Below, in pieces: positions 1-64,000 of a stretch of DNA of 64,000 nt (its first letter is position 1; every line of letters starts with the position of its first letter). A program made the position numbers and the translations under genes. The stretch is taken from contig VGAK01000005.1 of NCBI GenBank assembly GCA_016870775.1, positions 1 to 64,000 of the forward strand. Reading direction: 5' to 3'. A model generated the notes under the pieces. That model was not told where the DNA came from. It saw nothing but the letters and a program-made list of their open reading frames with translations, and searched no databases. The stretch comes from Actinomycetota bacterium (lineage in GTDB: Bacteria; Actinomycetota; Acidimicrobiia; Acidimicrobiales; Ilumatobacteraceae).

Positions 1-129
1 GACGAGGTCCTCACCGCGGCCGCCAAGGTGGGCGTGCCAACGACGATCCTGCCGAAGTTGCGAGTCGACTCCGACGGGCGCGTGGTCGGGATCCTGATGC
101 CGGGTCAACCCGGCTACGACGACCTCTAG
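1..129 (+). CDS. C-terminal fragment of an unidentified protein
   Basis: The last 42 codons of a gene that begins before the window are open in frame 1 and end at a TAG. The fragment contains AAAKVGVPTTILPKLRVDSD and ends PGQPGYDDL. Codon usage matches the neighbouring genes, so this is a real gene end. No catalytic motif is visible and I do not recognise the family. It converges with the mrp gene on the other strand. Confidence 0.6.
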   Translation, partial: DEVLTAAAKVGVPTTILPKLRVDSDGRVVGILMPGQPGYDDL

Positions 130-161
130 ACCGTCCGGCACCCGGTGCCGGCGCGCGCGGT

Positions 162-1349
162 TCAGGAGCCGCGTCGAACGGTGACGCCGACGGCGTCGGA
201 GTCGGTGCGCGCCGAGCATCCCGACATCTCGGTCGCATCCGGGGTCTCGGCGATGATCAGGGCAGCGATTCGCGTGAACTCGGCCGCGGCCGCGCCGGTC
301 CCGGAGAGCACCACCGGCTCGCCCGCATCGCCCCCCGCGGCGACGGCTGGCTCGATCGGGATCTGGCCGAGCAACTCGACGCCGATTTCCTCGGCGAGCG
401 CGCGTCCGCCACCCTCGCCGAAGAGCGCGTAGTCCTCGCCGTGCGCGCACGTGAACGTGCTCATGTTCTCGATGACCCCCGCGATGCGCAGGAAGCTGCG
501 ACGCGCCATGTCGGCCGCGCGGATCGCGACCTTCTGTGCCGAGACCGCCGGCGTTGTCACGATCAACAGATCGGTGCGGGGGAGCATCCGGGCCAGTCCC
601 ATCTGCACGTCGCCAGTCCCGGGCGGCATGTCGATCAACAAGAAGTCGAGATCGCCCCAGTGGACATCGTTGAGGAACTGCTCGACGGCCTTGGTGAGCA
701 TGAGTCCGCGCCACATCAGTGCGGTGCCCTCGTCGTCGACGAGCATCCCGGTCGACACGACCCTGAGGAGACCCGATTCGATGCTGCGTTCGTTCGGGAT
801 GATCATCGGCTTGTCGCGCCCCTCGACACGTTCGGCCTGGAGTCGGTCGGGCATGTTCAGCATGCGGGGTATCGAGAATCCCCAGATGTCGGCATCGAGG
901 ACACCGACGGTCATGCCCTGCGCGGCGAGAGCGGCGGCGAGGTTGACGGTCACCGACGACTTGCCGACCCCACCCTTGCCGCTCGCGACTGCGAGCACGC
1001 GCGCCCCGACCGGTACCGCGGTGTCGGTCGCACTCTCCCGCGCGTTCCAACGCGCCCTCGTCATGACCGCGGAGCGTTCCTCGGCGGTCATCTCGCCCCA
1101 GTTGATCTTCACCTTGCGCACCCACGGGTGCACCTCGAGTCGCGCTCGGATGTCCTTTTGGATCTGGGCGCGCAGGGGGCAGCCACGGATCGTGAGCTTC
1201 ACGCCGATCGTCACCGTGCCGTCGGCGATCCGGATGTCACCGGCCATGCCGAGATCGACGATGTTGTCGCCCAACTCCGGGTCGATCACGGCCCGCAGGA
1301 GAGTGCGCACATCCTGCTCCGTGGGGGGCGGAATGGGACGATCGGTCAC
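162..1349 (-). CDS. mrp: Mrp/NBP35-family Fe-S cluster carrier ATPase
   Basis: P-loop ATPase of the Mrp/ApbC/NBP35 family (395 aa), which carries Fe-S clusters to apo-proteins in the cytoplasm. An N-terminal DUF59/MIP18-like domain (about residues 10-90, IDPELGDNIVDLGM) is followed by the ParA-like domain with the deviant Walker A ASGKGGVGKSS and the ENMSTF segment. The usual C-terminal Cys pair is reduced: the region reads TCAHGEDYALFGEGGG, with only one Cys. The GTG start at 1349 was chosen because a TAGACT element lies 8 nt upstream; a longer frame to 1430 exists but would run into the promoter area of the Fe-S carrier gene. It is divergent from that gene, which fits a shared role in Fe-S assembly. 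Confidence 0.9.
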   Translation of the reverse strand: MTDRPIPPPTEQDVRTLLRAVIDPELGDNIVDLGMAGDIRIADGTVTIGVKLTIRGCPLRAQIQKDIRARLEVHPWVRKVKINWGEMTAEERSAVMTRARWNARESATDTAVPVGARVLAVASGKGGVGKSSVTVNLAAALAAQGMTVGVLDADIWGFSIPRMLNMPDRLQAERVEGRDKPMIIPNERSIESGLLRVVSTGMLVDDEGTALMWRGLMLTKAVEQFLNDVHWGDLDFLLIDMPPGTGDVQMGLARMLPRTDLLIVTTPAVSAQKVAIRAADMARRSFLRIAGVIENMSTFTCAHGEDYALFGEGGGRALAEEIGVELLGQIPIEPAVAAGGDAGEPVVLSGTGAAAAEFTRIAALIIAETPDATEMSGCSARTDSDAVGVTVRRGS

Positions 1350-1357
1350 GGCAAAAA

Positions 1358-1363
1358 AGTCTA
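1358..1363 (-). promoter_or_regulatory. -10 element TAGACT for leaderless mrp
   Basis: On the minus strand TAGACT sits 8 nt before the GTG at 1349, so the predicted transcript would start at or next to the start codon. No obvious -35 was seen. Confidence 0.5.
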
Positions 1364-1441
1364 AGGGGTGTGCACTATCGCCGACCGGGGAAGTAGGATT
1401 CCCGTCACCAGCCAGTGAATTCCGAACCACGGAGGACAGCG

Positions 1442-1762
1442 ATGATCACCCTGACCGATTCTGCGGCCAGCAAAGTGGCCCAACTGCTCGAGGCCGAGGG
1501 CGCGGCCGACATGGCACTGCGCGTCGCGGTCAAGTCGGGGGGCTGCTCGGGCTTCTCCTACGACATGTACTTCGACTCCGATGTCGCCACCGACGACATC
1601 ACCCTCACCTTCGGTGCGGTTCGCGTGGTCGTGGACCCTGCGTCGGCTCCGATGCTCGAGGGTGCGAGCCTCGACTACAAGGACGGACTCACCGAGCAGG
1701 GTTTCTCGATCTCGAACCCGAATGCGACCCGCTCCTGCGGGTGCGGCAAGTCGTTCAGCTGA
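1442..1762 (+). CDS. erpA: A-type iron-sulfur cluster carrier (ErpA/SufA/IscA family)
   Basis: Small HesB-fold protein (106 aa) that receives Fe-S clusters and passes them to target enzymes. The three conserved cysteines are present: one in GGCSGFSY and two in the C-terminal SCGCGKSF. Length matches the family (about 105-120 aa). The ATG at 1442 follows a good ribosome-binding site (GGAGGACA). The many Fe-S subunits in this window (two complex I loci, Rieske, ferredoxin) are plausible clients. Which paralogue (ErpA, SufA or IscA) cannot be told from sequence alone. Confidence 0.93.
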   Translation: MITLTDSAASKVAQLLEAEGAADMALRVAVKSGGCSGFSYDMYFDSDVATDDITLTFGAVRVVVDPASAPMLEGASLDYKDGLTEQGFSISNPNATRSCGCGKSFS

Positions 1763-1768
1763 ACCGGA

Positions 1769-2698
1769 TCAACTGAGCCCGACCGTGGCGAGTGCGCCGC
1801 GGATCTCATCGGTGTCGAACACCACGTCGAGTCTCGTGGCCACTGTTCCCCGTGCATCCGTGACGAAGAGTGCGGGCTCGAACTGCATCTTCAGCGCAGT
1901 GACCGCCGGGGCGACCTGGGTGGCCTCCTCGTCGGCATAGATGTCCGCGTGCACGAACACCGCGCGTTCCCCGATCTCGGATGCCACGGCGATGAGTGAC
2001 TCGAGTGCCGGCGCGCAGGTCCCCGTCGTGCAGTGCGCTGGTGTCCCCACCAAATAGACGACGGGAATGCCACGGACGAGGGCGTCGCTGAGGGTGACCC
2101 CGTGGAACGGACACGGTCCGCCGGCACGGGTGCAGATGGGTGAGACCCCCCGTGAGTTCACGATCGTCGGAGTGTCGAAGGGGGGAAGTGCACGACCCGG
2201 CACCGGCATGGCCACCGTGTCCGGCGCATCCACTTGGAACGACACCTCGTTGCTCTGGGTCGTGCCTCCAGGATCCTGCCCGGTCGCATCCAGGCGCAAC
2301 GAATAGATGCCGGGTGAGTCGATGTCGACCACGACCGGCCAGTACGGAACGGAGAGATCGTCACCGTGGCGTTTCGCATTGGCGCTTGCCACCGTCTCAC
2401 CCGTGGACGGGTCGATGATCGTCACTGCGAGTGAATCGGGGAGGGTTCGCGTTCCATCGTTGCCGAGGATCCCACGTGCATCGGCGAGCGACAGGGGCAG
2501 TCTCACCCGACCGGGAACGAGTCCGTTCGGGGGGAACCGCTTGACGATCTGGAGAGTGCCCTCGATGCCGGGGACGATCTCGGTCGGTGATGCACCGCCA
2601 TCGGGCTCGCCAGCGCAGGCCGCGACCACGGCGCCGAGACCGACTGCTGCGCCGACCCCGAGGAACCGACGTCGCGACATCTCGCCGGGAACTGGCAT
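1769..2698 (-). CDS. Tat-exported lipoprotein with C-terminal thioredoxin-like domain
   Basis: A 309-residue exported protein. The N-terminus has a twin-arginine motif (SRRRFLG), a hydrophobic stretch and a lipobox ending AAC, so it is probably a Tat-dependent lipoprotein on the outer face of the membrane. The middle looks like an immunoglobulin-like beta domain (DGTRTLPDSLAVTIIDPSTG). The last 120 residues resemble a thioredoxin fold, with a TPAHCTTGTC segment where the active site would be and a cis-Pro-like region (MQFEPALFV). The spacing CTTGTC is CxxxxC rather than CxxC, so dithiol activity is uncertain. The ATG at 2698 is favoured because TACCAT lies 7 nt upstream; ATG 2680 is the alternative. 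Function unknown. Confidence 0.75.
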   Translation of the reverse strand: MPVPGEMSRRRFLGVGAAVGLGAVVAACAGEPDGGASPTEIVPGIEGTLQIVKRFPPNGLVPGRVRLPLSLADARGILGNDGTRTLPDSLAVTIIDPSTGETVASANAKRHGDDLSVPYWPVVVDIDSPGIYSLRLDATGQDPGGTTQSNEVSFQVDAPDTVAMPVPGRALPPFDTPTIVNSRGVSPICTRAGGPCPFHGVTLSDALVRGIPVVYLVGTPAHCTTGTCAPALESLIAVASEIGERAVFVHADIYADEEATQVAPAVTALKMQFEPALFVTDARGTVATRLDVVFDTDEIRGALATVGLS

Positions 2699-2705
2699 CT
2701 CACCA

Positions 2706-2711
2706 ATGGTA
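2706..2711 (-). promoter_or_regulatory. -10 element TACCAT for the Tat lipoprotein gene
   Basis: TACCAT on the minus strand is 7 nt before the ATG at 2698. Only 19 bp separate it from the plus-strand TAGTGT of the RidA gene, so the two divergent leaderless promoters are nested in one 45-bp intergenic region. Confidence 0.5.
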
Positions 2712-2730
2712 GGTGGGTACCGGTGTGGCG

Positions 2731-2736
2731 TAGTGT
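2731..2736 (+). promoter_or_regulatory. -10 element TAGTGT for leaderless ridA-like gene
   Basis: TAGTGT ends 7 nt before the ATG at 2744, matching the leaderless pattern seen throughout the window. Confidence 0.5.
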
Positions 2737-2743
2737 CGTGGGC

Positions 2744-3208
2744 ATGGCAGCCCCCGCACATCCCCCGTACACACCGGTGGTCCGCGCCGGCGACTGGATC
2801 ATCGTGTCCGGCCAGCTCGGCATGAAGGACGGAGCGCTCGTGGGCGGGGGTGTCCCGGCCCAGACGAGGCAGGCGATCGCGAACCTGACGGCTCAACTGG
2901 CCTCGATGGGAGCGTCATTGAGGGATGTCTCCAAGACCCTCTGCTTCCTGACGGACATGGACACCTTCGGCACGTTCAACGAGGCCTATGCCAAGGGATT
3001 CGGCGCGCACCGCCCGGCGCGCAGCACGATCGGAGTCGCGTCGTTGCCATTCGGTGGAGCCGTGGAGATCGAGGCGTGGGCATGGAAGCCCGCTGGTCCC
3101 GCCGTCGCCAAGAAGAAAGCCGCGAACTGGTCCCCGGTGAAGAAGTCGGCCACCAAAAAGTCGGCAAAGAAGACGGCGAAGAAGCCCGCCGCACGGAAGA
3201 AGAAGTGA
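2744..3208 (+). CDS. RidA/YjgF-family protein with lysine-rich C-terminal tail
   Basis: A 154-residue protein. Residues 1-117 form a RidA-type domain (reactive enamine/imine deaminase family; VRAGDWIIVSGQLGMKDG, RPARSTIGVASLPFGGAVEIE). The usual family ends about there, but this one continues for about 37 residues made almost only of Lys, Ala, Pro, Ser and Thr, with repeated KKSATKKSAKKTAKKPAA-type units, like the C-terminal tails of actinobacterial HupB or histone H1. The tail may bind nucleic acid or another polyanion. Start chosen at ATG 2744 from the leaderless promoter. Whether the deaminase activity is kept was not established. Confidence 0.85.
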   Translation: MAAPAHPPYTPVVRAGDWIIVSGQLGMKDGALVGGGVPAQTRQAIANLTAQLASMGASLRDVSKTLCFLTDMDTFGTFNEAYAKGFGAHRPARSTIGVASLPFGGAVEIEAWAWKPAGPAVAKKKAANWSPVKKSATKKSAKKTAKKPAARKKK

Positions 3209-3212
3209 CGTG

Positions 3213-3368
3213 ATGGCCGGTGCGGTGGTCCTCGTTCTCATACTGCTGGCGTTCCCGATCGTGGTCGGGCTCTCGACCGTGCTGCTCGCTGGTGTGATCG
3301 GTCACTTCCTCTGGAAGGACGGCGAGGCCCGCCACGAGGGCAGCGAGCTCCTCGACACCAACACATAG
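3213..3368 (+). CDS. small single-pass membrane protein
   Basis: A 51-codon ORF begins 4 nt after the ridA-like stop and ends at TAG. The first 33 residues are one long hydrophobic helix (VVLVLILLAFPIVVGLSTVL) and the rest is a short charged tail. A GTG at 3210 is an alternative start. Position and codon usage suggest a real, translationally coupled gene. Function unknown. Confidence 0.55.
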   Translation: MAGAVVLVLILLAFPIVVGLSTVLLAGVIGHFLWKDGEARHEGSELLDTNT

Positions 3369-3408
3369 GGTGCCGGGACCGCAGTCGTCCCGGACCGGGA
3401 GGCAACCC

Positions 3409-4779
3409 GTGACACGCATGCACTCCTTTGATCGCCGGTCGAAGCGGTTGAGTTGGAAGGTCCTCGCGTACGCGTTGAACCGGATTCGAATGGATCCACC
3501 CCTCGATCACCCCGTCGACGCCTCCGTGTTGCGGACTCGTGCCGGTCGCACCGTCACCGACGACGGCATCGGGGGCCCCGAGGCCCTCCGCATCTGGCGC
3601 GAGGTCTTGGCCCCCGCATGCATCAGTGTCGACCACCCCCGCTTCTTCTCCTACGTTCCGGCCGCCCCCACCGAGGCTGCGGGCTTGTTCGACGTCGCCG
3701 TGTCGGCCGCGAACGTCTATGCGGGATCGTGGCAAGAGGGCGCCGGTGCGGTGTTCGCCGAGAACGAGGCGCTCGCCTGGATCGCCTCGCTCGCCGGACT
3801 CCCCGAGGGTGCCGGTGGAACCTTCGTCTCGGGCGGCACAGCAGGAAACCTGTCGGCACTGATTGCTGCCCGATGGGCGTGGCGGGACCGCGCGGGTGGG
3901 CGACTCGATCGGACACGAGCCCTGATCGCCTGTTCCGGTGCGGCGCACTCGAGCGTGGCACAAGCGGCCCGTGCGATGGATGCCGATGTCGTGCCCGTGC
4001 CCGTCGATGAACGGGGACGCATGGACGGCGACGGTGTGCGGCGGGTCGTGGAGGGTCTCGATGCCGCGGAGCGCGAGCGGATCTGTGCGGTGGTCGCCAC
4101 GGCCGGCAGCACCAATGCCGGAGTGATCGATGATCTCTCGGGAATCGGTCGCACTGCCGCCGGGATCGGTGCCTGGTTCCATGTCGACGGTGCATACGGG
4201 GGCGCCGCGCTGTGTGCGCCGTCGCGTCGGCACCTGTTCACCGGTGTCGAACTGGCCGACTCGTTCATCGTCGATCCCCACAAATGGTTGTTCGCACCGT
4301 TCGACTCGTGCGCGCTGCTGTACCGGGAGCCGCGCATCGCCCGTGCCGCCCACACACAGCGCGCCGAGTACCTCGATGCCATCCACGTGCGCGAGGAGTG
4401 GAACCCCGCCGATTATGCGCACCATCTGTCGCGGCGCCCGAGGGGTCTGCCGCTGTGGTTCAGCCTCGCCACGCACGGCACCCGCGCCTACACCGAGGCC
4501 GTCGAGACCACCCTGCGCACCACCGAGCAAGCGGCCCGGATGGTGACCTGTGCCGGTCACCTCCGGTTGGTGATGGAGCCCGAACTGAGCGTCCTGCTCC
4601 TCGAGCGGATCGGATGGGCGGCCGACGACTACCAGCGCTGGAGTGATGACGCGCTCGCGTCGGGTCTGGCGTTCGCGGTGCCCACCTCGTGGAACGGAGT
4701 GCCATGCCTACGGTTGTGCATCGTGAACCCGGAGACGACGCCCTCCGACGTCGCGATGGTGCTGGAGACCCTGCGATGA
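3409..4779 (+). CDS. PLP-dependent group II amino acid decarboxylase
   Basis: Fold-type I PLP enzyme of the aromatic-L-amino-acid/glutamate decarboxylase family (456 aa). Visible motifs: SGGTAGNLSAL (cofactor phosphate region), HVDGAYGG (Asp contacting the pyridine nitrogen) and SFIVDPHKWLF, whose Lys should form the Schiff base. It would decarboxylate an amino acid; the substrate cannot be read from sequence. The GTG at 3409 has GGGAGG 6 nt upstream; ATG 3418 is possible. Its stop overlaps the next start (ATGA), coupling it to the amidohydrolase and suggesting a joint catabolic role. Confidence 0.88.
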   Translation: MTRMHSFDRRSKRLSWKVLAYALNRIRMDPPLDHPVDASVLRTRAGRTVTDDGIGGPEALRIWREVLAPACISVDHPRFFSYVPAAPTEAAGLFDVAVSAANVYAGSWQEGAGAVFAENEALAWIASLAGLPEGAGGTFVSGGTAGNLSALIAARWAWRDRAGGRLDRTRALIACSGAAHSSVAQAARAMDADVVPVPVDERGRMDGDGVRRVVEGLDAAERERICAVVATAGSTNAGVIDDLSGIGRTAAGIGAWFHVDGAYGGAALCAPSRRHLFTGVELADSFIVDPHKWLFAPFDSCALLYREPRIARAAHTQRAEYLDAIHVREEWNPADYAHHLSRRPRGLPLWFSLATHGTRAYTEAVETTLRTTEQAARMVTCAGHLRLVMEPELSVLLLERIGWAADDYQRWSDDALASGLAFAVPTSWNGVPCLRLCIVNPETTPSDVAMVLETLR

Positions 4780-6149
4780 GCTCGCGAGCCGACCTCGTCG
4801 TCCGCAACGCCGATCTCCTCGCCACCGTGGACACCACACGGCGCGAGATCCGCGGGGGATGGGTGGCGATAACCGGCGGCCTCGTCTCTGCCGTGGGCGG
4901 GCCGAGGGATGCACAACCCGAGGCCGACGAGGTCGTCGATGCATCCGGGTGCCTCGTGACACCGGGACTCGTCAACACCCACCACCACCTCTACCAGAAC
5001 CTCACGCGGGCGTTCCCGCCGATGACGACGAGTCCCCTGTTCGGGTGGTTGAAGGCGTTGTATCCGTTGTGGCGCGCCCTCGACGAGGAATCCGCGCACG
5101 TCTCGGCATGGGTCGGACTCGCCGAATTGGCGCTGTCGGGTTGCACGACCTCGACCGACCATCTCTACCTGCATCCGCGCGGTGGCGGAGATCTGCTCTC
5201 GGCAGAGATCGCCGCGGCGGTGGATCTCGGCATGCGTTTCCACCCGACGCGCGGGTCGATGTCGCTGTCGGAGAAGGACGGTGGTCTGCCTCCCGACGAC
5301 GTGGTGCAGGACGACGACACGATCCTGGCCGAGTCCGAGGTCGCGGTCGCGCGCCACCACGACAGGAGCCACGGTGCGATGGTGCGCGTCGCGCTCGCCC
5401 CGTGCTCGCCGTTCAGCGTCACGCGCGATCTCATGGTGAGATCAGCCGAACTCGCCGAGAAGCTGGATGTGCGGCTCCACACCCACTTCGCGGAGAACGC
5501 CGAGGACGACGACTTCTCCCTCGCGATGTTCGGGTGCCGACCGTTCGAGTACCTGCGAGATGTCGGCTGGTTGTCGGATCGCACCTGGGTCGCCCACTGC
5601 GTGATGCCGAACGAGACCGAGATCGCAGAGCTCGGTCGTGCCGGGATCGGCGCGGCACATTGCCCCTCGTCGAACCTCATCTTGGCCTCGGGGATCGCAC
5701 CCGTCACCGCGTTGCGGCGCGCGGGGGTGCACGTCGGGTTGGGTGTCGACGGCTCATCGAGCGCCGACAGCGCCTCGTTGTGGCTCGAGGCCCGGCAGGC
5801 AATGTTGCTCGCCAAGTTGCGCGACGGGGCAGCGGCGGCCGACGCACGGATGGCACTCGAGATGGCCACGGTCGGTGGTGCGGGGTGTCTCGGCCGAGTC
5901 GGAGAGGTCGGTTCCCTCCAGGTCGGTGCCGTGGGTGATGTCGCGGTGTGGTCACTCGAGGGGCCCCTGTTCGCGGGCGCGATCGCCGATCCGCTCGAGG
6001 CATGGCTCAGGTGCGGGCCCGTCGGTGCGCGCGACACGATCGTGCACGGTCGGTTCGTGGTGCGGGATGGTCGTCTGGTGTCCCCGAGGGTCGCCGAGAT
6101 GCTCACCACTCACCGACGCCTGGCGGTACGCATGCAGAACCCGAGTTGA
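4776..6149 (+). CDS. amidohydrolase, 8-oxoguanine deaminase-like
   Basis: Metal-dependent deaminase of the cytosine deaminase/TrzN/8-oxoguanine deaminase branch (457 aa). Metal ligands are seen in NTHHHLYQN, in HTHFAEN and in WVAHCVMPNETE, and the last catalytic Asp is in GVDGSSSADSASLWLE. The segment LTRAFPPMTTSPLFGWLKAL closely resembles known 8-oxoguanine deaminases, so hydrolysis of 8-oxoguanine to urate is the best guess; another deaminated heterocycle is possible. It starts at the ATG overlapping the stop of the decarboxylase gene. Confidence 0.85.
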   Translation: MSSRADLVVRNADLLATVDTTRREIRGGWVAITGGLVSAVGGPRDAQPEADEVVDASGCLVTPGLVNTHHHLYQNLTRAFPPMTTSPLFGWLKALYPLWRALDEESAHVSAWVGLAELALSGCTTSTDHLYLHPRGGGDLLSAEIAAAVDLGMRFHPTRGSMSLSEKDGGLPPDDVVQDDDTILAESEVAVARHHDRSHGAMVRVALAPCSPFSVTRDLMVRSAELAEKLDVRLHTHFAENAEDDDFSLAMFGCRPFEYLRDVGWLSDRTWVAHCVMPNETEIAELGRAGIGAAHCPSSNLILASGIAPVTALRRAGVHVGLGVDGSSSADSASLWLEARQAMLLAKLRDGAAAADARMALEMATVGGAGCLGRVGEVGSLQVGAVGDVAVWSLEGPLFAGAIADPLEAWLRCGPVGARDTIVHGRFVVRDGRLVSPRVAEMLTTHRRLAVRMQNPS

Positions 6150-6204
6150 GACGATGCCGCGGGATTGTCCCGTCGGTGCGTGGACGATCTCCGACATGAT
6201 CCTC

Positions 6205-6210
6205 TAGCGT
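6205..6210 (+). promoter_or_regulatory. -10 element TAGCGT for leaderless marC-like gene
   Basis: TAGCGT lies 6 nt before the GTG at 6217. Confidence 0.5.
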
Positions 6211-6216
6211 CGGATC

Positions 6217-6828
6217 GTGCGTTTCTTCGGCGAGGTCCTCGTGACGATGCTCGTGATCCTCGACCCTCCCGGCAACGTGCCGATCTTTCTCGCCGTCACG
6301 AGCCGCCTCTCCGACAAGGAGCGTCACCGAGCCGCCTACTTGGCGGTGGGCACCGCGTTCCTCGTCATCTCGCTGTTCGCGATCGGTGGGCAGACGATCC
6401 TGGACTATCTGAATGTGTCCGTCCCCGCTCTCCAAGGTGCCGGAGGGCTGTTGCTGCTGTTGGTCGCTCTCCAGTTGCTGTATGGAAAGGGCCGCGAGGA
6501 TTCCTTCGAGGTCGCATCACCGGAGCAACGAACCTCGGTTGCGATGGTGCCTCTCGGGACACCACTGCTCGCGGGCCCCGGGGCAATCGTGGCCACGATC
6601 GTGTTCTTCCGTCAGGCAGAGGGTGCCGGCGAGTGGTTCCAGGTGCTGCTCGGCATCGCGCTGGCACTGTCGGTGACGCTTCTCGCGCTGCGGTTCAGCG
6701 GAATCCTGCAGCGGATCGTCCGTCCAGCAGGCGTGGTGCTCCTGGCCCGGGTTGCAGGGATGATCCTGGCTGCTATCGCCGTGCAGATGATCGCGGACTC
6801 GGTGACCGCGTTCGTGCGGGCCGCCTGA
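6217..6828 (+). CDS. MarC-family inner-membrane protein
   Basis: Integral membrane protein (203 aa) with about six hydrophobic helices. The opening LVILDPPGNVPIFLAVTSRL and the internal PLGTPLLAGPGAIVATIVF are the two repeated helix-break motifs typical of MarC/YhgN proteins. The family is widespread but its molecular function is unknown; the old link to multiple antibiotic resistance was withdrawn. GTG start, apparently leaderless. It converges with the response-regulator gene, 6 nt from its stop. Confidence 0.88.
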   Translation: MRFFGEVLVTMLVILDPPGNVPIFLAVTSRLSDKERHRAAYLAVGTAFLVISLFAIGGQTILDYLNVSVPALQGAGGLLLLLVALQLLYGKGREDSFEVASPEQRTSVAMVPLGTPLLAGPGAIVATIVFFRQAEGAGEWFQVLLGIALALSVTLLALRFSGILQRIVRPAGVVLLARVAGMILAAIAVQMIADSVTAFVRAA

Positions 6829-6834
6829 TCGATC

Positions 6835-7524
6835 TCAGCTGCCCCAGCGGGACTGACCGAACCGGTAGCCGACCGAGCGCACGGTCTGGATCAGGTTCGC
6901 GTGCTCCTCGCCCAACTTGGCGCGCAGGCGCCGCACGTGCACGTCGACGGTGCGTGCACCGCCGTAGTACTCGTATCCCCACACACGTGACAGCAGCATC
7001 TCGCGCGTGAAGACCTTGCCCGGGTTCTGTGCCAGGAACTTGAGCAGTTCGTACTCCATGTAGGTGAGATCGAGTGGCCGCCCGTTGAACGACGCCTGGT
7101 AGGTCTCGAGATTGAGGGCGAGTCCCGAATGCTCGACAACCTCGGGGCGCATCGGACCGTGGGCACGCGAGAACAGGTGTGTGAGACGTGCCTCGAGCTC
7201 ACGCGGATGGAACGGCGAGAGGCAGAAGTCGTCGAAGAGATCGTCGCGCATCTCCAAGTCGCCCAGTTGTGCACCCGAGACGAGAACCAGCACCGCACCC
7301 ACGGGGTTGTCGCGCTTGCGGATCGCGCGCGCGAACGCCCAGGCCCCCTCGGGATCGGCGTCGCAGGCGATGATCGCACCCATCCATCCGCCGGCGGGCT
7401 CGGACTTGGCCGCTTCCTCGGGAGACGTCGCGGCCTTCCATCGGTGGCCGCCCAGGTCGAGGGTGCGCGCCAGGTCGGGCGAGGGGCTCCCCGGAAAGAC
7501 GACGATCTTCTCCGAGGTCGCCAT
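6835..7524 (-). CDS. orphan OmpR-type regulator, GlnR-like
   Basis: Winged-helix transcription factor (229 aa). The C-terminal 95 residues are a clear OmpR/PhoB DNA-binding domain (LTYMEYELLKFLAQNPGKVF, VDVHVRRLRAKLG, QTVRSVGYRFG). The N-terminal receiver-like domain lacks the usual acidic pair near its start (it reads VVFPGSPSP) and no sensor kinase is adjacent, as in actinobacterial GlnR, which works without Asp phosphorylation. It follows the type I glutamine synthetase gene by 3 nt, so nitrogen control is the likely role. A row of four direct repeats upstream of the second glutamine synthetase gene is a candidate target. The GlnR assignment is inference from context and domain form. Confidence 0.8.
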   Translation of the reverse strand: MATSEKIVVFPGSPSPDLARTLDLGGHRWKAATSPEEAAKSEPAGGWMGAIIACDADPEGAWAFARAIRKRDNPVGAVLVLVSGAQLGDLEMRDDLFDDFCLSPFHPRELEARLTHLFSRAHGPMRPEVVEHSGLALNLETYQASFNGRPLDLTYMEYELLKFLAQNPGKVFTREMLLSRVWGYEYYGGARTVDVHVRRLRAKLGEEHANLIQTVRSVGYRFGQSRWGS

Positions 7525-7527
7525 CGG

Positions 7528-8865
7528 TTAGAGCGACCTCAGGTAGCGGTCGAGCTCGAAGGGCGTCACCTGTGTCTTGTACTGGCGCCACTCGTGGCGT
7601 TTGTTGCGCACGAACCACTCGAAGATGTGCTCGCCCAGGGTCTCCTGGACGAGCGGCGAGGACTCCATCAAGCGCAGCGCCTCGTTGAGCGACTGCGGCA
7701 ACTGGGTGATGCTCAACTTGTCGAGCATCGTGTCGTCCATCTCGAACAAGTTCGCGTCGGCCTCGGCCGGGAGCTCGTAGCCCTCGCGGATGCCCCTCAA
7801 TCCGGCTGCCAGGATCACGGAGAAGGCAAGGTACGGGTTGCACGCGGGATCGGGCGAGCGGTACTCGATGCGGGTGGCACTCGGGCTGCCGCGCTTGGGG
7901 ATCGGGACCCGGATCAGACCCGACCTGTTGTTGCGCGCCCACGAGACGTGCACCGGTGCCTCGAAGCCAGGCACGAGCCGCTTGTAGGAGTTCACGGTCT
8001 GGTTCGTGACAGCGGTGATCTCGGCGGCGTGGCGGAGGAGACCGGCCATGAACATCTTGGCGACCGGGCTGAGGTTGTACTGGTCGTCCTTGGCGAAGAA
8101 CGCATTCGCATCCCCCTCGAACAGCGACATGTGCAGGTGCATCCCCGAGCCCTGCACCCGCTCGAGGGGCTTGGGCATGAAGGTCGCGTGCACCCCGTGC
8201 ATCGCGGCGATCTCCTTCACGATCATGCGGAAGGTCATCACCGAGTCGGCCATGCTGAGCGCGTCGGTGTGGCGCAGGTCGATCTCCTGCTGGCTCGGTG
8301 CGTCCTCGTGGAACGAGTACTCCACGGGGATGCCCATCGTCTCGAGCGTGCGGATCGTCTCCTTGCGCAGCGACGACGACACGTCGGTGGTGGTGAGGTC
8401 GAAGAAACCACCCTGATCGAGGGGCACGGGCACACCGTCGGGGCCGGGCTTGGCGAAGTAGAAGTACTCGATGTCGGGTGCCACCAGGAACTCGAACCCC
8501 ATCGCACGGGCCGCATCGAGGTTGCGGCGCAGCACCTGGCGGGGGTCACCGTCGAAGACGGAGCCGTCGAGGTTGTGGATGTCGCAGAAGACGCGTGCCT
8601 CGGCCGTCTTCGAGTCGACCCACGGGAGCACCTCGAAGGTGTTTGGGTCCGGGCTCGCCAGGACGTCGGCCTCCTGGATGCGCGAATACCCGTCGATCGA
8701 GGAGCCGTCGAAGGACATGCCGTCCTCGAGCGCGTTCTCCAGTTCGGCTGGGCTGATGGCGAAGCTCTTCAGGGTCCCGAGCACGTCGGTGAACCAGAGC
8801 CGGATCAACCGGACTCCTCGTTCCTCGACTGTGCGGAGCACGTAGTCGCGCTGTTGGCTGAGCAT
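7528..8865 (-). CDS. glnA: type I glutamine synthetase, alpha-like
   Basis: ATP-dependent glutamine synthetase (445 aa), forming glutamine from glutamate and ammonia. Catalytic and metal-binding blocks are present: FDGSSIDGYSRIQEADV, PDIEYFYF, GSGMHLHMSLFEGD and RIEYRSPDPACNPYLAFS. In the region where adenylylated GSI-beta enzymes carry the regulatory Tyr (NLYDLPPEE) this one reads ANLFEMDD, so control by adenylylation is unlikely. The ATG at 8865 was chosen for its strong ribosome-binding site (GAGGAGGTG) rather than the upstream ATG at 8910. It is the first gene of a two-gene unit with the GlnR-like regulator. Confidence 0.93.
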   Translation of the reverse strand: MLSQQRDYVLRTVEERGVRLIRLWFTDVLGTLKSFAISPAELENALEDGMSFDGSSIDGYSRIQEADVLASPDPNTFEVLPWVDSKTAEARVFCDIHNLDGSVFDGDPRQVLRRNLDAARAMGFEFLVAPDIEYFYFAKPGPDGVPVPLDQGGFFDLTTTDVSSSLRKETIRTLETMGIPVEYSFHEDAPSQQEIDLRHTDALSMADSVMTFRMIVKEIAAMHGVHATFMPKPLERVQGSGMHLHMSLFEGDANAFFAKDDQYNLSPVAKMFMAGLLRHAAEITAVTNQTVNSYKRLVPGFEAPVHVSWARNNRSGLIRVPIPKRGSPSATRIEYRSPDPACNPYLAFSVILAAGLRGIREGYELPAEADANLFEMDDTMLDKLSITQLPQSLNEALRLMESSPLVQETLGEHIFEWFVRNKRHEWRQYKTQVTPFELDRYLRSL

Positions 8866-9012
8866 CTCGCCCACCTCCTCAGTCTGCCGTGGTGGCCCAC
8901 CGGTGACCACGGGGGTGTCCCGAGCCCACCGATCGGGGCCCAGAACACAGAAACGAGGGACGAGAGCCCCCGTTGCTGTGCCTGTTGTGTCGGTCCTGGT
9001 CCGTGGAGCGGA

Positions 9013-10026
9013 TCAGCCGCAGACCGTCTCGAGGATGAGACGGGTGACCGTGTACGGATCGCAGTTGGCGTTCGGACGGCGGTCCTCGGCGTAGCCGCGC
9101 TGGTCGCGGGCCACCTGCCAGGGGATTCGCACCGACGCACCACGGTTCGAGACGCCGTAGGAGAACTTGTTCCACGGGGCGGTCTCGTGCTTGCCGGTGA
9201 GGCGGCTCTGGATGTCGTGCCCGTAATTCTCCACGTGCTCGAGCACGCGCGTGCCCAGCTTCTCGCAGGCGTCGATGACCGCCTGGTAGTTCTCGCGCAT
9301 CGCGCGGGTGGAGAAATTGGTGTGCGCGCCGGCACCGTTCCAGTCCCCCTTCTCGGGCTTGGCATCGAAAGAGATCACCACGTCGTGGTCCTCGGCGACG
9401 CGGTGCAACAGCCAGCGCGCCACGTACATGTGGTCACTGACCGACAGCGCGTCGAGCGGGCCGATCTGGAACTCCCACTGTCCGGGCATCACTTCTGCGT
9501 TGGTGCCCGAGATGCGAAGTCCCGCGTCGATGCACGCCTGGGTGTGCGCCTCGATGATGTTGCGACCGACGACGCGTCCCGCGCCGACACCGCAGTAGTA
9601 CGGACCCTGGGGCTTCGGGTACCCACCGACGGGGAAGCCGTAGGGGGTTCCGTCGAGACGCAGCATCGTGTACTCCTGCTCGATGCCGTAGATCATCTCG
9701 GCGCTCTTGTACTTGGCGGCCAACTCGGCGCACTGGGCGCGGGTGTTGGACGGGTGCGGGCTCGCGTCCTTGGCGAGCAGGACCTCGCACATCACGAGCA
9801 CGTTCTTGCCGCCACGAATCGGGTCCGGGCAGTGGAAGACGGGCTTGAGGATGCAGTCGGAGGATTCCCCGGTCGCCTGCTCGGTCGAGGAGCCGTCGAA
9901 ACCCCACTCGTCCATCGGCATGTCCGAGATCGACCCGGCGAAGTCGGGGAGGACCTTGGTCTTGGAGCGGAGCAGCGGTGTGGGCTGGGTTCCGTCGATC
10001 CAGATGTATTCGGCCTGAATTGGCAT
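9013..10026 (-). CDS. glnII: type II (eukaryote-like) glutamine synthetase
   Basis: GSII-family glutamine synthetase (337 aa, usual family length about 330-370). Signature segments: WGFDGSSTEQATGESSD, YGIEQEYTMLR, GVGAGRVVGRNIIEAH, VMPGQWEFQIGP and GAGAHTNFSTRAMR. GSII enzymes often act when nitrogen is limiting. The ATG at 10026 follows GAGAGAAAGAG. A long reading frame upstream of this start is not coding. Four GTGAN-type direct repeats with 11-bp spacing lie 63-100 bp upstream and probably control it. Confidence 0.93.
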   Translation of the reverse strand: MPIQAEYIWIDGTQPTPLLRSKTKVLPDFAGSISDMPMDEWGFDGSSTEQATGESSDCILKPVFHCPDPIRGGKNVLVMCEVLLAKDASPHPSNTRAQCAELAAKYKSAEMIYGIEQEYTMLRLDGTPYGFPVGGYPKPQGPYYCGVGAGRVVGRNIIEAHTQACIDAGLRISGTNAEVMPGQWEFQIGPLDALSVSDHMYVARWLLHRVAEDHDVVISFDAKPEKGDWNGAGAHTNFSTRAMRENYQAVIDACEKLGTRVLEHVENYGHDIQSRLTGKHETAPWNKFSYGVSNRGASVRIPWQVARDQRGYAEDRRPNANCDPYTVTRLILETVCG

Positions 10027-10088
10027 GGATGCTCTTTCTCTCAGGGGAAGATCCCTCGATATGACAACCGTCATCATGGCGATCGGGA

Positions 10089-10126
10089 GTGACCCGGCGG
10101 TGCGAGAAATGTGAACGCTCTGTGAA
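10089..10126. promoter_or_regulatory. four direct repeats with 11-bp period, candidate GlnR-type operator
   Basis: GTGAC (10089), GTGCG (10100), GTGAA (10111) and GTGAA (10122) are each separated by exactly 6 nt. This is the architecture of actinobacterial GlnR boxes (two a/b pairs of 5-mers with 6-nt spacers) and of OmpR/PhoB-type binding in general. The site lies between the divergent glnII and nadE genes, and the GlnR-like regulator is encoded 2.6 kb away. The 5-mers fit the published gTnAc/GaAAc consensus only partly. Confidence 0.55.
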
Positions 10127-10188
10127 ACGGCGCACATGCCGACATGACCCTGCGCGGGGTGCCACCGGAGCCGGACCGGGCTTGTGGA

Positions 10189-10194
10189 TAGCCT
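10189..10194 (+). promoter_or_regulatory. -10 element TAGCCT for leaderless nadE
   Basis: TAGCCT is 8 nt before the GTG at 10203; it decides this start against longer in-frame options. Confidence 0.5.
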
Positions 10195-10202
10195 CGGAAA
10201 CT

Positions 10203-11876
10203 GTGGAGGACACCGCAGAGAACAGCGCACCGCGCCGGTCCCTCCGGGTCGGTCTGGCCCAGTGCAACCCCACCGTGGGCGACCTGCGTGGCAATCTCGC
10301 CCGCATCGGGCGGTACTACGAACGCGCCGTGGCCGAGGGCTGCGATGTCGTGGTCTTTCCCGAGTTGGTGGTGATGGGTTACCCGCCCGAGGACCTGCTG
10401 ATGAAGGCGGCCTTCGTCGCCGAGAACGAGGCGACACTCGCTGAGTTCGCGGCCGGAACCGGATCGTGCGCGGCGGTGGTCGGGTTCGTGTGCCACGAGG
10501 GTGGGCGCCTGCACAACGCGGCCGCGGTGTGTGCGGACGGCCGGATCGTGTCGGTGTACCGCAAGCAGTTGCTCCCCAACTACGCGGTCTTCGACGAGGA
10601 GCGCTACTTCGAGCCCGGACCCTCCGTCGGTGACGACGGAACGGTCGCCGGTCTCGCCACGATCGCAGGTGTCCGCACCGCGGTCTCGGTGTGCGAGGAC
10701 ATCTGGCACGACGAGGGTCCGGCCGCCGGTCAGGCCGCCGCCGGTGCACGTGTGCTGTTGAACCTGAACGGGTCGCCGTTCCACGACGGAAAGCACACCG
10801 AGCGCGAGGCCATGCTCGCGCGGCGCGCGCGACAGTGCGGCGCCGCGGTCGTCTATGTGAACCAAGTCGGAGGTCAGGACGAGTTGATCTTCGACGGCTC
10901 GAGTGTCGTGGTCGATCGTGACGGTCGGGTCGCCTGCAGGTTGGGCTCATTCGTGGAGGACTTCGCCGTTGTCACCGTGCACGACGACGGCACCGTGGAA
11001 CCGAGTCGTGTGGAGGACCATGGCGACGATCTCGATCGTCTGATGGGGGCACTCGTGCTCGGCACGCGCGACTATGTGCGCAAGAACGGCTTCACCGACG
11101 TCGTGATCGGGCTCTCGGGGGGCATCGATTCGACACTGGTGGCTGCGATCGCAGTCGAGGCCCTGGGCGCCGATCACGTGCACGGAGTCGCCATGCCGTC
11201 GCGGTACTCGAGCGACCACAGCCTCATCGACGCGGCCCGCCTCGCCGGGAACCTCGGCATCGACCACAGGGTGATCTCGATCGAACCTGCGTTCTCGGGG
11301 TACCTGGGCATGCTCGCCGAGTCGTTCACCGGTCGCGATCCCGATCTCGCAGAGGAGAACCTCCAGAGTCGCTGTCGCGGCACGACGTTGATGGCACTGT
11401 CGAACAAGTTCGGCTGGATGGTGCTCACCACCGGGAACAAGAGCGAGATGGCCGTGGGCTACTTCACCATCTACGGCGACTCGGCCGGCGGGTACGCGAT
11501 CATCAAGGATGTCTTCAAGACACGGGTGTTCGCACTCTGCCGCCACATCAACGCACGTGCGGGCCGCGAGATCGTCCCCGAGTCGGTGCTGGTCAAGCCG
11601 CCGTCGGCGGAACTGCGACCCGACCAGCGCGACGACCAGAGCCTGCCGGCCTACGAGGTGCTCGATCCGATCCTGCGCGAGTACGTCGACAACGACCGCA
11701 CCGTGCCCGAGATCGTCGCCCTCGGCCACGAGGCGGCAATCGTGTCGCGCATCGCGCGGCTTGTCGATCTGAACGAGTACAAGCGCCGCCAGTGCGCGCC
11801 GGGTCCCCGGGTCACCGAGAAGGCGTTCGGCAAGGATCGGCGCATGCCGATCACGAACGGCTACCGCAGTTGCTGA
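10203..11876 (+). CDS. nadE: glutamine-dependent NAD+ synthetase
   Basis: Bifunctional enzyme (557 aa) making NAD+ from deamido-NAD+, ATP and glutamine. The N-terminal nitrilase-type glutaminase domain (about residues 12-260) has the Glu in VVFPELVVMG, the Lys in YRKQLLPNYAVF and the Cys in VSVCEDIWHD. The C-terminal synthetase domain has the P-loop GLSGGIDSTLVAAI and TTGNKSEMAVGYFTIYGDSA. The reading frame is open to 10089, but the homology begins about residue 12 of the chosen GTG start and a -10-like element lies just upstream. The stop overlaps the converging transporter gene by 16 bp. Confidence 0.93.
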   Translation: MEDTAENSAPRRSLRVGLAQCNPTVGDLRGNLARIGRYYERAVAEGCDVVVFPELVVMGYPPEDLLMKAAFVAENEATLAEFAAGTGSCAAVVGFVCHEGGRLHNAAAVCADGRIVSVYRKQLLPNYAVFDEERYFEPGPSVGDDGTVAGLATIAGVRTAVSVCEDIWHDEGPAAGQAAAGARVLLNLNGSPFHDGKHTEREAMLARRARQCGAAVVYVNQVGGQDELIFDGSSVVVDRDGRVACRLGSFVEDFAVVTVHDDGTVEPSRVEDHGDDLDRLMGALVLGTRDYVRKNGFTDVVIGLSGGIDSTLVAAIAVEALGADHVHGVAMPSRYSSDHSLIDAARLAGNLGIDHRVISIEPAFSGYLGMLAESFTGRDPDLAEENLQSRCRGTTLMALSNKFGWMVLTTGNKSEMAVGYFTIYGDSAGGYAIIKDVFKTRVFALCRHINARAGREIVPESVLVKPPSAELRPDQRDDQSLPAYEVLDPILREYVDNDRTVPEIVALGHEAAIVSRIARLVDLNEYKRRQCAPGPRVTEKAFGKDRRMPITNGYRSC

Positions 11877-13039
11877 ACCGCCGAGGCCCGTCGGTACACC
11901 GTCACGAGTGCGAAGGCTGACGCGGCGAGCACAGCCGCCAGGACAGCCGGCGCGGCGGGGCCGCTGCGCTCGTACAACCATGGCGAGACGAAACTCAGGA
12001 CCGCACGCCCCGAGGTGCCCGCGCCCACCGCCATGCCGAGTCCTGCTCCACTGGCACCGGGTGTGATGTTTGCCGCCAACGGCAGGATGCTCACGACCGC
12101 GAACTCGAAACCCAGCATGTAGAGCACGAGCGCCACCACCGAGGGCGCCGGCACCGACCACGCGAGGGCCATCATCACGGCGGCCGCGACCATCAGCGCG
12201 GTACCGCGCCGCACGCTCGTCTCCTTGCCCCACAGATCCATCACGCGCGCCGATCCGATGCTCGCCCCCAGCTCCACGACGCCCAGGGCCACGATGACAC
12301 CCACGAGGATTCCGGCGGTCCATCCGAACTCGTCCTCGAACCACGGGCCGAACATGATTCCGACGCACTGGCTGGCACCGAGCAGGCAGAACATCGCCGC
12401 CACCACGAACCATCCCTCGCGCGGGATCCGCGCGCCCGCACCGGTCGCCGATGGGGCATGCGCCTCGCGGCGCGGCAGTCCTCGCACCACCGCCACGGTC
12501 GAGGCGGCCATCGCGGCCGCACCCACGCCGAGCCCGGTGCGCCACGACACGAGCGAGGTCACCAGTCCCATCGTGGAGACGCCGAGCAACAACCCGAGCG
12601 CCCAACTGGTCTCGATGACGCCCACCACCTCGCCCCGTCGCTCGTAGGGGACATGGTCGTTCACCCACACGATGAAGCCCGTGTCGAACACCACCTTCGA
12701 CGCGTTGAGCAGGAACACCGCCGCGGTGAACATCACGATGTGCGGGGATGCCGCCGCGACGGCGGCACCGAGCACGAGGAGGGACATCCCGAGCATCATC
12801 GCGGCGACACGGTTGGCACGGTCGATGCGACGGCCGATCACCGGCGAGAGGAGGCTGGCGAATTCGGCGATCATCAGCGCGGTTCCCACCTGGACCACGG
12901 TGACATCGAGACCTCGCGCGATGACGGCGACGAAGGGGGGCGAGTACCGGTACAGCGCATTCGAGATGAGCCGTGCCGTGACGAGCCGGTCGAAGTTCTG
13001 GCGCACCACCGCCGGATGGTCGGGGGCGATGAAACGCAC
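11861..13039 (-). CDS. MFS transporter
   Basis: Major facilitator superfamily protein (392 aa) with about twelve hydrophobic helices and a typical break near the middle (residues 190-205, LPRREAHAPSATGAGARIPR). After helix 2 the loop reads GRRIDRANRVAA, matching the MFS loop-2/3 motif. Substrate unknown; it may be an exporter. It starts with GTG 8 nt after the histidine phosphatase gene, so the two are probably cotranscribed. Confidence 0.85.
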   Translation of the reverse strand: MRFIAPDHPAVVRQNFDRLVTARLISNALYRYSPPFVAVIARGLDVTVVQVGTALMIAEFASLLSPVIGRRIDRANRVAAMMLGMSLLVLGAAVAAASPHIVMFTAAVFLLNASKVVFDTGFIVWVNDHVPYERRGEVVGVIETSWALGLLLGVSTMGLVTSLVSWRTGLGVGAAAMAASTVAVVRGLPRREAHAPSATGAGARIPREGWFVVAAMFCLLGASQCVGIMFGPWFEDEFGWTAGILVGVIVALGVVELGASIGSARVMDLWGKETSVRRGTALMVAAAVMMALAWSVPAPSVVALVLYMLGFEFAVVSILPLAANITPGASGAGLGMAVGAGTSGRAVLSFVSPWLYERSGPAAPAVLAAVLAASAFALVTVYRRASAVQQLR

Positions 13040-13047
13040 GAAGAGGT

Positions 13048-13650
13048 TCAGAGTTCCTCGCCGATCTCGCCGTGCTCGAACAACTCGACGATCTCGCCCA
13101 CGTCGATCCGCACCTCGTCGCCGCCATGGACGGTGAAGTGGCAGCCACCGAGGTTGGGAATCTTCCTGTCCGGCACACCCAGATGACGGCGCATCACGCG
13201 CATCACACCGCCGTGCGCCACACAGAGCACCTCCTCGCCGGGGAACGCGCGCGCGAGGTCACCGAGCGCACCCCTGACGCGCACGACGATGCTCGCGTCG
13301 GGCTCGAATCCGGGCGGTCGCCTGTGGCTGTCGAGATAGCCGGGCCACCGGGTCTCTATCTCCGCGGCGGTGAGGCCCTCCCACTCACCCACGTGCGTCT
13401 CGCGGAACCTGGGGTCGGCGGGGAGGGTCGAGATCCCGAGGGATCCCGCGATGATCTCGGCGGTCATCCGTGCACGTTCGAGGTCGCTCGAGGCGATGGC
13501 GGCGAACGACCCCAGTTTGTCGGCGGCGCGACGCGCCTGCTCGAGCCCCAGGTCGGTGAGGGCGATGTCGGCCTGTCCCTGCCAGCGCCGCGCCGCGTTC
13601 CACTCGCTCTGGCCGTGGCGCAGGACGAGCACGCGGGTCGCAGGAGTCAC
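13048..13650 (-). CDS. histidine phosphatase (phosphoglycerate mutase-like)
   Basis: Two-histidine phosphatase superfamily protein (200 aa). The RHG motif is in LVLRHGQSEWNAARRWQGQ, the second pair in DLERARMTAEII and FRETHVGEWEGL, and the second catalytic His in VLCVAHGGVMR. Probably a phosphatase on a small phosphoester rather than glycolytic mutase; substrate unknown. The GTG at 13650 was preferred over ATG 13653 because TAGAAT lies 6 nt upstream of it. Confidence 0.88.
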   Translation of the reverse strand: MTPATRVLVLRHGQSEWNAARRWQGQADIALTDLGLEQARRAADKLGSFAAIASSDLERARMTAEIIAGSLGISTLPADPRFRETHVGEWEGLTAAEIETRWPGYLDSHRRPPGFEPDASIVVRVRGALGDLARAFPGEEVLCVAHGGVMRVMRRHLGVPDRKIPNLGGCHFTVHGGDEVRIDVGEIVELFEHGEIGEEL

Positions 13651-13656
13651 CATTCG

Positions 13657-13662
13657 ATTCTA
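13657..13662 (-). promoter_or_regulatory. -10 element TAGAAT for the histidine phosphatase gene
   Basis: TAGAAT on the minus strand is 6 nt from the GTG at 13650. Confidence 0.5.
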
Positions 13663-13680
13663 CGGCGGCGCCGGTTGGCG

Positions 13681-14220
13681 TCAGCGTTGCTCGGTGATGC
13701 AGGCGAGGATGTCGGCGAAGATCTTGTCGGCGAGGTTGCGCATCTCGTCGTCGGTGCGGTCCTGGATGGGGTGCGAGCAGAAGACACGCTTCATGCCGGG
13801 GAACCCGAGCGAGGCCTGCTGTGCATCGGCACCGGAGACGAACTCATCGGAGGCCACGAACATCCCGGGCACGCCGCGCATCTCCAGATCTGCGATGTCG
13901 TGCACACTGCACGACGTGCAGCTGCCTCAATCAGCGAGCGCCTCGATGACGACGTTGCACGAGATGGAGATCTCATGGCGCAGGTCGACTGGTGCGGGCT
14001 TCGTAAAGGTGGGCTTCTTGAAGCGCATCACGGTGGCGCCGCGCTCCACCAGCAGTTCCTCGATGCGGTCGAGGAATTTGTCGCCGCGGGGCTTGGAGAT
14101 GTCGAGCAGGCCGACGGTGAGTCCCGCCACCGACCCCGGGCGCTGGAGCGGCGTGCGCGTCGAGGGCCGCGACTCGCCGGTGGGGTCGAGGATCGTGATG
14201 CCTTGGTTCGCCGGGCCCAT
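13681..14220 (-). CDS. UGSC-family selenoprotein with in-frame UGA (selenocysteine 98)
   Basis: A single 179-residue reading frame is interrupted by one TGA (13929-13927). Read as selenocysteine, it gives ALAD-Sec-GSCTSCSVHD, which is the defining Sec-Gly-Ser-Cys motif of UGSC (seleno)proteins. Sequence upstream (GPANQGITILDPTGES, VGLLDISKPRGDKFLDRIEE) and downstream (MRGVPGMFVASDEFVSGADA) is continuous in style and codon use. A stem-loop starts 11 nt after the UGA. tRNA-Sec and selA, selB and selD lie within 6 kb, so read-through is well supported. Start is ATG 14220 or GTG 14238. A standard gene caller would split it into two pieces. The gene ends at a second TGA, which must act as a stop. 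Family function is unknown, presumably a thiol/selenol redox enzyme. Confidence 0.9.
13897..13915 (-). promoter_or_regulatory. candidate SECIS stem-loop
   Basis: On the minus strand GTCGTGCA-GTG-TGCACGAC forms a perfect 8-bp hairpin with a 3-nt loop. It begins after 11 nt following the selenocysteine UGA, the spacing reported as critical for the upper stem-loop of bacterial SECIS elements. It lies in the coding sequence, as expected for bacteria, and should bind the C-terminal domain of SelB. Confidence 0.75.
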
Positions 14221-14300
14221 CGGCTCTGAGTATGTCACCCCCGCCGCCGCGCCGGTCCGATCGGGCGTGGGTCGCCGCGAGGCGCAACCCACGCCGGGGC

Positions 14301-15746
14301 TCAGGTGCCCACGGCCCTGGTCACCGGGTCCGATCCGATCGCGCCGTTCGCCCACCCGGCGATGATCGAGGAGAACAGGCCGGCACCCCCGCCGGCGAAG
14401 GCCACCAGCAGACCACCCGGCCGGAACTTCGGGAGCGACTCGACCGAGGCGAGATGGGCGGGGACTCCCTCGGCCATGCCGTGAGCACCCCGTGCCAGGT
14501 CGCGCCCGGGCGTGCCGAGCCGTGCATCGAGTGCGTCCACGAGTTGCTCGCGCGTCCAGCCCGCATCGGCGAGGATGCGCCCGTGGTCCGGGCTGACCAC
14601 CAGGATCGCATCGAATCCGATCACGAGCTTCGGATGGTGCACCGTGCGCAGGCACGCCGCATATGACGCGGCAAGCTCCTCGGGTGTTCGCGCGAGTTGA
14701 TCGACGACGCAGCGCGGTCCCTCGCCGGCGAACACCGTCACGGCGTTCCGACCCGGTTCGATCCCGCGCGCGACCGACAACGGTGGGAACGGGCTCGCGT
14801 CCTCGTCCTCGGCGAAACAGAACGAAAGTTTCCCCGGGTTGCCGTGCGTGGCGCGGTCGACCTCGCCCGGACGGCCACCCCCGACGTTGCGGATCGTCAG
14901 TTGCACCGCGCGACCGATCGAGGAGTTGGCCCGGTTCCCCTGACCGAAGGCGTTGATGCCCGAGTTCATGCCGATCGCCCTGGTTCCCGGTCCGTTGCAG
15001 ACGATCACCGGCCCGACCGGCATCGTCGTGGCGAGGACACCGTGCATGTTGAAGGTGTCGTTGCACACAGCCTCGAGCGCGGCGATCACCCATGGCAAGT
15101 GCTCGGGCAGACAACCAGCCATCACCGCGTTGATGGCGATCTTCTCGACGGTCATCTCGACCAGATCGGGAGGTGCGATCGCCACCACCTCCGAGGGTTC
15201 GCGCGTGGTCCCGGTGAGCATGCGCAGGACGCGCTCGCGGGTCGGTGGCACGACCGGCAGGCCGTCGGTCCAGCCGCGCGCGAAGAGCGCCTCGAACTCG
15301 TCCTCGGTCGCGGAGAGCTCCACGCGTCGCGACACGAGGACATCGCCCGTGAATCTCGCACGGAGGCCGTCGATGAGATCCGGGTCGACGCTCATCGAGC
15401 CGCACCCCGGTCGCGTCGGCGGGAGATCCGCGCCCAACGTGGCCATACCGGTGATCCCTCGCCACTCGTCACGCGACCATCCGATCGTGCGCTCGACCTC
15501 CGCGCCGTCGCGCACGGAGATGAGCGTGGGAACCGTCCCGATGTCGTGGTGCCACGAGACGGCGAGATCCGTGTCGTGCACGGCACCGAGTTCGACGCAG
15601 AAAGTCGGATCGTCCTGGACCCACACCGCGAGCGGTGCGCCGGTCGCGGCGATGGCCGAGAGCACCGGCTCGACCATCCTGCACGTCTCGCATTCGCGCT
15701 TGACGATCGCGACCAATCCGTCCGGGAGAACAGGCTGAGCGGTCAT
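14301..15746 (-). CDS. thioredoxin-like protein fused to a large UGSC-associated domain
   Basis: A 481-residue protein. Residues 1-95 look like a thioredoxin domain with a CETC active site (IVKRECETCRMVEPVL) and a GTVPTLISVRDG region for the cis-Pro loop. The remaining 380 residues are a domain I cannot name: FARGWTDGLPVVPPTRERVL, EKIAINAVMAGCLPEHLPWV, MPVGPVIVCNGPG and AFGQGNRANSSIGRAVQL are its most conserved-looking parts. It is 80 nt upstream of the UGSC selenoprotein gene on the same strand and probably in one transcript, so it may reduce, or act with, that protein. The ATG start has TAGCGT 6 nt upstream. Confidence 0.7.
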   Translation of the reverse strand: MTAQPVLPDGLVAIVKRECETCRMVEPVLSAIAATGAPLAVWVQDDPTFCVELGAVHDTDLAVSWHHDIGTVPTLISVRDGAEVERTIGWSRDEWRGITGMATLGADLPPTRPGCGSMSVDPDLIDGLRARFTGDVLVSRRVELSATEDEFEALFARGWTDGLPVVPPTRERVLRMLTGTTREPSEVVAIAPPDLVEMTVEKIAINAVMAGCLPEHLPWVIAALEAVCNDTFNMHGVLATTMPVGPVIVCNGPGTRAIGMNSGINAFGQGNRANSSIGRAVQLTIRNVGGGRPGEVDRATHGNPGKLSFCFAEDEDASPFPPLSVARGIEPGRNAVTVFAGEGPRCVVDQLARTPEELAASYAACLRTVHHPKLVIGFDAILVVSPDHGRILADAGWTREQLVDALDARLGTPGRDLARGAHGMAEGVPAHLASVESLPKFRPGGLLVAFAGGGAGLFSSIIAGWANGAIGSDPVTRAVGT

Positions 15747-15752
15747 GAACCG

Positions 15753-15758
15753 ACGCTA
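15753..15758 (-). promoter_or_regulatory. -10 element TAGCGT for the thioredoxin-UGSC unit
   Basis: TAGCGT on the minus strand is 6 nt before the ATG at 15746. It is divergent from, and 23 bp away from, the promoter of tRNA-Sec. Confidence 0.5.
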
Positions 15759-15781
15759 GTCGTGCCGTCCGTCGGCGCGAT

Positions 15782-15787
15782 TAGCCT
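15782..15787 (+). promoter_or_regulatory. -10 element TAGCCT for tRNA-Sec
   Basis: TAGCCT ends 7 nt before G1 of tRNA-Sec, so transcription should begin at or next to the mature 5' end, with no 5' leader. Confidence 0.55.
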
Positions 15788-15794
15788 CACGAAC

Positions 15795-15890
15795 GGAGGC
15801 GTGCGAGCACCTGGTGGGCTTCGCTGTCTTCAAAACAGTCGGGACGGGCGACCCCCGTCCGGCGGGTTCGATTCCCGTCCGCCTCCGCCA
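15795..15890 (+). tRNA. selC: tRNA-Sec (anticodon UCA)
   Basis: A 96-nt tRNA with encoded CCA. Acceptor strands are GGAGGCGT and CCGCCTCC followed by discriminator G; the first seven pairs are perfect and the eighth is T-C. The anticodon stem GCTGT/ACAGT closes a CTTCAAA loop with anticodon TCA, decoding UGA. The variable arm is a long hairpin (GGACGGG/CCCGTCC) and the T arm is GCGGG-TTCGATT-CCCGT, or six pairs if the next bases are counted. The D stem GAGCAC/GGGCTT contains a mismatch. Long variable arm, UCA anticodon and 13-bp acceptor-T stack identify it. It is transcribed opposite to the flanking genes and abuts the selB stop codon. Confidence 0.95.
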
Positions 15891-17594
15891 TCACGTGCTG
15901 CCGCGACCGAGCCGTGGACCCGCGATGCGCATGTCGCCGCGCCGGAGGGTCCAACCCGCTCGATCGAGGCAAGCCGCCAGGGGAACTGCGTGCTTGCGAG
16001 TGATCCCGAGTCGCTCGCGCAGCGTCGAGACGGTGAACCCCCCGGGATGGGCGGCGAGGAGCTCCGCCACGACCGGCGCGAGCGAGGCGATGATGTCGGC
16101 GTGAAAAGCCATGCCGTCGTGCTCGAGGACATGACCGGCAGCGACGAGACGTCGCACGATGTCGCGGTCCAGCCCGGCAGTCCCGGGGCCCGCGATGCCG
16201 GCGTTCCTGATCGCTTCGGCGATCGGGTGGGAAGCGAGCGGGTCGGCACCGCGACGTGCCACGCCAACCTCGATGCGCACATCAGCGAACGTGGCGACGA
16301 GATCGCGCTCCCACGGCTCGAGCAGTTCCAGCGCGACATCGCCCCTGTCGAGCATCGACGACAACCGTGACGTGGCGGCCTCGAGGTTCGCGGGTGCGGC
16401 ACACCACCGACCCACCACCGGCACCACGTCGCGGCCGGTGAGCCGGCGGGCAACTTTGGTGTCGATGAATCCGTGGGCCGCCAACTGCGACTCGACGGAC
16501 CCGTCCGGCCGGGCATGGGAGGGACGCCGCAGCGGTGCGACATCGAGCACCGTGCCTCCTGCGATCGTGGTCGCATCCCCGGTGCGGCGCACCACGATGC
16601 GATCCCCGGGCGCCATCGGCCATGCACGGGGAATCCGCACACGCCAGAGCCCGGGTGTCGCGAGCGGGCGCAGTGAGGCCTCGACACGGTCGGTCCCGAA
16701 GTGGACGGTGTGGCCCGATCCCGGGCGCGGGGGCTCGTCGATTCCGCGCGCGGGGTCGATCCGCACGTCGAAGACATCCGTGACGTGCCAGTCACCATCG
16801 ACCACGAGTGCGTCACCCCGCTCGATGTCGGCGGTGGAGAGACTCGCCAGGTTGACTGCGCACCGGTGTCCGGGGAGACACTCGCTGATGGACCCACCGT
16901 GGCGCTGCAACGACCGGATGTGGCCGCGCGTCCCGGTGCGCACGATCATCACCTCATCGCCGACGCGGAGTCGGCCATGTCCGAGGGTCCCGGTCACGAT
17001 CGTTCCCGCCCCGGGGATCGTGAAGACCCGGTCCACGAACAGGCGCGGGCGTCCGTCGGGTGCCCCTGCCGTCGACGATGCCGATGCCACCGTGCCGAGC
17101 GTGTCCCGCAGTGCGCGACGGCACTCTGCGAGGCCGACCCCGGTCAGCGACGACACCGGCATAGGGGTCGTCCACCGGATCGGGCTCGAGGCGAGGATGG
17201 CGGTGGTTTCCCGTGAGAGTTCGGCGAGACGATCGTCATCGACCAGATCGCACTTGGTGAGAGCGACCACACCGGCGGGGACCGCGAGCAGCTCGAGGAT
17301 CGCGAGGTGCTCGCGGGTCTGTGGCATCCATCCCTCGCGTGCGTCGATCACGAGCAGGACCGCACCAACCGCTGCCACTCCGGCGACCATCGTGCGCACG
17401 AGGTCGGCGTGGCCGGGGACGTCGACGAAGCTCAGCACACTCCCGTCGTCACCGTCGGTGTGGGCGAAACCCAACTCGATCGTCATGCCGCGGCGCTTCT
17501 CCTCGGCGAGTCGGTCGGGGTCGGTGCCGGTCAACGCCCGGACGAGCGAGGATTTTCCGTGGTCGACGTGTCCGGCGGTCGCGATGACCGTCAC
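15891..17594 (-). CDS. selB: selenocysteine-specific elongation factor SelB
   Basis: Translation GTPase (567 aa; E. coli SelB 614) that carries Sec-tRNA to ribosomes paused at a UGA with a SECIS hairpin. G motifs: GHVDHGKSSLVRAL, the switch GMTIELGFA, DVPGHADLVRTM and TKCD. EF-Tu-like domains 2 and 3 follow (about residues 175-340). The C-terminal part contains winged-helix repeats (VVAELLAAHPGGFTVSTLRE), the SECIS-binding module. The GTG start overlaps the selA stop codon (GTGA). The stop codon is directly next to the CCA end of tRNA-Sec. Confidence 0.95.
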   Translation of the reverse strand: MTVIATAGHVDHGKSSLVRALTGTDPDRLAEEKRRGMTIELGFAHTDGDDGSVLSFVDVPGHADLVRTMVAGVAAVGAVLLVIDAREGWMPQTREHLAILELLAVPAGVVALTKCDLVDDDRLAELSRETTAILASSPIRWTTPMPVSSLTGVGLAECRRALRDTLGTVASASSTAGAPDGRPRLFVDRVFTIPGAGTIVTGTLGHGRLRVGDEVMIVRTGTRGHIRSLQRHGGSISECLPGHRCAVNLASLSTADIERGDALVVDGDWHVTDVFDVRIDPARGIDEPPRPGSGHTVHFGTDRVEASLRPLATPGLWRVRIPRAWPMAPGDRIVVRRTGDATTIAGGTVLDVAPLRRPSHARPDGSVESQLAAHGFIDTKVARRLTGRDVVPVVGRWCAAPANLEAATSRLSSMLDRGDVALELLEPWERDLVATFADVRIEVGVARRGADPLASHPIAEAIRNAGIAGPGTAGLDRDIVRRLVAAGHVLEHDGMAFHADIIASLAPVVAELLAAHPGGFTVSTLRERLGITRKHAVPLAACLDRAGWTLRRGDMRIAGPRLGRGST

Positions 17595-18895
17595 GGTGCA
17601 CCCAGTGATCGGAGCGCGTCGACCACGATGCCGTCATCGGCGGGGTCCACGGAGCGCAGGTCCAGGATCGTGGTGCCCTCCGATTGGCGCGCGACGACGG
17701 GCACGACATGGCCGCGCAAGGCTGCTGTGCGGTCACCGTCGAGGGCGATGCCGTGCGAGTCGATGGTGGTGTCGGGCGCCGACCCCGCACCGACGAGGGA
17801 CGTGGTCGCGATGGCTCGGCCGCACCCGGCCCGACGGGTGATCTCCTCGGCGCGCCGGGCGAGTGTCTCGGTGTCAGTGGTGAGCATCCGCCAGAACGGG
17901 ATCGCCTCGCACGCCGTCCTCGCCGCGAAGTGCAGGAGTGCCTCCTGGAGCAACTGGAGAGTGTGGCCCCCGGGCCTGAGCGCACGCATCAACGGGTGCG
18001 CGGCACACGCGGCGACGAGGTCGGCGCGCCCCGCGACGATGCCGCACTGGGGTCCGCCGAGGAGCTTGTCGCCGCTGAAGGTGACGAGGTCGGCGCCGTC
18101 GGCGAGCGCCTGGCGCGCCGCGGGCTCGGTGCGCAACCAGCCCGGCACGTGCATGTTCCCCCCGTGCGGCCTCGCCGTCATCCATGGGCAGTCGTTGTCG
18201 AGGAGTCCCGATCCGATGTCGACCACCACCGGCACCGGGAGCGTCGCGAGATCGGGCACCGGGGTCGACTCCACGAAGCCGATCTGTGCGAAATTTGACG
18301 GGTGCACCTTCATCACCAGGGCGATGTCGCTCGTGGGGGAATCGATCGCGCGTGAGTAGTCGGCCAGACGGGTGCGGTTGGTGGTGCCGACATCGACGAG
18401 CCGGGCACCGGACTGCTCCATCACCTCGGGAACCCTGAAGCCACCGCCGATCTCGACCGACTCCCCCCGCGACAGCGCGACGCCGCGTCCGTTCGCGAGC
18501 GCTGCGAGCACCAGCATCACGGCTGCGGCGTTGTTGTTGACAACCACCGCGGACTCCGCGCCTGTCAGGATGCGCAGGAGGCGCGCGATCGGGTCCTGGC
18601 GCGATCCGCGCGACCCCGTCGCGAGGTCGAACTCGAGTGCACTCGGTCGACCCGAGGTGGACATGGACAGTGGGGCGCGACCGAGGTTGGTGTGCAGCAG
18701 GACGCCCGTCGCGTTCACCACATCGGCCAGCAGGGCGCGCCGAAGTTCGTCGGCGAGTCGATCAGCGAGTGCCACGGCATCGATCGGCTGTTCCGACACG
18801 GCGCGCCGCGCACAGTCGACCAGCACCGCGTGCGGGAGCTCGTGGCGGGTGGCGAGGTCTCGCGCCAGTGCATCGACCGAGGGCGGGTGCGTCAC
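17591..18895 (-). CDS. selA: L-seryl-tRNA(Sec) selenium transferase SelA
   Basis: PLP enzyme (434 aa) converting Ser-tRNA-Sec to Sec-tRNA-Sec with selenophosphate. Conserved blocks: ADVVNATGVLLHTNLGRAPL, VVNNNAAAVMLVLAALANGR, SRGESVEIGGGFRVPEVMEQ, VDIGSGLL and TFSGDKLLGGPQCGI, whose Lys binds PLP. The GTG at 18895 overlaps the stop of a short leaderless ORF (GTGA), suggesting translational coupling; ATG 18910 in the same frame is an alternative. It is followed by selB with a 4-bp overlap. Confidence 0.94.
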   Translation of the reverse strand: MTHPPSVDALARDLATRHELPHAVLVDCARRAVSEQPIDAVALADRLADELRRALLADVVNATGVLLHTNLGRAPLSMSTSGRPSALEFDLATGSRGSRQDPIARLLRILTGAESAVVVNNNAAAVMLVLAALANGRGVALSRGESVEIGGGFRVPEVMEQSGARLVDVGTTNRTRLADYSRAIDSPTSDIALVMKVHPSNFAQIGFVESTPVPDLATLPVPVVVDIGSGLLDNDCPWMTARPHGGNMHVPGWLRTEPAARQALADGADLVTFSGDKLLGGPQCGIVAGRADLVAACAAHPLMRALRPGGHTLQLLQEALLHFAARTACEAIPFWRMLTTDTETLARRAEEITRRAGCGRAIATTSLVGAGSAPDTTIDSHGIALDGDRTAALRGHVVPVVARQSEGTTILDLRSVDPADDGIVVDALRSLGAP

Positions 18896-18948
18896 GGACC
18901 GACCACCCATTCCGTGACGACGGCGACCATCGCAACTGCTCGGTTCAC
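18892..18948 (-). CDS. putative leaderless leader peptide upstream of selA
   Basis: An 18-residue ORF (starts GTG AAC CGA GCA, encodes MNRAVAMVAVVTEWVVGP) begins 6 nt after TAGGTT and ends at a TGA that overlaps the selA GTG start. If transcription starts at the GTG, ribosomes would translate this peptide first and could be handed on to selA. No homologue is known to me; it may simply be a coupling device. Confidence 0.4.
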   Translation of the reverse strand: MNRAVAMVAVVTEWVVGP

Positions 18949-18954
18949 GCGATC

Positions 18955-18960
18955 AACCTA
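18955..18960 (-). promoter_or_regulatory. -10 element TAGGTT for the selA-selB unit
   Basis: TAGGTT on the minus strand is 6 nt before the GTG at 18948. The divergent selD gene uses the same hexamer at 19009. Confidence 0.5.
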
Positions 18961-19008
18961 GTGAGGACCGACGCCGACCCGACCGGTCGTGGCGCACCGG
19001 CGCATGGC

Positions 19009-19014
19009 TAGGTT
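19009..19014 (+). promoter_or_regulatory. -10 element TAGGTT for leaderless selD
   Basis: TAGGTT is 6 nt before the ATG at 19021. Confidence 0.5.
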
Positions 19015-19020
19015 CTCCCC

Positions 19021-20028
19021 ATGGGCGCTCCCACCGATCCGGTTCGGCTCACCGAGTGGACCTCGTGCGGTGGGTGCGCCGCCAAGTGGGGTGCCTCCCT
19101 GCTCGGTGAGATGGTGGGAGCCCTGCCGGTCGGGTTCGATTCCTCGCTGTTGGTCGGGCTCGCACCCTTCGACGATGCCGCCGTGTACCGCCTGTCCGAT
19201 GAGTTGGCCCTCGTGAGCACCGTCGACTTCTTTCCTCCGCTGGTGGATGACCCCGACGATTTCGGTGCGATCGCGGCTGCGAACGCGTGCAGCGACGTCT
19301 TTGCCATGGGCGGGCGCGTGGTCCTTGCCGTGAACGTCGCGGCGTTCCCCGAGGAACTGCCGCGCGAAGTGATCGCCGCCATCCTCGCGGCCGCCTCGCG
19401 CACGGTTGCCGAGGCCGGTGGCACCGTGGCCGGGGGGCACACGATCCGCAACCCGGAGCCGATCTTCGGACTCGCGGTGCAGGGAGTCGTCGATCCGCGA
19501 CGGGTACTGCGCAAGTCCGGCGCCCGTGCCGGTGACGCGGCCGTTCTCTCCAAGCCGCTCGGAACCGGTGTCGTCACCGCGGGCGGGACCGCGACCCAGG
19601 TGCGGGGCGCGATCGCGGGAATGAGGACCCTCAACCGATCCGCGGCCGAGCAACTCATCGCGCTCGGTGATGCGGTGCGGGCCGCCACGGATGTGACGGG
19701 ATATGGACTCGCGGGTCACGGCTGGGAGATGGCGGATCGGTCGGGGGTGCATCTTGTCGTCGATGCGTCGTCGTTGCCTCTGTACACGGGTGCGCGGGAG
19801 GCCGTCGGTCGCGGCGTGCGCACGGGTGGCGACCCGCGCAACCGCGCCTATGTGGAGGGTCGGTTCTGGTCGGTCGACGAGGTCGCAACGGCACTGTGCA
19901 TGGACCCCCAGACCTCCGGGGGCCTCCTCGCAGCCGTCGATGAGTCGGTGGTGTCGCGTCTCGTGGACGCCGGCTGGGCGAGGGTGGGGGAGTTCACCGG
20001 CGAGACACCGGGCGTCACGATCTCGTGA
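19021..20028 (+). CDS. selD: selenide, water dikinase (selenophosphate synthetase)
   Basis: Makes selenophosphate from selenide and ATP (335 aa). The active-site loop reads TSCGGCAAKWGASLL, so this is the Cys rather than the Sec form. Further motifs: PFDDAAVYRL, VSTVDFFPPLVDDPDDFGAI, AANACSDVFAMGG, GGHTIRNPEPIFGLAV, LSKPLGTGVV, DVTGYGLAGHGWEMA and DPQTSGGLLAAV. Divergent from selA, with 72 bp between this ATG and the start of the selA leader ORF. The MoaD-like gene follows after 50 nt. Confidence 0.95.
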   Translation: MGAPTDPVRLTEWTSCGGCAAKWGASLLGEMVGALPVGFDSSLLVGLAPFDDAAVYRLSDELALVSTVDFFPPLVDDPDDFGAIAAANACSDVFAMGGRVVLAVNVAAFPEELPREVIAAILAAASRTVAEAGGTVAGGHTIRNPEPIFGLAVQGVVDPRRVLRKSGARAGDAAVLSKPLGTGVVTAGGTATQVRGAIAGMRTLNRSAAEQLIALGDAVRAATDVTGYGLAGHGWEMADRSGVHLVVDASSLPLYTGAREAVGRGVRTGGDPRNRAYVEGRFWSVDEVATALCMDPQTSGGLLAAVDESVVSRLVDAGWARVGEFTGETPGVTIS

Positions 20029-20064
20029 GCGACGGGTCGCGGGCTCGTGGTGTCTGGCCGCCGT

Positions 20065-20070
20065 TACCAT
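20065..20070 (+). promoter_or_regulatory. -10 element TACCAT for the moaD-like gene
   Basis: TACCAT is 8 nt before the ATG at 20079, so this gene may have its own leaderless promoter besides read-through from selD. Confidence 0.45.
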
Positions 20071-20078
20071 TCGCAGCG

Positions 20079-20318
20079 ATGGCCGTGATCCGACTCTTCG
20101 CCCAGGCTCGCGAGGCCGCCGGCACGGGCACGACCACCATCGATGCACCGACCGTGGCGGCGGTTCTGGACCAAGCCGTGGCCAGGTGGGGTGAGGGATT
20201 CGCAGCCGTTCTCGCGGGCTGCAAGGTGTGGGTGAACGGCGAGGAGGTGCCACTTGCGACCGCGGTGGGCGACAAAGATGAGGTGGCGGTGCTCCCGCCC
20301 GTCTCCGGAGGTTCGTGA
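20079..20318 (+). CDS. MoaD/ThiS-family beta-grasp sulfur carrier-like protein
   Basis: Small ubiquitin-like protein (79 aa). It starts AVIRLFAQAREAAG and ends VAVLPPVSGGS, the MoaD pattern. The chain ends Gly-Gly-Ser instead of Gly-Gly, so one residue would have to be removed before C-terminal activation, or it is not a carrier. No E1-like or moaE gene is in the window. The stop TGA is immediately followed by the start of the RsiG-like gene. Molybdopterin synthesis is the family's main role; another sulfur (or selenium) carrier role is possible. Confidence 0.8.
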   Translation: MAVIRLFAQAREAAGTGTTTIDAPTVAAVLDQAVARWGEGFAAVLAGCKVWVNGEEVPLATAVGDKDEVAVLPPVSGGS

Positions 20319-20798
20319 ATGGCTGACACCGGTTCGCTCGCCGAGATCCGAATCCGTCGCCGTGGTCTCCAGGATGCCGAGGATGCCGTGTCGTTCGTGC
20401 GCAGGTTGGCCCAGGGACGCCTCGATCTGGCCCACGACGAGCAGCGCCGTCGCGCCGATGGTGGGGACCGCCCCTCGGGAACGCTCGCGGAACGACTGGC
20501 CGAGGTCTTCGGTCAGCAGCACGGCGGCGGCAGCGCGCGGCCGCCGCGGGAGACGAACGTGCCGGCGGACCACCCGCTCATGCAGCAGCTGGACGAGTTG
20601 TGCGAGCACTACCAGTTCGCATCGCTCGAGACCCTCGACGACCGGTCGCTGGATGCGCTGGTCGATGGGCTGGGAATGTTCGAGCGCGAGTGCTCGCGCC
20701 AGCGTCACGAACTCTTCGAGGAGATCGATGCGTTGACGGCAGAACTCGTCCGCAGGGTCCGCGAGGGTGGTGCGGGTTCGGTCGTGTCGGGCGAATGA
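20319..20798 (+). CDS. RsiG-like protein with c-di-GMP signature motif
   Basis: A 159-residue mostly helical protein. Residues 21-36 match the RsiG signature E(x)3S(x)2R(x)3Q(x)3D exactly (E21, S25, R28, Q32, D36, in VSFVRRLAQGRLD). Residues 122-137 carry a second copy with one change (E122, S126, R129, F133 for Q, D137), in a segment ending IDALTAELVRRVREGG, typical of RsiG. Streptomyces RsiG is an antiparallel coiled-coil anti-sigma factor that binds a c-di-GMP dimer through these motifs and holds sigma WhiG. The motif match is seen; the c-di-GMP and anti-sigma role is inference. No sigma factor is adjacent. Confidence 0.75.
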   Translation: MADTGSLAEIRIRRRGLQDAEDAVSFVRRLAQGRLDLAHDEQRRRADGGDRPSGTLAERLAEVFGQQHGGGSARPPRETNVPADHPLMQQLDELCEHYQFASLETLDDRSLDALVDGLGMFERECSRQRHELFEEIDALTAELVRRVREGGAGSVVSGE

Positions 20799-20829
20799 TG
20801 AGGGTTCTGCGACCAGGGAACGGTGCACG

Positions 20830-21177
20830 ATGAGTGGCGTCGGCGACTTCATCCGTCAGCAGCGCGAGAACGCCCAGAAGAGCATCCGCGATCTCGCGCG
20901 TGCCGCCGGTGTCTCGAATCCGTACCTCTCCCAGATCGAGAGGGGCATTCGCAAGCCCTCGGCCGAGATCCTCCAGCAGATCGCCCGCGCGCTCGAGATC
21001 TCCGCGGAGAGTCTCTATGTGCGCGCCGGGATCCTCGACGGAACCCCGAAGGAGGCATCGTCGGTGCCCGAGGCGATCGCCGCTGATGCGCGCTTGTCGG
21101 CCGAGCAGAAGCAGAGCCTGTTGTCGGTGTACCGGTCGTTCGTGTCCGCGAAGGGCTCGGGCACCGACGACCCCTGA
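20830..21177 (+). CDS. XRE-family helix-turn-helix regulator
   Basis: A 115-residue DNA-binding protein of a form common in actinobacteria. The N-terminal HTH (about residues 5-62) reads FIRQQRENAQKSIRDLARAA and then SNPYLSQIERGIRKPSAEIL. The C-terminal 45 residues are a short helical region (SAEQKQSLLSVYRSFVSA). The ATG at 20830 starts the conserved part; 31 nt separate it from the RsiG-like gene, so they may be cotranscribed. Target genes unknown. Confidence 0.85.
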   Translation: MSGVGDFIRQQRENAQKSIRDLARAAGVSNPYLSQIERGIRKPSAEILQQIARALEISAESLYVRAGILDGTPKEASSVPEAIAADARLSAEQKQSLLSVYRSFVSAKGSGTDDP

Positions 21178-21235
21178 GGGATCCGGCAGCGATCGCGCAG
21201 CATCCTCCCGTGACGGGAAGCATCCTGGCGATGGG

Positions 21236-21241
21236 TAGGTT
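21236..21241 (+). promoter_or_regulatory. -10 element TAGGTT for mshA
   Basis: TAGGTT ends 9 nt before the ATG at 21251, at the long end of the leaderless spacing range. Confidence 0.45.
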
Positions 21242-21250
21242 GAATTCTCC

Positions 21251-22462
21251 ATGCGCCGCGCAGCAGTGCTCTCTCTCCACACCTCGCCACTGGCCCAGCC
21301 CGGCGTCGGTGACGGTGGCGGGATGAACGTCTATGTCCGCGAACTGGTCTCGGCGCTCGCCCACGCCGGCGTCGACTGCACCACCTACACGCGGACCTGG
21401 CGCGCCGGCCTCCCAGCCGAGGTCCTGGTGGAGCCGAACCACCGTGTCGTGCACATCGATGCGGGTGCTCCCGACATGCCCAAGGGAGATCTCACCTCCG
21501 TGGTCCCCGAGTTCACCGACCGGGTCCTCGACCACATCGTTAGCAACGGGGGAACCGACGTCGTCCACGCCAATTACTGGTTGAGCGGGCTCGCCGGCCA
21601 CTCGATCAAGCACGCGCTCGACGTGCCGCTGGTGAGCACGTTCCACACCTTCGCGCGCGTGAAGGCGCTCGGTGGCGACCCCGAGAGTTCGGACCGCGAA
21701 CGAGCCGAGACCGAGATCATCGGGTGCTCCGATGCGATCTGTGTCTCTTGCACCGAGGAGGAGCGCCAGTTCACCTCGCTCTACGGCACGCCCCCGGGCA
21801 AGATCGAGATCGTTGCTCCCGGTGTCGAGCACGCATTCTTCGCGCCGGGCGACAAGCGTGGTGCGCGCAAGGCGCTCGATCTGGGGACCGGTCCGGTCCT
21901 GCTCTTCGTCGGGCGCATCCAACCCCTCAAGGGCGCCGATGTCGCGGTGCAGTCGCTGGCCGAACTGGGGCGCAGCGACGCGGTGCTGATCGTGGTGGGT
22001 GGCGCGAGCGGGACCGAGGGTCAGACCGAGCTGGACAAGGTGCGCACGCTCACCGAACGACTCGGCGTCGCGGAGCAGGTGCGCTTCGTCGATCCCCAGC
22101 CCCACCACATTCTCTCCACCTACTACAGGGCCGCCGATGTGGTCCTGGTGCCGAGTCGCAGCGAGAGTTTCGGTCTCGTCGCCCTCGAGGCCGCCGCGTG
22201 CGGCACGCCGGTCGTGGCGAACGCCGTCGGTGGTCTGCTCACGATCGTCGAGCACGGACGCACGGGGTACCTCGTCCCCGACCGTTCGCCCGACCGCTTC
22301 GCCAGCGACATCGCCCGGATCCTCGACGACCAGGCGCTGGCCGAGCGCATGTCCGCCGCCGCCGCCGCGCGCGCCCGTGGTTACACATGGAGTTTCGCGG
22401 CGGCTCGCCTCCGCCGCGCGTACGCCGATCTCACCTCCCGGGACCGGGTCGTCTGTCGGTGA
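21251..22462 (+). CDS. mshA: D-inositol-3-phosphate glycosyltransferase MshA (mycothiol synthesis)
   Basis: GT4 glycosyltransferase (403 aa) catalysing the first committed step of mycothiol synthesis: transfer of GlcNAc from UDP-GlcNAc to inositol 3-phosphate. The N-terminus HTSPLAQPGVGDGGGMNVYV is the MshA signature. HANYWLSGLAGHSIKHAL and STFHTFARVK follow. The C-terminal domain has the nucleotide-binding FVGRIQPLKGADVAV and the PSRSESFGLVALEAAACGTP E-x7-E motif. Mycothiol is the actinobacterial low-molecular-weight thiol, so this gene is a strong marker of the phylum. Confidence 0.93.
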   Translation: MRRAAVLSLHTSPLAQPGVGDGGGMNVYVRELVSALAHAGVDCTTYTRTWRAGLPAEVLVEPNHRVVHIDAGAPDMPKGDLTSVVPEFTDRVLDHIVSNGGTDVVHANYWLSGLAGHSIKHALDVPLVSTFHTFARVKALGGDPESSDRERAETEIIGCSDAICVSCTEEERQFTSLYGTPPGKIEIVAPGVEHAFFAPGDKRGARKALDLGTGPVLLFVGRIQPLKGADVAVQSLAELGRSDAVLIVVGGASGTEGQTELDKVRTLTERLGVAEQVRFVDPQPHHILSTYYRAADVVLVPSRSESFGLVALEAAACGTPVVANAVGGLLTIVEHGRTGYLVPDRSPDRFASDIARILDDQALAERMSAAAAARARGYTWSFAAARLRRAYADLTSRDRVVCR

Positions 22463-22466
22463 TCCC

Positions 22467-22928
22467 GTGAGCGAGTTGTGGGGGGCGGGGGACCTCGAGC
22501 TCCTCGACCGTCAGATATCGGAGTGGTTGGCTCGGATGGCGGTGCGCGACGGGAACATCGTGGCGATCGACCGAGGGGAAGCCGACGAGCACCGGTGGTA
22601 CGTGCGGATGCGCGGCGAGGAGAAGGAGTTCACGACGGTCTGGCTCACCCTCGGTCAGCGGACTCTGCGCTACGAGACCTACGTGATGCCACACCCCGAG
22701 GAGAATGCCGAGGCGCTCTGGGAGCACCTGCTGCGCCGCAACGAATTCCTCGTGGGTGCGCACTTCTCGGTCGGTGTGGAGGATGCGGTGTTCCTCCGCG
22801 GGGAGTTGCCCGTTGGGTCGGTGAACGAGCAGGAGGTGGACCGGGTGGTCGGCACGCTCTGGTCGACCGTGGAGCGTGTGTTCCCGTTCATCATCCGGAT
22901 TGGATTCGCCTCGCGGTTCGCCGACTGA
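22467..22928 (+). CDS. YbjN-like (type III secretion chaperone fold) protein
   Basis: A 153-residue protein with a YbjN-like alpha/beta fold (RWYVRMRGEEKEFTTVWLTL, RYETYVMPHPEENAEALW). The GTG start is 4 nt after the mshA stop. A YbjN-domain gene directly after mshA is conserved across actinobacteria (Rv0486/Rv0487 in Mycobacterium tuberculosis), so this arrangement supports both calls. Molecular function unknown. Confidence 0.82.
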   Translation: MSELWGAGDLELLDRQISEWLARMAVRDGNIVAIDRGEADEHRWYVRMRGEEKEFTTVWLTLGQRTLRYETYVMPHPEENAEALWEHLLRRNEFLVGAHFSVGVEDAVFLRGELPVGSVNEQEVDRVVGTLWSTVERVFPFIIRIGFASRFAD

Positions 22929-22968
22929 CCCGGGCGATTCTCCCGGTCGGGTCCGCCGAGTGCGGGAT

Positions 22969-22974
22969 TAGTCT
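22969..22974 (+). promoter_or_regulatory. -10 element TAGTCT for leaderless proC
   Basis: TAGTCT is 6 nt before the ATG at 22981. Confidence 0.5.
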
Positions 22975-22980
22975 CGTCCC

Positions 22981-23769
22981 ATGTCGGCTGTGCCCCGTCT
23001 CCTGGTCGTCGGAGGGGGCAACATGGGAGCCGCCCTCGTGGGGGGACTGGTCGATGGTGGCTGGGATCCCGGGTCGATCTGCGTGGTCGAGATCGATCCC
23101 ACCAAGCGCGAGTCACTCTCGGCGTCACTCGGGGTCGCCGTGTCGGCCGAGATCGTCGCGGCCGAGGGTGCCGTGGTCGCGGTGAAACCCGCCGATGTCG
23201 CCGCAGTGAGTGCCGTGGTTGCGGGATCGGGAACAACCCGAATCGTCTCGATCGCCGCCGGGGTGACGCTGGCCGCGCTCGAGACGGCCGCACCGTCTGC
23301 GCGGATCGTGCGGGCGATGCCGAACACCCCCGCACTCGTCGGCGAGGGCGTGACGGCGATCAGTGCGGGTTCTGCGTGCGACGAGGACGACATGGCATGG
23401 GCCGAGTCGGTGCTCTCCGCCGTGGGCGTGGTGGTCAGGGTGCCCGAATCGCAGATGGACGCGGTGACCGCCGTCGCCGGGTCGGGACCCGGATACCTCT
23501 TTCTCTTCGCCGAAGCCATGCTCACCGCCGCCATCGACGAGGGACTGCCCCCCGACGTGGCCGATGCACTGGTGCGCCAATTGTTCAGGGGGGCGGGCGT
23601 CCTACTCGCGGGTTCGAGTGAGCCACCGGCGGTGCTGCGCGAGCGGGTGACCTCGCCGAACGGCACGACTGCGGCGGGTCTGGCCCGGTTCGAGGCCGCC
23701 GGGCTCCGCGACATCGTGGCGAAGGCCGTGAGGGCCGCGGCCACCCGAAGTCGGGAAATGGGTCGCTGA
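22981..23769 (+). CDS. proC: pyrroline-5-carboxylate reductase
   Basis: NAD(P)H-dependent last step of proline synthesis (262 aa). The N-terminal Rossmann motif is VVGGGNMGAALVGGL; VVAVKPADVAAVSAVV and RAMPNTPALVGEGVTAI follow. The C-terminal dimer domain carries VTAVAGSGPGYLFLFAEAM and the signature LRERVTSPNGTTAAGL. Length is normal for the family. Confidence 0.94.
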   Translation: MSAVPRLLVVGGGNMGAALVGGLVDGGWDPGSICVVEIDPTKRESLSASLGVAVSAEIVAAEGAVVAVKPADVAAVSAVVAGSGTTRIVSIAAGVTLAALETAAPSARIVRAMPNTPALVGEGVTAISAGSACDEDDMAWAESVLSAVGVVVRVPESQMDAVTAVAGSGPGYLFLFAEAMLTAAIDEGLPPDVADALVRQLFRGAGVLLAGSSEPPAVLRERVTSPNGTTAAGLARFEAAGLRDIVAKAVRAAATRSREMGR

Positions 23770-23830
23770 CCGACCCCGCGACAGTCATCCGGGAACGCCG
23801 CGCACACCCGAAATATCGCCACCGGATTTT

Positions 23831-23858
23831 TTGTGTTCCGGGCGGCCCGGGGTAGTTT
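23831..23858 (+). promoter_or_regulatory. promoter (TTGTGT - 16 nt - TAGTTT) for a leader or small RNA
   Basis: TTGTGT (23831-23836) and TAGTTT (23853-23858) are separated by 16 nt. The predicted start near 23865 precedes a GC-rich structured stretch ending at a strong hairpin. Confidence 0.45.
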
Positions 23859-23873
23859 GTGACCCAGGTCACC
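23858..23873. promoter_or_regulatory. CRP/GlxR-like palindrome TGTGA-N6-TCACC
   Basis: The 16-bp sequence matches the CRP consensus TGTGA-N6-TCACA at nine of ten half-site positions. It overlaps the predicted transcription start, a position expected to repress. No CRP homologue is encoded in the window, and the palindrome could instead be an RNA hairpin. Confidence 0.35.
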
Positions 23874-23970
23874 GGGGACGGGAAACCGAACCCGGGAGTC
23901 GCGCCCAGCCAATGGGCTGCGCCGAGAGGGCCGGTGCCGTCGGGGGGTTGGCACCGGCCCTCTTCGTTTC
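23865..23970 (+). ncRNA. candidate structured leader or small RNA ending in an intrinsic terminator
   Basis: The 319-nt gap between proC and the SAM hydrolase gene holds no ORF but has dense secondary structure: CCGGGGACGGG...CCCGGG, then CAGCC-AATG-GGCTG, then a 14-bp terminator-like stem. A promoter lies just upstream. It could be a riboswitch or attenuator for the SAM hydrolase gene, a free small RNA, or only the proC terminator. I could not match it to a known RNA class. The remaining 118 nt (23971-24088) show only the -10 element of the next gene. Confidence 0.35.
23925..23970 (+). terminator. intrinsic terminator-like hairpin
   Basis: AGAGGGCCGGTGCC pairs perfectly with GGCACCGGCCCTCT (14 bp, 11-nt loop containing six G). 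It is followed by TTCGTTTCTC, a weak T-rich tail on the plus strand. Confidence 0.65.
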
Positions 23971-24075
23971 TCACGCCGGGTCTCGCGCTCTCCAGTCACA
24001 CTCGCGTCGTTGGCACTCCTGTCGGGGGCGGTCGCACCGGCAACACTCCACGATTGATCCCCCGCGATCAATCCC

Positions 24076-24081
24076 TAGGGT
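24076..24081 (+). promoter_or_regulatory. -10 element TAGGGT for the SAM hydrolase gene
   Basis: TAGGGT is 7 nt before the ATG at 24089, so the gene can be expressed without the upstream RNA. Confidence 0.45.
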
Positions 24082-24088
24082 TCTCGGC

Positions 24089-24958
24089 ATGCACAACCAC
24101 GTGTCGTTGCTCACCGATTACGGCCTCGGCGACGAGTTCGTCGGTGTCGTGAAGTCGGTGATCGTCGATCTCGCCCCGCACGTGCGCATCACCGACATCA
24201 CGCACGGCATCGCTGCCTTCGATGTGCGCGCCGGTTCACTCGCGCTCGCACGCGCGATCCAGTACGTCCCGGCCGGCATCGTGATCGCCGTCGTCGACCC
24301 GGGTGTCGGGTCGGAGCGCCGCGCGATCGCCGTGGAGGTCGCGGGTGGCCGCGGCATCCTCCTCGGGCCCGACAACGGGCTGCTCGCACCGGCGACGGCG
24401 ATGGCTGGCGGAGCAGAGCGCGCCTTCGTGCTCTCGAACACGGATCTGCACCTGGAGGCGCCCGGTGCCACGTTCGCGGGCCGCGACGTGTTCGCTCCCG
24501 TCGCGGCGCACCTCTGCAACGGTGGCGTCCTCGACGATGTCGGGGAGGAGATCGACACCGCCCTGGTCATGCCGGGCATCGTGCCGGTCGCCAGTCGCGA
24601 GACTCATCCCCGACACGGCGAGGGGCTGCGCTGCGAGGTGACGTGGGTCGACACGTTCGGCAACTGCCAGTTGAACGCCGGCTCCGAGGACATCGAGTCG
24701 TTCGGGTCGCAACTGCGCCTCGTGATCCCCGGCGGCACCGAGGAGGCCGTTCGCAGTGCGCGGATCGCCACCCATTTCGCCGCGATCGGCGACGGCGCGG
24801 TGGGGCTCGTGATCGACTCCTACGGGATGCTGGCAGTCGCAGTCGACCGAGGGTCAGCCGCGGCGCAGTTGTCGCTGGGGGCCGGCGATGCGGTGCTGCT
24901 CTTCGCCGGCGAGGACCGCGGGCCCGATGCTCCGGTGACCCTGCGCACGACTCGCTAG
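24089..24958 (+). CDS. SAM hydroxide adenosyltransferase (DUF62 family)
   Basis: A 289-residue member of the fluorinase/chlorinase/DUF62 superfamily that hydrolyses S-adenosylmethionine to adenosine and methionine. Conserved parts: SLLTDYGLGDEFVGVVKSVI (Asp for ribose binding), ITDITHGIAAFDVRAGSLAL, VVDPGVGSERRAIAV, GPDNGLLAP and the C-terminal domain VTWVDTFGNCQLN. The halogenase-specific loop is not evident, so hydrolase is preferred. Its TAG stop is part of the -10 element of the following small gene. Confidence 0.87.
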   Translation: MHNHVSLLTDYGLGDEFVGVVKSVIVDLAPHVRITDITHGIAAFDVRAGSLALARAIQYVPAGIVIAVVDPGVGSERRAIAVEVAGGRGILLGPDNGLLAPATAMAGGAERAFVLSNTDLHLEAPGATFAGRDVFAPVAAHLCNGGVLDDVGEEIDTALVMPGIVPVASRETHPRHGEGLRCEVTWVDTFGNCQLNAGSEDIESFGSQLRLVIPGGTEEAVRSARIATHFAAIGDGAVGLVIDSYGMLAVAVDRGSAAAQLSLGAGDAVLLFAGEDRGPDAPVTLRTTR

Positions 24959-24961
24959 GGT
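24956..24961 (+). promoter_or_regulatory. -10 element TAGGGT for a tiny membrane-protein gene
   Basis: TAGGGT includes the stop codon of the preceding gene and is 7 nt before the GTG at 24969. Confidence 0.4.
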
Positions 24962-24968
24962 TCCCAAG

Positions 24969-25055
24969 GTGCGTCCCGCAACGACACTCACGATCGGGCT
25001 GCTTCTCCTGGTCATCTTCGGAGCGGGTCTCGTGAGTTTGTTGATGCAGTCCTGA
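24969..25055 (+). CDS. tiny single-pass membrane protein (28 aa)
   Basis: A 28-codon ORF from GTG, encoding RPATTLTIGLLLLVIFGAG and a short end LVSLLMQS. It is one hydrophobic helix with an Arg near the N-terminus. A leaderless promoter signal lies at the proper distance, which makes it more than a chance ORF. Function unknown. Confidence 0.45.
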   Translation: MRPATTLTIGLLLLVIFGAGLVSLLMQS

Positions 25056-25081
25056 GGCGCGGCTGCGGGGGCTGCGGGGGA

Positions 25082-26575
25082 ATGAATGTGAATCTGGCCC
25101 AGATCATCGAGGGACATCCGGCGGACTCGACGGCCCTCATCAGCCGTGGACGCATCACCACCTACGGCGCACTCAGGGACCAGGTCGCGCTCGCCCGCGG
25201 GGCACTCTCCGAACTCGGCGTGGGCAAGGGCGACGTGGTGGTGCTGTTGTGCGGAAACAGCCGGTACTTCGTGGTCGCCTACCTCGCCGCACTCGGACTC
25301 GGCGCGGTGGCGTGCCCCCTGAATCCCACGAGTCCCGCTCCCGAGATCGAAAAGGAGCTCTCGGTCGTGCGACCGAGAGCCGTCGTCATCGAGCCGGCCG
25401 CATTCGACATGTGGCGCCGGATCGACGCCTCGGTGGCCGGCGCGATCGGTGCGGTGATCGCCACCGAGGGACACTCACTCGACGGTGCGCACACCTTCGA
25501 GGAGTTGCCCGGCACCGCACCCGTGCCGATCGTGGAGGTCGATCCCTCCCACCATGCGGTGTACATGTTCACCTCGGGCACGGCCGGGTCGCCGAAGGCC
25601 GCGATCCTCACCCACGGCAACCTCAGCGCGAACATCGACCAAACCAACACGGTGGACCGGATCAGGCCATCCGACGTCGTGTTCGGGGTCCTGCCGATCT
25701 ACCACATCTTCGGACTGAACGTGGTCATCGGGTTGACACTGGCGGTCGGTGGGAGCGTCGTGCTGGTCCAACGCTTCGATCCCGTCTCGGCGATGGAGAC
25801 GATCGCCGAGCGCGCGGTGACGGTGATGCCCGGCGCACCGAGCATGTGGATCGCGCTCGCCCAACTCGACCATCCATCGCGCGACTCCTTCGCGGGTGTG
25901 CGCCTCGCACTGTCGGGCGCCTCCAGGCTGCCCGTGACCACGGCGCAGTCGATGAAGGACCGCTTCGGGCTCGAGATCCGCGAGGGCTACGGCCTGACCG
26001 AGGCGTCCCCCGTGGTGACGAACTCCATCGGCACAGAGTGGTTGCCCGGTTCGGTCGGCACGCCAGTGAAGGATCTGGAACTGCGCGTCGTCGACGAGGA
26101 CGGCGAGGACGTCCTCGTGGGCGACACCGGCGAGATCTGGGTGCGCGGGCCGAACGTGTTCATCGGATACCTCGACGACCCCGAGGCGACAGCGCGCGTG
26201 CTCACGGCCGACGGTTGGTTGCGCACCGGTGACATCGGCGTCATCGACGATGACGGTCATCTCTTCATCGTCGATCGGGCGAAGGACCTGGTCATAGTGT
26301 CGGGTTTCAACGTGTTCCCCGCCGAGGTGGAGGGCGTGATCAACACGCATCCCGATGTGCTCGAGTCGAGCGTGATCGGCACCGCGCATCCCCACACGGG
26401 GGAGTCCGTGCGCGCCTACGTGGTCACCAGGCCCGGTGTGCACCTCGACGAGGACGCGCTCATCGACCACTGCCGATCACGGTTGGCGCGCTACAAGTGC
26501 CCGACGAAGGTGCTCTTCGTCGAGGCACTGCCGCGCAACCTCATCGGCAAGGTCACGCGCTACGCGCTGCGCTGA
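25082..26575 (+). CDS. fatty-acyl-CoA/AMP-forming ligase
   Basis: Member of the adenylate-forming (ANL) superfamily (497 aa), activating a carboxylic acid with ATP and joining it to CoA. Motifs in order: YMFTSGTAGSPKAAILTHGN (ATP phosphate loop), LPIYHIFGLNVVIG, GYGLTEASPVV, WLRTGDIGVIDDDGHLFIVD, RAKDLVIVSGFNVFPAEVE and the C-terminal catalytic Lys in LIGKVTRY. Most like long-chain fatty acid CoA ligases; exact substrate unknown. The stop overlaps the converging membrane-protein gene by 16 bp. Confidence 0.88.
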   Translation: MNVNLAQIIEGHPADSTALISRGRITTYGALRDQVALARGALSELGVGKGDVVVLLCGNSRYFVVAYLAALGLGAVACPLNPTSPAPEIEKELSVVRPRAVVIEPAAFDMWRRIDASVAGAIGAVIATEGHSLDGAHTFEELPGTAPVPIVEVDPSHHAVYMFTSGTAGSPKAAILTHGNLSANIDQTNTVDRIRPSDVVFGVLPIYHIFGLNVVIGLTLAVGGSVVLVQRFDPVSAMETIAERAVTVMPGAPSMWIALAQLDHPSRDSFAGVRLALSGASRLPVTTAQSMKDRFGLEIREGYGLTEASPVVTNSIGTEWLPGSVGTPVKDLELRVVDEDGEDVLVGDTGEIWVRGPNVFIGYLDDPEATARVLTADGWLRTGDIGVIDDDGHLFIVDRAKDLVIVSGFNVFPAEVEGVINTHPDVLESSVIGTAHPHTGESVRAYVVTRPGVHLDEDALIDHCRSRLARYKCPTKVLFVEALPRNLIGKVTRYALR

Positions 26576-27342
26576 CCGGACTCCCGCGGCACCCCGGACG
26601 GCCCGGATGCTGCCGTCGGCCCGGAGCGGACCACGGAGGCGTTGCTCGCCACGACGAATCCCGCGAACAGCACGCTGATCCCGGTGAGGAGCGTGACCGC
26701 GAAGGCGGTGTCCTCGCCGAGACGCCCGGCGAGACTCCCGCTCGCCGACAACGTGGCCGCGCCGAGTGCGATGAGCAGGTTGCCCACCGCGAGCATCCGT
26801 GCGGAGCCGATCGACCGTTTCGCCGAGGTCGTGAGTGCCGGTGTCCCCCCGCGCACGACGCGCCATGCCGACCACGCGGCGCCGGCGAAGATCACGACGG
26901 CGGGGACGGCCGAACCCACGGTGGCGAGGATGCGGGGGAGTGCGTCGAAGACGTCGCGACCCTTGGGCAACCGATCAGGTGCGATCGGTGAGGTCATCGG
27001 TGCGGTGGCCACGACACCGGCGGCGAATCCGGAGAACACGAGCAGGATCCTGGTGGTGATGCGACCCGCGCGCGGACCGGCGAGCAGGTACACGGTGCCG
27101 AGCGCGAGCCAGGGAACGTTGATGATCGCACCGACGGCGAAGAACACCCGGAACGAGGCCGCACTCCATCCGCGCGCCTCGGCCCACCACAACGAGAGTG
27201 CTGCCACGGCGAACAACCCCATCGCGATCGTCCAGGCCAGTTCGTGCGCGCGCCGGCGCCGCAGCCAGCGGTCGAGGGTGGACAAACCGAATGCCACGGC
27301 CACGATTGCCGATGCGGCGGCGAGTGCCGTGTTCAACGTCAC
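26560..27342 (-). CDS. multi-pass membrane protein of unknown function
   Basis: A 260-residue protein with about six or seven hydrophobic helices (for example ALAAASAIVAVAFGLSTL and VPWLALGTVYLLAG). The C-terminal tail is Ser/Gly/Pro-rich. I recognise no family. The GTG at 27342 is chosen because TAGCCT lies 8 nt upstream; the much longer frame to 29994 is a shadow of rex, hemA and hemC. It is divergent from rex. Confidence 0.72.
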   Translation of the reverse strand: MTLNTALAAASAIVAVAFGLSTLDRWLRRRRAHELAWTIAMGLFAVAALSLWWAEARGWSAASFRVFFAVGAIINVPWLALGTVYLLAGPRAGRITTRILLVFSGFAAGVVATAPMTSPIAPDRLPKGRDVFDALPRILATVGSAVPAVVIFAGAAWSAWRVVRGGTPALTTSAKRSIGSARMLAVGNLLIALGAATLSASGSLAGRLGEDTAFAVTLLTGISVLFAGFVVASNASVVRSGPTAASGPSGVPRESGQRSA

Positions 27343-27350
27343 GCTGACCG

Positions 27351-27356
27351 AGGCTA
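27351..27356 (-). promoter_or_regulatory. -10 element TAGCCT for the divergent membrane-protein gene
   Basis: TAGCCT on the minus strand is 8 nt before the GTG at 27342. Confidence 0.45.
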
Positions 27357-27398
27357 CGGGGGAGCCCCGTGGAGCCCGCGAAATCGGGTCGGGGTCAT

Positions 27399-27404
27399 TA
27401 GCCT
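27399..27404 (+). promoter_or_regulatory. -10 element TAGCCT for leaderless rex
   Basis: TAGCCT is 7 nt before the GTG at 27412. Confidence 0.5.
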
Positions 27405-27411
27405 CACCGGG

Positions 27412-28092
27412 GTGCCGGACTCCCCCCGTCGTCGCATTCCCGAGGCCGCCCTCGGTCGGTTGCCGGTGTATCTGCGCATCCTCGGTGATCTCGTGGCGGG
27501 CGACATCGTCCAGGTTTCGAGCGACCAACTCGCCGGGTTCGCCGGCGTGAACGCGGCCAAGGTGCGCAAAGACCTGTCGTACCTCGGCACCTACGGCACG
27601 CGCGGAGTCGGCTACGACGTGCAGTTCCTCGTCTATCAGATCCAGCGCGAGCTCGGCCTCAATCAGTCGTGGCCGGTCGTGATCGTGGGTGCGGGGAACC
27701 TCGGACAGGCGCTCGCGAACTACGCGGGCATCACCGAGCGCGGCTTCCATGTCGTCGGGATCGTCGACAAGGACACCTCCAAGATCGGCACCGTGGTGGG
27801 AGGTGTGCGCGTGCGCCACGCCGACGAACTGCAGGCGATCACCTCCGCCAAGTCGGTGAGCATCGGCATCATCGCGACCCCCGCCCAGCACGCCCAGGAG
27901 GCGGCCGACGCGCTCGTGCGCGTGGGCATCGGCTCGATCATGAATTTTGCACCGACCGTGCTGTCGGTGCCCCGCGAGGTGAACGTGCGCAAGGTCGATC
28001 TCGCGCTCGAGCTGCAGATACTGAGCTACTACGAACAGTGCCGCGCCGATGGTCGGGTCGCGGGCGGAGACGCCGACTCCGTGAGCGCATAG
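27412..28092 (+). CDS. rex: redox-sensing transcriptional repressor Rex
   Basis: NADH-responsive repressor (226 aa) that leaves DNA when NADH/NAD+ rises. The N-terminal winged helix is RLPVYLRILGDLVAGDIVQV and GVNAAKVRKDLSYLGTYGTR. The Rossmann domain carries VVIVGAGNLGQALANYAG and IVDKDTSKIGTVVGGVRV. In actinobacteria Rex genes often precede hemA, as here. It is a natural regulator of the respiratory operons in this window, though I found no clear Rex operator. Confidence 0.94.
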   Translation: MPDSPRRRIPEAALGRLPVYLRILGDLVAGDIVQVSSDQLAGFAGVNAAKVRKDLSYLGTYGTRGVGYDVQFLVYQIQRELGLNQSWPVVIVGAGNLGQALANYAGITERGFHVVGIVDKDTSKIGTVVGGVRVRHADELQAITSAKSVSIGIIATPAQHAQEAADALVRVGIGSIMNFAPTVLSVPREVNVRKVDLALELQILSYYEQCRADGRVAGGDADSVSA

Positions 28093-28095
28093 GGT
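28090..28095 (+). promoter_or_regulatory. -10 element TAGGGT for leaderless hemA
   Basis: TAGGGT overlaps the rex stop codon and is 6 nt before the GTG at 28102, so hemA can be transcribed apart from rex. Confidence 0.45.
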
Positions 28096-28101
28096 CGGAC
28101 C

Positions 28102-29358
28102 GTGTCGATCATCGTCATCGGACTCAACCACCGGACGGCCCCCGTGAGCGTGCTCGAGAAGGTCGCCGTGTCCGAGTCCGCCCTCCCGAAGGCGCTCCAC
28201 GGACTCGTCGCGCGCGACGACATCCGTGAGGCCGTGATCCTGTCCACGTGCAACCGCATCGAGGTCTACGCGGTCGCCGAGAGGTTCCACAACGCGTTCG
28301 CCGACATCCGGGATTTCTTCTGCTCGGCCAGTGGCCTGCCCGCCGATGAGGTGACGCCGCTCCTGTGGAGCCAGCACGAGGAGGACGCGATCACCCATCT
28401 CTTCTCGGTCGCGTCGGGACTCGAGTCCGCTGTGCTCGGCGAGACCGAGATTGTCGGTCAGGTCCGGCTCGCCTGGGAGCGGGCAATGACCGAGGGTGTC
28501 TCGCGCAGCACCCTGAACCTGCTCTTCCGCCACGCACTCGAAACGGGCAAGCGCGTCCGCACCGAGACTGCGATCAGCCGGTCGACGTCGTCGGTCTCGC
28601 ACGCGGCCGTCGAGATGGCCGAGGAGATCGTCGGGTCGCTGAAGGGCTCGAAGGTGCTCGTCGTGGGCGCCGGCGAGATGGGCGAGGGCGTGGCCACCGC
28701 GTTGTCCGGTGCGGGTGCCGGTGTCACCGTGTTGAATCGCACCCCCATCAGGGGAGGGGAGCTCGCCGAGCGCGTCGGGGCCCGGGTCGCCGATTTCACC
28801 GACCTCGGGCGCGAACTGTCGCGCGCCGATGTGGTCGTGGCGTGCACCGGATCGGGTGAACCCATCATCGACGAGGCGATGATGAGAGCGGCGCGCGCAG
28901 GATCTGCGACTCCGCTCCTCGTGGTGGACATCGCGCTCCCGCGCGACGTCGACAGTGCGGTCGGCACGATCGCGGGCGTCACGCTGCGCGATCTCGATGA
29001 CTTGTCGCGCTGGGCAGCGCGCGGGATCGAGCAGCGCCGCGGTGAGGTCGACCAAGTGCGCGGGATCATCGCCGAGGAGACGGAGAGATTCGTGCTCGAG
29101 CAGGCGCAGCGCCAGGCGGCTCCGTTGGTCGCCCAGTTGCGCGAGGCCGCCGAGAAGGTGCGCTCGGCCGAGATGGATCGGTTCGCCGCCCGGCTCGCCG
29201 GCCTCACCGACGAGCAGCGCGAGGTCGTCGAGTCGGTGACGAGGGGCATTGTCGCCAAATTCCTGCACTCGCCGTCGGTGACGTTGCGCGAGGCGGCGGG
29301 CACCCCCCAGGGTGAGCGGCTCGCCGCCGCCATCCGGGACCTCTTCAATGTCGAGTGA
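28102..29358 (+). CDS. hemA: glutamyl-tRNA reductase
   Basis: First step of tetrapyrrole synthesis by the C5 route: NADPH reduction of Glu-tRNA to glutamate-1-semialdehyde (418 aa). Motifs: IGLNHRTAPVSVLEKVAVS, the nucleophilic Cys in ILSTCNRIEVYAV, GETEIVGQVRLAW, the Rossmann LVVGAGEMGEGVATALSGAG, and a C-terminal helical dimerisation domain. First of the hemA-C-D-B-L series. Confidence 0.95.
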   Translation: MSIIVIGLNHRTAPVSVLEKVAVSESALPKALHGLVARDDIREAVILSTCNRIEVYAVAERFHNAFADIRDFFCSASGLPADEVTPLLWSQHEEDAITHLFSVASGLESAVLGETEIVGQVRLAWERAMTEGVSRSTLNLLFRHALETGKRVRTETAISRSTSSVSHAAVEMAEEIVGSLKGSKVLVVGAGEMGEGVATALSGAGAGVTVLNRTPIRGGELAERVGARVADFTDLGRELSRADVVVACTGSGEPIIDEAMMRAARAGSATPLLVVDIALPRDVDSAVGTIAGVTLRDLDDLSRWAARGIEQRRGEVDQVRGIIAEETERFVLEQAQRQAAPLVAQLREAAEKVRSAEMDRFAARLAGLTDEQREVVESVTRGIVAKFLHSPSVTLREAAGTPQGERLAAAIRDLFNVE

Positions 29359-29421
29359 CTCTCCGCATCTCGGGTGACCCGACGCCCCGGGGACCCGCGG
29401 CGGTTTAGTGTCGTGACCGGG

Positions 29422-30306
29422 ATGACCACTCTCCGCATCGCGACGAGATCGAGCGCGCAGGCGCGGACCCAGGCCGAGCAGCTCGGCGCGTCGATCCTCG
29501 CCGCCGCTCCCGGGACCCAGGTCGAGTACCTGTTCGTGGACACGAGCGGCGATCTCGACCGCACGACTCCGCTGCACCAGCTCGGGGGTCAGGGCATCTT
29601 CGTCAAGGAGGTGCAGCGCGCCGTCCTGGAGGGCCGGGCCGATGTCGCGGCGCACTCGGCCAAGGACCTGCCGTCGCGGACCGCAGCGGGACTGGTGATC
29701 GGTGCCTTCACCGAGCGACGTTCGCCCCAGGATGCCCTCGTGGGCTCCCGACTCGGGGATCTCGCACCCGGGGCGACGGTTGCCACCGGATCGGTCAGGC
29801 GCCGCAGCCAGATGGCTCGTCTCCGACCCGATCTCGTGTTCGCCGAGTTGCGCGGCAACATCGCCACGCGCCTCGAGAAGATCCCCGACGGTGGGGCGAT
29901 CGTGATGGCGGTGGCGGCTCTCGAGATCCTGGGACTGACCGACCGCATCGCCGAGGTCCTCGACGTCTCCGTCGCGGTTCCGATGGTGGGCCAAGGGTGC
30001 GTGGCTGCCGAGTGCCGCACCGATGATGCGGCATCAGCGTCGTTGTTGGCCGCGGTCGATCACGCGCCGACGCGACGCGCCCTCGAGTGCGAACGCGCGT
30101 TCCTCGCCGAGCTCGGTGCGGGGTGCTCGCTCCCCGTCGGGGCGCACCTCGGCCCGGACGGGATACTCCGCGCCTACATGGCCGCGATCGACGGCTCGGA
30201 TTCGGTGCAGATCGAGGGTGCCATCGGTTCCGACGACGACCACGTGGTGATCGGTGCGGCCGTGGCGCGCGAGTGCCGCGATCGACTCGCCCACCGGGGG
30301 AGTTGA
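29422..30306 (+). CDS. hemC: porphobilinogen deaminase (hydroxymethylbilane synthase)
   Basis: Joins four porphobilinogens into hydroxymethylbilane (294 aa). It begins TLRIATRSSAQARTQAEQL; LGGQGIFVKEVQRAVLEGRA and AHSAKDLPSRT follow. The dipyrromethane cofactor is carried by the Cys in LGAGCSLPVGAHLG. The ATG at 29422 is chosen by homology; TAGTGT lies 10 nt upstream, a looser version of the leaderless spacing. Confidence 0.95.
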   Translation: MTTLRIATRSSAQARTQAEQLGASILAAAPGTQVEYLFVDTSGDLDRTTPLHQLGGQGIFVKEVQRAVLEGRADVAAHSAKDLPSRTAAGLVIGAFTERRSPQDALVGSRLGDLAPGATVATGSVRRRSQMARLRPDLVFAELRGNIATRLEKIPDGGAIVMAVAALEILGLTDRIAEVLDVSVAVPMVGQGCVAAECRTDDAASASLLAAVDHAPTRRALECERAFLAELGAGCSLPVGAHLGPDGILRAYMAAIDGSDSVQIEGAIGSDDDHVVIGAAVARECRDRLAHRGS

Positions 30307-30309
30307 CGG

Positions 30310-31050
30310 GTGGCTTCCCCCCTGGAGGGTCGCTCGGTGGTGGTCACGCGGTCGGCCGCGCAGAACGCCTCGCTCCGCACCCTGCTCGAGGCCCGGGGTG
30401 CCGTCGTGGTCGAGGTGCCCCTGATCACGATCGCCGAACCAGAGGACGAGGGTCGCGAGCGCGATGCGGTGCTGCAGAGGCTGCACGAGTTCGCCTGGAT
30501 CGTCGTGACATCGCCGAACGGTGCGGAACGACTCGCTCCGTTCATCGATGCCGGCCACGCGGCCGGTGACCACGAGAGCTTTCCGCTGGTGGCCGCCGTC
30601 GGGTCGGCGACGGCGAACACGGTGGGCTCCCCTGTCGCGCTCGTGGCCGAGCCCGCGCGCGCCGACGTGCTCGCCGAGGTCTTTCCCGCCGGGTCGGGTC
30701 GCGTCCTCGTCGTGCAGGGGAGCCTCGCGGACGAGGCACTGTCGCGCGCCATCGAGGACAAGGGGTGGGAGGTGGTGCGCGTCGTCGCATACCGCACCCT
30801 CCACTTGCGACCCGCGCGCGAGGCGATGCTGCCCGCACTGGCCGCCGACGTCCTCCTGCTCGCATCCGGCAGCGCGGCTTCGGCGTGGTTCGACGCCTTC
30901 GGTGCATCCACGCCACCGTTCGTCGTGGCGATCGGACCATCGACTGCGAAGGTGGCGAGGGATCTGGGTCTCGTGCTCTCGGCCGTGGCCGAGGAGCAGA
31001 CGCTCGAATCCCTGATCGGGGCGGCCGAGCGGGTCGTGGACACCCACTGA
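30310..31050 (+). CDS. hemD: uroporphyrinogen-III synthase
   Basis: Cyclises hydroxymethylbilane to uroporphyrinogen III (246 aa). The family is weakly conserved; LEGRSVVVTRSAAQNASL, the VVTSPNGAERL segment and the C-terminal FVVAIGPSTAKVARDLGL fit. GTG start 3 nt after the hemC stop, in the expected place in the operon. Confidence 0.88.
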   Translation: MASPLEGRSVVVTRSAAQNASLRTLLEARGAVVVEVPLITIAEPEDEGRERDAVLQRLHEFAWIVVTSPNGAERLAPFIDAGHAAGDHESFPLVAAVGSATANTVGSPVALVAEPARADVLAEVFPAGSGRVLVVQGSLADEALSRAIEDKGWEVVRVVAYRTLHLRPAREAMLPALAADVLLLASGSAASAWFDAFGASTPPFVVAIGPSTAKVARDLGLVLSAVAEEQTLESLIGAAERVVDTH

Positions 31051-31071
31051 CCGCCGCGCGGATCGTGCCAA

Positions 31072-31077
31072 TAGCAT
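31072..31077 (+). promoter_or_regulatory. -10 element TAGCAT for leaderless hemB
   Basis: TAGCAT is 7 nt before the ATG at 31085. Confidence 0.45.
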
Positions 31078-31084
31078 CGTTTGC

Positions 31085-32065
31085 ATGACCTTCCCCGTTT
31101 CGCGCCCCCGTCGTCTGCGTGCCACCGCGGCCATGCGCGACCTCGTGGCCGAGACCACGCTGTCGACGTCGGATCTCGTGGCACCGCTCTTCGTGCGCGA
31201 GGGCATCGAGTCGCCCCAGCCGATCGTGTCGTTGCCCGGGGTCCTCCAGCACACCCTCGGGTCCCTCGGTGACGAGGTGGCGGTGCTCCACGATCTCGGG
31301 GTGCGCGGGGTGATCCTGTTCGGTGTCCCGGCACGGAAGGACGAGATCGGATCGGGTGCGTGGTCCCCCGACGGGATCGTCCAGCAGGCACTCGCGGATC
31401 TGCGGTCACGATTCGGTGACGACATCGTGCTGATGGCCGATCTCTGCGTCGATGAGTACACCTCGCATGGTCACTGCGGGATCATCGGATCCGATGGTGA
31501 GGTCGACAACGACGCCACGCTCGAGATCTACGCACGCACGGCCGTTTCCCAGGCCACCGCCGGTGCGCACCTGGTCGCACCGTCGGGGATGATGGACGGC
31601 CAGGTCGGCGCGATCCGCGGAGCACTCGACGATGCGGGCTTCGACTCCACGGCGATCATGGCCTACTCGGCGAAGTACGCGTCGGCGCTCTACGGGCCGT
31701 TTCGCGACGCGGTCGACGTCAGGATCGCCGGGGGTGGCCATCGACACGGGTACCAGCAGGACCCGCGCAACCGGCGCGAGTCGCTGCGAGAGGTGGCAGA
31801 GGACATCGAACAGGGTGCCGACATCGTGTTGGTGAAGCCGGCGCTCGCCTATCTCGACGTGATCGCCGACGTGCGCGCCGCGTTCGACCACCCCGTCGCG
31901 GCGTACCACGTGAGCGGGGAGTACTCGATGATCAAGGCCGCTGCCGAGCGCGGCTGGATCGACCACGATGCCACCGCGCTCGAGCACCTCGGGTCGATCA
32001 AGCGGGCCGGTGCCGACATCATCCTCACCTACTTCGCGCGCTGGTTCGCCGAGACACGGGCCTGA
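31085..32065 (+). CDS. hemB: delta-aminolevulinic acid dehydratase (porphobilinogen synthase)
   Basis: Condenses two 5-aminolevulinates to porphobilinogen (326 aa). The two active-site Lys lie in MAYSAKYASALYGPFRDAVD and DIVLVKPALAYLDV. The metal-binding segment reads DLCVDEYTSHGHCG: first and third Cys of the zinc-type site are kept, but the middle Cys is Asp, an intermediate between zinc- and magnesium-type enzymes. Allosteric Mg-site residues were not checked. Confidence 0.94.
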   Translation: MTFPVSRPRRLRATAAMRDLVAETTLSTSDLVAPLFVREGIESPQPIVSLPGVLQHTLGSLGDEVAVLHDLGVRGVILFGVPARKDEIGSGAWSPDGIVQQALADLRSRFGDDIVLMADLCVDEYTSHGHCGIIGSDGEVDNDATLEIYARTAVSQATAGAHLVAPSGMMDGQVGAIRGALDDAGFDSTAIMAYSAKYASALYGPFRDAVDVRIAGGGHRHGYQQDPRNRRESLREVAEDIEQGADIVLVKPALAYLDVIADVRAAFDHPVAAYHVSGEYSMIKAAAERGWIDHDATALEHLGSIKRAGADIILTYFARWFAETRA

Positions 32066-32076
32066 GCCACGGGACG

Positions 32077-33432
32077 ATGACCGGTTCCATCCCGTTCTGC
32101 GATCCGGTCGCGTGCGTCGCCGCGGGGTGCGACGCCGTCGTGTGCACCGGTCGTGCGGTGCCGTCCAACACCTCGCTCTTCGAGCGTTCGGCGCGCGCCA
32201 TACCCGGCGGTGTGAACTCCTCGATCCGTGCGTTCCGTGCAGTCGGGGGAATCCCCTACATCGTCGCGCGCGCCGAGGGTGCGCGGGTCTGGGATGTCGA
32301 GGGTCATGAGATGATCGACCTCGTCCAGAGCTACGGCGCGGTCATCCTCGGTCACGGTCATCCGCGCGTCACCGCCGCCATCAGATCAGCAGCCGGGGAC
32401 GGGACGTCGTACGGTGCGCCGACACCGCGCGAGATGAAGCTCGCCGAGGCGATCTCGGCCCGCGTTCCCTCGTGCGAACGGGTGCGCTTCATGAACTCCG
32501 GGACCGAGGCCACGAGCACCGCCGTGCGTCTCGCGCGCGGTGCGACGGGCCGCAAGCGCATCGTGACGTTCCATGGGAACTTTCACGGGGCCACCGACGC
32601 ACTGCTCGCAGCCGGTGGCAGTGGTGTCGCCACGCTCGGTCTGCCCGGCACGGCCGGTGTGCCCGAGGAGGCGGTGGCGAACACCTTGGTGGTGCCCTAC
32701 AACGAAGTCCCCGCGCTCGATGCCGATGTCGCGGCGGTGTTCGTCGAACCGGTTGCGGCCAACATGGGCTTGATCCCACCGGCCCCCGGTTTCCTCGAGG
32801 GTCTGCGCGCCGAGTGCGACCGTGTCGGTGCACTGCTGGTCTTCGACGAAGTGATCACGGGTTTCCGCCTCGGGTCGGGCGGTGCGCAATCCAAGTACGA
32901 CGTGCGGCCGGACCTCACGTGCTTCGGCAAGGTCATCGGCGGTGGCCTTCCGGTCGGAGCCGTGGGCGGCCGTCGCGATGTGATGGAGAACCTCACACCC
33001 CTCGGCTCGGTGTTCCACGCCGGCACGCTCGCGGGCAATCCACTCGCCACTGCTGCGGGGCTCGCGGCCCTCGACGAGTTGTCCGACGATCTCTACATGG
33101 AGTTGTCGGCGCGTGCGCGGCGGCTCTCGGCGCTCCTGCGTGACGCGTGCACCGCGGTCGGGATCGCCGCGTCGTTCCCCGTCGTCGGAACACTGGTGGG
33201 AATGCACTTCGGCGATGCGCTCGGGCAACGTGCCCCTGCGAACTTCGACGATGCGCGGACCACCGACGAGGCCTCGTTCGCCCGCATCTTCCACGCACTC
33301 CTCGCCGGTGGCGTGGCGCTGGCACCGGGTGCCTACGAGGCGCTGTTCGTGGGCGCGGCCCACGACGACGCGGTGCTCGATGAACTCGCCGGCCGCGTCA
33401 CGGCCGCACTCGGGGGGCTCGTCGCACGATGA
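32077..33432 (+). CDS. hemL: glutamate-1-semialdehyde 2,1-aminomutase
   Basis: PLP enzyme (451 aa as drawn) making 5-aminolevulinate. Motifs: ARAIPGGVNSSIRAFRAVGG, MNSGTEATSTAVRLARGAT, VFDEVITGFRLGSGGAQ and the PLP Lys in CFGKVIGGGLPVGAVGG. The ATG at 32077 adds an unusual 27-residue Cys-containing extension; homologues begin near SNTSLFERSARAI, so GTG 32158 is an alternative start. The stop overlaps the next gene's ATG. Confidence 0.93.
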   Translation: MTGSIPFCDPVACVAAGCDAVVCTGRAVPSNTSLFERSARAIPGGVNSSIRAFRAVGGIPYIVARAEGARVWDVEGHEMIDLVQSYGAVILGHGHPRVTAAIRSAAGDGTSYGAPTPREMKLAEAISARVPSCERVRFMNSGTEATSTAVRLARGATGRKRIVTFHGNFHGATDALLAAGGSGVATLGLPGTAGVPEEAVANTLVVPYNEVPALDADVAAVFVEPVAANMGLIPPAPGFLEGLRAECDRVGALLVFDEVITGFRLGSGGAQSKYDVRPDLTCFGKVIGGGLPVGAVGGRRDVMENLTPLGSVFHAGTLAGNPLATAAGLAALDELSDDLYMELSARARRLSALLRDACTAVGIAASFPVVGTLVGMHFGDALGQRAPANFDDARTTDEASFARIFHALLAGGVALAPGAYEALFVGAAHDDAVLDELAGRVTAALGGLVAR

Positions 33433-34022
33433 TGCGCAGGATCGCGGCGGTCGCCGTCGCGGCGGTGATCCTCGGGGCGATCCTCACCTCGGGAGGCGAC
33501 GGTGCACCCGCGCCGGACGCGACCGCGTTGCGCACCGTCGACACCTTCGCGGTGATCGAGGCCGGCAACGTCGATTCGGGGTGGTCCATCGCGGGGGGCA
33601 CCACGACGGCCGCGATGCGCCTGTCGCTCGACGACTTGCGCACGATCACGATCCCGGCGGGAACCCTGGTCGCCGAGGGCGGCACCATTCCCACGTGCGC
33701 GGATCCGACTGCGCCACGGACGTGTGTCTTCATGGCCGACATGTTGGGCGACGCGGTGGTGTGGTTCGCGCTCGTGCCCGCCGATCGGATGCGCGGCACC
33801 GAGCGACTGACGTTGCCCGGTCTGGTGGACATGCGCGACAACGGAGACCGCGGCGTGCTCGCCAACGGCTGGGTGATACCGCTGGCGACGCCCGTGGTGC
33901 GCGAGTGCGGTGACATCGACACCTCGACCCTGCGGGAATTCATCACCCGGTTCGGTGATGGGAGGTCGACGTCGATCGTGGATCTAGTGCGCGACGAGAT
34001 CGTGCGCGTTCGCTGTTCCTGA
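33429..34022 (+). CDS. secreted protein of unknown function
   Basis: A 197-residue protein with an N-terminal signal-like segment (RRIAAVAVAAVILGAIL), so probably exported or membrane-anchored. The remainder is a small mixed domain with four Cys (IPTCADPTAPRTCVFMADML, VVRECGDID and a C-terminal RVRCS) that could form two disulfides. ATG overlaps the hemL stop. I do not recognise the family. Confidence 0.68.
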   Translation: MMRRIAAVAVAAVILGAILTSGGDGAPAPDATALRTVDTFAVIEAGNVDSGWSIAGGTTTAAMRLSLDDLRTITIPAGTLVAEGGTIPTCADPTAPRTCVFMADMLGDAVVWFALVPADRMRGTERLTLPGLVDMRDNGDRGVLANGWVIPLATPVVRECGDIDTSTLREFITRFGDGRSTSIVDLVRDEIVRVRCS

Positions 34023-34130
34023 CCGCATCGGCGTCGGAGATGTCGTCACAGTGGTACTTCCGCCGAATGGTGCGTGTTGCTACCAGACTGCCAATCGGCG
34101 CATTTCTACAATCACCTACGAGGCGAACCT

Positions 34131-34505
34131 CTAGTGAGCCTCCGGAGCGGCCTGATCAACGTAGAACACATTCCCATCGGGATCAGCGACCAATGCCATG
34201 ACCCCACCCCACGGTTGACGAGTCGGTGGCATCGGGAACTGCACGCCGAGTGAAGTGAGACGCGCAAACTCTGCATCAAGGTCGGCAACGACAAGACCTA
34301 TGCCCGTATGCCGACCGAGCAAGTTGGCGTGGTCAGCACCAGGAAGTGCGATGCCAAGTCGAACGGTTCCTGCCGAAAAGGATGCATAGCCGTGATCCGG
34401 GGATGAAAACTGCAAGGACAGCTTCAGTTTGTCCCGATAGAAGGAGATCGCACGTTCAAGATCCGATACGAAGACATTTACATAACCAATCTGCATGGTG
34501 CTCAC
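34131..34505 (-). CDS. VOC-family (glyoxalase/bleomycin-resistance-like) protein
   Basis: A 124-residue vicinal-oxygen-chelate domain: IGYVNVFVSDLERAISFYRD, GIGLVVADLDAEFARLTSLG and the C-terminal MALVADPDGNVFYVDQ. The gene and its flanks (about 34.03-34.60 kb) have visibly lower GC and more A/T-ending codons than the rest of the window, which suggests horizontal acquisition. Start is GTG 34505 or ATG 34496. Substrate unknown. Confidence 0.85.
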   Translation of the reverse strand: MSTMQIGYVNVFVSDLERAISFYRDKLKLSLQFSSPDHGYASFSAGTVRLGIALPGADHANLLGRHTGIGLVVADLDAEFARLTSLGVQFPMPPTRQPWGGVMALVADPDGNVFYVDQAAPEAH

Positions 34506-34600
34506 TGTCCCACCACAACCGACTCACTTCCGACCGATAGTTGGCATGCACGTATCGGGAAGCCAAGGTGTCGACGACCCCATCCGCGGTCAGGATGTAG

Positions 34601-35431
34601 TCACTTCGCGGTGGTCTCGCGGGGTTCGGTTCCGACCTTGTTCGGTGCGGGCATGAGGGTCTTCATGTCCTCGTGCAACGTGTCGAAGGTCGTCGCTCCG
34701 GACTTGAGTGCCGGATAGATCGGGGAGTCGGGTGAGCACCAGTTCTCCCATTCCGCCGCCCACTCCTCACTGGCCGGATCCGCACCGGAGATGTCGTAGC
34801 GAATGTGGCAGACGACTCCGAGAATCTCGTACTCGCTCAGTGCACCGCCGGCCTTCTCACCCTGCTGGGGCATCGGGTTCTTGTTGTATCCGTACGGCAC
34901 ATGCGGGCCACCCTCGCGGTCGGGGTTCCCGTACACCTTCAGCCCGGCCGCTTGATAGCGCTGGCTCCCGTTGTAGACGAAGTTCAACATGTCCTCGATG
35001 TGCGGGAAAGTCTTGAGCGAAGCACCCTCGTAGAGGACCTGACCGGCGCCGCCTGCCCCGTTGCCACCATGGCATCCCGCACACGCGCCGTAGACGGCGG
35101 TGCCGGTGCTGATGGGACCAGCCGCGACCTTTTCCTCCGGGGTCAGTGCGACCATGTAGAGGAACGTCCACACAGGGAGCATCGCGAGAGCGGACATGGC
35201 CCAGAACGGAATCTTGCGACGCTCCTTGGCTGCGCGAACATAAACCGGATCGGGCTCGACGGCCTTGGCCACCGGCGCGGGGTCGGCTTTGGTCTTGGCC
35301 GGTGCGGATGCCCGAGTCGCAACTTCCGACGATGCGGCCGCAGGCGCCGCAGGCGCCCCGGCGGATTCGCCGGCCAGTTCGGCCTTGCGCGCCTTGGAGC
35401 GGTTCAGAAGGTGCTCGGGAATTTCGGTCAC
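34601..35431 (-). CDS. membrane-anchored c-type cytochrome
   Basis: A 276-residue protein. An Ala/Pro-rich cytoplasmic N-terminus (about 75 aa) precedes one membrane helix (WAMSALAMLPVWTFLYMVAL) and an outer cytochrome c domain with one haem site (GACAGCHGGNGAGGAG) and a likely Met ligand (NPMPQQGEKAGGALSEYE). Its first residues, TEIPEHLLNRSKARKAELAG, nearly repeat the start of the cytochrome b C-terminal subunit encoded at 37.4 kb. Divergent from the bc operon, it is probably an electron carrier or extra subunit for it. GTG start with AAGAGGT upstream. Confidence 0.85.
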   Translation of the reverse strand: MTEIPEHLLNRSKARKAELAGESAGAPAAPAAASSEVATRASAPAKTKADPAPVAKAVEPDPVYVRAAKERRKIPFWAMSALAMLPVWTFLYMVALTPEEKVAAGPISTGTAVYGACAGCHGGNGAGGAGQVLYEGASLKTFPHIEDMLNFVYNGSQRYQAAGLKVYGNPDREGGPHVPYGYNKNPMPQQGEKAGGALSEYEILGVVCHIRYDISGADPASEEWAAEWENWCSPDSPIYPALKSGATTFDTLHEDMKTLMPAPNKVGTEPRETTAK

Positions 35432-35501
35432 GGGGTCTTACCTCTTCGCGCCACCCGACGAGGCCGCTCACGCGACTCGAGGGGGCTCGTACTCCTCTCC
35501 A

Positions 35502-35507
35502 ACGATA
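35502..35507 (-). promoter_or_regulatory. possible -10 (TATCGT) for the cytochrome c gene
   Basis: TATCGT on the minus strand would give a leader of about 65 nt. Apart from this and a TAGTGT at 35663 facing the bc operon, the 294-nt gap (35432-35725) shows no ORF or repeat that I can support. Confidence 0.3.
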
Positions 35508-35662
35508 GACAACCGATGCCAGGGAACGGCAACCAACTCGCGCGAATTATCGATCGGGACGCCTGTCGGATGACCTCACAAGAGCACAACCCGGCCGGCG
35601 CGAACGGGACATTGACGACCGTCACAGCGGGGGAGAATGGCCTTCACCGGGGATGTCCTCGG

Positions 35663-35668
35663 TAGTGT
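35663..35668 (+). promoter_or_regulatory. possible -10 (TAGTGT) for the bc complex operon
   Basis: TAGTGT lies 57 nt before the first ATG of the operon, so this transcript would have a true leader with a GGAG ribosome-binding site. No strong -35 is seen. Confidence 0.35.
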
Positions 35669-35725
35669 TCAGAGGTACTCGGGAATCCTCCGAGACACCG
35701 CCCGACGGAGAAGAAGCCCACTCCA

Positions 35726-36205
35726 ATGCTCGCGATCGACATTCTCAGGTGGCCAGGGATGAACCAGGCGTTCTTGTTCTCCCTGATCCTGACGACTGCC
35801 ATGGCTCTCGTCGTCGTGCCCTATGGCAAGCGTCGCCCTCTCGGTCGTCCCACCACGTGGGGCGAGGCGATGGTCGGCTCGGTCTACGTGTTCTTCGCGA
35901 TGTTCCTCGCCTTCGGTGTGGTGCCGCACCAGTTCATCGACCATGCCGACAAGGAACTCGGCTGGCGCAAGGACAGGCTGGTGTACGGCCCCTTCGACCT
36001 GCTGAACGCGAAGGCCAACGGGGGGAACTTCCCCTTCACCATCTCCTACGAGGCGATCCGCGACATCGTCGTGGTGGTCATCCACGCGTACTTCATCGGA
36101 CTCATGATCTGGTTGTTCGTGTGGTGGCAGAAGCGCGGCGTGAAGCCCGTGGGTGCAGAGATCGAGAAGTCCACCTACGGACGCCCGCTGGTGAAGAAGG
36201 CCTGA
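35726..36205 (+). CDS. small membrane subunit encoded with the bc complex (unknown)
   Basis: A 159-residue protein with three predicted membrane helices (FLFSLILTTAMALVVVPYG, SVYVFFAMFLAFGVVPHQFI, VVVIHAYFIGLMIWLFVWW). Two His (HQFIDH) border helix 2. I know no family for it. First gene of the bc operon, 11 nt before the ferredoxin gene, so it is probably a subunit or anchor for the ferredoxin-like protein. Confidence 0.7.
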   Translation: MLAIDILRWPGMNQAFLFSLILTTAMALVVVPYGKRRPLGRPTTWGEAMVGSVYVFFAMFLAFGVVPHQFIDHADKELGWRKDRLVYGPFDLLNAKANGGNFPFTISYEAIRDIVVVVIHAYFIGLMIWLFVWWQKRGVKPVGAEIEKSTYGRPLVKKA

Positions 36206-36216
36206 GGAGGAACGTC

Positions 36217-36630
36217 GTGGCACGCACAGACGCCAATCCGCCGATGCCGGAGTGGTCGACCGAGTACCAACTGGTGGAGGTCGACGCCGACTACCTCGGT
36301 CGCGCGGTCAAGCCCAAGCAGTTCATCCACATCGACCAGTCCGAGTGCATCATGTGCGAGGGCTGCGTCGACATCTGCCCGTGGAAGTGCATCCACATGG
36401 TCACGCCCGACGCCATCGCCGAGGCCGACAACACCGAGCTCCCCGGTGCCGACCCCACTGACCACGTGATCTTCATCATCGACGATGACGTGTGCACCCG
36501 TTGCGCGCTCTGCGTGGACCGATGCCCGACCGGCGTGATCATCCTCGGCAAGGCTGGCGCCCCCGCCCCCGAGGGTGACTCGCACACGAGAACCAACAAC
36601 CACGGCTATGCCTACGGCATGCGACTCTGA
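36217..36630 (+). CDS. ferredoxin-like protein with two [4Fe-4S] sites, bc-operon encoded
   Basis: A 137-residue NuoI/ferredoxin-type protein. Cluster motifs are CIMCEGCVDICPWKC and CTRCALCVDRCP, two CxxCxxCxxxC sets. There is no signal peptide, so it should work on the cytoplasmic side. GTG start after GAGGAGG. Its place between a membrane protein and cytochrome b is unusual: ordinary bc1 and b6f operons do not encode a ferredoxin. It might feed electrons from the cytoplasm into the complex. Confidence 0.88.
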   Translation: MARTDANPPMPEWSTEYQLVEVDADYLGRAVKPKQFIHIDQSECIMCEGCVDICPWKCIHMVTPDAIAEADNTELPGADPTDHVIFIIDDDVCTRCALCVDRCPTGVIILGKAGAPAPEGDSHTRTNNHGYAYGMRL

Positions 36631-36642
36631 GGTGACCTGAAC

Positions 36643-37425
36643 ATGGCAAAAGTCCTCGACAATCCCCGGCCCACCATCAAGGAGCGCGCCGCCAAGCTCG
36701 GCGGGCAGGTGCAGGGCAGCCAGGCATGGAACTCGATCTTCCGGCCCGGTTCGATCTTCCGCAAGGGCTACACCGACAGCCCGCGCAACCGTTCCTACGT
36801 GGTGATGAACTCCGTTCTCTACCACCTCCATCCGGTGAAGGTGAAGCGCCACGCTGTCAAGGTGAGCTACACGCTCTGTCTCGGAGGCCTCTCGTTCTTC
36901 CTGTTCATCCTGCTCACGGTGACGGGCATCTTCCTGATGTTCTTCTACAGGCCGACGGCAGCCAATGCCTGGCAGGACATCCAGATGCTGCAGACCTCGG
37001 TGACCTTCGGTCTGCTGGTGCGCAACATGCACCGCTGGGGGGCGCACCTGATGGTGCTCTCGGTCTTCCTGCACATGGCGCGCGTGTTCTACCACGGCGC
37101 GTACAAGCCGCCGCGCGAGTTCAACTGGGTGATTGGTGTCGTGCTCCTCACGCTGACACTGTTGCTGTCGTTCACCGGCTATCTGCTGCCGTGGGACCAG
37201 CTCGCCCTGTGGGCCGTCGCGGTGGGGACGAACATGATGGGCTACACACCGGTGTTCGGCAACCAGGTGCGTTTCGTGCTCCTCGGTGGCGTGGAGATCG
37301 GATCCGAGACGCTCCTGCGCTGGTACGTGCTCCACGTGTTGATGCTCCCGTTCGTGATTGTGATCTTCATGGCGATCCACTTCTGGCGCGTCCGCAAGGA
37401 CGGCGGAATCTCGGGACCGCTCTGA
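36643..37425 (+). CDS. cytochrome b, b6-type N-terminal subunit
   Basis: Haem-b subunit (260 aa) corresponding to cytochrome b6 of split complexes. Haem ligands H130/H144 (13 residues between) and H231/H246 (14 between) follow the b6f spacing, not bc1. Cys79 in SYTLCLGGLSFF aligns with the b6 cysteine (YCLGG) that binds the extra haem c-n (c-i). GYLLPWDQ and the FFYRPT segment also match b6. It works with the following subunit IV-like gene and the Rieske protein to oxidise menaquinol. Confidence 0.9.
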   Translation: MAKVLDNPRPTIKERAAKLGGQVQGSQAWNSIFRPGSIFRKGYTDSPRNRSYVVMNSVLYHLHPVKVKRHAVKVSYTLCLGGLSFFLFILLTVTGIFLMFFYRPTAANAWQDIQMLQTSVTFGLLVRNMHRWGAHLMVLSVFLHMARVFYHGAYKPPREFNWVIGVVLLTLTLLLSFTGYLLPWDQLALWAVAVGTNMMGYTPVFGNQVRFVLLGGVEIGSETLLRWYVLHVLMLPFVIVIFMAIHFWRVRKDGGISGPL

Positions 37426-37441
37426 CCGGAAGGCGACATCG

Positions 37442-38146
37442 ATGACTGAGATCCCCGAACACCTCCTCAAGAGAGCACAGGCCGCGCGCCAGAAGGCCGC
37501 CGGCACCGGCTCGGCCGACAGCGCCGGCTCGGGCGAGCGCATTCCCGATGCGCTGCTCGACCGGACCAGGGCGGCCGGCACATCGGAGAAGGCGGCTGCT
37601 GTGGTCGCTGCGGGTGCCTCCGCCGGATTGCCGGTTGGGGCCGGACCCGGTGGTCACACCCAGCGCCTCCTCACCGTCGTCAAGTCGGGCTCGATCCAGG
37701 AGGCAAAGGCCGCACCCGTCGACAAGGTGCACACCTGGCCGCACTTGCTCGCGGTCGAGTTCGTCGCCGCGCTCGCCTGCACGGCGTTCCTCTTCGTCTT
37801 CTCGTGGGTGGTCAACGCACCGTTGTTGCAGGCAGCGGATTTCAACAAGACCCCGAACCCCTCCAAGGCGCCGTGGTACTTCCTCGGGCTCCAGGAGTTG
37901 CTGACGATGTTCCACCCGATGATCGCTGGTGTGACGCTGCCGGGCATGGGGCTCATCGCTCTGATCCTGGCGCCCTACCTCGACCGCAATCCGTCGAACA
38001 AGCCCGAGGATCGAAAGTTCATGACCAGCATGATGACGATGTTCCTGATGTTCTGGGCAGTGCTCGTCATCATCGGCTCGTTCTTCCGCGGCCCGGGGTT
38101 CAACTTCATCTTCCCGTGGCGAGACGGCATCTACTTCGAGTTGTGA
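37442..38146 (+). CDS. cytochrome b C-terminal (subunit IV-like) protein
   Basis: A 234-residue protein with a long Ala-rich N-terminal extension (about 95 aa) and then three membrane helices typical of b6f subunit IV. The Qo-site motif PEWY is APWY here (KAPWYFLGLQELL), lacking the Glu. Its beginning, TEIPEHLLKRAQAARQKAAG, nearly repeats that of the cytochrome c at 35.4 kb. ATG 16 nt after the cytochrome b gene. Confidence 0.87.
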   Translation: MTEIPEHLLKRAQAARQKAAGTGSADSAGSGERIPDALLDRTRAAGTSEKAAAVVAAGASAGLPVGAGPGGHTQRLLTVVKSGSIQEAKAAPVDKVHTWPHLLAVEFVAALACTAFLFVFSWVVNAPLLQAADFNKTPNPSKAPWYFLGLQELLTMFHPMIAGVTLPGMGLIALILAPYLDRNPSNKPEDRKFMTSMMTMFLMFWAVLVIIGSFFRGPGFNFIFPWRDGIYFEL

Positions 38147-38220
38147 TCGCCGACGGACACGGCAATCTCGGCAAAAACGGAACGCATCGGGAAAATCTGA
38201 ACAAAGGGAACTGACAGGAA

Positions 38221-39069
38221 ATGAGCACCGGAACCATCATCGCCCTGGTCGTCGTGGCGGCAATCGTGCTCGGAGCGATCGCAGTCTTCACCACCGTGCG
38301 CGGCAGCGAGGTGCGCGGTGCCGGGGCACTCTCCCGCGAGACCCGTTCGCGCGACAAGAAAGCCGCCATCACATCCGACGGTGCGACCGGCCGCGAGGTG
38401 GAAGCGGCCGCCCGTTCGACCGCCGTTGCGGTCATCGAGCCGGCGGAGGTGGCACCCTTCGTCGCCCCCGACGAGGAGGCCATCGGCGTGTCGCGCCGGA
38501 TGTTCTTCAACCGCACGGCGGTGACGTTGATGAGCGCGAGCATCGGTGCATTCGGTGCGTCGGTCCTGGCGTTCCTGTGGAAGGGCGCAGAGGGCGGATT
38601 CGGCTCCAAGATCACGGTCGGCAAGATCGACGATGTCATCCAGAACATCCGCACTGGCGGGGGCTTCCTCTATCTGTCCGAGGCACGCGCCTGGGTCACC
38701 GAGTACCCGAAGGGCGCGCTCAGCAAGGGTCGCGCCGTCTACGGCAGCCAGGGGCCGGTCCTCACCGGCATGGAGTCCGGCATCGTGGCGCTGTACCAGA
38801 AGTGCCCGCACCTGGGTTGCCGCGTGCCCGAGTGCAAGAGCTCGCAGTGGTTCGAGTGCCCGTGCCACGGGTCGCAATACAACCGTGTCGGTGAGAAGAA
38901 GGGTGGTCCCGCTCCGCGCGGCATGGATCGCTTCGGTGTGTCGGTGAACAACGGCGTGCTCGTGATCGACACCGGCGCGGTGTTCGGCGGCCCCGCGATC
39001 GGTGTGAACACGACGGGTCAAGAGGCCGAGGGCCCGCACTGCATCGGCGCGGGATCGGGAGGTCACTGA
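38221..39069 (+). CDS. Rieske iron-sulfur protein
   Basis: A 282-residue Rieske subunit. The [2Fe-2S] ligands are in KCPHLGCRVPEC and ECPCHGSQYNR. There is an N-terminal helix (IIALVVVAAIVLGAIAVF) and a second one preceded by a twin-arginine-like SRRMFFNR (residues about 91-98), suggesting Tat-dependent insertion of the Rieske domain, as in other actinobacteria. A 74-nt gap with an AGGAA ribosome-binding site precedes it. Confidence 0.92.
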   Translation: MSTGTIIALVVVAAIVLGAIAVFTTVRGSEVRGAGALSRETRSRDKKAAITSDGATGREVEAAARSTAVAVIEPAEVAPFVAPDEEAIGVSRRMFFNRTAVTLMSASIGAFGASVLAFLWKGAEGGFGSKITVGKIDDVIQNIRTGGGFLYLSEARAWVTEYPKGALSKGRAVYGSQGPVLTGMESGIVALYQKCPHLGCRVPECKSSQWFECPCHGSQYNRVGEKKGGPAPRGMDRFGVSVNNGVLVIDTGAVFGGPAIGVNTTGQEAEGPHCIGAGSGGH

Positions 39070-39070
39070 C

Positions 39071-40135
39071 ATGGTCGCTCTCGCCACGACCTCGATCGCC
39101 TGGATCATCCTCGTCGCCTCGCTCATCGGCTGGTCGCTGTACGCATGGTCGAACATCCGCGAGTCGCGCCGCGAGGTGGGTGCCGAGCAGAAGCTCGCCG
39201 CCAACCGCAAGCCCTACTACGACGACGAGGTTCTCGAGGGTCCGCGTCTCGAGCGGGTGCAGCTGCTCGGTCTGGTCTTCCTCGTCATCGTCACCATCGC
39301 ACTCCCGCTCTATTGGGTGCTCGAGCCCGGTCGTCAGGCGGGTGCTGAGTTCGGGTTCGAGAAGCGGTTCGCCAAGTGGGGTGGGCGCAACTTCGCCGCA
39401 ACCGCCGACGGCGGTTTCAACTGCGCCGGGTGCCACGGTGGCATGTCGGCGAACGGCGGAGTCGCCGAGTACTCGGTGACCGACCCAAAGACCGGGGAGG
39501 TGAAGGCCGTGTCGTGGAAGGCGCCGGCGCTGAACACCGTCCTCTACAGGTTCAGCGAGGACGAGATCCGGTTCATCCTCAACTACGGTCGGCCGTTCTC
39601 TCCGATGTCGGCGTGGGGAACGATCGGCGGGGGCCCGCTCAACGAGCAGTCGATCGACAACCTGGTCGACTACATGGCATCGATCCAGATACCGCAAGAG
39701 AACTGCGCCTCCACGCGCAGCAAGTTGAACCCGACCTGCGACGGTGGCACCCTGCCGGCGGAGAAGAACGCCGAGATCATCGCCGAGGCAAATCGCCTGA
39801 TCAAGGCCGGGACCTACGGATCGCTCGGCGAGGCTCTGTTCAACCTCGATCTCGGTTCGGGTGCCTATTCGTGCGCGCGGTGTCACACCAAGGGCTGGTC
39901 CTACGGTGATCCCCAGACGACCGGCGGCGGCGCCTTCGGGCCGAACTTGACCGGTGGATCGACGGTGCGCCAGTTCCCGAGCGCTGAGGACATGGTCGCG
40001 TTCCTCAGGGTCGGCTCCGAGTACGGCAAGCGCTACGGCGAGCAGGGACAGGGGAGCGGTCGAATGCCCGCCTTCGGTCAGATCTACACCGATGACCAGA
40101 TCCGTGAGATTGTGGAGTACGTGAGGGGTCTCTGA
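39071..40135 (+). CDS. di-haem cytochrome c subunit
   Basis: Membrane-bound c-type cytochrome (354 aa) with an N-terminal helix, a second helix (LLGLVFLVIVTIALPLYWVL) and two haem sites, NCAGCHGG and SCARCHTKG. Possible Met ligands follow each domain (SPMSAWG, GRMPAFGQIY). Di-haem cytochromes take the place of cytochrome c1/f in actinobacterial complexes. One base separates it from the Rieske stop and it overlaps the next gene (TGATG). Confidence 0.88.
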   Translation: MVALATTSIAWIILVASLIGWSLYAWSNIRESRREVGAEQKLAANRKPYYDDEVLEGPRLERVQLLGLVFLVIVTIALPLYWVLEPGRQAGAEFGFEKRFAKWGGRNFAATADGGFNCAGCHGGMSANGGVAEYSVTDPKTGEVKAVSWKAPALNTVLYRFSEDEIRFILNYGRPFSPMSAWGTIGGGPLNEQSIDNLVDYMASIQIPQENCASTRSKLNPTCDGGTLPAEKNAEIIAEANRLIKAGTYGSLGEALFNLDLGSGAYSCARCHTKGWSYGDPQTTGGGAFGPNLTGGSTVRQFPSAEDMVAFLRVGSEYGKRYGEQGQGSGRMPAFGQIYTDDQIREIVEYVRGL

Positions 40136-40950
40136 TGCTGGCCAATCTCCTTGCCGTCTCCTGGCAGCCCGAGATTCGCGGCTATCTCGTCGTCCTCGTC
40201 ATGGTGATCACACTCATCGGCTCGACCTACCTCATCCTCGGCACCAACCTCGGGGCACGCCTCGGGTTCATGATTGCGCTGGCGGGACTGGCGGGCTGGA
40301 TGATGTCGATGGCGATCATCTGGGCGGTCTACGGCATCGGTCTGGTGGGGCCGACCCCGAGTTGGGAGCCGGCATCACCAGCGACGATCGTTCGCAACGG
40401 TGAACTGCTCGATCAGGCCGAGGTCATCGAGGCCGGTGTCGATCTGGCCGGGCTCGATGCGTCCGCCGCGTCGACAAGGGTCGCCAATCAGATGGTCACC
40501 GAGGGATGGAAGCTGCTCGACGAGGCCGACCCCCGTCGCGGGCAGGCCATCGCCTCCGCCGACGAGATCATCCAGGTCGAGGCCGAGGAATTCTCGGCCG
40601 GTGAGTACACCGCAGTCGCGGTGTACGACAGGGGTGGTGAGCGCTACCCCAAGATCGGTGAGTCGCTCGATTTCTTCGCGTTCTTCCACAAGCCGCGGTA
40701 CGCGGTGGTCGAGGTTGCGACCCTGCTGCCCCAGCGAACCGAGCCCGGGCGGGCACCGGCACGACCGGTGATCGATGAGTCCCGATCGCACCGTTACGTG
40801 GTGATGATCCGCGACCTCGGCGCAAAGCGGCAGCCGGCGTTCCTGATCGCCCTCGGCTCCGGGATCATCTTCGCCCTGATGTGCTGGTTGCTCCACCGCC
40901 GCGAGGCGTACCTGAGGGGCAATCTCGCGCTCAAAGCCCCGGCGGCCTGA
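40135..40950 (+). CDS. membrane protein encoded with the bc complex (unknown)
   Basis: A 271-residue protein. Two or three N-terminal membrane helices (LVVLVMVITLIGSTYLILG, FMIALAGLAGWMMSMAIIWA), a 140-residue outer domain and a final helix (FLIALGSGIIFALMCWLLHR) are visible. No cofactor motif. Its ATG overlaps the cytochrome stop codon and nuoA follows after 3 nt. I do not recognise a family; it is probably a subunit of this kind of complex. Confidence 0.72.
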   Translation: MLANLLAVSWQPEIRGYLVVLVMVITLIGSTYLILGTNLGARLGFMIALAGLAGWMMSMAIIWAVYGIGLVGPTPSWEPASPATIVRNGELLDQAEVIEAGVDLAGLDASAASTRVANQMVTEGWKLLDEADPRRGQAIASADEIIQVEAEEFSAGEYTAVAVYDRGGERYPKIGESLDFFAFFHKPRYAVVEVATLLPQRTEPGRAPARPVIDESRSHRYVVMIRDLGAKRQPAFLIALGSGIIFALMCWLLHRREAYLRGNLALKAPAA

Positions 40951-40953
40951 GCC

Positions 40954-41427
40954 ATGGGGCAGTACCTCCCGATCATCGCACTGACGGTGCTCGCAGTTCT
41001 GTTCGCACTGCTCAGCCTCGTCGCATCGCGGCTGCTCGCACCGAACCGGCCGAGCAGCGCCAAGGAGGCACCCTACGAGTGCGGCATCGTTCCCGGTCGT
41101 GAGCCCCCGGAGCGTTTCCCGGTGAGCTTCTATGTCATCGCGATGCTCTTCATCATGTTCGACATCGAGTTGATCTTCGCTTACCCCTACGCCGTGGATC
41201 GCCGCTTCCTCGGTGCGTTCGGCTTCGCCGAGATGATCGCGTTCAGCGTGGTGTTCTTCGTCGCGTTCGTCTACATGGTCGCCCGCGGTGCACTGGACTG
41301 GGGTCCGCTCCAGCGCCGCTCCGCGCCGGTCGGCGAGATCCCCGTCGAGCGCGAGGGTGTGAGGGTGGTCGGACTCGAGGGACGTGCTCCGGTGGCCACA
41401 GGTGACGAGGGGCGGGTCGCCCGATGA
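40954..41427 (+). CDS. nuoA: NADH-quinone oxidoreductase subunit A (complex I-1)
   Basis: Membrane subunit with three helices (157 aa). [20 protein letters not shown] and [20 protein letters not shown] are the family signature. It has a 35-residue C-terminal tail beyond the usual length. First gene of a complete nuoA-N set, placed 3 nt after the bc genes and overlapping nuoB by 4 bp. Confidence 0.94.
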
Positions 41428-42005
41428 ACGCGGTGCGCAGCGTGCTCGACGACGGCCTCGCCGGGGTGAACCACAATTTCGTGACGGCCCGTGTCGAGGA
41501 CCTGGTCAAGTGGGCACGGTCGCGCTCGTCGTGGTGTGCATCGTTCGGACTTGCGTGCTGTGCGATCGAGATGATGGGAACGGGAGCCGCGCACTACGAC
41601 CTCGCCCGGTTCGGGATGGAGGTCTTCCGCGCCTCGCCGCGTCAGGCCGACATCATGATCGTGGCGGGGCGGGTGAGCCAGAAGATGGCACCCGTCCTGC
41701 GCCAGGTGTACGACCAGATGATGGAGCCCAAGTGGGTCATCTCGATGGGGGTCTGCGCCTCGAGCGGCGGCATGTTCAACAACTACGCGATCGTGCAAGG
41801 CGTCGACCAGATCGTGCCCGTGGACGTGTACGCGCCGGGGTGTCCCCCCACCCCCGAGACCCTCATCCATGCGATCGAGACTCTGCATCAGTCGATAGAG
41901 GACGGCGAGATCATGCGCCGGCGCTCCTCGAGCGGGGCCGGTGCCGCGATCGACCTCTCGGTGTCGCCCACGGCCACCGTCCCCGTCGTGATCGGCCAGA
42001 AGTGA
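41424..42005 (+). CDS. nuoB: NADH-quinone oxidoreductase subunit B (complex I-1)
   Basis: Peripheral-arm subunit (193 aa) carrying cluster N2, the electron donor to quinone. The tandem Cys is in [13 protein letters not shown] and the others in [14 protein letters not shown] and APGCPPTPE. Overlaps nuoA (ATGA). Confidence 0.95.
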
Positions 42006-42007
42006 CC

Positions 42008-42520
42008 ATGTCGGAGCCGACAGCCGCGGAGGAGGCCGTGCCAACGGCGGTTGAGGTGGTTCACGGTTGCCCCGTCACGTCCTCGCGCGGCCAGCGCGTG
42101 CTGCACCCGGGTCGCGAAAGGCTGGTGGAGGTCGTGCGCGCGCTGTACCGCGACGGCTTCGAGGTGTGCGTGGATCTCACGGGGGTCGACTATCTGGGTG
42201 CCCCGGCGCGCGAACTTCCCGTTGGTGTGGCCCCGGAGCGCTTCGAGGTCGTGGTGAACCTGCTGTCGATCTCGCGCGGTGAGCGTGTCCGTCTGCGCAC
42301 CCAGGTCCCCGAGTCCGACCCGGTCGTGCCGTCGCTGTTCGACGTGCACCCCGGCACCGAGGCCCACGAGCGCGAGACTTTCGACATGTTCGGCATCTCC
42401 TTCGACGGACATCCCGACATGACCCGCATCCTCATGCCGGAGGACTGGGTGGGACATCCGTTGCGCAAGGACTATGACGAAGGCCGGATCCCGGTGCAGT
42501 TCAAGGGGGCGAACGCATGA
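42008..42520 (+). CDS. nuoC: NADH-quinone oxidoreductase subunit C (complex I-1)
   Basis: 30-kDa-type subunit (170 aa). [20 protein letters not shown] and VGHPLRKDYDEG are the typical signature. ATG 2 nt after the nuoB stop; overlaps nuoD by 4 bp. Confidence 0.94.
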   Translation: MSEPTAAEEAVPTAVEVVHGCPVTSSRGQRVLHPGRERLVEVVRALYRDGFEVCVDLTGVDYLGAPARELPVGVAPERFEVVVNLLSISRGERVRLRTQVPESDPVVPSLFDVHPGTEAHERETFDMFGISFDGHPDMTRILMPEDWVGHPLRKDYDEGRIPVQFKGANA

Positions 42521-43908
42521 CCACCTTGGATGTTCCCGCCGCGACGAACCGAACCGATGCCACCGCGGCCCCGGCGGCGGCCGGCGTGGTGGCGGCCGGA
42601 ACCAGCGAGGGCGAACAGGAACTCCAGGTGAGGGCCCTCTCGGGTGCGCGTGAGTTGATGCGCGAGGTGGGGTCGGTCCTGCGGATGAGCGAGGCCGACG
42701 CCACCAGACTCGCCGAGGTCCGCGCCGAGGCCGACGAGGACCAGACCATGATCATCAACATGGGGCCCCAGCACCCCAGCACGCACGGGGTGCTGCGTCT
42801 GATGCTCGAGCTCGAGGGCGAGACGGTGCTGCGGTGCAAGCCGATCATCGGCTACCTGCACACCGGGATGGAGAAGACCGCCGAGTCGCTCACCTGGATG
42901 CAAGGCGGCACGAACGTGACGCGGATGGACTACCTCTCGCCGCTGAACAACGAACTCGTCTTCTCGATGGCGGTCGAGAAGCTCCTCGGCATCGACGGCG
43001 AGATCCCCGAGCGCGCTGTGTGGATCCGCATGCTCCTCTCCGAGTTGAATCGGATCAGCAGCCACCTGCTCTTCCTCGCCACGAACGGCATGGACATCGG
43101 GGCGGTGTCGATGATGCTCTACGGCTGGCGCGAGCGCGAGGAGGTGCTGCGCTTCTTCCAGAAGGTCACGGGACTGCGGATGAACCACAACTTCATCCGC
43201 CCCGGTGGCACGGCCGCCGACCTCCCGGCGGGATGGCGCGACGACGTCCTCGACCTGCTCGACATGCTCCCGCCGCGACTCGAGGAGTACGAGACCCTGC
43301 TGAACGGCCAGCCGATCTGGCGCGACCGCCTCCAGGGAGTGGGGGTGATCACCTCCTCCGAGGCGCTCGCGCTCGGTGCGACCGGTCCGATCCTGCGCTC
43401 GACCGGAGTGGCCTGGGACCTGCGTCGCGGCATGCCCTACCTGCGCTACGACGAGGTCGACTTCGACGTCATCGTCGGTGCCCACGGCGATTCCTACGAT
43501 CGCTACGCGATCCGCCTGAACGAGATCCGCGAGTCGATCGGGATCGTCCACCAAGTGCTCGATGCGATGCCCGCCGGCGACTACCGGATCAAGAACAAGA
43601 AGGTCACGCCGCCACCCCGCGCACGCATCGACGAGTCGATGGAGGCGCTGATCCACCACTTCAAGATCTTCACCGAGGGTTTCAAGGTGCCCGAGGGCGA
43701 GGTCTACGTCGCCATCGAGAGCCCGCGTGGCGAGATCGGGTGCTACGTCGTGAGCGACGGGTCACCGACCCCGCTGCGCATGCATGTGAGGGCCCCGTCC
43801 TTCGTCAACGTCCAGGCGATGCCGCACATGATGCGTGGCGGTCTCGTGGCCGATGCTGTCGCCGTCATCTCGTCGGTCGATCCGGTCCTCGGGGAGGTGG
43901 ACCGCTGA
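42517..43908 (+). CDS. nuoD: NADH-quinone oxidoreductase subunit D (complex I-1)
   Basis: 49-kDa-type subunit (463 aa) forming the quinone site with NuoB. Starts its conserved part at INMGPQHPSTHGVLRLMLEL after an Ala-rich extension of about 75 residues; YLHTGMEKTAESLTW, FIRPGGTAADLPAG and the C-terminal GGLVADAVAVISSVDPVLGE follow. Confidence 0.95.
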   Translation: MTTLDVPAATNRTDATAAPAAAGVVAAGTSEGEQELQVRALSGARELMREVGSVLRMSEADATRLAEVRAEADEDQTMIINMGPQHPSTHGVLRLMLELEGETVLRCKPIIGYLHTGMEKTAESLTWMQGGTNVTRMDYLSPLNNELVFSMAVEKLLGIDGEIPERAVWIRMLLSELNRISSHLLFLATNGMDIGAVSMMLYGWREREEVLRFFQKVTGLRMNHNFIRPGGTAADLPAGWRDDVLDLLDMLPPRLEEYETLLNGQPIWRDRLQGVGVITSSEALALGATGPILRSTGVAWDLRRGMPYLRYDEVDFDVIVGAHGDSYDRYAIRLNEIRESIGIVHQVLDAMPAGDYRIKNKKVTPPPRARIDESMEALIHHFKIFTEGFKVPEGEVYVAIESPRGEIGCYVVSDGSPTPLRMHVRAPSFVNVQAMPHMMRGGLVADAVAVISSVDPVLGEVDR

Positions 43909-44522
43909 TGGCCCGCTTGAACGACGACAACGTCCGTCTCGCCATCGAGACCATCGCCCGCTACCCGCGGCCGCGCTCGGCGATGATCCCGTTGCTTCAC
44001 CTCGCCCAGGAGCAGGATGGTCACGTCACCAACGAGGCGATGGCCCACATCGCCGACCTCGTCGGTGCGACACCGGCCGAGGTGTGGGGCACGGCCTCGT
44101 TCTACGAGATGTTCAAGTTCGAGGCAGTCGGCAAGTACGTGGTGAACATCTGCGGGACGATGTCGTGCGCGCTGATGGGCGCCGACGAGTTGATCCACCA
44201 CGCCGAGGAGCGCCTGGGTGTCCACGTGGGGGGAACCACCCCGGATGGGCTCTTCACGCTGGAGCGCGCCGAATGCCAGGCCGCCTGCACCGAGGCACCG
44301 TGCCTGCAGGTGAACTACCGCTACAGGTTCCGCGTCTCGACGGAATCATTCGACTCGCTCGTCGACGATCTTCGCGCGGGTCGTCTCGACGGCGAGATCC
44401 CGGCACACGGGACACTGGCGACCGTGCGTCAGCAGATTCCCGCCGGTCGCGGCGTGGGGGCTGTCGCGCCCGAGTCCGTGGTCTCCAATCCCGACTGGTT
44501 CGACGGGAAGGCTGCGCTGTGA
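43908..44522 (+). CDS. nuoE: NADH-quinone oxidoreductase subunit E (complex I-1)
   Basis: 24-kDa-type thioredoxin-fold subunit (204 aa) holding a [2Fe-2S] cluster through Cys in NICGTMSC and ECQAACTEAPC. Part of the NADH-oxidising module with NuoF and NuoG. One-base overlap with nuoD (TGATG). Confidence 0.94.
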   Translation: MARLNDDNVRLAIETIARYPRPRSAMIPLLHLAQEQDGHVTNEAMAHIADLVGATPAEVWGTASFYEMFKFEAVGKYVVNICGTMSCALMGADELIHHAEERLGVHVGGTTPDGLFTLERAECQAACTEAPCLQVNYRYRFRVSTESFDSLVDDLRAGRLDGEIPAHGTLATVRQQIPAGRGVGAVAPESVVSNPDWFDGKAAL

Positions 44523-45922
44523 GCGGCCCCTCCGGCACCTGGCAGCACGCCCCCGGATTCTGGGAGGGGGACCGCCCGCGCATCGTCACGTCGCGGTTCG
44601 CCCATGCCGATTCGCACACACTGGAGCGGTTCCTCGCCACCGACGGCTACGCCGGTCTGCGAAGGGCGCTGGCCATGCCGGCGGCCGAGGTGCACGGCGA
44701 GGTGCGCACCGCAACCGTTCTGGGTCGCGGTGGCGCGGGGTTCCCCGCCGGGACGAAATGGGGTCTCGCGCCCGAGGGTGTGTGGCCCAAGTACATGGTG
44801 GTCAACGGTGACGAGAGCGAACCCGGGACCTACAAGGATCGCCTCCTCATGGAACGCGATCCGCACCAGTTGATCGAGGGATGCCTGATCGCGTGCTACG
44901 CCGCGGGGCTCTCGCAGTGCTTCCTCTACGTGAGGGGCGAAATGGCGCTCGCCCAGGAGCGCATCGCGACCGCCCTGAACGAGGCGTACGCGGCGGGCTA
45001 TGTCGGGCGCAACATTCTCGGGTCGCGGTTCTCGCTCGACATCGTCCTGCACTGGGGTGCGGGCGCCTACGTGGTGGGTGAGGAGACCGCGCTCATCGAG
45101 TCGCTGGAGGGCAACCGCGGGATGCCGCGGCTCAAGCCGCCGTACTTCCCGGCCGCGATCGGTCTCTACGGCCAGCCCACGATCGTGAACAACGTCGAGA
45201 CACTCGCGAACCTCCCGTGGATCATGCGCAACGGGGCATCGGCCTACACCGCGATCGGGACGGCGACCTCGCCGGGCACCCGCATGGTCGCGGTGTCGGG
45301 TCACGTCGCGCGGCCCGGTGTCTACGAGATCGTCAACGGCACGACGACGTTCCGCGACCTGATCTACGGTGACGAGTTCTGTCGGGGTATCCGCGACGGC
45401 AACACCCTGAAGGCCTTCGTCCCCGGTGGCGGTTCGGCACCGTGGTTCACCCCCGATCAGTTGGACCTGCCGTTCGAGGCGAGCCGGGTCGGACCGGCGG
45501 GCTCGATGCTCGGCTCGGGGGCGGTGATGGTGATGGACCACACCACCGACATCCCGCGCGCCGCACTCACGCTCACCCGCTTCTACGCCCATGAGTCGTG
45601 CGGCAAGTGCACACCGTGCCGCGAGGGGGGCACTTGGCTCGAGCGCATCCTGTCCCGTGTCGTCGACGGTCGCGGGACCATGGAGGATCTGGACCAGTTG
45701 ATGGAGGTCGGCCAGTCGATCTGCCCGGGCGACTTCCCGCACGCCTCGTCGTCCGATCTCGGACTCGCGGCCGTTCCGTTCCCCTACAAGATGACCACGA
45801 TCTGCTTCGTCGGCCCGTCGGCATTCGTGCCGGTGCACTCCGCGCTCACGCTGTTCCGCTCCGAGTTCGAGGAGCGCGTCTCGCGGCGCACCCGCATTCC
45901 CGTCAGGGCGGTGGCCCCGTGA
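44519..45922 (+). CDS. nuoF: NADH-quinone oxidoreductase subunit F (complex I-1)
   Basis: 51-kDa-type subunit (467 aa) binding NADH and FMN: GRGGAGFPAGTKWGL, VNGDESEPGTYKDR, ALIESLEGNRGMPR, and the N3 cluster Cys in ESCGKCTPCREG with a distal Cys in SICPGDF. GTG start overlapping the nuoE stop. Confidence 0.95.
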   Translation: MSGPSGTWQHAPGFWEGDRPRIVTSRFAHADSHTLERFLATDGYAGLRRALAMPAAEVHGEVRTATVLGRGGAGFPAGTKWGLAPEGVWPKYMVVNGDESEPGTYKDRLLMERDPHQLIEGCLIACYAAGLSQCFLYVRGEMALAQERIATALNEAYAAGYVGRNILGSRFSLDIVLHWGAGAYVVGEETALIESLEGNRGMPRLKPPYFPAAIGLYGQPTIVNNVETLANLPWIMRNGASAYTAIGTATSPGTRMVAVSGHVARPGVYEIVNGTTTFRDLIYGDEFCRGIRDGNTLKAFVPGGGSAPWFTPDQLDLPFEASRVGPAGSMLGSGAVMVMDHTTDIPRAALTLTRFYAHESCGKCTPCREGGTWLERILSRVVDGRGTMEDLDQLMEVGQSICPGDFPHASSSDLGLAAVPFPYKMTTICFVGPSAFVPVHSALTLFRSEFEERVSRRTRIPVRAVAP

Positions 45923-48282
45923 CGACCGTCGATGCCGGGAGCGAGGCGATTCCGGCACCGGAGTCCGATCCGAACGCGGTCTCGGTCACCATCAACGGGC
46001 GCACCGTGGAGGCGCACAAGGGCGAGTGGATCATCGCCGCCGCCGACAGGGCCGGCGAGTACATCCCGCGCTTCTGCTACCACCCGCGCATGAACTCGGT
46101 CGGCATGTGCCGCCAGTGTCTCGTCGAGGTCGAGGGACCGCGCGGGCCGATGATGGTGGTGTCCTGCATGACACCGGTGGCCGAGGGCCAAGTCGTGCGC
46201 ACCGACACCCCGCAGGTCAAGCGCGCACAGGAGGGGATGATCGAGTTGCTGCTCGCGAACCACCCGCTCGACTGCCCGGTCTGCGACAAGGGAGGGGAGT
46301 GCCCGCTCCAAGACCAGGCGTTCAGCCACGGCCCCGGCGAGAGCCGGTTCGTGGAGGAGAAGCGCCACTACGAGAAGCCCATCCCGATCAGTGAGATCGT
46401 CTACCTCGACCGTGAGCGGTGCATCCTGTGCGACCGTTGCACCCGCTTCGCCGACGACGTGGCCGGGGACGCGCTGATCCAGTTCACCCAGCGCGGCAAC
46501 AACACGCAGGTGATGACCTTCCCCGACGAGCCGTTCGCCTCGTACTTCTCGGGCAACACGGTGCAGATCTGCCCGGTGGGTGCGCTGACCGCCAAGCCGT
46601 TCCGGTTCAAGGCGCGCCCGTGGGATCTCGAGCAGCGCGAGAGCACCTGCACCACCTGCAGCGTCGGGTGCCGCACCGTCGTGCAGTCGAGTCGCGACGA
46701 GATCGTGCGCGTCCAGGGGGTGGACTCCGACCCGGTCAACTGGGGCTGGTTGTGCGACCGCGGTCGTTTCGATTTCCAGTCGGTGAATTCCGGCGATCGC
46801 GTCCTCGTCCCGCTCGTGCGCCGCGACGGCGCGCTCGCGACGGCCACCTGGGCCGACGCACTCGACGAGGTCGCGACCCACCTCCGCGGCGCGGGCGCAT
46901 CGACGGCGATCCTCGGTGGTGCGCGCGGTACGAACGAGGACGCCTTCATGTGGGGTCGGCTCGCCGATGCGCTCGGCTGCACCATGCGTGACGCCCAACT
47001 CGACGATGGTCTGCCCGCCGAGGTGCTGGCGATGCCGCAAGCGACGATCGACGAGGCCTGCTCGGCCGCGACGGTGGTGCTCGTGGCGCCGGATCTCAAG
47101 GAGGAATTGCCGGTCCTTCACCTGCGTCTCCGCGACGCAGCCATGAAGAAGAGGATCCGGATCATCGAGATCTCCGCGGTCGAGACGGCCCTGACGGCCC
47201 TCGCGTGGCGCTCGGTGCGCTGCGAGCCGGGAACCCAACCCGAAGCCGTCGCCGAACTCCTCACCGATGCCGCCGTGATGACCCAGTTGGCGTCCGGCTC
47301 GACGGTCGTGGTGGCGGGGCGCGCCAATCTCGCCGAATCTGCGTCGCACACGATGTCCGCCGTCGAGTCGCTGCTCGCAGCGGCTCCCGCCGCGTCGGTT
47401 CTGCCGGTCCTGCGTCGCGCGAACGTGCGCGGTGCCCTGTCGCTGGGACTGGCCCCCCGCGACGGCCGCGATGCCGCGACGATCCTGCACGACGCCGCTG
47501 AGGGTCGCATCGAGTGTCTCGTGCTGCTCGGATCCGATCCGCTCTCCGATGTCCCCGATGCCGACCTCGCGCGGCGTGCACTCGCCGGTGCCCGGTTCGT
47601 CGTGTCGATCGATGCGTTCCTGTCGCCGAGCGCCGCGCATGCCGACGTGGTGCTGCCCGCCGCGGTCGCCGGGGAGAAGGATGGCACCACGACGAACCTC
47701 GAGGGGCGCGTCACGGGCACGGCGCAGAAGGTCACGGCACCGGGGACCGCGCGAACCGACTGGATGATCGCGGCCGAACTCGCCGAGATGCTCGGGCACG
47801 ACTTCGGTGTCGCCACCCTGGTCGATGTGCGGCGAGCGATGGAATCGGGAGCTCCGGGATGGGGCGAGGCGACGTCGCGACTCGCCAACGACGTGGACGG
47901 GGTGGTCGTGCGTCGCGCACCGGCCGCGGCACACCCGGTGCGGCGAACCGCGCCCGGCGCGCGCAACTCCCACGAGTTCCGCCTCGTGCTCGCCCGCAAG
48001 CTCTACGACTCTGCGATCGCGACGCGCACGAGCCCGGCACTCGCCTCCCTCGCGCCCGGTGCGGGAATCGCCGTGCATCCGCTCGATCTGGAGCGCATCG
48101 GTGCGGTGGCCGGCGAACCGGTGAGGGTCGTCGCGGGCGAGCGCGCCGTGGTGCTGCCGGTCTCGGTCTCGGCGCGCGTGCCCCGGGGGACCGCGCTCTC
48201 CCCGTTCAACCAGCCGGGCGCCGACATACGCGAGCTCGTGCGCGGCACGGGAGCACTCGACGTGAGCATCGAGGTGCCGTGA
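45919..48282 (+). CDS. nuoG: NADH-quinone oxidoreductase subunit G (complex I-1)
   Basis: Large Fe-S subunit (787 aa). The N-terminal [2Fe-2S] domain (YIPRFCYHPRMNSVGMCRQC), the His/Cys N5 motif (DCPVCDKGGECPLQD onward), two [4Fe-4S] sites (CILCDRCTRF, CPVGAL) and CTTCSVGC lead into a molybdopterin-oxidoreductase-like domain (TWADALDEVATHLR, LLGSDPLSDVPDADLARRAL). GTG start overlapping nuoF. Confidence 0.94.
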   Translation: MTTVDAGSEAIPAPESDPNAVSVTINGRTVEAHKGEWIIAAADRAGEYIPRFCYHPRMNSVGMCRQCLVEVEGPRGPMMVVSCMTPVAEGQVVRTDTPQVKRAQEGMIELLLANHPLDCPVCDKGGECPLQDQAFSHGPGESRFVEEKRHYEKPIPISEIVYLDRERCILCDRCTRFADDVAGDALIQFTQRGNNTQVMTFPDEPFASYFSGNTVQICPVGALTAKPFRFKARPWDLEQRESTCTTCSVGCRTVVQSSRDEIVRVQGVDSDPVNWGWLCDRGRFDFQSVNSGDRVLVPLVRRDGALATATWADALDEVATHLRGAGASTAILGGARGTNEDAFMWGRLADALGCTMRDAQLDDGLPAEVLAMPQATIDEACSAATVVLVAPDLKEELPVLHLRLRDAAMKKRIRIIEISAVETALTALAWRSVRCEPGTQPEAVAELLTDAAVMTQLASGSTVVVAGRANLAESASHTMSAVESLLAAAPAASVLPVLRRANVRGALSLGLAPRDGRDAATILHDAAEGRIECLVLLGSDPLSDVPDADLARRALAGARFVVSIDAFLSPSAAHADVVLPAAVAGEKDGTTTNLEGRVTGTAQKVTAPGTARTDWMIAAELAEMLGHDFGVATLVDVRRAMESGAPGWGEATSRLANDVDGVVVRRAPAAAHPVRRTAPGARNSHEFRLVLARKLYDSAIATRTSPALASLAPGAGIAVHPLDLERIGAVAGEPVRVVAGERAVVLPVSVSARVPRGTALSPFNQPGADIRELVRGTGALDVSIEVP

Positions 48283-49502
48283 CCGGCCAGCTCGCGGTCG
48301 ACCCGATGCTCGAGGGCGGCATCGGATGGGCGGTGGTGCTCGTCGTTGTGGTCAAGGTCCTCCTCGTCTTCGTCGTCGGGCTCGTCGCGACCATGCTGAT
48401 GGTCTGGTTCGAGCGCAAGGTGATCGCCGGCATGCAGAACCGTGTCGGGCCGAACAAGGCCGGCCCCTTCGGTCTGCTCCAGACGCTCGCCGACGGGATC
48501 AAGTTGTTCTTCAAGGAGGATCTCCTGCCGGAGAGGGCCGACAAGTTCGTGTTCCGTCTCGCGCCGTACCTCGCGCTCGTGCCCGCGTTCCTCGCATTCG
48601 CGATCATTCCCCTCGGCGGGGACTTCCGCGGCGACAAGGCCGGGATCGTGACACTGCTCGGCCAGCAGACGCGCCTGCAGTTGGCCGATCCACCCGTCGG
48701 AGTGCTGTTCGCCCTGGCGATCTCCTCGATCGCGGTCTATGGCATCATGCTCGCGGGATGGTCGAGCGGGTCGAAGTACCCGTTGCTCGGATCGGTCCGC
48801 GCCTCCGCCCAGATGGTGTCGTACGAGGCCGCTCTCGGTCTCTCGCTCGGTTGTGTGCTCCTGGTGTCGGGCACGCTCTCGACGGCGGGAATCGTCGACC
48901 TGCAGACCTCGATCGGGAACTGGAACATCGTGACCACCGGCTTCGTGCCCTTCGTCATCTTCCTCATCGCGGCGACTGCCGAGCTGAACCGGCCACCCTT
49001 CGATCTCGTCGAGGCCGAGCAGGAGCTCGTGGGTGGGTTCAACACCGAGTATGCCTCGATCCGCTTCGCACTGTTCTTCCTCGCCGAGTTCATGAACACG
49101 ATCACAATGTCGGCGCTGATCGTGACACTGTTCTTCGGTGGTCCCCAGCCGATCGGGATCGGCGACACCACGATCGATCTCCCGATCCCTAACGCGATCG
49201 AGGGAACGGTGTGGTTGCTGATCAAGGTCATCGCCTTCCTCTATGTCTACGTCTGGTTCCGTGCGACGCTCCCGCGCCTGCGCTATGACCAGTTGATGGA
49301 CCTCGGTTGGAAGGTGCTGATCCCCGGTTCGCTCGCGTGGTTCATGCTGTTGGCGGCCCAGAGGGTCGGGCGCGAGGCCGGATGGGACCAGGTGGTCGTA
49401 ACCTTGGCGACGGCACTTGTGCTCCTCGGTGGCTACGGGTTGTTGTCGCGTGCCAACAGAGTGAGTCGCGAGAACCGCGAGCGGGATGGAGCACAATTCT
49501 GA
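48279..49502 (+). CDS. nuoH: NADH-quinone oxidoreductase subunit H (complex I-1)
   Basis: Membrane subunit (407 aa) linking quinone site and proton channels. [56 protein letters not shown] and [14 protein letters not shown] are family signatures. GTG start overlapping nuoG. Confidence 0.95.
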
Positions 49503-50152
49503 TGGGCTACCTCGGAGGTTTCCTCGTCACGATCCGCCAGCACGGGCGGCGCAACCGCGTCACCACCGAGTACTCGGGTGGCAGGGCATGGCGGCGCGAC
49601 AAGCGCGACGATCACGACCAGAAGATCGACAAGCCCGAGCGTCTCCACGGTCGGCACGTCCTGAATCGTTACGAGGACGGCATGGAGAAGTGCATCGGGT
49701 GCGAACTGTGTGCGGGTGTGTGCCCTGCACGGTGCATCTACGTGCGCGGCGCCGACAACGACCCAGATGCGCCGACATCTCCCGGTGAGCGGTTCGGTTT
49801 CGTCTACGAGATCAATTACCTGCGGTGCATCCACTGCGATCTGTGCGTCGAGGCCTGCCCGACCGAGGCGATCACCGAGACCAAGTTGTTCGAGTTCTCC
49901 TTCACCAATCGTCGCGATGCGATCTACACCAAGGACGAACTCCTGGTCGACGACGAGGGACGCCCGCGGGAGCTGCCCTGGGAGGACTGGCGACCGGGCG
50001 AGGATCTCCACACCTCCGGATGGATGCGCGCGACATCACCATCGGGCGACGCCGACTTCGAGGGGATCGTGGCCTGGAGCGGCGAGCTCGGTCACGGCGT
50101 GCGCCCACCCGAGCCCGGACAGAACGAGCGCGACGGCGGCGGTGACGACTGA
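49502..50152 (+). CDS. nuoI: NADH-quinone oxidoreductase subunit I (complex I-1)
   Basis: Ferredoxin-like subunit (216 aa) with clusters N6a and N6b: [18 protein letters not shown] and [18 protein letters not shown]-terminal acidic tail of about 40 residues extends the usual length. Confidence 0.95.
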
Positions 50153-50703
50153 TGGCACTCTTCGTCTTCGTCTGCTCGGCCGCGATGATCCTGGTCGGTG
50201 CACTCGGTGTCGTCACGAGGTCGAACCCGGTCCATGCGGCGCTCAGTCTCGTGCTGACCCTGTTCGGCGTGGCCGTCACGTTCGTCGCCCTCCAGGCCCA
50301 CTTCCTCGCGGCGGTTCAAGTCATCGTCTACGCCGGCGCGATCGTCGTGCTGTTCCTCTTCGTGATCATGCTCCTCGGGGTGGACCGTGCCGAGAACCTG
50401 CGGATCGAGCCGCTGCGCGTGCAGCGTCCGCTCGCTTTCGTGGTCTCGACCGGTGTCGCGGCCGTGGTGATCGCCGCGATCGTGAGGGCCCGCGACTCGC
50501 TCGCCGATCCCTCGCGGGGTCTCGCCCCGACGGGAGCGGATGCCCATGACGCGAACGTGCGCGAGATCGCCCGGGAGATCTTCTCGTCCAACACCTTCGC
50601 CTTCGAGTTGACCTCGGTGCTGCTGCTCGTTGCGGTTGTCGGGACCGTGCTCCTGGCCCGCCGCCAGAGGTCGCCCGGCGCGGGCCACCCGGTGCGTCCG
50701 TGA
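50152..50703 (+). CDS. nuoJ: NADH-quinone oxidoreductase subunit J (complex I-1)
   Basis: Membrane subunit (183 aa) with five helices; [20 protein letters not shown] and [20 protein letters not shown] are typical. TGATG overlap with nuoI. Confidence 0.93.
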
Positions 50704-51017
50704 TCGCCGCAGTCGTGCCCACCACGACGTGGTACCTCGTCCTCGCAGCCGTGCTGTTCGGCATCGGGACGCTCGGGGTGATGGTGCGTCGCAACCCGCT
50801 CGTGATGTTCATGTCCATCGAGTTGATGCTCAACGCGGTGAACCTGTCGTTCGTCGCGCTCGCATCCCGACTCGGTGACATCAACGGCCAAGTCGTGGTG
50901 TTCTTCGTGCTCGTGGTGGCCGCCGCCGAGGTCGTGGTCGGCCTCGGCATCATCGTGTCGATCATGCGACGTCGCGCGAGCGTGACCGCCGACGATCTCG
51001 CGGACCTGAGGGGATGA
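50700..51017 (+). CDS. nuoK: NADH-quinone oxidoreductase subunit K (complex I-1)
   Basis: Three-helix membrane subunit (105 aa): [20 protein letters not shown] and [16 protein letters not shown] with the two membrane Glu ([15 protein letters not shown]). GTG start overlapping nuoJ. Confidence 0.94.
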
Positions 51018-51021
51018 CGCC

Positions 51022-52944
51022 TTGGCCGATCTCCTCTGGTTGATTCCTGCACTGCCCCTCGCCGGGTTCCTCGTCATCCTGGTCCTGGGTCGTCGTCTCG
51101 GCGAGCCCGGTGCCGGCGTCGTTGCGACGCTCGCGACCGCCTCGTCGTTCCTGGTGGTGGCCGCGACCTACTTCGACCTGCTCGGCCGGCCCGAGGAGGA
51201 GCGCAACCTCGTGCTGCGAGTCTTCGAGTGGGTGCCCGTCGGATCGCTGAAGGTGGACATGGCCCTCGCGGCTGATCCGCTCTCGATCGCGATGGCCTTG
51301 TTCGTGACGGGGATCAGTTCGCTCATCCACCTGTACGCGATCGGCTACATGAAGGGTGACCCGAAGTTCCCGAAGTTCTTCATGTACCTGAACCTCTTCG
51401 TGTTCTCGATGCTGATGCTCGTGATGGGGGAGAACCTGCTCGTGACCTTCCTCGGATGGGAGGGCGTGGGCGCTTGTTCCTACTTCCTCATCTCGTTCTG
51501 GCACGACCGCGAGTCGGCGGCCACGGCGGGCAAGAAGGCTTTCGTGACGAACCGCGTCGGTGACTGGGGAATGATGGTGGCGATGTTCCTCGCCTTCTCG
51601 GCGGTGGGCACGCTGTCCTACGGGGCGATCAACCATGCCGCCGAGAAGGGTCAGATCGCCGCGGTGACCGCGACGGGCATCGCGCTCATGCTGCTGGTCG
51701 CCGCCTGCGGCAAGAGTGCACAGTTGCCCCTCTACCTGTGGCTGCCCGATGCGATGGAGGGCCCGACCCCGGTCTCTGCCCTGATCCACGCGGCCACGAT
51801 GGTGACCTCGGGAGTGTTCCTGCTCACCCGGATGGCCCCGGTCCTGGACGCTGCCCATCCGTGGGCCACCGATGTGATCGCTGTAGTCGGCGCGGCGACG
51901 GCACTGTTCGCCGCAACGATCGCGGTCGCCCAGACCGACATCAAGAAGGTGCTCGCCTACTCGACGGTGTCGCAGCTGGGCTTCATGTTCCTCGCGATCG
52001 GCTCGGGTGCCTACGTGGCCGCGGTGTTCCACATGATCACGCACGCCTTCTTCAAGGCCCTGCTCTTCCTCGGGTCGGGTTCGGTGATCCACGGCATGCA
52101 CCATGAACAGGACATGCGCCGCATGGGAGCGCTCCGCAAGGTGATGCCGATCACCGGATTCACCTTCATCATCGGGTGGCTCGCGATCGCGGGTGTCCCG
52201 CCCTTCGCCGGGTTCTGGTCCAAGGACGAGATCCTGCTCTACGCGTTCGCCAACAACAGGGCGCTGTGGGCCGTCGGCATGGTGACTGCGCTGCTCACCG
52301 CGTACTACATGACCCGCCAGGTGGTCATGGTCTTCTTCGGTGAGGCGCGCTGGCACGACGCCGCGGCCGCGCACGGCGCGCACGGCGACCATTCGCACGA
52401 AGGTGAGCCGCACGAGAGCCCGTGGGTGATGACGGCCCCGCTCGTGGTCCTCGCGGCGCTGTCGGTCGTCGGTGGTGGGATGCAATTGCCCTTCTCCAAG
52501 TCGACCCATTGGCTGGAGCACTGGCTCGCACCGGTCGTGCACGGAGCGGAGGCCGACATCAAGGGCACCTGGGCCTACGACAACAAGTGGTGGCTGCTGG
52601 TGCTGGCGATCCTCGTTGCATCGGCGGGCATCGCGGCTTCGATCGCGGTGTACTCGCGCGGCAGGGCCCGACCGATCGAGCCGACCGTGCTCGCCGATGG
52701 CTGGCGCTACGACTCGCTGGTCTCCGCGGTCGTCGGGGGACCCGGCCGTGCCGCCTTCCAGGCCGTGGCCGATGCCGATGCCGGCATCGTCGACGGTGCC
52801 GTGAACGGGACCGGCCGGGTGGTGCTGTCGCTCTCGGGCCTCGTGCGCCGCACCCAGACCGGATTCGTCCGCGGCTACGCCGCGATCGTGGGGGCCGGTG
52901 CGGTGCTCGTGCTCGCATGGTTCCTGTTGCGGGGGTGGACATGA
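51022..52944 (+). CDS. nuoL: NADH-quinone oxidoreductase subunit L (complex I-1)
   Basis: Antiporter-like proton-pumping subunit (640 aa). Key parts: FVTNRVGDWGMMVAMFLAF, LWLPDAMEGPTPVSALIHAA, AQTDIKKVLAYSTVSQLG and FKALLFLGSGSVIHGMHHEQ. TTG start 4 nt after nuoK; a His-rich loop (HGAHGDHSHEGEPHE) near residue 455 is unusual. Confidence 0.94.
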   Translation: MADLLWLIPALPLAGFLVILVLGRRLGEPGAGVVATLATASSFLVVAATYFDLLGRPEEERNLVLRVFEWVPVGSLKVDMALAADPLSIAMALFVTGISSLIHLYAIGYMKGDPKFPKFFMYLNLFVFSMLMLVMGENLLVTFLGWEGVGACSYFLISFWHDRESAATAGKKAFVTNRVGDWGMMVAMFLAFSAVGTLSYGAINHAAEKGQIAAVTATGIALMLLVAACGKSAQLPLYLWLPDAMEGPTPVSALIHAATMVTSGVFLLTRMAPVLDAAHPWATDVIAVVGAATALFAATIAVAQTDIKKVLAYSTVSQLGFMFLAIGSGAYVAAVFHMITHAFFKALLFLGSGSVIHGMHHEQDMRRMGALRKVMPITGFTFIIGWLAIAGVPPFAGFWSKDEILLYAFANNRALWAVGMVTALLTAYYMTRQVVMVFFGEARWHDAAAAHGAHGDHSHEGEPHESPWVMTAPLVVLAALSVVGGGMQLPFSKSTHWLEHWLAPVVHGAEADIKGTWAYDNKWWLLVLAILVASAGIAASIAVYSRGRARPIEPTVLADGWRYDSLVSAVVGGPGRAAFQAVADADAGIVDGAVNGTGRVVLSLSGLVRRTQTGFVRGYAAIVGAGAVLVLAWFLLRGWT

Positions 52945-54503
52945 GCGGAGTCATGCTCGCGGCGACCTCTGCGCCGGTGCCGTTCCCGATTCTCACGGCG
53001 CTCGTGCTGGTGCCCGTGATCGGGGCATCGATCGTATCTCTCATGTCCACGCGCATGCCGGAGCAGGTCAAGCTCGTCGCGACCGTGGTCAGCGTGTCGA
53101 CCGCGGCCATGTCGCTGTGGTTGCTGTCATCGTTCGACTCGCACTCGGGTGGATTCCAGTTCGTCTCGCGCCATGAGTGGATCGAGACATGGGGGATCTC
53201 GTGGCACCTCGGTGTCGACGGCATCGCACTCTTCATGGTGGTGCTCACGGGGATCCTGTTCCCGCTCGTGATTCTGGGTGTGGATCCGCACCACGACGAG
53301 AAGCGCTATCTCGCGTGGTTGCTGATGCTCGAGGCCGGCGTCATGGGCTCGTTCCTCTCGCTCGATCTGTTCCTGTTCTTCGTGTTCTTCGAGATCGTGC
53401 TCGTGCCGATGTACTTCCTGATCGGCGGGTGGGGCTACGACAAGCGCGTGTATGCCGCCACCAAGTTCTTCCTGTACACGATGCTCGGGTCGGCGTTCAT
53501 GCTGGTCGGCATCGTGGCGACTGCGGCCCTCGCCTCTCGCGACCTGGGCCGGTTCACCTTCGACCTCGTCGAGATCGCCGAGCGGTCCGACCTCGCCACC
53601 TCGACCGGGCGCTGGCTCTTCGCCTCGTTCGCAGTGGCCTTCGCCGTGAAGGTGCCGCTCTTCCCGGTGCACACTTGGTTGCCGGACGCCCACACGCAGG
53701 CCCCGACCGGTGGGTCGGTGATCCTCGCCGGGGTGCTGCTCAAGCTCGGCACCTACGGGTTCCTGCGGTTCGGTCTCTACCTGTTCCCCGAGGCGTCGGT
53801 GTGGGCGCGTCCGGCTCTGCTGACGCTCGCGGTCATCGGCGTGCTGTGGGGCGCGATCGCCGCGACCATGCAGCGCGACCTGAAGCGTCTCGTGGCGTAC
53901 TCGTCGGTGGCGCACCTCGGCTTCATCGTGCTCGGCACCTTCGCCATCACGAGCCAGGCATTGACGGGTTCCGTCGTCCAGATGGTCAATCACGGTGTGT
54001 CCACCGGTGCGCTGTTCCTCCTCGTGGGCATGATCTACGAGCGCCGCCACACGCGCGAGATCGCCGAGCTGCGAGGCATCCAGTCCGTCGCACCGATCTT
54101 CGCGGCTGCGTTCATGGTGGTGATGCTCTCCTCCATCGGTGTCCCGGGTCTGAACGGCTTCGTCGGGGAGTTCCTCGTGCTCATCGGCTCGTTCGAGACC
54201 GCGCGGTGGTGGACCGTGGTGGCCGCGACCGGAGTCATCCTGGCGGCTCTCTATCTGCTGTGGGCCTACCAGCGCGTCTTCCATGGTCCGGTCGACGAGG
54301 CCAATGCCGGGTTCGGCGAGATGAACCTGCGCGAGGGATCGCTGATCCTTGTCTTCATCGGCATCATCGTCTTCACCGGTCTCTACCCCAAGCCGATGCT
54401 CGAGCGCATCGAGCCCTCGGTGGGCCGCCTGGTGGAGCACGTCGAGAGTCGCACCGAGTTCCGAGCCCCCGCCGGTGGTGCGTCGCACGGGGGAGGGGGC
54501 TGA
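52941..54503 (+). CDS. nuoM: NADH-quinone oxidoreductase subunit M (complex I-1)
   Basis: Antiporter-like subunit (520 aa): FFVFFEIVLVPMYFLIGGWG, HTWLPDAHTQAPTGGSVILA, AATMQRDLKRLVAYSSVAHL and SSIGVPGLNGFVGEFLVL. ATGA overlap with nuoL. Confidence 0.95.
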   Translation: MSGVMLAATSAPVPFPILTALVLVPVIGASIVSLMSTRMPEQVKLVATVVSVSTAAMSLWLLSSFDSHSGGFQFVSRHEWIETWGISWHLGVDGIALFMVVLTGILFPLVILGVDPHHDEKRYLAWLLMLEAGVMGSFLSLDLFLFFVFFEIVLVPMYFLIGGWGYDKRVYAATKFFLYTMLGSAFMLVGIVATAALASRDLGRFTFDLVEIAERSDLATSTGRWLFASFAVAFAVKVPLFPVHTWLPDAHTQAPTGGSVILAGVLLKLGTYGFLRFGLYLFPEASVWARPALLTLAVIGVLWGAIAATMQRDLKRLVAYSSVAHLGFIVLGTFAITSQALTGSVVQMVNHGVSTGALFLLVGMIYERRHTREIAELRGIQSVAPIFAAAFMVVMLSSIGVPGLNGFVGEFLVLIGSFETARWWTVVAATGVILAALYLLWAYQRVFHGPVDEANAGFGEMNLREGSLILVFIGIIVFTGLYPKPMLERIEPSVGRLVEHVESRTEFRAPAGGASHGGGG

Positions 54504-55981
54504 TGGAGAGGGGTCTCGTCGCGCCGGGCATCGAGTGGGGGGACCTCGCCCCACTGTTGATCCTCCTGGCAGGTGCGTGCGCCGTCCTGCTCTGCGGCTC
54601 GCTCCTGCGTGGATGGTCGCGCACGCTCACCACGTCGCTCACGGTCGCGGTCTCGGTCTCGGCCGCCGTGGGTGGTGCGGTGCAATGGGAGAGGGACTCG
54701 ACCGTTATCGGCAAGTACCTCGTCTCCGATGCGATCCTCATCGACCGTTTCGCCGCGCTCTCGATCGTGTTGATCTGCGGCTCAGCGGCGGTGGTGGCAC
54801 TGCTGCTGCACGCGCACCTCGCCGGCTCACCCGATGATGGCGTCGAGCTCCAGACCCTCCTGCTCACGGGCGCCATCGGTGGCATCGTGCTGGCAGCGGC
54901 GAACGACCTCATCGTGTTGTTCCTCGGCCTGGAGATTCTCAGCCTGTCGCTGTACTTGTTGGCCGCGAGCAACCGTCGTCGTGAGCAGAGCCAGGAGGCA
55001 GGCCTCAAGTACTTCGTCCTCGGTGGGTTCGCATCCGCATTCCTGCTCTACGGCATCGCTCTCGTCTACGGGGCGACCGGAAGCACGAGCCTGGACATGA
55101 TCGTGGTCGGACTCAGCGGCAAGGCCCGCATCGACGGCTCCGACACACTCTTGCTCGTGGGCATCGGGTTGTTGCTCGTCGGGTTCGCCTTCAAGGTCTC
55201 GGCCGCGCCGTTCCACGTCTGGACCCCCGATGTCTACGAGGGCTCGCCCTCGCCGGTGACGGCGTTCATGGCGTCGGCGGGCAAGGTCGCGGCGTTCGTA
55301 GCCCTGATGCGGGTCCTGGTCACCGGCTTCGAGCGCCGGGTCGACGATTGGCGACCGGCGGTGTGGGCACTCGCGGTTGCGGCGGTGGTGGTCGGATCGT
55401 TGATGGCCGTCACACAGTCGAACGTGAAGAGGATGCTCGCGTACTCCTCGGTGAGCCACGCCGGGTTCGTGCTGGTGGGCGTCGAGGCCGCCTCCCACCC
55501 GGGCAGCGACGGCCTCGCGTCGTCTGGTCTGTATCTGGTGGCGTATTCGGTGCTCGTGCTCGGATCGTTCGCCTCGGTCATGGTGGTGGCCGGCCAGGAG
55601 GACTCGGCCACGTCACTGGCCGACTTCGCGGGTCTCGGCAGGCGCCGACCGGCGCTCGCACTCGCATTCTCGACCCTGTTGCTCGCACAGGCCGGGGTTC
55701 CGCTCACGTCGGGGTTCGTCGCCAAGTTCGGGGTCATCAAGTCGGCCGTCGACGCCAAGTCGTACGCCATTGCGATCATCGCGATGGTCGCGGCGGTGGT
55801 GGGCGCGTACCTCTACCTGCGGATCATGGTGAGCATGTGGCTCGATGAGCCGACCGATGATTCACGTCCGCGGGTGCAACGGGCCGTGGCGATCGTGGTG
55901 GGTCTCGCGGTCGCATTCACACTGCTGGTGGGATTCCTGCCGGGCTGGCTGTTGAACGCCACCGAGTCGCTCGCGCGCTGA
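54503..55981 (+). CDS. nuoN: NADH-quinone oxidoreductase subunit N (complex I-1)
   Basis: Antiporter-like subunit (492 aa): ILSLSLYLLAASNRRREQSQ, PFHVWTPDVYEGSPSPVTAF, TQSNVKRMLAYSSVSHAGFV and AGVPLTSGFVAKFGVIKSAV. Last gene of the first nuo operon, converging on the next gene with 2 nt between. Confidence 0.95.
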   Translation: MERGLVAPGIEWGDLAPLLILLAGACAVLLCGSLLRGWSRTLTTSLTVAVSVSAAVGGAVQWERDSTVIGKYLVSDAILIDRFAALSIVLICGSAAVVALLLHAHLAGSPDDGVELQTLLLTGAIGGIVLAAANDLIVLFLGLEILSLSLYLLAASNRRREQSQEAGLKYFVLGGFASAFLLYGIALVYGATGSTSLDMIVVGLSGKARIDGSDTLLLVGIGLLLVGFAFKVSAAPFHVWTPDVYEGSPSPVTAFMASAGKVAAFVALMRVLVTGFERRVDDWRPAVWALAVAAVVVGSLMAVTQSNVKRMLAYSSVSHAGFVLVGVEAASHPGSDGLASSGLYLVAYSVLVLGSFASVMVVAGQEDSATSLADFAGLGRRRPALALAFSTLLLAQAGVPLTSGFVAKFGVIKSAVDAKSYAIAIIAMVAAVVGAYLYLRIMVSMWLDEPTDDSRPRVQRAVAIVVGLAVAFTLLVGFLPGWLLNATESLAR

Positions 55982-55983
55982 TC

Positions 55984-56682
55984 TCAACGCGCCGACGCGC
56001 GACGGACCAGTTCGTCGAACAGGCCCTGCTGGGCCGCATCGTCGGCCGCGGTGTCCTCGGGATGCCACTGCACCCCGACCACCCACGATGCCCCCGCGAG
56101 TTCCACCGCCTCGATCGTCCCGTCGGGTGCCGTCGCGGTGACCTCGAGTCCCCCGCCGATGCGATCGATCGCCTGATGATGGAACGAGTGGACGTCCGGC
56201 TCGAGTGTTCCCATCGCCGAGGCGACCCGCGACCCCGGGACCACCCGTACCGTGTGCATCACGTCGCGGTGGTCGTTGGTGTTGTCGAGGTGCTGGATCA
56301 ACGTGCCACCGAGTGCCACGTTCAGCACTTGGTGCCCGCGGCAGATCGCCAGCACCGGGATGTCGCGGGCGAATGCGTGCTCGAGGGCGGTGATCTCGAA
56401 GCCGTCGAGGAAGTCGTCCACCCCGTAGAGCCGTGCGTGCTCGGCCTGGCCGTAACGGGACGGGTTGACATCACCCCCTCCCAGGAGAACCATCGCATCG
56501 CAGCGCTCGATCGTGGCCATCACCAGGTCGGAGTCGTCGGTGGGGGGCACCACCAGGGGGAGGCCCCCCGCGCGCTGCACGGCATCGGCGTAGAAACGTC
56601 CGCCGCTCACCACCGGCGTGCGATGACCCTCGGCCTCCGGGCTGCGACGACCGGGGATCGCCACGAACGGTCGTCGGCTCAC
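55984..56682 (-). CDS. gamma-glutamyl-gamma-aminobutyrate hydrolase-like class I amidotransferase (peptidase C26)
   Basis: A 232-residue PuuD-type glutamine amidotransferase-like hydrolase. The nucleophile Cys is in LAICRGHQVLNVALGG, and the His-x-Glu pair in VVGVQWHPEDTA. PSRYGQ and LLGGGDVNPSRYG are typical of the C26 family. It could cleave gamma-glutamyl compounds such as gamma-glutamyl-GABA. The GTG start overlaps the ilvA stop (GTGA), so the two genes are coupled. Confidence 0.87.
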   Translation of the reverse strand: MSRRPFVAIPGRRSPEAEGHRTPVVSGGRFYADAVQRAGGLPLVVPPTDDSDLVMATIERCDAMVLLGGGDVNPSRYGQAEHARLYGVDDFLDGFEITALEHAFARDIPVLAICRGHQVLNVALGGTLIQHLDNTNDHRDVMHTVRVVPGSRVASAMGTLEPDVHSFHHQAIDRIGGGLEVTATAPDGTIEAVELAGASWVVGVQWHPEDTAADDAAQQGLFDELVRRASAR

Positions 56683-57884
56683 GAGATCTCGTGGATCTCG
56701 TATCCGGCCGCTCGCGCAGTGGCGATGACCTGATCGGCATGGTCGCGTCCGCGGACCTCGAGCACCGCCTGCACCCCGGTCTCGCGCACGTGCAGGTCGA
56801 CGCCCTCGCGCACGTGTTCGACCTCGATGAGGTTCGCCCCGTGCGAGGCGAACAATGTCAGCAAGCGCGCGAGTCCCCCCGGGCGATCCGAGATGCGTGC
56901 GAACACGATGACGCGGCGTCCCACCTGCGTCTCGTGGCGCCGGATGAGGTTCGGCACCAGCCCGAGGTCGACGTTGCCCCCCGAGAGCACGACGCACGTG
57001 GTGCCCGAGGTGTCGGGTGCGACCTGACCCGACAAGAGCGCCGACACGCCGACCGCACCGCCCCCCTCGACCCAGAGCTTGCCGCGGTCCATGAGCAGGA
57101 CCATTGCATCGGCCACCAGGTCCTCCTCGACCACGACCACCTCGTCGACCCAGTTCTCGATGATCGGGCGCGTGAAGTCGCCCGGCGACTTGACCGCGAT
57201 GCCGTCGGCGAGCGTCACGATCGGCCCGTCAGCCGGAGCCATGCCCGCATAGGGCGCGCACGCGCGCACCTGCACTCCGATCACCCTGATGCGGGGATCC
57301 GCACTCTTGCACGCGACCGCGACGCCCCCGGTGAGGCCTCCGCCCCCGAGAGGCACGATGACGGTGGAGAGTTCGGCGATGTCCTCGAACAACTCGAGCC
57401 CGAGCGTGGCCTGGCCCGCCACCACCACGGGATCATCGTAGGGATGGCAGAACTGCATCCCGGTCGACTCGGCTCTCTGGCATGCCATCGCGACGGCGTC
57501 GGTGAGTGAATCACCACCCTCGGTGAGCGTCGCACCGTAGCTGCGCACAGCGGCCATTTTCGACAGTGATGCACCGGCCGGCACGAAGATCTCGCAGGGG
57601 ATCCCGTGGTGTCGTGCCGCGAAGGCGAGGGCCTGTGCATGGTTCCCCGCACTTCCTGCCACCACGCCGCGCGCGGCGCCCGACCCGAGCGAGGCGATCT
57701 TGGCCATCGCTCCGCGGATCTTGAACGAGCCGGTGCGCTGGAGGTTCTCCGCCTTCAGGACCACTGTTCCACCGCATCGCTCCGACAGCGCGGCCGAGTC
57801 CACCACGGGGGTGCGCTTGACGACGTCGGCTCCCGCTGCACGCGCCGAGGCCATCTCGGCGGAACTCACGGGGCTCTTGGGCAC
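56679..57884 (-). CDS. ilvA: threonine ammonia-lyase (dehydratase) with ACT domain
   Basis: PLP enzyme (401 aa) deaminating threonine to 2-oxobutanoate. VLKAENLQRTGSFKIRGAMA carries the PLP Lys; GSAGNHAQALAFAARHHGIP and the phosphate-binding VPLGGGGLTGGVAVACK follow. The C-terminal 80 residues form one ACT domain (VIVFARISDRPGGLARLLTL), for feedback or ligand control. GTG 57884 is chosen because TACCGT lies 7 nt upstream. Confidence 0.92.
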   Translation of the reverse strand: MPKSPVSSAEMASARAAGADVVKRTPVVDSAALSERCGGTVVLKAENLQRTGSFKIRGAMAKIASLGSGAARGVVAGSAGNHAQALAFAARHHGIPCEIFVPAGASLSKMAAVRSYGATLTEGGDSLTDAVAMACQRAESTGMQFCHPYDDPVVVAGQATLGLELFEDIAELSTVIVPLGGGGLTGGVAVACKSADPRIRVIGVQVRACAPYAGMAPADGPIVTLADGIAVKSPGDFTRPIIENWVDEVVVVEEDLVADAMVLLMDRGKLWVEGGGAVGVSALLSGQVAPDTSGTTCVVLSGGNVDLGLVPNLIRRHETQVGRRVIVFARISDRPGGLARLLTLFASHGANLIEVEHVREGVDLHVRETGVQAVLEVRGRDHADQVIATARAAGYEIHEIS

Positions 57885-57890
57885 ACCCCC

Positions 57891-57897
57891 TACGGTA
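57891..57897. promoter_or_regulatory. shared bidirectional -10 (TACGGTA) for two divergent leaderless genes
   Basis: TACGGT on the plus strand (57891-57896) is 7 nt before the GTG at 57904. TACCGT on the minus strand (57897-57892) is 7 nt before the GTG at 57884. The two hexamers share five base pairs, so one short element can serve both directions. Confidence 0.55.
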
Positions 57898-57903
57898 GTG
57901 GTC

Positions 57904-58617
57904 GTGCGCGCAATTCTCATCGGAAACGCAGGGGACACCGATCCTGGTCTCGTCGGGCACGCGATGCGTCGCCTGGGCTGGTCGTTCACCGAGCGCATCC
58001 GCGAGTCGCACTCTGCGTGGCCGCGTGACACCGACGAACCCGATCTCGAGGGTGCCGACCTCGTGGTGTCTCTCGGGTCCGGATGGAGCACGTACTGGGA
58101 TGATGTCGCGGTCCCGGTGCTCGCCGAGCAGAGGTTGATCCGCGCCGCTCTCGATGCGGCAGTGCCGGTCTTCGGGATCTGTTTCGGCGCCCAGCAACTC
58201 TCCACGGTCCTGGGTGGGACCGTGTCGCGTGCAGCGAGGGCCGAGATCGGGTGGTGCACGGTGGACCCGGCACTCGAGTCGGGGACCGGCGCACCAGCCG
58301 CGATGTTCGAGGGACCCTGGATGCAGTGGCACTACGACGCCTTCACGGTGCCCTCGGGTGCGACCCTCCTCGCGCAGTCCGAGGTCGGCCCCCAGGCCTT
58401 CGTGCATCACCGCAGCGTGGGTCTGCAGTTCCATCCCGAGGCAACGGAGTCCATCGTGGCGCAGTGGTCGCGCGACGAGGGTGCCGACGAGCTCGCGGTG
58501 GTGGGCACCGATGTCGCGACGTTGCTGGGCGAGACGCGTCGAGAATTGGACTCGGCCCGGCGTCGCTGCGACGCACTCATGACATGGGTGCTCGAGACCG
58601 CCGGATTCGGCCGCTAG
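57904..58617 (+). CDS. class I glutamine amidotransferase-like protein
   Basis: A 237-residue GATase1 domain protein resembling the amidotransferase part of GMP synthase. The nucleophile Cys is in VFGICFGAQQLSTVLGG and the catalytic His/Glu in GLQFHPEATES. No synthetase domain is attached and no partner is adjacent, so the substrate is unknown; a gamma-glutamyl hydrolase or a C26-like role is possible. Divergent from ilvA from one shared promoter element. Confidence 0.85.
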   Translation: MRAILIGNAGDTDPGLVGHAMRRLGWSFTERIRESHSAWPRDTDEPDLEGADLVVSLGSGWSTYWDDVAVPVLAEQRLIRAALDAAVPVFGICFGAQQLSTVLGGTVSRAARAEIGWCTVDPALESGTGAPAAMFEGPWMQWHYDAFTVPSGATLLAQSEVGPQAFVHHRSVGLQFHPEATESIVAQWSRDEGADELAVVGTDVATLLGETRRELDSARRRCDALMTWVLETAGFGR

Positions 58618-58717
58618 TCGCGGGACGGCGGGTCCGTCGAACCGTTCACAACGATCACCACCGGGACTGATCGCCCGCTCTGCCGGTGGCGTTGTGGCGA
58701 ACCTCACAAGGGCTCAT

Positions 58718-58759
58718 GAGCCCCGTCCGGGCCCGAAGTTGGGGCTCCATTCAGGCCCC
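58718..58759. other. overlapping alternative inverted repeats upstream of nuoA2
   Basis: GAGCCCC (58718) pairs with GGGGCTC (58741), and the GGGGC of the latter can instead pair with GCCCC (58755). The two hairpins exclude each other. They lie just before the nuoA2 promoter and could be the end of the preceding transcript or an operator. No T-tract follows. Confidence 0.35.
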
Positions 58760-58763
58760 GTAG

Positions 58764-58769
58764 TAGTTT
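58764..58769 (+). promoter_or_regulatory. -10 element TAGTTT for leaderless nuoA2
   Basis: TAGTTT is 8 nt before the ATG at 58778. A TTGGGG at 58739-58744 could be a -35 with a long 19-nt spacer. Confidence 0.5.
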
Positions 58770-58777
58770 TGTAACCC

Positions 58778-59143
58778 ATGTCCCCCTTTCTCAGGTCGTA
58801 TCTCACCGTGGTGTGGTTCGGTCTCGCCGCCTTCCTCTTGGCGGGCCTGCTCCTTGGGCTCTCGGCCCTTCTCCGGCCGAGCCGACCCACCCGCGAGAAG
58901 TTGACCACATACGAGTCGGGAGTCGATCCGGTCGGCGAGGGCTGGTCGCAGAGCCAGATCCGCTACTACGTCTTCGCGCTGCTCTTCGTGATCTTCGACG
59001 TGGAGGCCGTGTTCATCTTTCCGTGGGCGACCCAGCTGGAGCGCTACGGCGGCTTCGGTCTCGTCGAGATGGGCATCTTCGTGGCGATCCTGCTGCTCGG
59101 CCTGATCTATGCGTGGCGCAAGGGCGTCCTGCGGTGGGTCTGA
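58778..59143 (+). CDS. nuoA: NADH-quinone oxidoreductase subunit A (complex I-2)
   Basis: Second NuoA copy (121 aa, normal length). KLTTYESGVDPVGEGWSQSQ and YYVFALLFVIFDVEAVFIFP are the signature; the first copy has ECG where this has ESG. Clearly divergent from the copy at 40.95 kb, so not a recent duplication. Confidence 0.94.
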   Translation: MSPFLRSYLTVVWFGLAAFLLAGLLLGLSALLRPSRPTREKLTTYESGVDPVGEGWSQSQIRYYVFALLFVIFDVEAVFIFPWATQLERYGGFGLVEMGIFVAILLLGLIYAWRKGVLRWV

Positions 59144-59158
59144 CAGGGAGATCTGGAC

Positions 59159-59713
59159 ATGGGACTCGTTGATCGCGGACGGCTGCCCAAGCCGCTGACG
59201 TCATTGTTCAACCTCGGGCGCTCCTACAGCCTGTGGGTGTACCAATGGGGACTCGCGTGCTGTGCGATCGAGATGGGTGCGGCCTTCGGGTCCCCCCGCT
59301 ACGACGTGATGCGCCTCGGCGTCATCCCACTGCCGGCATCCCCGCGTCAGGCCGACCTGGTGGTCATCTCGGGAACGGTCACCGACAAGATGGCACCGGC
59401 GATCAAGCGTCTGTACGAGCAGATGCCCGAACCCAAGTACGTGATCTCGATGGGCTCGTGCGCCAACTGCGGCGGCCCGTACTGGGACAGTTACTCGGTC
59501 ACCAAGGGGGTGGACCAGATCATCCCCGTCGATGTCTACGTGCCCGGTTGTCCCCCGAGACCCGAGGCGCTCCTCGAGGGGATCGTGCTGCTCCAGCAAC
59601 GCATCAAGAACGAGGACATGGGCGCGCGTTGGCGAGGCGAGGGCACCCGGCCGATGTCGGCCGTGGACGGCTCGTCGGCGGAGAAGGGCGGTGTTCCCGT
59701 TGTCGTCGACTGA
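59159..59713 (+). CDS. nuoB: NADH-quinone oxidoreductase subunit B (complex I-2)
   Basis: Cluster N2 subunit (184 aa): [28 protein letters not shown] and [14 protein letters not shown] carry the four Cys; an extra Cys (CANC) is present compared with copy 1 (CASS). ATG 15 nt after nuoA2. Confidence 0.95.
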
Positions 59714-60344
59714 GACCACCGCAGAGGTGCGCGACGATGTCCGTGCGGCCGCGCTCGCCGAGGTGACCGGTGCGCTCGGGGACGCCGTGCGCGACTCGCT
59801 CCTCAAGCCAGGGGACGACATCTGGGTGCGCGTCGACGCCACGGCCTGGCGCACGACCGTCGAGACGCTGAAGTCGCTCGGCTACGGATATTTCTGCTTC
59901 TTGTCCGCGATCGACTGGATGCCCTCGCCCTACGGAAAGGGTGAGGACGACCCGACCGAGCCGGCTGTCGAGCGCGACATGACGATCCGCCAGGGGTACG
60001 CGGGTGGCGAGTCGAGGTTCCAGGTCTTCGCGCGGTTCGTCAAGCCCTGCGAGACCGTCGGGGTCACCATCAAGACCGATGTCCCCGAGTCGATGTCGGT
60101 GCCGTCGATCTCGGCGGTGTTCGCAGGCGCGAACTGGCACGAGCGCGAGACGCACGAGATGTTCGGGATCTCCTTCGACGGTCACCCCGACCTGCGCAAC
60201 ATGTACCTGCCGACCGACTTCGAGGGCCACCCCCTCCGCAAGGACTTCCCATTGCTCGCGCGCATGGTGAAGCCCTGGCCGGGGATCGTCGATGTCGAGC
60301 CGTTGCCGGGAGAGGATTCAAACGGAGAGGACGATGCATCATGA
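59691..60344 (+). CDS. nuoC: NADH-quinone oxidoreductase subunit C (complex I-2)
   Basis: 30-kDa-type subunit (217 aa): [20 protein letters not shown] and [15 protein letters not shown]. The GTG at 59691 has GGAGAAGGG just upstream and overlaps nuoB2 by 23 nt; TTG 59700 is an alternative. Confidence 0.92.
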
Positions 60345-61513
60345 CGATGCTCGGTGATCGCCAGCAGCTCAGCTACATCGCGGCCCAGGCCGCCGACGCA
60401 CGCGTGAACGTCGAGCTCGAGACCGAGGGCATGACCCTCAACATCGGGCCACAGCACCCCGCAACCCACGGCACCCTGCGCATCGTGGCGCGTCTCGATG
60501 GTGAGCAGGTGGTGTGGGCCGAGCCCGTGGCCGGGTACATGCATCGTGGCTACGAGAAGCTCACCGAGGTGCGGACATTCCCGCAGGTGACCGCCCTCAT
60601 CAACCGGATCGACTGGCTCGGATCGTTCGCCAACGAGGTGCCCTTCATCCTGGCGGCCGAGAAACTGATGGGTGTGGAGGCGCCACCTCGCGCCCAGCAC
60701 ATCCGCACGATCCTGTTCGAATTGTCGCGCATCGCCAACGTGTCGCTGTTCCTCGGGGACCTCGGCGTGCAGTTGGGTGCGGTGACCCCGGTGTTCTTCG
60801 CGTTCCGCGACCGCGAGTACGTGCTGAATCTGATCGAGGCCGCGACCGGCGGTCGGTTCCATCCCAACTTCGACCGCATCGGCGGACTCAAGGACGACCT
60901 GCCGGCCGGGTTCATCGACGAGACCCGCACCGTGATGGTGAAACTGCGTCGGTTCTGCGACGAGATCGAGAGCCTGCTCTTCGGCAACGAGATCTTCCAA
61001 TCGCGCACGCGCGGCGTCGGTGTGATCCCGCGGGACGTGGCGCTCAGTTACGGATTGTCGGGAGCGAACCTGCGCGCCAGTGGTGTCGAATGGGACCTGC
61101 GCCGCGACCAGGACCTCCCGATGGCGTGGAACAAGGCCGACTGGAAGGTCTGGACGCATCCCGACGGCGACTCTTTCGCCCGGTGCTGGGTGCGCCTGCA
61201 GGAGGTGCGCGAGTCGACCAAGATCGTGGACCAATTGCTCGACACGATCCCGGCCGGACCGGTGATGACCAAGGTCCCCAAGATCATCAAGGTGCCCGAG
61301 GGTGAGGCCTGGGTCTCCACGGAGAATCCGCTCGGTGAGATGGGCTACTACGTCGTGTCCAAGGGTGACCTCGGACCGTTCCGTGTCAAGATCCGCTCGG
61401 CCTCGTTCAACAACATCTCGATCGTGCCGTGGGTGCTGCGTGGTGTCTACGTGCCCGACATCATCACGATCTTGGCCTCGTTGTATTTCATCCTCGGGGA
61501 CATCGACCGTTGA
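60341..61513 (+). CDS. nuoD: NADH-quinone oxidoreductase subunit D (complex I-2)
   Basis: 49-kDa-type subunit (390 aa): LNIGPQHPATHGTLRIVARL, YMHRGYEKLTEVRTFPQ, RIGGLKDDLPAGF and the end VYVPDIITILASLYFILGDI. It lacks the long N-terminal extension of copy 1. ATGA overlap with nuoC2. Confidence 0.95.
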   Translation: MTMLGDRQQLSYIAAQAADARVNVELETEGMTLNIGPQHPATHGTLRIVARLDGEQVVWAEPVAGYMHRGYEKLTEVRTFPQVTALINRIDWLGSFANEVPFILAAEKLMGVEAPPRAQHIRTILFELSRIANVSLFLGDLGVQLGAVTPVFFAFRDREYVLNLIEAATGGRFHPNFDRIGGLKDDLPAGFIDETRTVMVKLRRFCDEIESLLFGNEIFQSRTRGVGVIPRDVALSYGLSGANLRASGVEWDLRRDQDLPMAWNKADWKVWTHPDGDSFARCWVRLQEVRESTKIVDQLLDTIPAGPVMTKVPKIIKVPEGEAWVSTENPLGEMGYYVVSKGDLGPFRVKIRSASFNNISIVPWVLRGVYVPDIITILASLYFILGDIDR

Positions 61514-62565
61514 TGGTCGGCGTGGAACTGGCCTACTGGGCCGAGTCGCTCCTGCGCGTGCTGGGTGGACTGGTGGCCGTGCTTCTGCCCGCGGGCACCG
61601 TCGTGTACCTCTTCCTGTTCAAGATGATGTCGTTCATGCAGTCGCGTCTCGGGCCGATGGAGGCCGGTCCCTACGGCTCGTTGCAGTTGTTCGCCGAAGT
61701 CGGCAAGTGGTTGCAGAAGGAGGACATCGTCCCCACGAACGCCCAGCCGGAGGCCCGAATCTTCAAGATCGCCCCGCTCGTGGTGCTCGCGAGCACGTTC
61801 CTGCTGGTCGCCGTCGTCCCCTTCGGCCCCGACGCGTGGTTCACCGACTTCGACGGTGGGATCTTCTACGCACTCGCCGTGTCGTCGGTGTCGGTCCTCG
61901 GGATCCTGATCGCGGGATGGTCCAGCGCCAACAAGTACTCGCTGCTTGGCGGACTCCGCGCCGCCGGTCAGCTGATCGCCTACGAACTGCCGATGGTGCT
62001 CGCGGTGATCGGCGTGGTGATCCAGGCAGGGACGATGAACCTGCAGAAGATCGTCGTGGCGCAGAACGCAGGCGAGATCTTCGGCTGGGACGGGCTCGGC
62101 AACCCGTTCCTGCTCACGCAATTCGTCGGGTTCCTCATCTTCATGATCGCGGTGCAGGCCGAGCTCACCCAGACTCCCTTCGACATGCCGATCGCGGAGT
62201 CCGAACTGGTGTCGGGGTACATGACCGAATACTCCGGATTCCGGTTCCTCATCTTCTTCATCGGTGAGTTCGCGACCGCCGGTGTCTTCTCGATGATCGC
62301 CTCGGTCCTGTTCCTCGGTGGGTGGGGGGTTCCCTTCGCCTGGTTCGGTTGGACCGCCATCGATGACGTGGACAACTGGATGAACGTGGTCGGCCCGCTC
62401 ATCCTGTTCACCAAGATGATCATCGTGGTGTTCTTCGTGATGTGGGTGCGTTTCTCCTACCCGCGTTTCCGCGAGGATCAGCTGCAGCGCTTCGCCTGGA
62501 AGGTGCTGATCCCGATCTCGCTCGCCAACATCATGGTGACGGCCGTACTGAAGGTGGCGTTCTGA
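61513..62565 (+). CDS. nuoH: NADH-quinone oxidoreductase subunit H (complex I-2)
   Basis: Membrane subunit (350 aa). [35 protein letters not shown] and [20 protein letters not shown] match the family. It follows nuoD2 directly (TGATG), where copy 1 has nuoE, nuoF and nuoG in between. Confidence 0.94.
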
Positions 62566-63062
62566 TGCCCAAGCCCAAGGTCCCCGGTCTCCTCAAGGGT
62601 CTCGGAGTGACGTTCTCCACGCTCGTGCGCACGGCCACCGACGGTGCCGCGACGGTGCAGTACCCGCACGAGAAGGAGACTCCGCCCATCAGGGCCCGTG
62701 GGGTCATCGCACTGCACGAGGGCAACTGCACCTCGTGCATGCTGTGCTCGCGTTCGTGCCCCGACTGGTGCATCTACATCGAGGGTCACAAGGAACTCGC
62801 ACCGCCCCGGCGCGCGGGCGGGGCGCCGAGGAAGGTCAACAAGCTCGACCGGTTCGACATCGACTACGCGCTGTGCATGTACTGCGGAATCTGCGTCGAG
62901 GTGTGCCCGTTCGATGCGCTCTTCTGGAGCCCCGAGTACGAGTACTCCGAGCCCCGCATCGCCGACCTGTTGCACGACAAGTCCAAGCTCGGCGAGTGGA
63001 TGGAGACGGTGCCCGAGGCACCGGATCTGGAGGTCGGTGCCGACAAGAAGGGCAAGAAGTGA
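62565..63062 (+). CDS. nuoI: NADH-quinone oxidoreductase subunit I (complex I-2)
   Basis: Two-[4Fe-4S] subunit (165 aa): [18 protein letters not shown] and [18 protein letters not shown]. In a complex without NuoEFG this is the likely electron entry point. TGATG overlap with nuoH2. Confidence 0.95.
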
Positions 63063-63574
63063 CTCCGTCCGCCGATCTGCTCGTGGCACAGAACGTGGGC
63101 TTCTACCTCATCGCGGCGGTCATGGTGCTCGGTGCACTGCGCGTCGTCACGACCAACAACGTCGTCCACGCCGCACTGTGGCTGGTCGTGGTGCTCTCCG
63201 GCGCCGCCGCCCAGTTCGTGCTCCTCGCGGCCGAGTTCGTCGCCCTCACGCAGGTGCTCGTCTACGTCGGAGCGGTGATGGTGCTGTTCCTCTTCGGTGT
63301 CATGCTCACGCGCGCCAAGATCGGTGCCGAGCGTGAGCTGAACAACAAGGGATGGTTCCTCGGGATCCCGGTGTCGGTCCTCCTCCTCGTCACGTTGGTG
63401 ATCGCACTGAACGATGGGTTCGGCTCGGAGCGCATGCCGGTCGACGTCGCACCGATGGACACCGCCGTGGTCTCCGACCAGATTTTCGGTCCCTATCTGC
63501 TCCCGTTCTGGGCGCTGTCGTTCGTGCTGCTGGCGGCCGTCATCGGTGCCATCGTGCTCGCGAGGAGGGACTGA
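63059..63574 (+). CDS. nuoJ: NADH-quinone oxidoreductase subunit J (complex I-2)
   Basis: Five-helix membrane subunit (171 aa): [20 protein letters not shown] and [23 protein letters not shown] start overlapping nuoI2. Confidence 0.93.
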
Positions 63575-63576
63575 CG

Positions 63577-63876
63577 ATGCTGCTGAATCAGTTCCTCTTT
63601 CTCTCGGCGATCCTGTTCTGCATCGGCGTCTACGGGGTGATCGCCCGGAAGAATGCGGTGCTCGTGCTGATGTCGATCGAGCTGATCCTGAACTCGGTCA
63701 ACATCAACCTCCTTGCGTTCGCGATGCGCAACGGCAACGCCGACGGGCACACGTTCGCCCTCTACGTGATCGCGGTCGCCGCGGCCGAGGTGGGTGTCGG
63801 GCTCGCGATGGTCCTGCTGATGTACCGCAACCGCCGTTCCATCGCCCTCGACGAACTGTCGGAAATGAGGGGTTGA
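63577..63876 (+). CDS. nuoK: NADH-quinone oxidoreductase subunit K (complex I-2)
   Basis: Three-helix subunit (99 aa): GVYGVIARKNAVLVLMSIEL, ILNSVNINLLAFA and AAAEVGVGLAMVLLMYR with both membrane Glu. ATG 2 nt after nuoJ2. Confidence 0.95.
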   Translation: MLLNQFLFLSAILFCIGVYGVIARKNAVLVLMSIELILNSVNINLLAFAMRNGNADGHTFALYVIAVAAAEVGVGLAMVLLMYRNRRSIALDELSEMRG

Positions 63877-63879
63877 GCC

Positions 63880-64000
63880 GTGGTCGTCGCAGCGTCGGAG
63901 ACCACCGAGGTCGTGCTCGAGTCGGGGTGGTTCCTCGAGAACGCCTGGTTGATCCCGGTCGTTCCAGCGGTTGCTTTCGTGCTCATCATTTTCTTCGGCA
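63880..64000 (+). CDS. nuoL: NADH-quinone oxidoreductase subunit L (complex I-2), 5' part
   Basis: The first 40 codons of a gene cut by the window end. GTG start 3 nt after nuoK2. The segment ENAWLIPVVPAVAFVLIIFF fits the first helix of NuoL-type proteins (copy 1: WLIPALPLAGFLVIL). nuoM and nuoN are expected beyond the window. Confidence 0.8.
   Translation, partial: MVVAASETTEVVLESGWFLENAWLIPVVPAVAFVLIIFFG

Follow-up and report, generated by a model that had tools for sequence, protein, structure and literature searches.

A complete selenocysteine-decoding module coupled to a UGSC-family selenoprotein gene, with evidence of transfer within one genus of Acidimicrobiia

In the window (the whole 64,000-nucleotide stretch of DNA that was analysed), positions 13681-20028 hold a UGSC-family selenoprotein gene, a partner gene, tRNA-Sec, selB, selA and selD (Table 1). 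We consider it probable, at roughly 0.7, that this block is a complete bacterial selenocysteine (Sec)-decoding module physically coupled to a single enzyme system made up of UGSC and its partner, and that it has moved as a unit between related genomes.

Layout of the block

The bacterial Sec-decoding trait is present in full in the block (selA, selB, selC and selD; 4/4), and every gene placed there by a first-pass annotation of this DNA is present at its position (profile scores for UGSC, selB, selA and selD; ARAGORN and RF01852 for the tRNA). The tRNA-Sec scored 66.3 bits against a gathering score of 47, and both the discriminator G and the CCA end could be read from the sequence. The block is compact, as described earlier; selA shares 4 bp with selB. 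SelD carries Cys rather than Sec, as read off the sequence, and its stop overlaps the longest moaD ORF, for which a later start at the ATG at 20080 is possible. No integrase or transposase is present within 13681-20028, where every gene is accounted for, and the block contains no formate dehydrogenase (Fdh), grd or prd gene. No repeat joining both block ends was found among the repeat families listed (20 of 25 direct, 25 of 36 inverted), the junctions being otherwise inspected by eye.

Table 1. Positions of the block's genes and sequence features, and of the genes flanking it, in the window
Feature	Position	Strand	Basis or detail
Histidine phosphatase, left flank of insertion site	13048..13653	-	PF00300
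UGSC-family selenoprotein gene	13681..14220	-	180 codons including stop; scores over the cut-offs of NF041046 and PF24696
SECIS-type hairpin (stem of 8 bp, loop of 3 nt), 11 nt past the Sec codon	13897..13915	-	fold z; homologue pairing
Sec codon TGA, codon 98 of UGSC gene	13927..13929	-	read as Sec
Partner, 481 aa	14301..15746	-	
Uncatalogued domain, partner residues about 120-481	14304..15389	-	
Thioredoxin fold with CETC, partner residues 2-101	about 15444..15743	-	
tRNA-Sec (selC), anticodon TCA, encoded CCA	15795..15890	+	ARAGORN; RF01852
selB, Sec-specific elongation factor	15891..17594	-	TIGR00475 278 bits, cut-off 242.25; SelB winged helix PF09107
selA, Sec synthase	17591..18910	-	TIGR00474 382.8 bits, cut-off 267.9
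selD, selenophosphate synthetase (Cys form)	19021..20028	+	TIGR00476 325.7 bits, cut-off 125
MoaD/ThiS-like gene, right flank of insertion site	20025..20318	+	PF02597

The UGSC gene and its partner

The UGSC product exceeded the cut-offs of both family profiles (NF041046, 158.8 bits versus 125; PF24696, 153.4 bits versus 25) and resembles that family in its UGSC motif, Sec codon and size. One in-frame TGA was present in 47 of the 51 UGSC matches of relatives, the remaining four being either Cys forms (two) or fragments (two); furthermore, the codon at the motif position was TGA at 73, TAG at two and Cys at none of 75 positions of named loci. Judged from these sequences, the conserved TGA at the UGSC motif is more than chance. 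The SECIS-type hairpin folds with a z of -1.70 in the window and a mean z of -2.37 across 70 distinct long-form homologues (z < -1 in 61 of 70), and only three of ten diverged short-form sequences reached z < -1. Pairing in the 70 distinct sequences was 94.5%, versus 4-56% for slid partners, a value that none of 500 codon-preserving shuffles reached; however, the excess over what coding constraint alone gives is slight, because those shuffles averaged 93.7% and rose to 94.3%. With its U-G-S-C motif and its conserved Sec codon and hairpin the gene is a member of the UGSC family, and the earlier claim of a client selenoprotein stands, Sec insertion being predicted. The modelled UGSC structure (mean pLDDT 89.6) is a five-stranded alpha/beta unit in which Sec98 is predicted at a helix N-terminus with cysteines at +3 and +6.

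The first-pass annotation had also proposed a thioredoxin-like fusion of UGSC. A thioredoxin fold with a CxxC motif is indeed present, but it lies at the N-terminus of the partner and not on UGSC. The two genes are usual neighbours over many phyla, and a UGSC gene was found in the same sequence piece at 75 of 80 named partner loci. Among 61 genomes, 37 carry both and 20 carry neither; the partner occurs alone in three, each time at a contig end, and a weak UGSC fragment alone in one. The pair is also joined to selA-selB, in a different gene order, in Beta/Gammaproteobacteria.

Probable relation to GrdB/PrdB and proposed function

GrdB and PrdB are the selenol-bearing subunits of glycine, betaine and D-proline reductases. 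When UGSC was compared by hhalign with an eight-row GRDB alignment, a score of 47.4 was obtained (probability 88%, E 3e-6) with the Sec columns in register, whereas the best of 60 column shuffles scored 15.4 and the reversed control 12.1; with Sec to Sec+6 masked the score was still 41.5. The score dropped to 34.8 without the sole full GrdB row and was 30.1 with that row alone; PF07355 gave no match to UGSC, for which PF24696 was the only Pfam match at E <= 0.001. By profile, UGSC and GrdB/PrdB (PF07355) correspond over the same region: the Sec lines up with the GrdB motif UGTGTRC, and an L-E-x-x-G-I/V-P stretch follows; unlike GrdB/PrdB, UGSC is short, stands alone and has its own partner gene. 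These comparisons point to a distant relationship between UGSC and the Sec domain found in glycine/proline-reductase B proteins.

Our best guess is that UGSC and its partner form a two-component selenol reductase that would be recycled by the partner's thioredoxin domain, the catalytic step being putative. By analogy with known pathways, SelD would supply selenophosphate, SelA would convert Ser-tRNA-Sec to Sec-tRNA-Sec, and SelB would bring the latter to the UGA of UGSC. The UGSC selenol may then attack a small organic substrate held together with the partner's C-terminal domain, Cys101 (or Cys104) would resolve the selenium adduct to a selenenyl-sulfide, and the CETC-bearing domain of the partner would reduce it.

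It is also conceivable, though we think it rather unlikely, that the pair reduces peroxides or thiol-disulfides in general, as a defence against oxidants, and is no substrate-specific reductase, as the partner's thioredoxin domain and the Trx-like fold that the 2008 survey assumed for UGSC (PMC2398784) might suggest. However, no thioredoxin appeared among the 50 structures listed for the five-stranded UGSC model, and the profile relation points to GrdB/PrdB. Furthermore, ten diverged UGSC genes occur in a relative from the same order (G047); for eight of them the contig also carries a partner gene, and some of the ten adjoin thiolase, SDR, CoA-ligase, amidohydrolase or luciferase-like genes, as would be expected for substrate-specific catabolic enzymes.

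A broader picture, to which we would give somewhat less than even odds, is that the UGSC-partner pair represents a stand-alone branch of the selenol-reductase chemistry of GrdB/PrdB, with a fused thioredoxin of its own and a large family of catabolic paralogues. The pair would be of such importance that Sec-decoding genes were packed around it at least twice independently (in Acidimicrobiia and in Beta/Gammaproteobacteria); in Acidimicrobiia the resulting unit would have spread with its ends fixed and with no mobility gene of its own. The links to GrdB/PrdB and to a partner with a fused thioredoxin make an orphan selenoprotein family into an enzyme that can be tested.

Insertion sites and probable transfer of the block

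The block lies between the histidine-phosphatase gene and moaD (first site) in 14 genomes, and these two genes are adjacent without it in ten others, four of which belong to other genera. Four congeners carry the block at a second site. At the two second-site loci measured, the UGSC stop lies in a 4-bp overlap with a kinase-like neighbour gene, and the next gene after the SelD stop is 15 bp away at one locus and 1,259 bp away at the other; the block ends match at both loci, and the proposed unit extends from the stop codon of UGSC to that of SelD.

In the joint tree of the block genes, the second-site genomes fall within the first-site clade, and a clade of first-site genomes was rejected (p-AU 0.0088) in a test chosen after a quick tree had been viewed. 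In contrast, the tree of the flank genes, a yardstick linked to the first site, places the second-site genomes outside that clade, their placement inside being rejected (6e-78), and the RpoB tree agrees (rpoB lies about 60 kb away on the same contig in the window's own genome). Identities show the same conflict: second-site genomes are nearer to the core first-site genomes than G000 (the window's own genome) and G018 are in five of five block genes, but in none of eight other genes. Single-gene trees did not reject the first site as one clade (p-AU 0.216 for SelA, 0.109 for SelB, 0.115 for the partner and 0.352 for UGSC), and that of SelD has no outgroup; SelB did reject the core first-site and second-site genomes as one clade (p 0.047). 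At the family level, SelA+SelB from this genus cluster with SelA+SelB from other genera in the family.

The idea of a portable unit, raised in the first-pass annotation, is upheld within the genus by the empty sites, the second site and the conflict of the joint block tree with the flank-gene and RpoB trees found in relatives; its weak points are the single-gene trees, which are weak alone and not significant, and the family-level grouping. Transfer of the block between related species is supported by these sequence comparisons, as is its portability within the genus. We think it quite unlikely that the genus instead inherited the block vertically as an ancestral operon, which was only relocated within the second-site lineage and lost elsewhere with no interspecies transfer. 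The family-level grouping and the unrejected single-gene tests fit such a history, and loss is plausible in three genomes (G007, G011 and G030) with an empty first site and no UGSC, partner or selA match, although absence is weak evidence because the genomes are incomplete assemblies (G030 is 63% complete). Against it stand the rejection of the first site as one clade by the joint tree, the exclusion of second-site genomes from that clade by RpoB and flank genes, and the five-of-five versus none-of-eight identity pattern. Transfer between species remains the preferred reading, and empty and filled sites in close relatives offer a way to study the movement of a genetic-code extension.

Other selenoproteins and known systems

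Selenocysteine use is patchy. The window's own genome has, at G000:C3, a thioredoxin-like gene with an in-frame TGA exactly at its redox motif (UGTC), probably a second selenoprotein gene, so that at least one beyond UGSC is predicted; a PrdB-like TGA gene is present in nine of 32 genus genomes. That the block is a portable one-client cassette, with UGSC the hosts' only selenoprotein and the machinery kept for it alone, as first proposed, is contradicted by these two findings and highly improbable, even though SelD is the Cys form, G000 has no GRDB match and no TGA-bearing formate dehydrogenase was seen among the genus matches listed. The contrast with formate dehydrogenase drawn in the same annotation held as far as the listed matches go: in a listing that left off the weakest matches, no in-frame TGA occurs in the Fdh-alpha matches of the 32 genus genomes, whereas TGA-bearing ones appear in two further genera of this family and elsewhere in the order, in other families.

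Both UGSC selenoproteins and the transfer of Sec genes together with a client are already known. A UGSC-containing family was described in the GOS survey of 2008, which also reported a UGSC/'Unknown_1' fusion (PMC2398784); to the accessible text of that description, the present analysis adds the partner as usual neighbour and the GrdB/PrdB relation. A transferred Sec trait, with fdhA adjoining selA-selB-selC, has been reported in Pseudomonadales and others (PMC1794560) and in Photobacterium profundum (PMC1273633). As far as the available parts of these sources go, the block resembles the fdhA-linked cassettes in that clustered sel genes move with a selenoprotein gene (at the genus level and by the joint tree only, for the block), but its client is UGSC plus partner rather than FdhA or Sec-SelD, the unit includes selD, its transfer is between members of one genus, and an empty site and the unit ends are visible. 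Maintenance of Sec has been credited, in the portion available, to formate dehydrogenase or SelD (PMC1794560). The genus keeps and passes on Sec machinery beside UGSC, and the lack of a Sec formate dehydrogenase among its listed matches, together with the Cys form of SelD in the window, points to another client able to maintain the machinery.

The Blastococcus and Geodermatophilus UGSC genes in the set analysed have TAG at the Sec site, which matches the UAG-decoded selenocysteine described in the available text on Geodermatophilaceae (PMC5330540); the window differs from that family in combining a TGA codon with a TCA anticodon.

Block content and the selenocysteine hairpin

The 6.3 kb of the window under study hold a UGSC-family selenoprotein gene, an adjoining partner gene of 481 codons, tRNA-Sec, selB, selA and a divergent selD. 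Profile searches placed all of the block genes except the partner above curated cut-offs, confirming the gene set named in the first-pass annotation; the partner matched no Pfam family and gave only a weak thioredoxin match. The selenocysteine (Sec) codon of the UGSC gene is codon 98, and a hairpin 3' of it is 94.5% paired across 70 distinct long-form homologues, with slid partners pairing at 4-56%. Within-column synonymous codon shuffles averaged 93.7% paired and reached the observed value in 0 of 500 cases; because this average is close to the observed value, coding constraint also accounts for most of the pairing. Among diverged short-form homologues (n = 10), only three folded better than z -1. 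ARAGORN read the block tRNA-Sec with a shifted anticodon, as tRNA-Phe(aaa) or Val(aac), in loci L045, L058, L081, L213 and L215-L219; Rfam assigned tRNA-Sec in all five misread loci tested (L045, L058, L081, L217 and L219).

Insertion sites and probable transfer within the genus

Fourteen genomes of the genus share one location of the block, flanked by a histidine phosphatase gene (PGM) and by moaD, with one or both of its sides visible; PGM and moaD were adjacent without the block in ten genomes (listed in the table), with their matches 25-79 bp apart in nine of these and slightly overlapping in the tenth. Like G007, G011 and G030, three further genomes (G010, G013 and G019) had no UGSC or selA match, and in these the contigs stop short of the site or the site could not be located. 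The block occupies a second site in G020, G021, G027 and G031, where contig ends cut it in G020 and G027. A kinase-like gene overlaps the UGSC end by 4 bp in both whole loci (G021 and G031), and the distance from the SelD end to the next gene is 15 bp in G021 and 1,259 bp, with an ORF in between, in G031; thus the two sites show the same unit ends in the loci measured. Two copies of the block, L059 and L241, are present in the G027 assembly (3% contamination), so one of them is either duplicated or on a foreign contig. In G031, two ORFs within a few kb of the second-site SelD end resemble an IS3-type transposase pair by eye.

Trees of six flank genes and of five block proteins were compared across 17 genomes. 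In the flank-gene tree the second-site genomes fall outside the first-site clade, and forcing them beside five clade members was rejected (p-AU 6e-78); in the block-protein tree they fall inside, and forcing the first-site clade was rejected (p-AU 0.0088). RpoB, whose gene and the block are separated by about 60 kb in the window's own genome, sides with the flank genes: across 15 genomes, the first-site genomes and G011 form one clade (100/98), and a position of the second-site genomes inside the first-site clade was rejected (p 7e-4). Mean identities point the same way as the block tree in all five block genes and in none of eight other genes. No single block-gene tree was significant alone, and the SelB tree rejected the simplest nesting (p 0.047), which counts against transfer. 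Altogether, the empty sites, the second site and the joint conflict of the block with the flank and RpoB trees support, within the genus, the earlier proposal of a portable unit. We take the tree comparison to reflect one transfer of the block within the genus, with a probability of about 80%.

Features with coordinates and empty sites
Feature	Location	Strand	Remark
Selenocysteine block	window, 13681-20028
Second probable selenoprotein gene, U-G-T-C	G000:C3 ~5345-5914 = L289:1846-2415, TGA at 2113	+ (on L289)	AhpC-TSA search
PrdB-like TGA genes	L106, L108-L115
Full-length GrdB-family gene	L102:1498-2802 (G044)		in-frame TGA; TIGR01918 406 bits, cut-off 65; order relative without UGSC match
TAG at UGSC Sec site	L142:9662, L157:9662		Blastococcus, Geodermatophilus
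ORFs resembling IS3-type pair	L210:3974-5115 (G031)
Empty site	G007, G011, G030		no UGSC, partner or selA match anywhere
Empty site	G021, G027, G031		block elsewhere in genome
Empty site	G032, G033, G034, G036		other genera

Possible assembly of the block

The block seems to have been assembled within the family, because selA-selB and the UGSC-partner pair lie on separate contigs in G032, G034 and G036, and the SelA+SelB of these genomes cluster with the genus sequences. In the related record L130 the order is SelA-SelB-tRNA-partner-UGSC, with no selD within the sequence piece examined.

The wider partner set comprised 80 named loci, the best 80 of 584 confirmed, and 11 of these 80 had a SelA match, three being the same contigs as in G001, G012 and G020. 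In six loci of this set from Beta- and Gammaproteobacteria (L160, L162, L163, L171, L173 and L183), partner-UGSC is followed by selA-selB, and then by tRNA-Sec in L160, L162 and L173 (confirmed by Rfam in L160 and L162). SelA+SelB of these six loci and L186 form a separate clade, and inspection by eye of three gene-called loci of this type revealed no fdhA. This suggests that the Sec genes came to be placed beside the UGSC-partner pair on at least two occasions.

Association of UGSC and its partner

UGSC and the partner belong together. Both are present in 37 of 61 genomes (own genome and 60 relatives) and neither in 20; three carry the partner, at the edge of a contig, but no complete UGSC, and one has a weak UGSC fragment alone. 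G047, of the same order, has ten diverged UGSC matches (contigs L062-L072), nine with TGA and one with TGC (Cys), and a partner match lies on the same contig for eight of the ten; some are near thiolase, SDR, CoA-ligase, amidohydrolase or luciferase-like genes (few neighbours were family-searched).

The best 80 of 584 partner loci span Actinomycetota, Proteobacteria, Acidobacteriota, Chloroflexi, Myxococcota and Hydrogenedentota. A UGSC gene lies in the same sequence piece in 75 of the 80, mostly adjoining the partner, the exceptions in spacing being L134 (7.5 kb) and L137 (3.9 kb); the two genes are on opposite strands in L165, L168 and L169. At 75 UGSC motif positions in this set, leaving out two slipped alignment rows at L195, the Sec-site codon is TGA in 73, TAG in two and Cys in none; both TAG cases belong to Geodermatophilaceae, for which TAG-decoded Sec has already been reported (PMC5330540). 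The N-terminal 100 residues of the partner have a thioredoxin fold, and short partners in the alignment are without this domain.

Relation to GrdB/PrdB and a possible mechanism

UGSC matched a GrdB/PrdB-type profile at the Sec site (probability 88%, E 3e-6, score 47.4), the profile coming from a small alignment of eight rows, one of which is a full GrdB from G044 (motif UGTGTRC). Sixty column shuffles gave no score above 15.4, and the reversed control scored 12.1; the match score was 41.5 with Sec to Sec+6 masked, 43.7 with the long-form alignment alone, 34.8 without the sole full GrdB row and 30.1 with that row alone. Since PF07355 itself had no match to the UGSC protein in a profile search, we regard UGSC as a distant relative of the GrdB/PrdB type and not as a member. 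The passages of the UGSC literature available to us make no mention of a GrdB/PrdB relation or of a UGSC-selA block.

In the predicted structure, Sec98 caps the helix after strand 3; both UGSC alignments conserve the Cys at +3 without exception, and the long form alone does so for that at +6. Drawing on this anatomy and on the chemistry of GrdB/PrdB relatives, we tentatively propose that the UGSC selenol would attack a substrate bound with the partner, that Cys101 or Cys104 would resolve the Se adduct, and that the thioredoxin domain of the partner would carry out the reduction.

Other probable selenoprotein genes

The block had been described as serving a single client, a description that does not hold. 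An AhpC-TSA search of the window's own genome recovered a lipoprotein-like thioredoxin-fold gene with TGA replacing the first redox cysteine (WAPG-U-GTC); because the hairpin downstream of this TGA is weak, Sec is graded as probable only. Furthermore, a PrdB-like gene with TGA (U-P-L-C) is present in 9 of the 32 genus genomes (G004, G009, G014, G019, G020, G022, G025, G026 and G028). G019 carries this gene yet has no selA match, perhaps through assembly incompleteness. Among the Fdh-alpha matches listed, none bears TGA in the genus, seven other genomes have a TGA-bearing match over most of the profile (in one, positions 40-578 of 672), and further non-genus genomes have a shorter TGA-bearing match.
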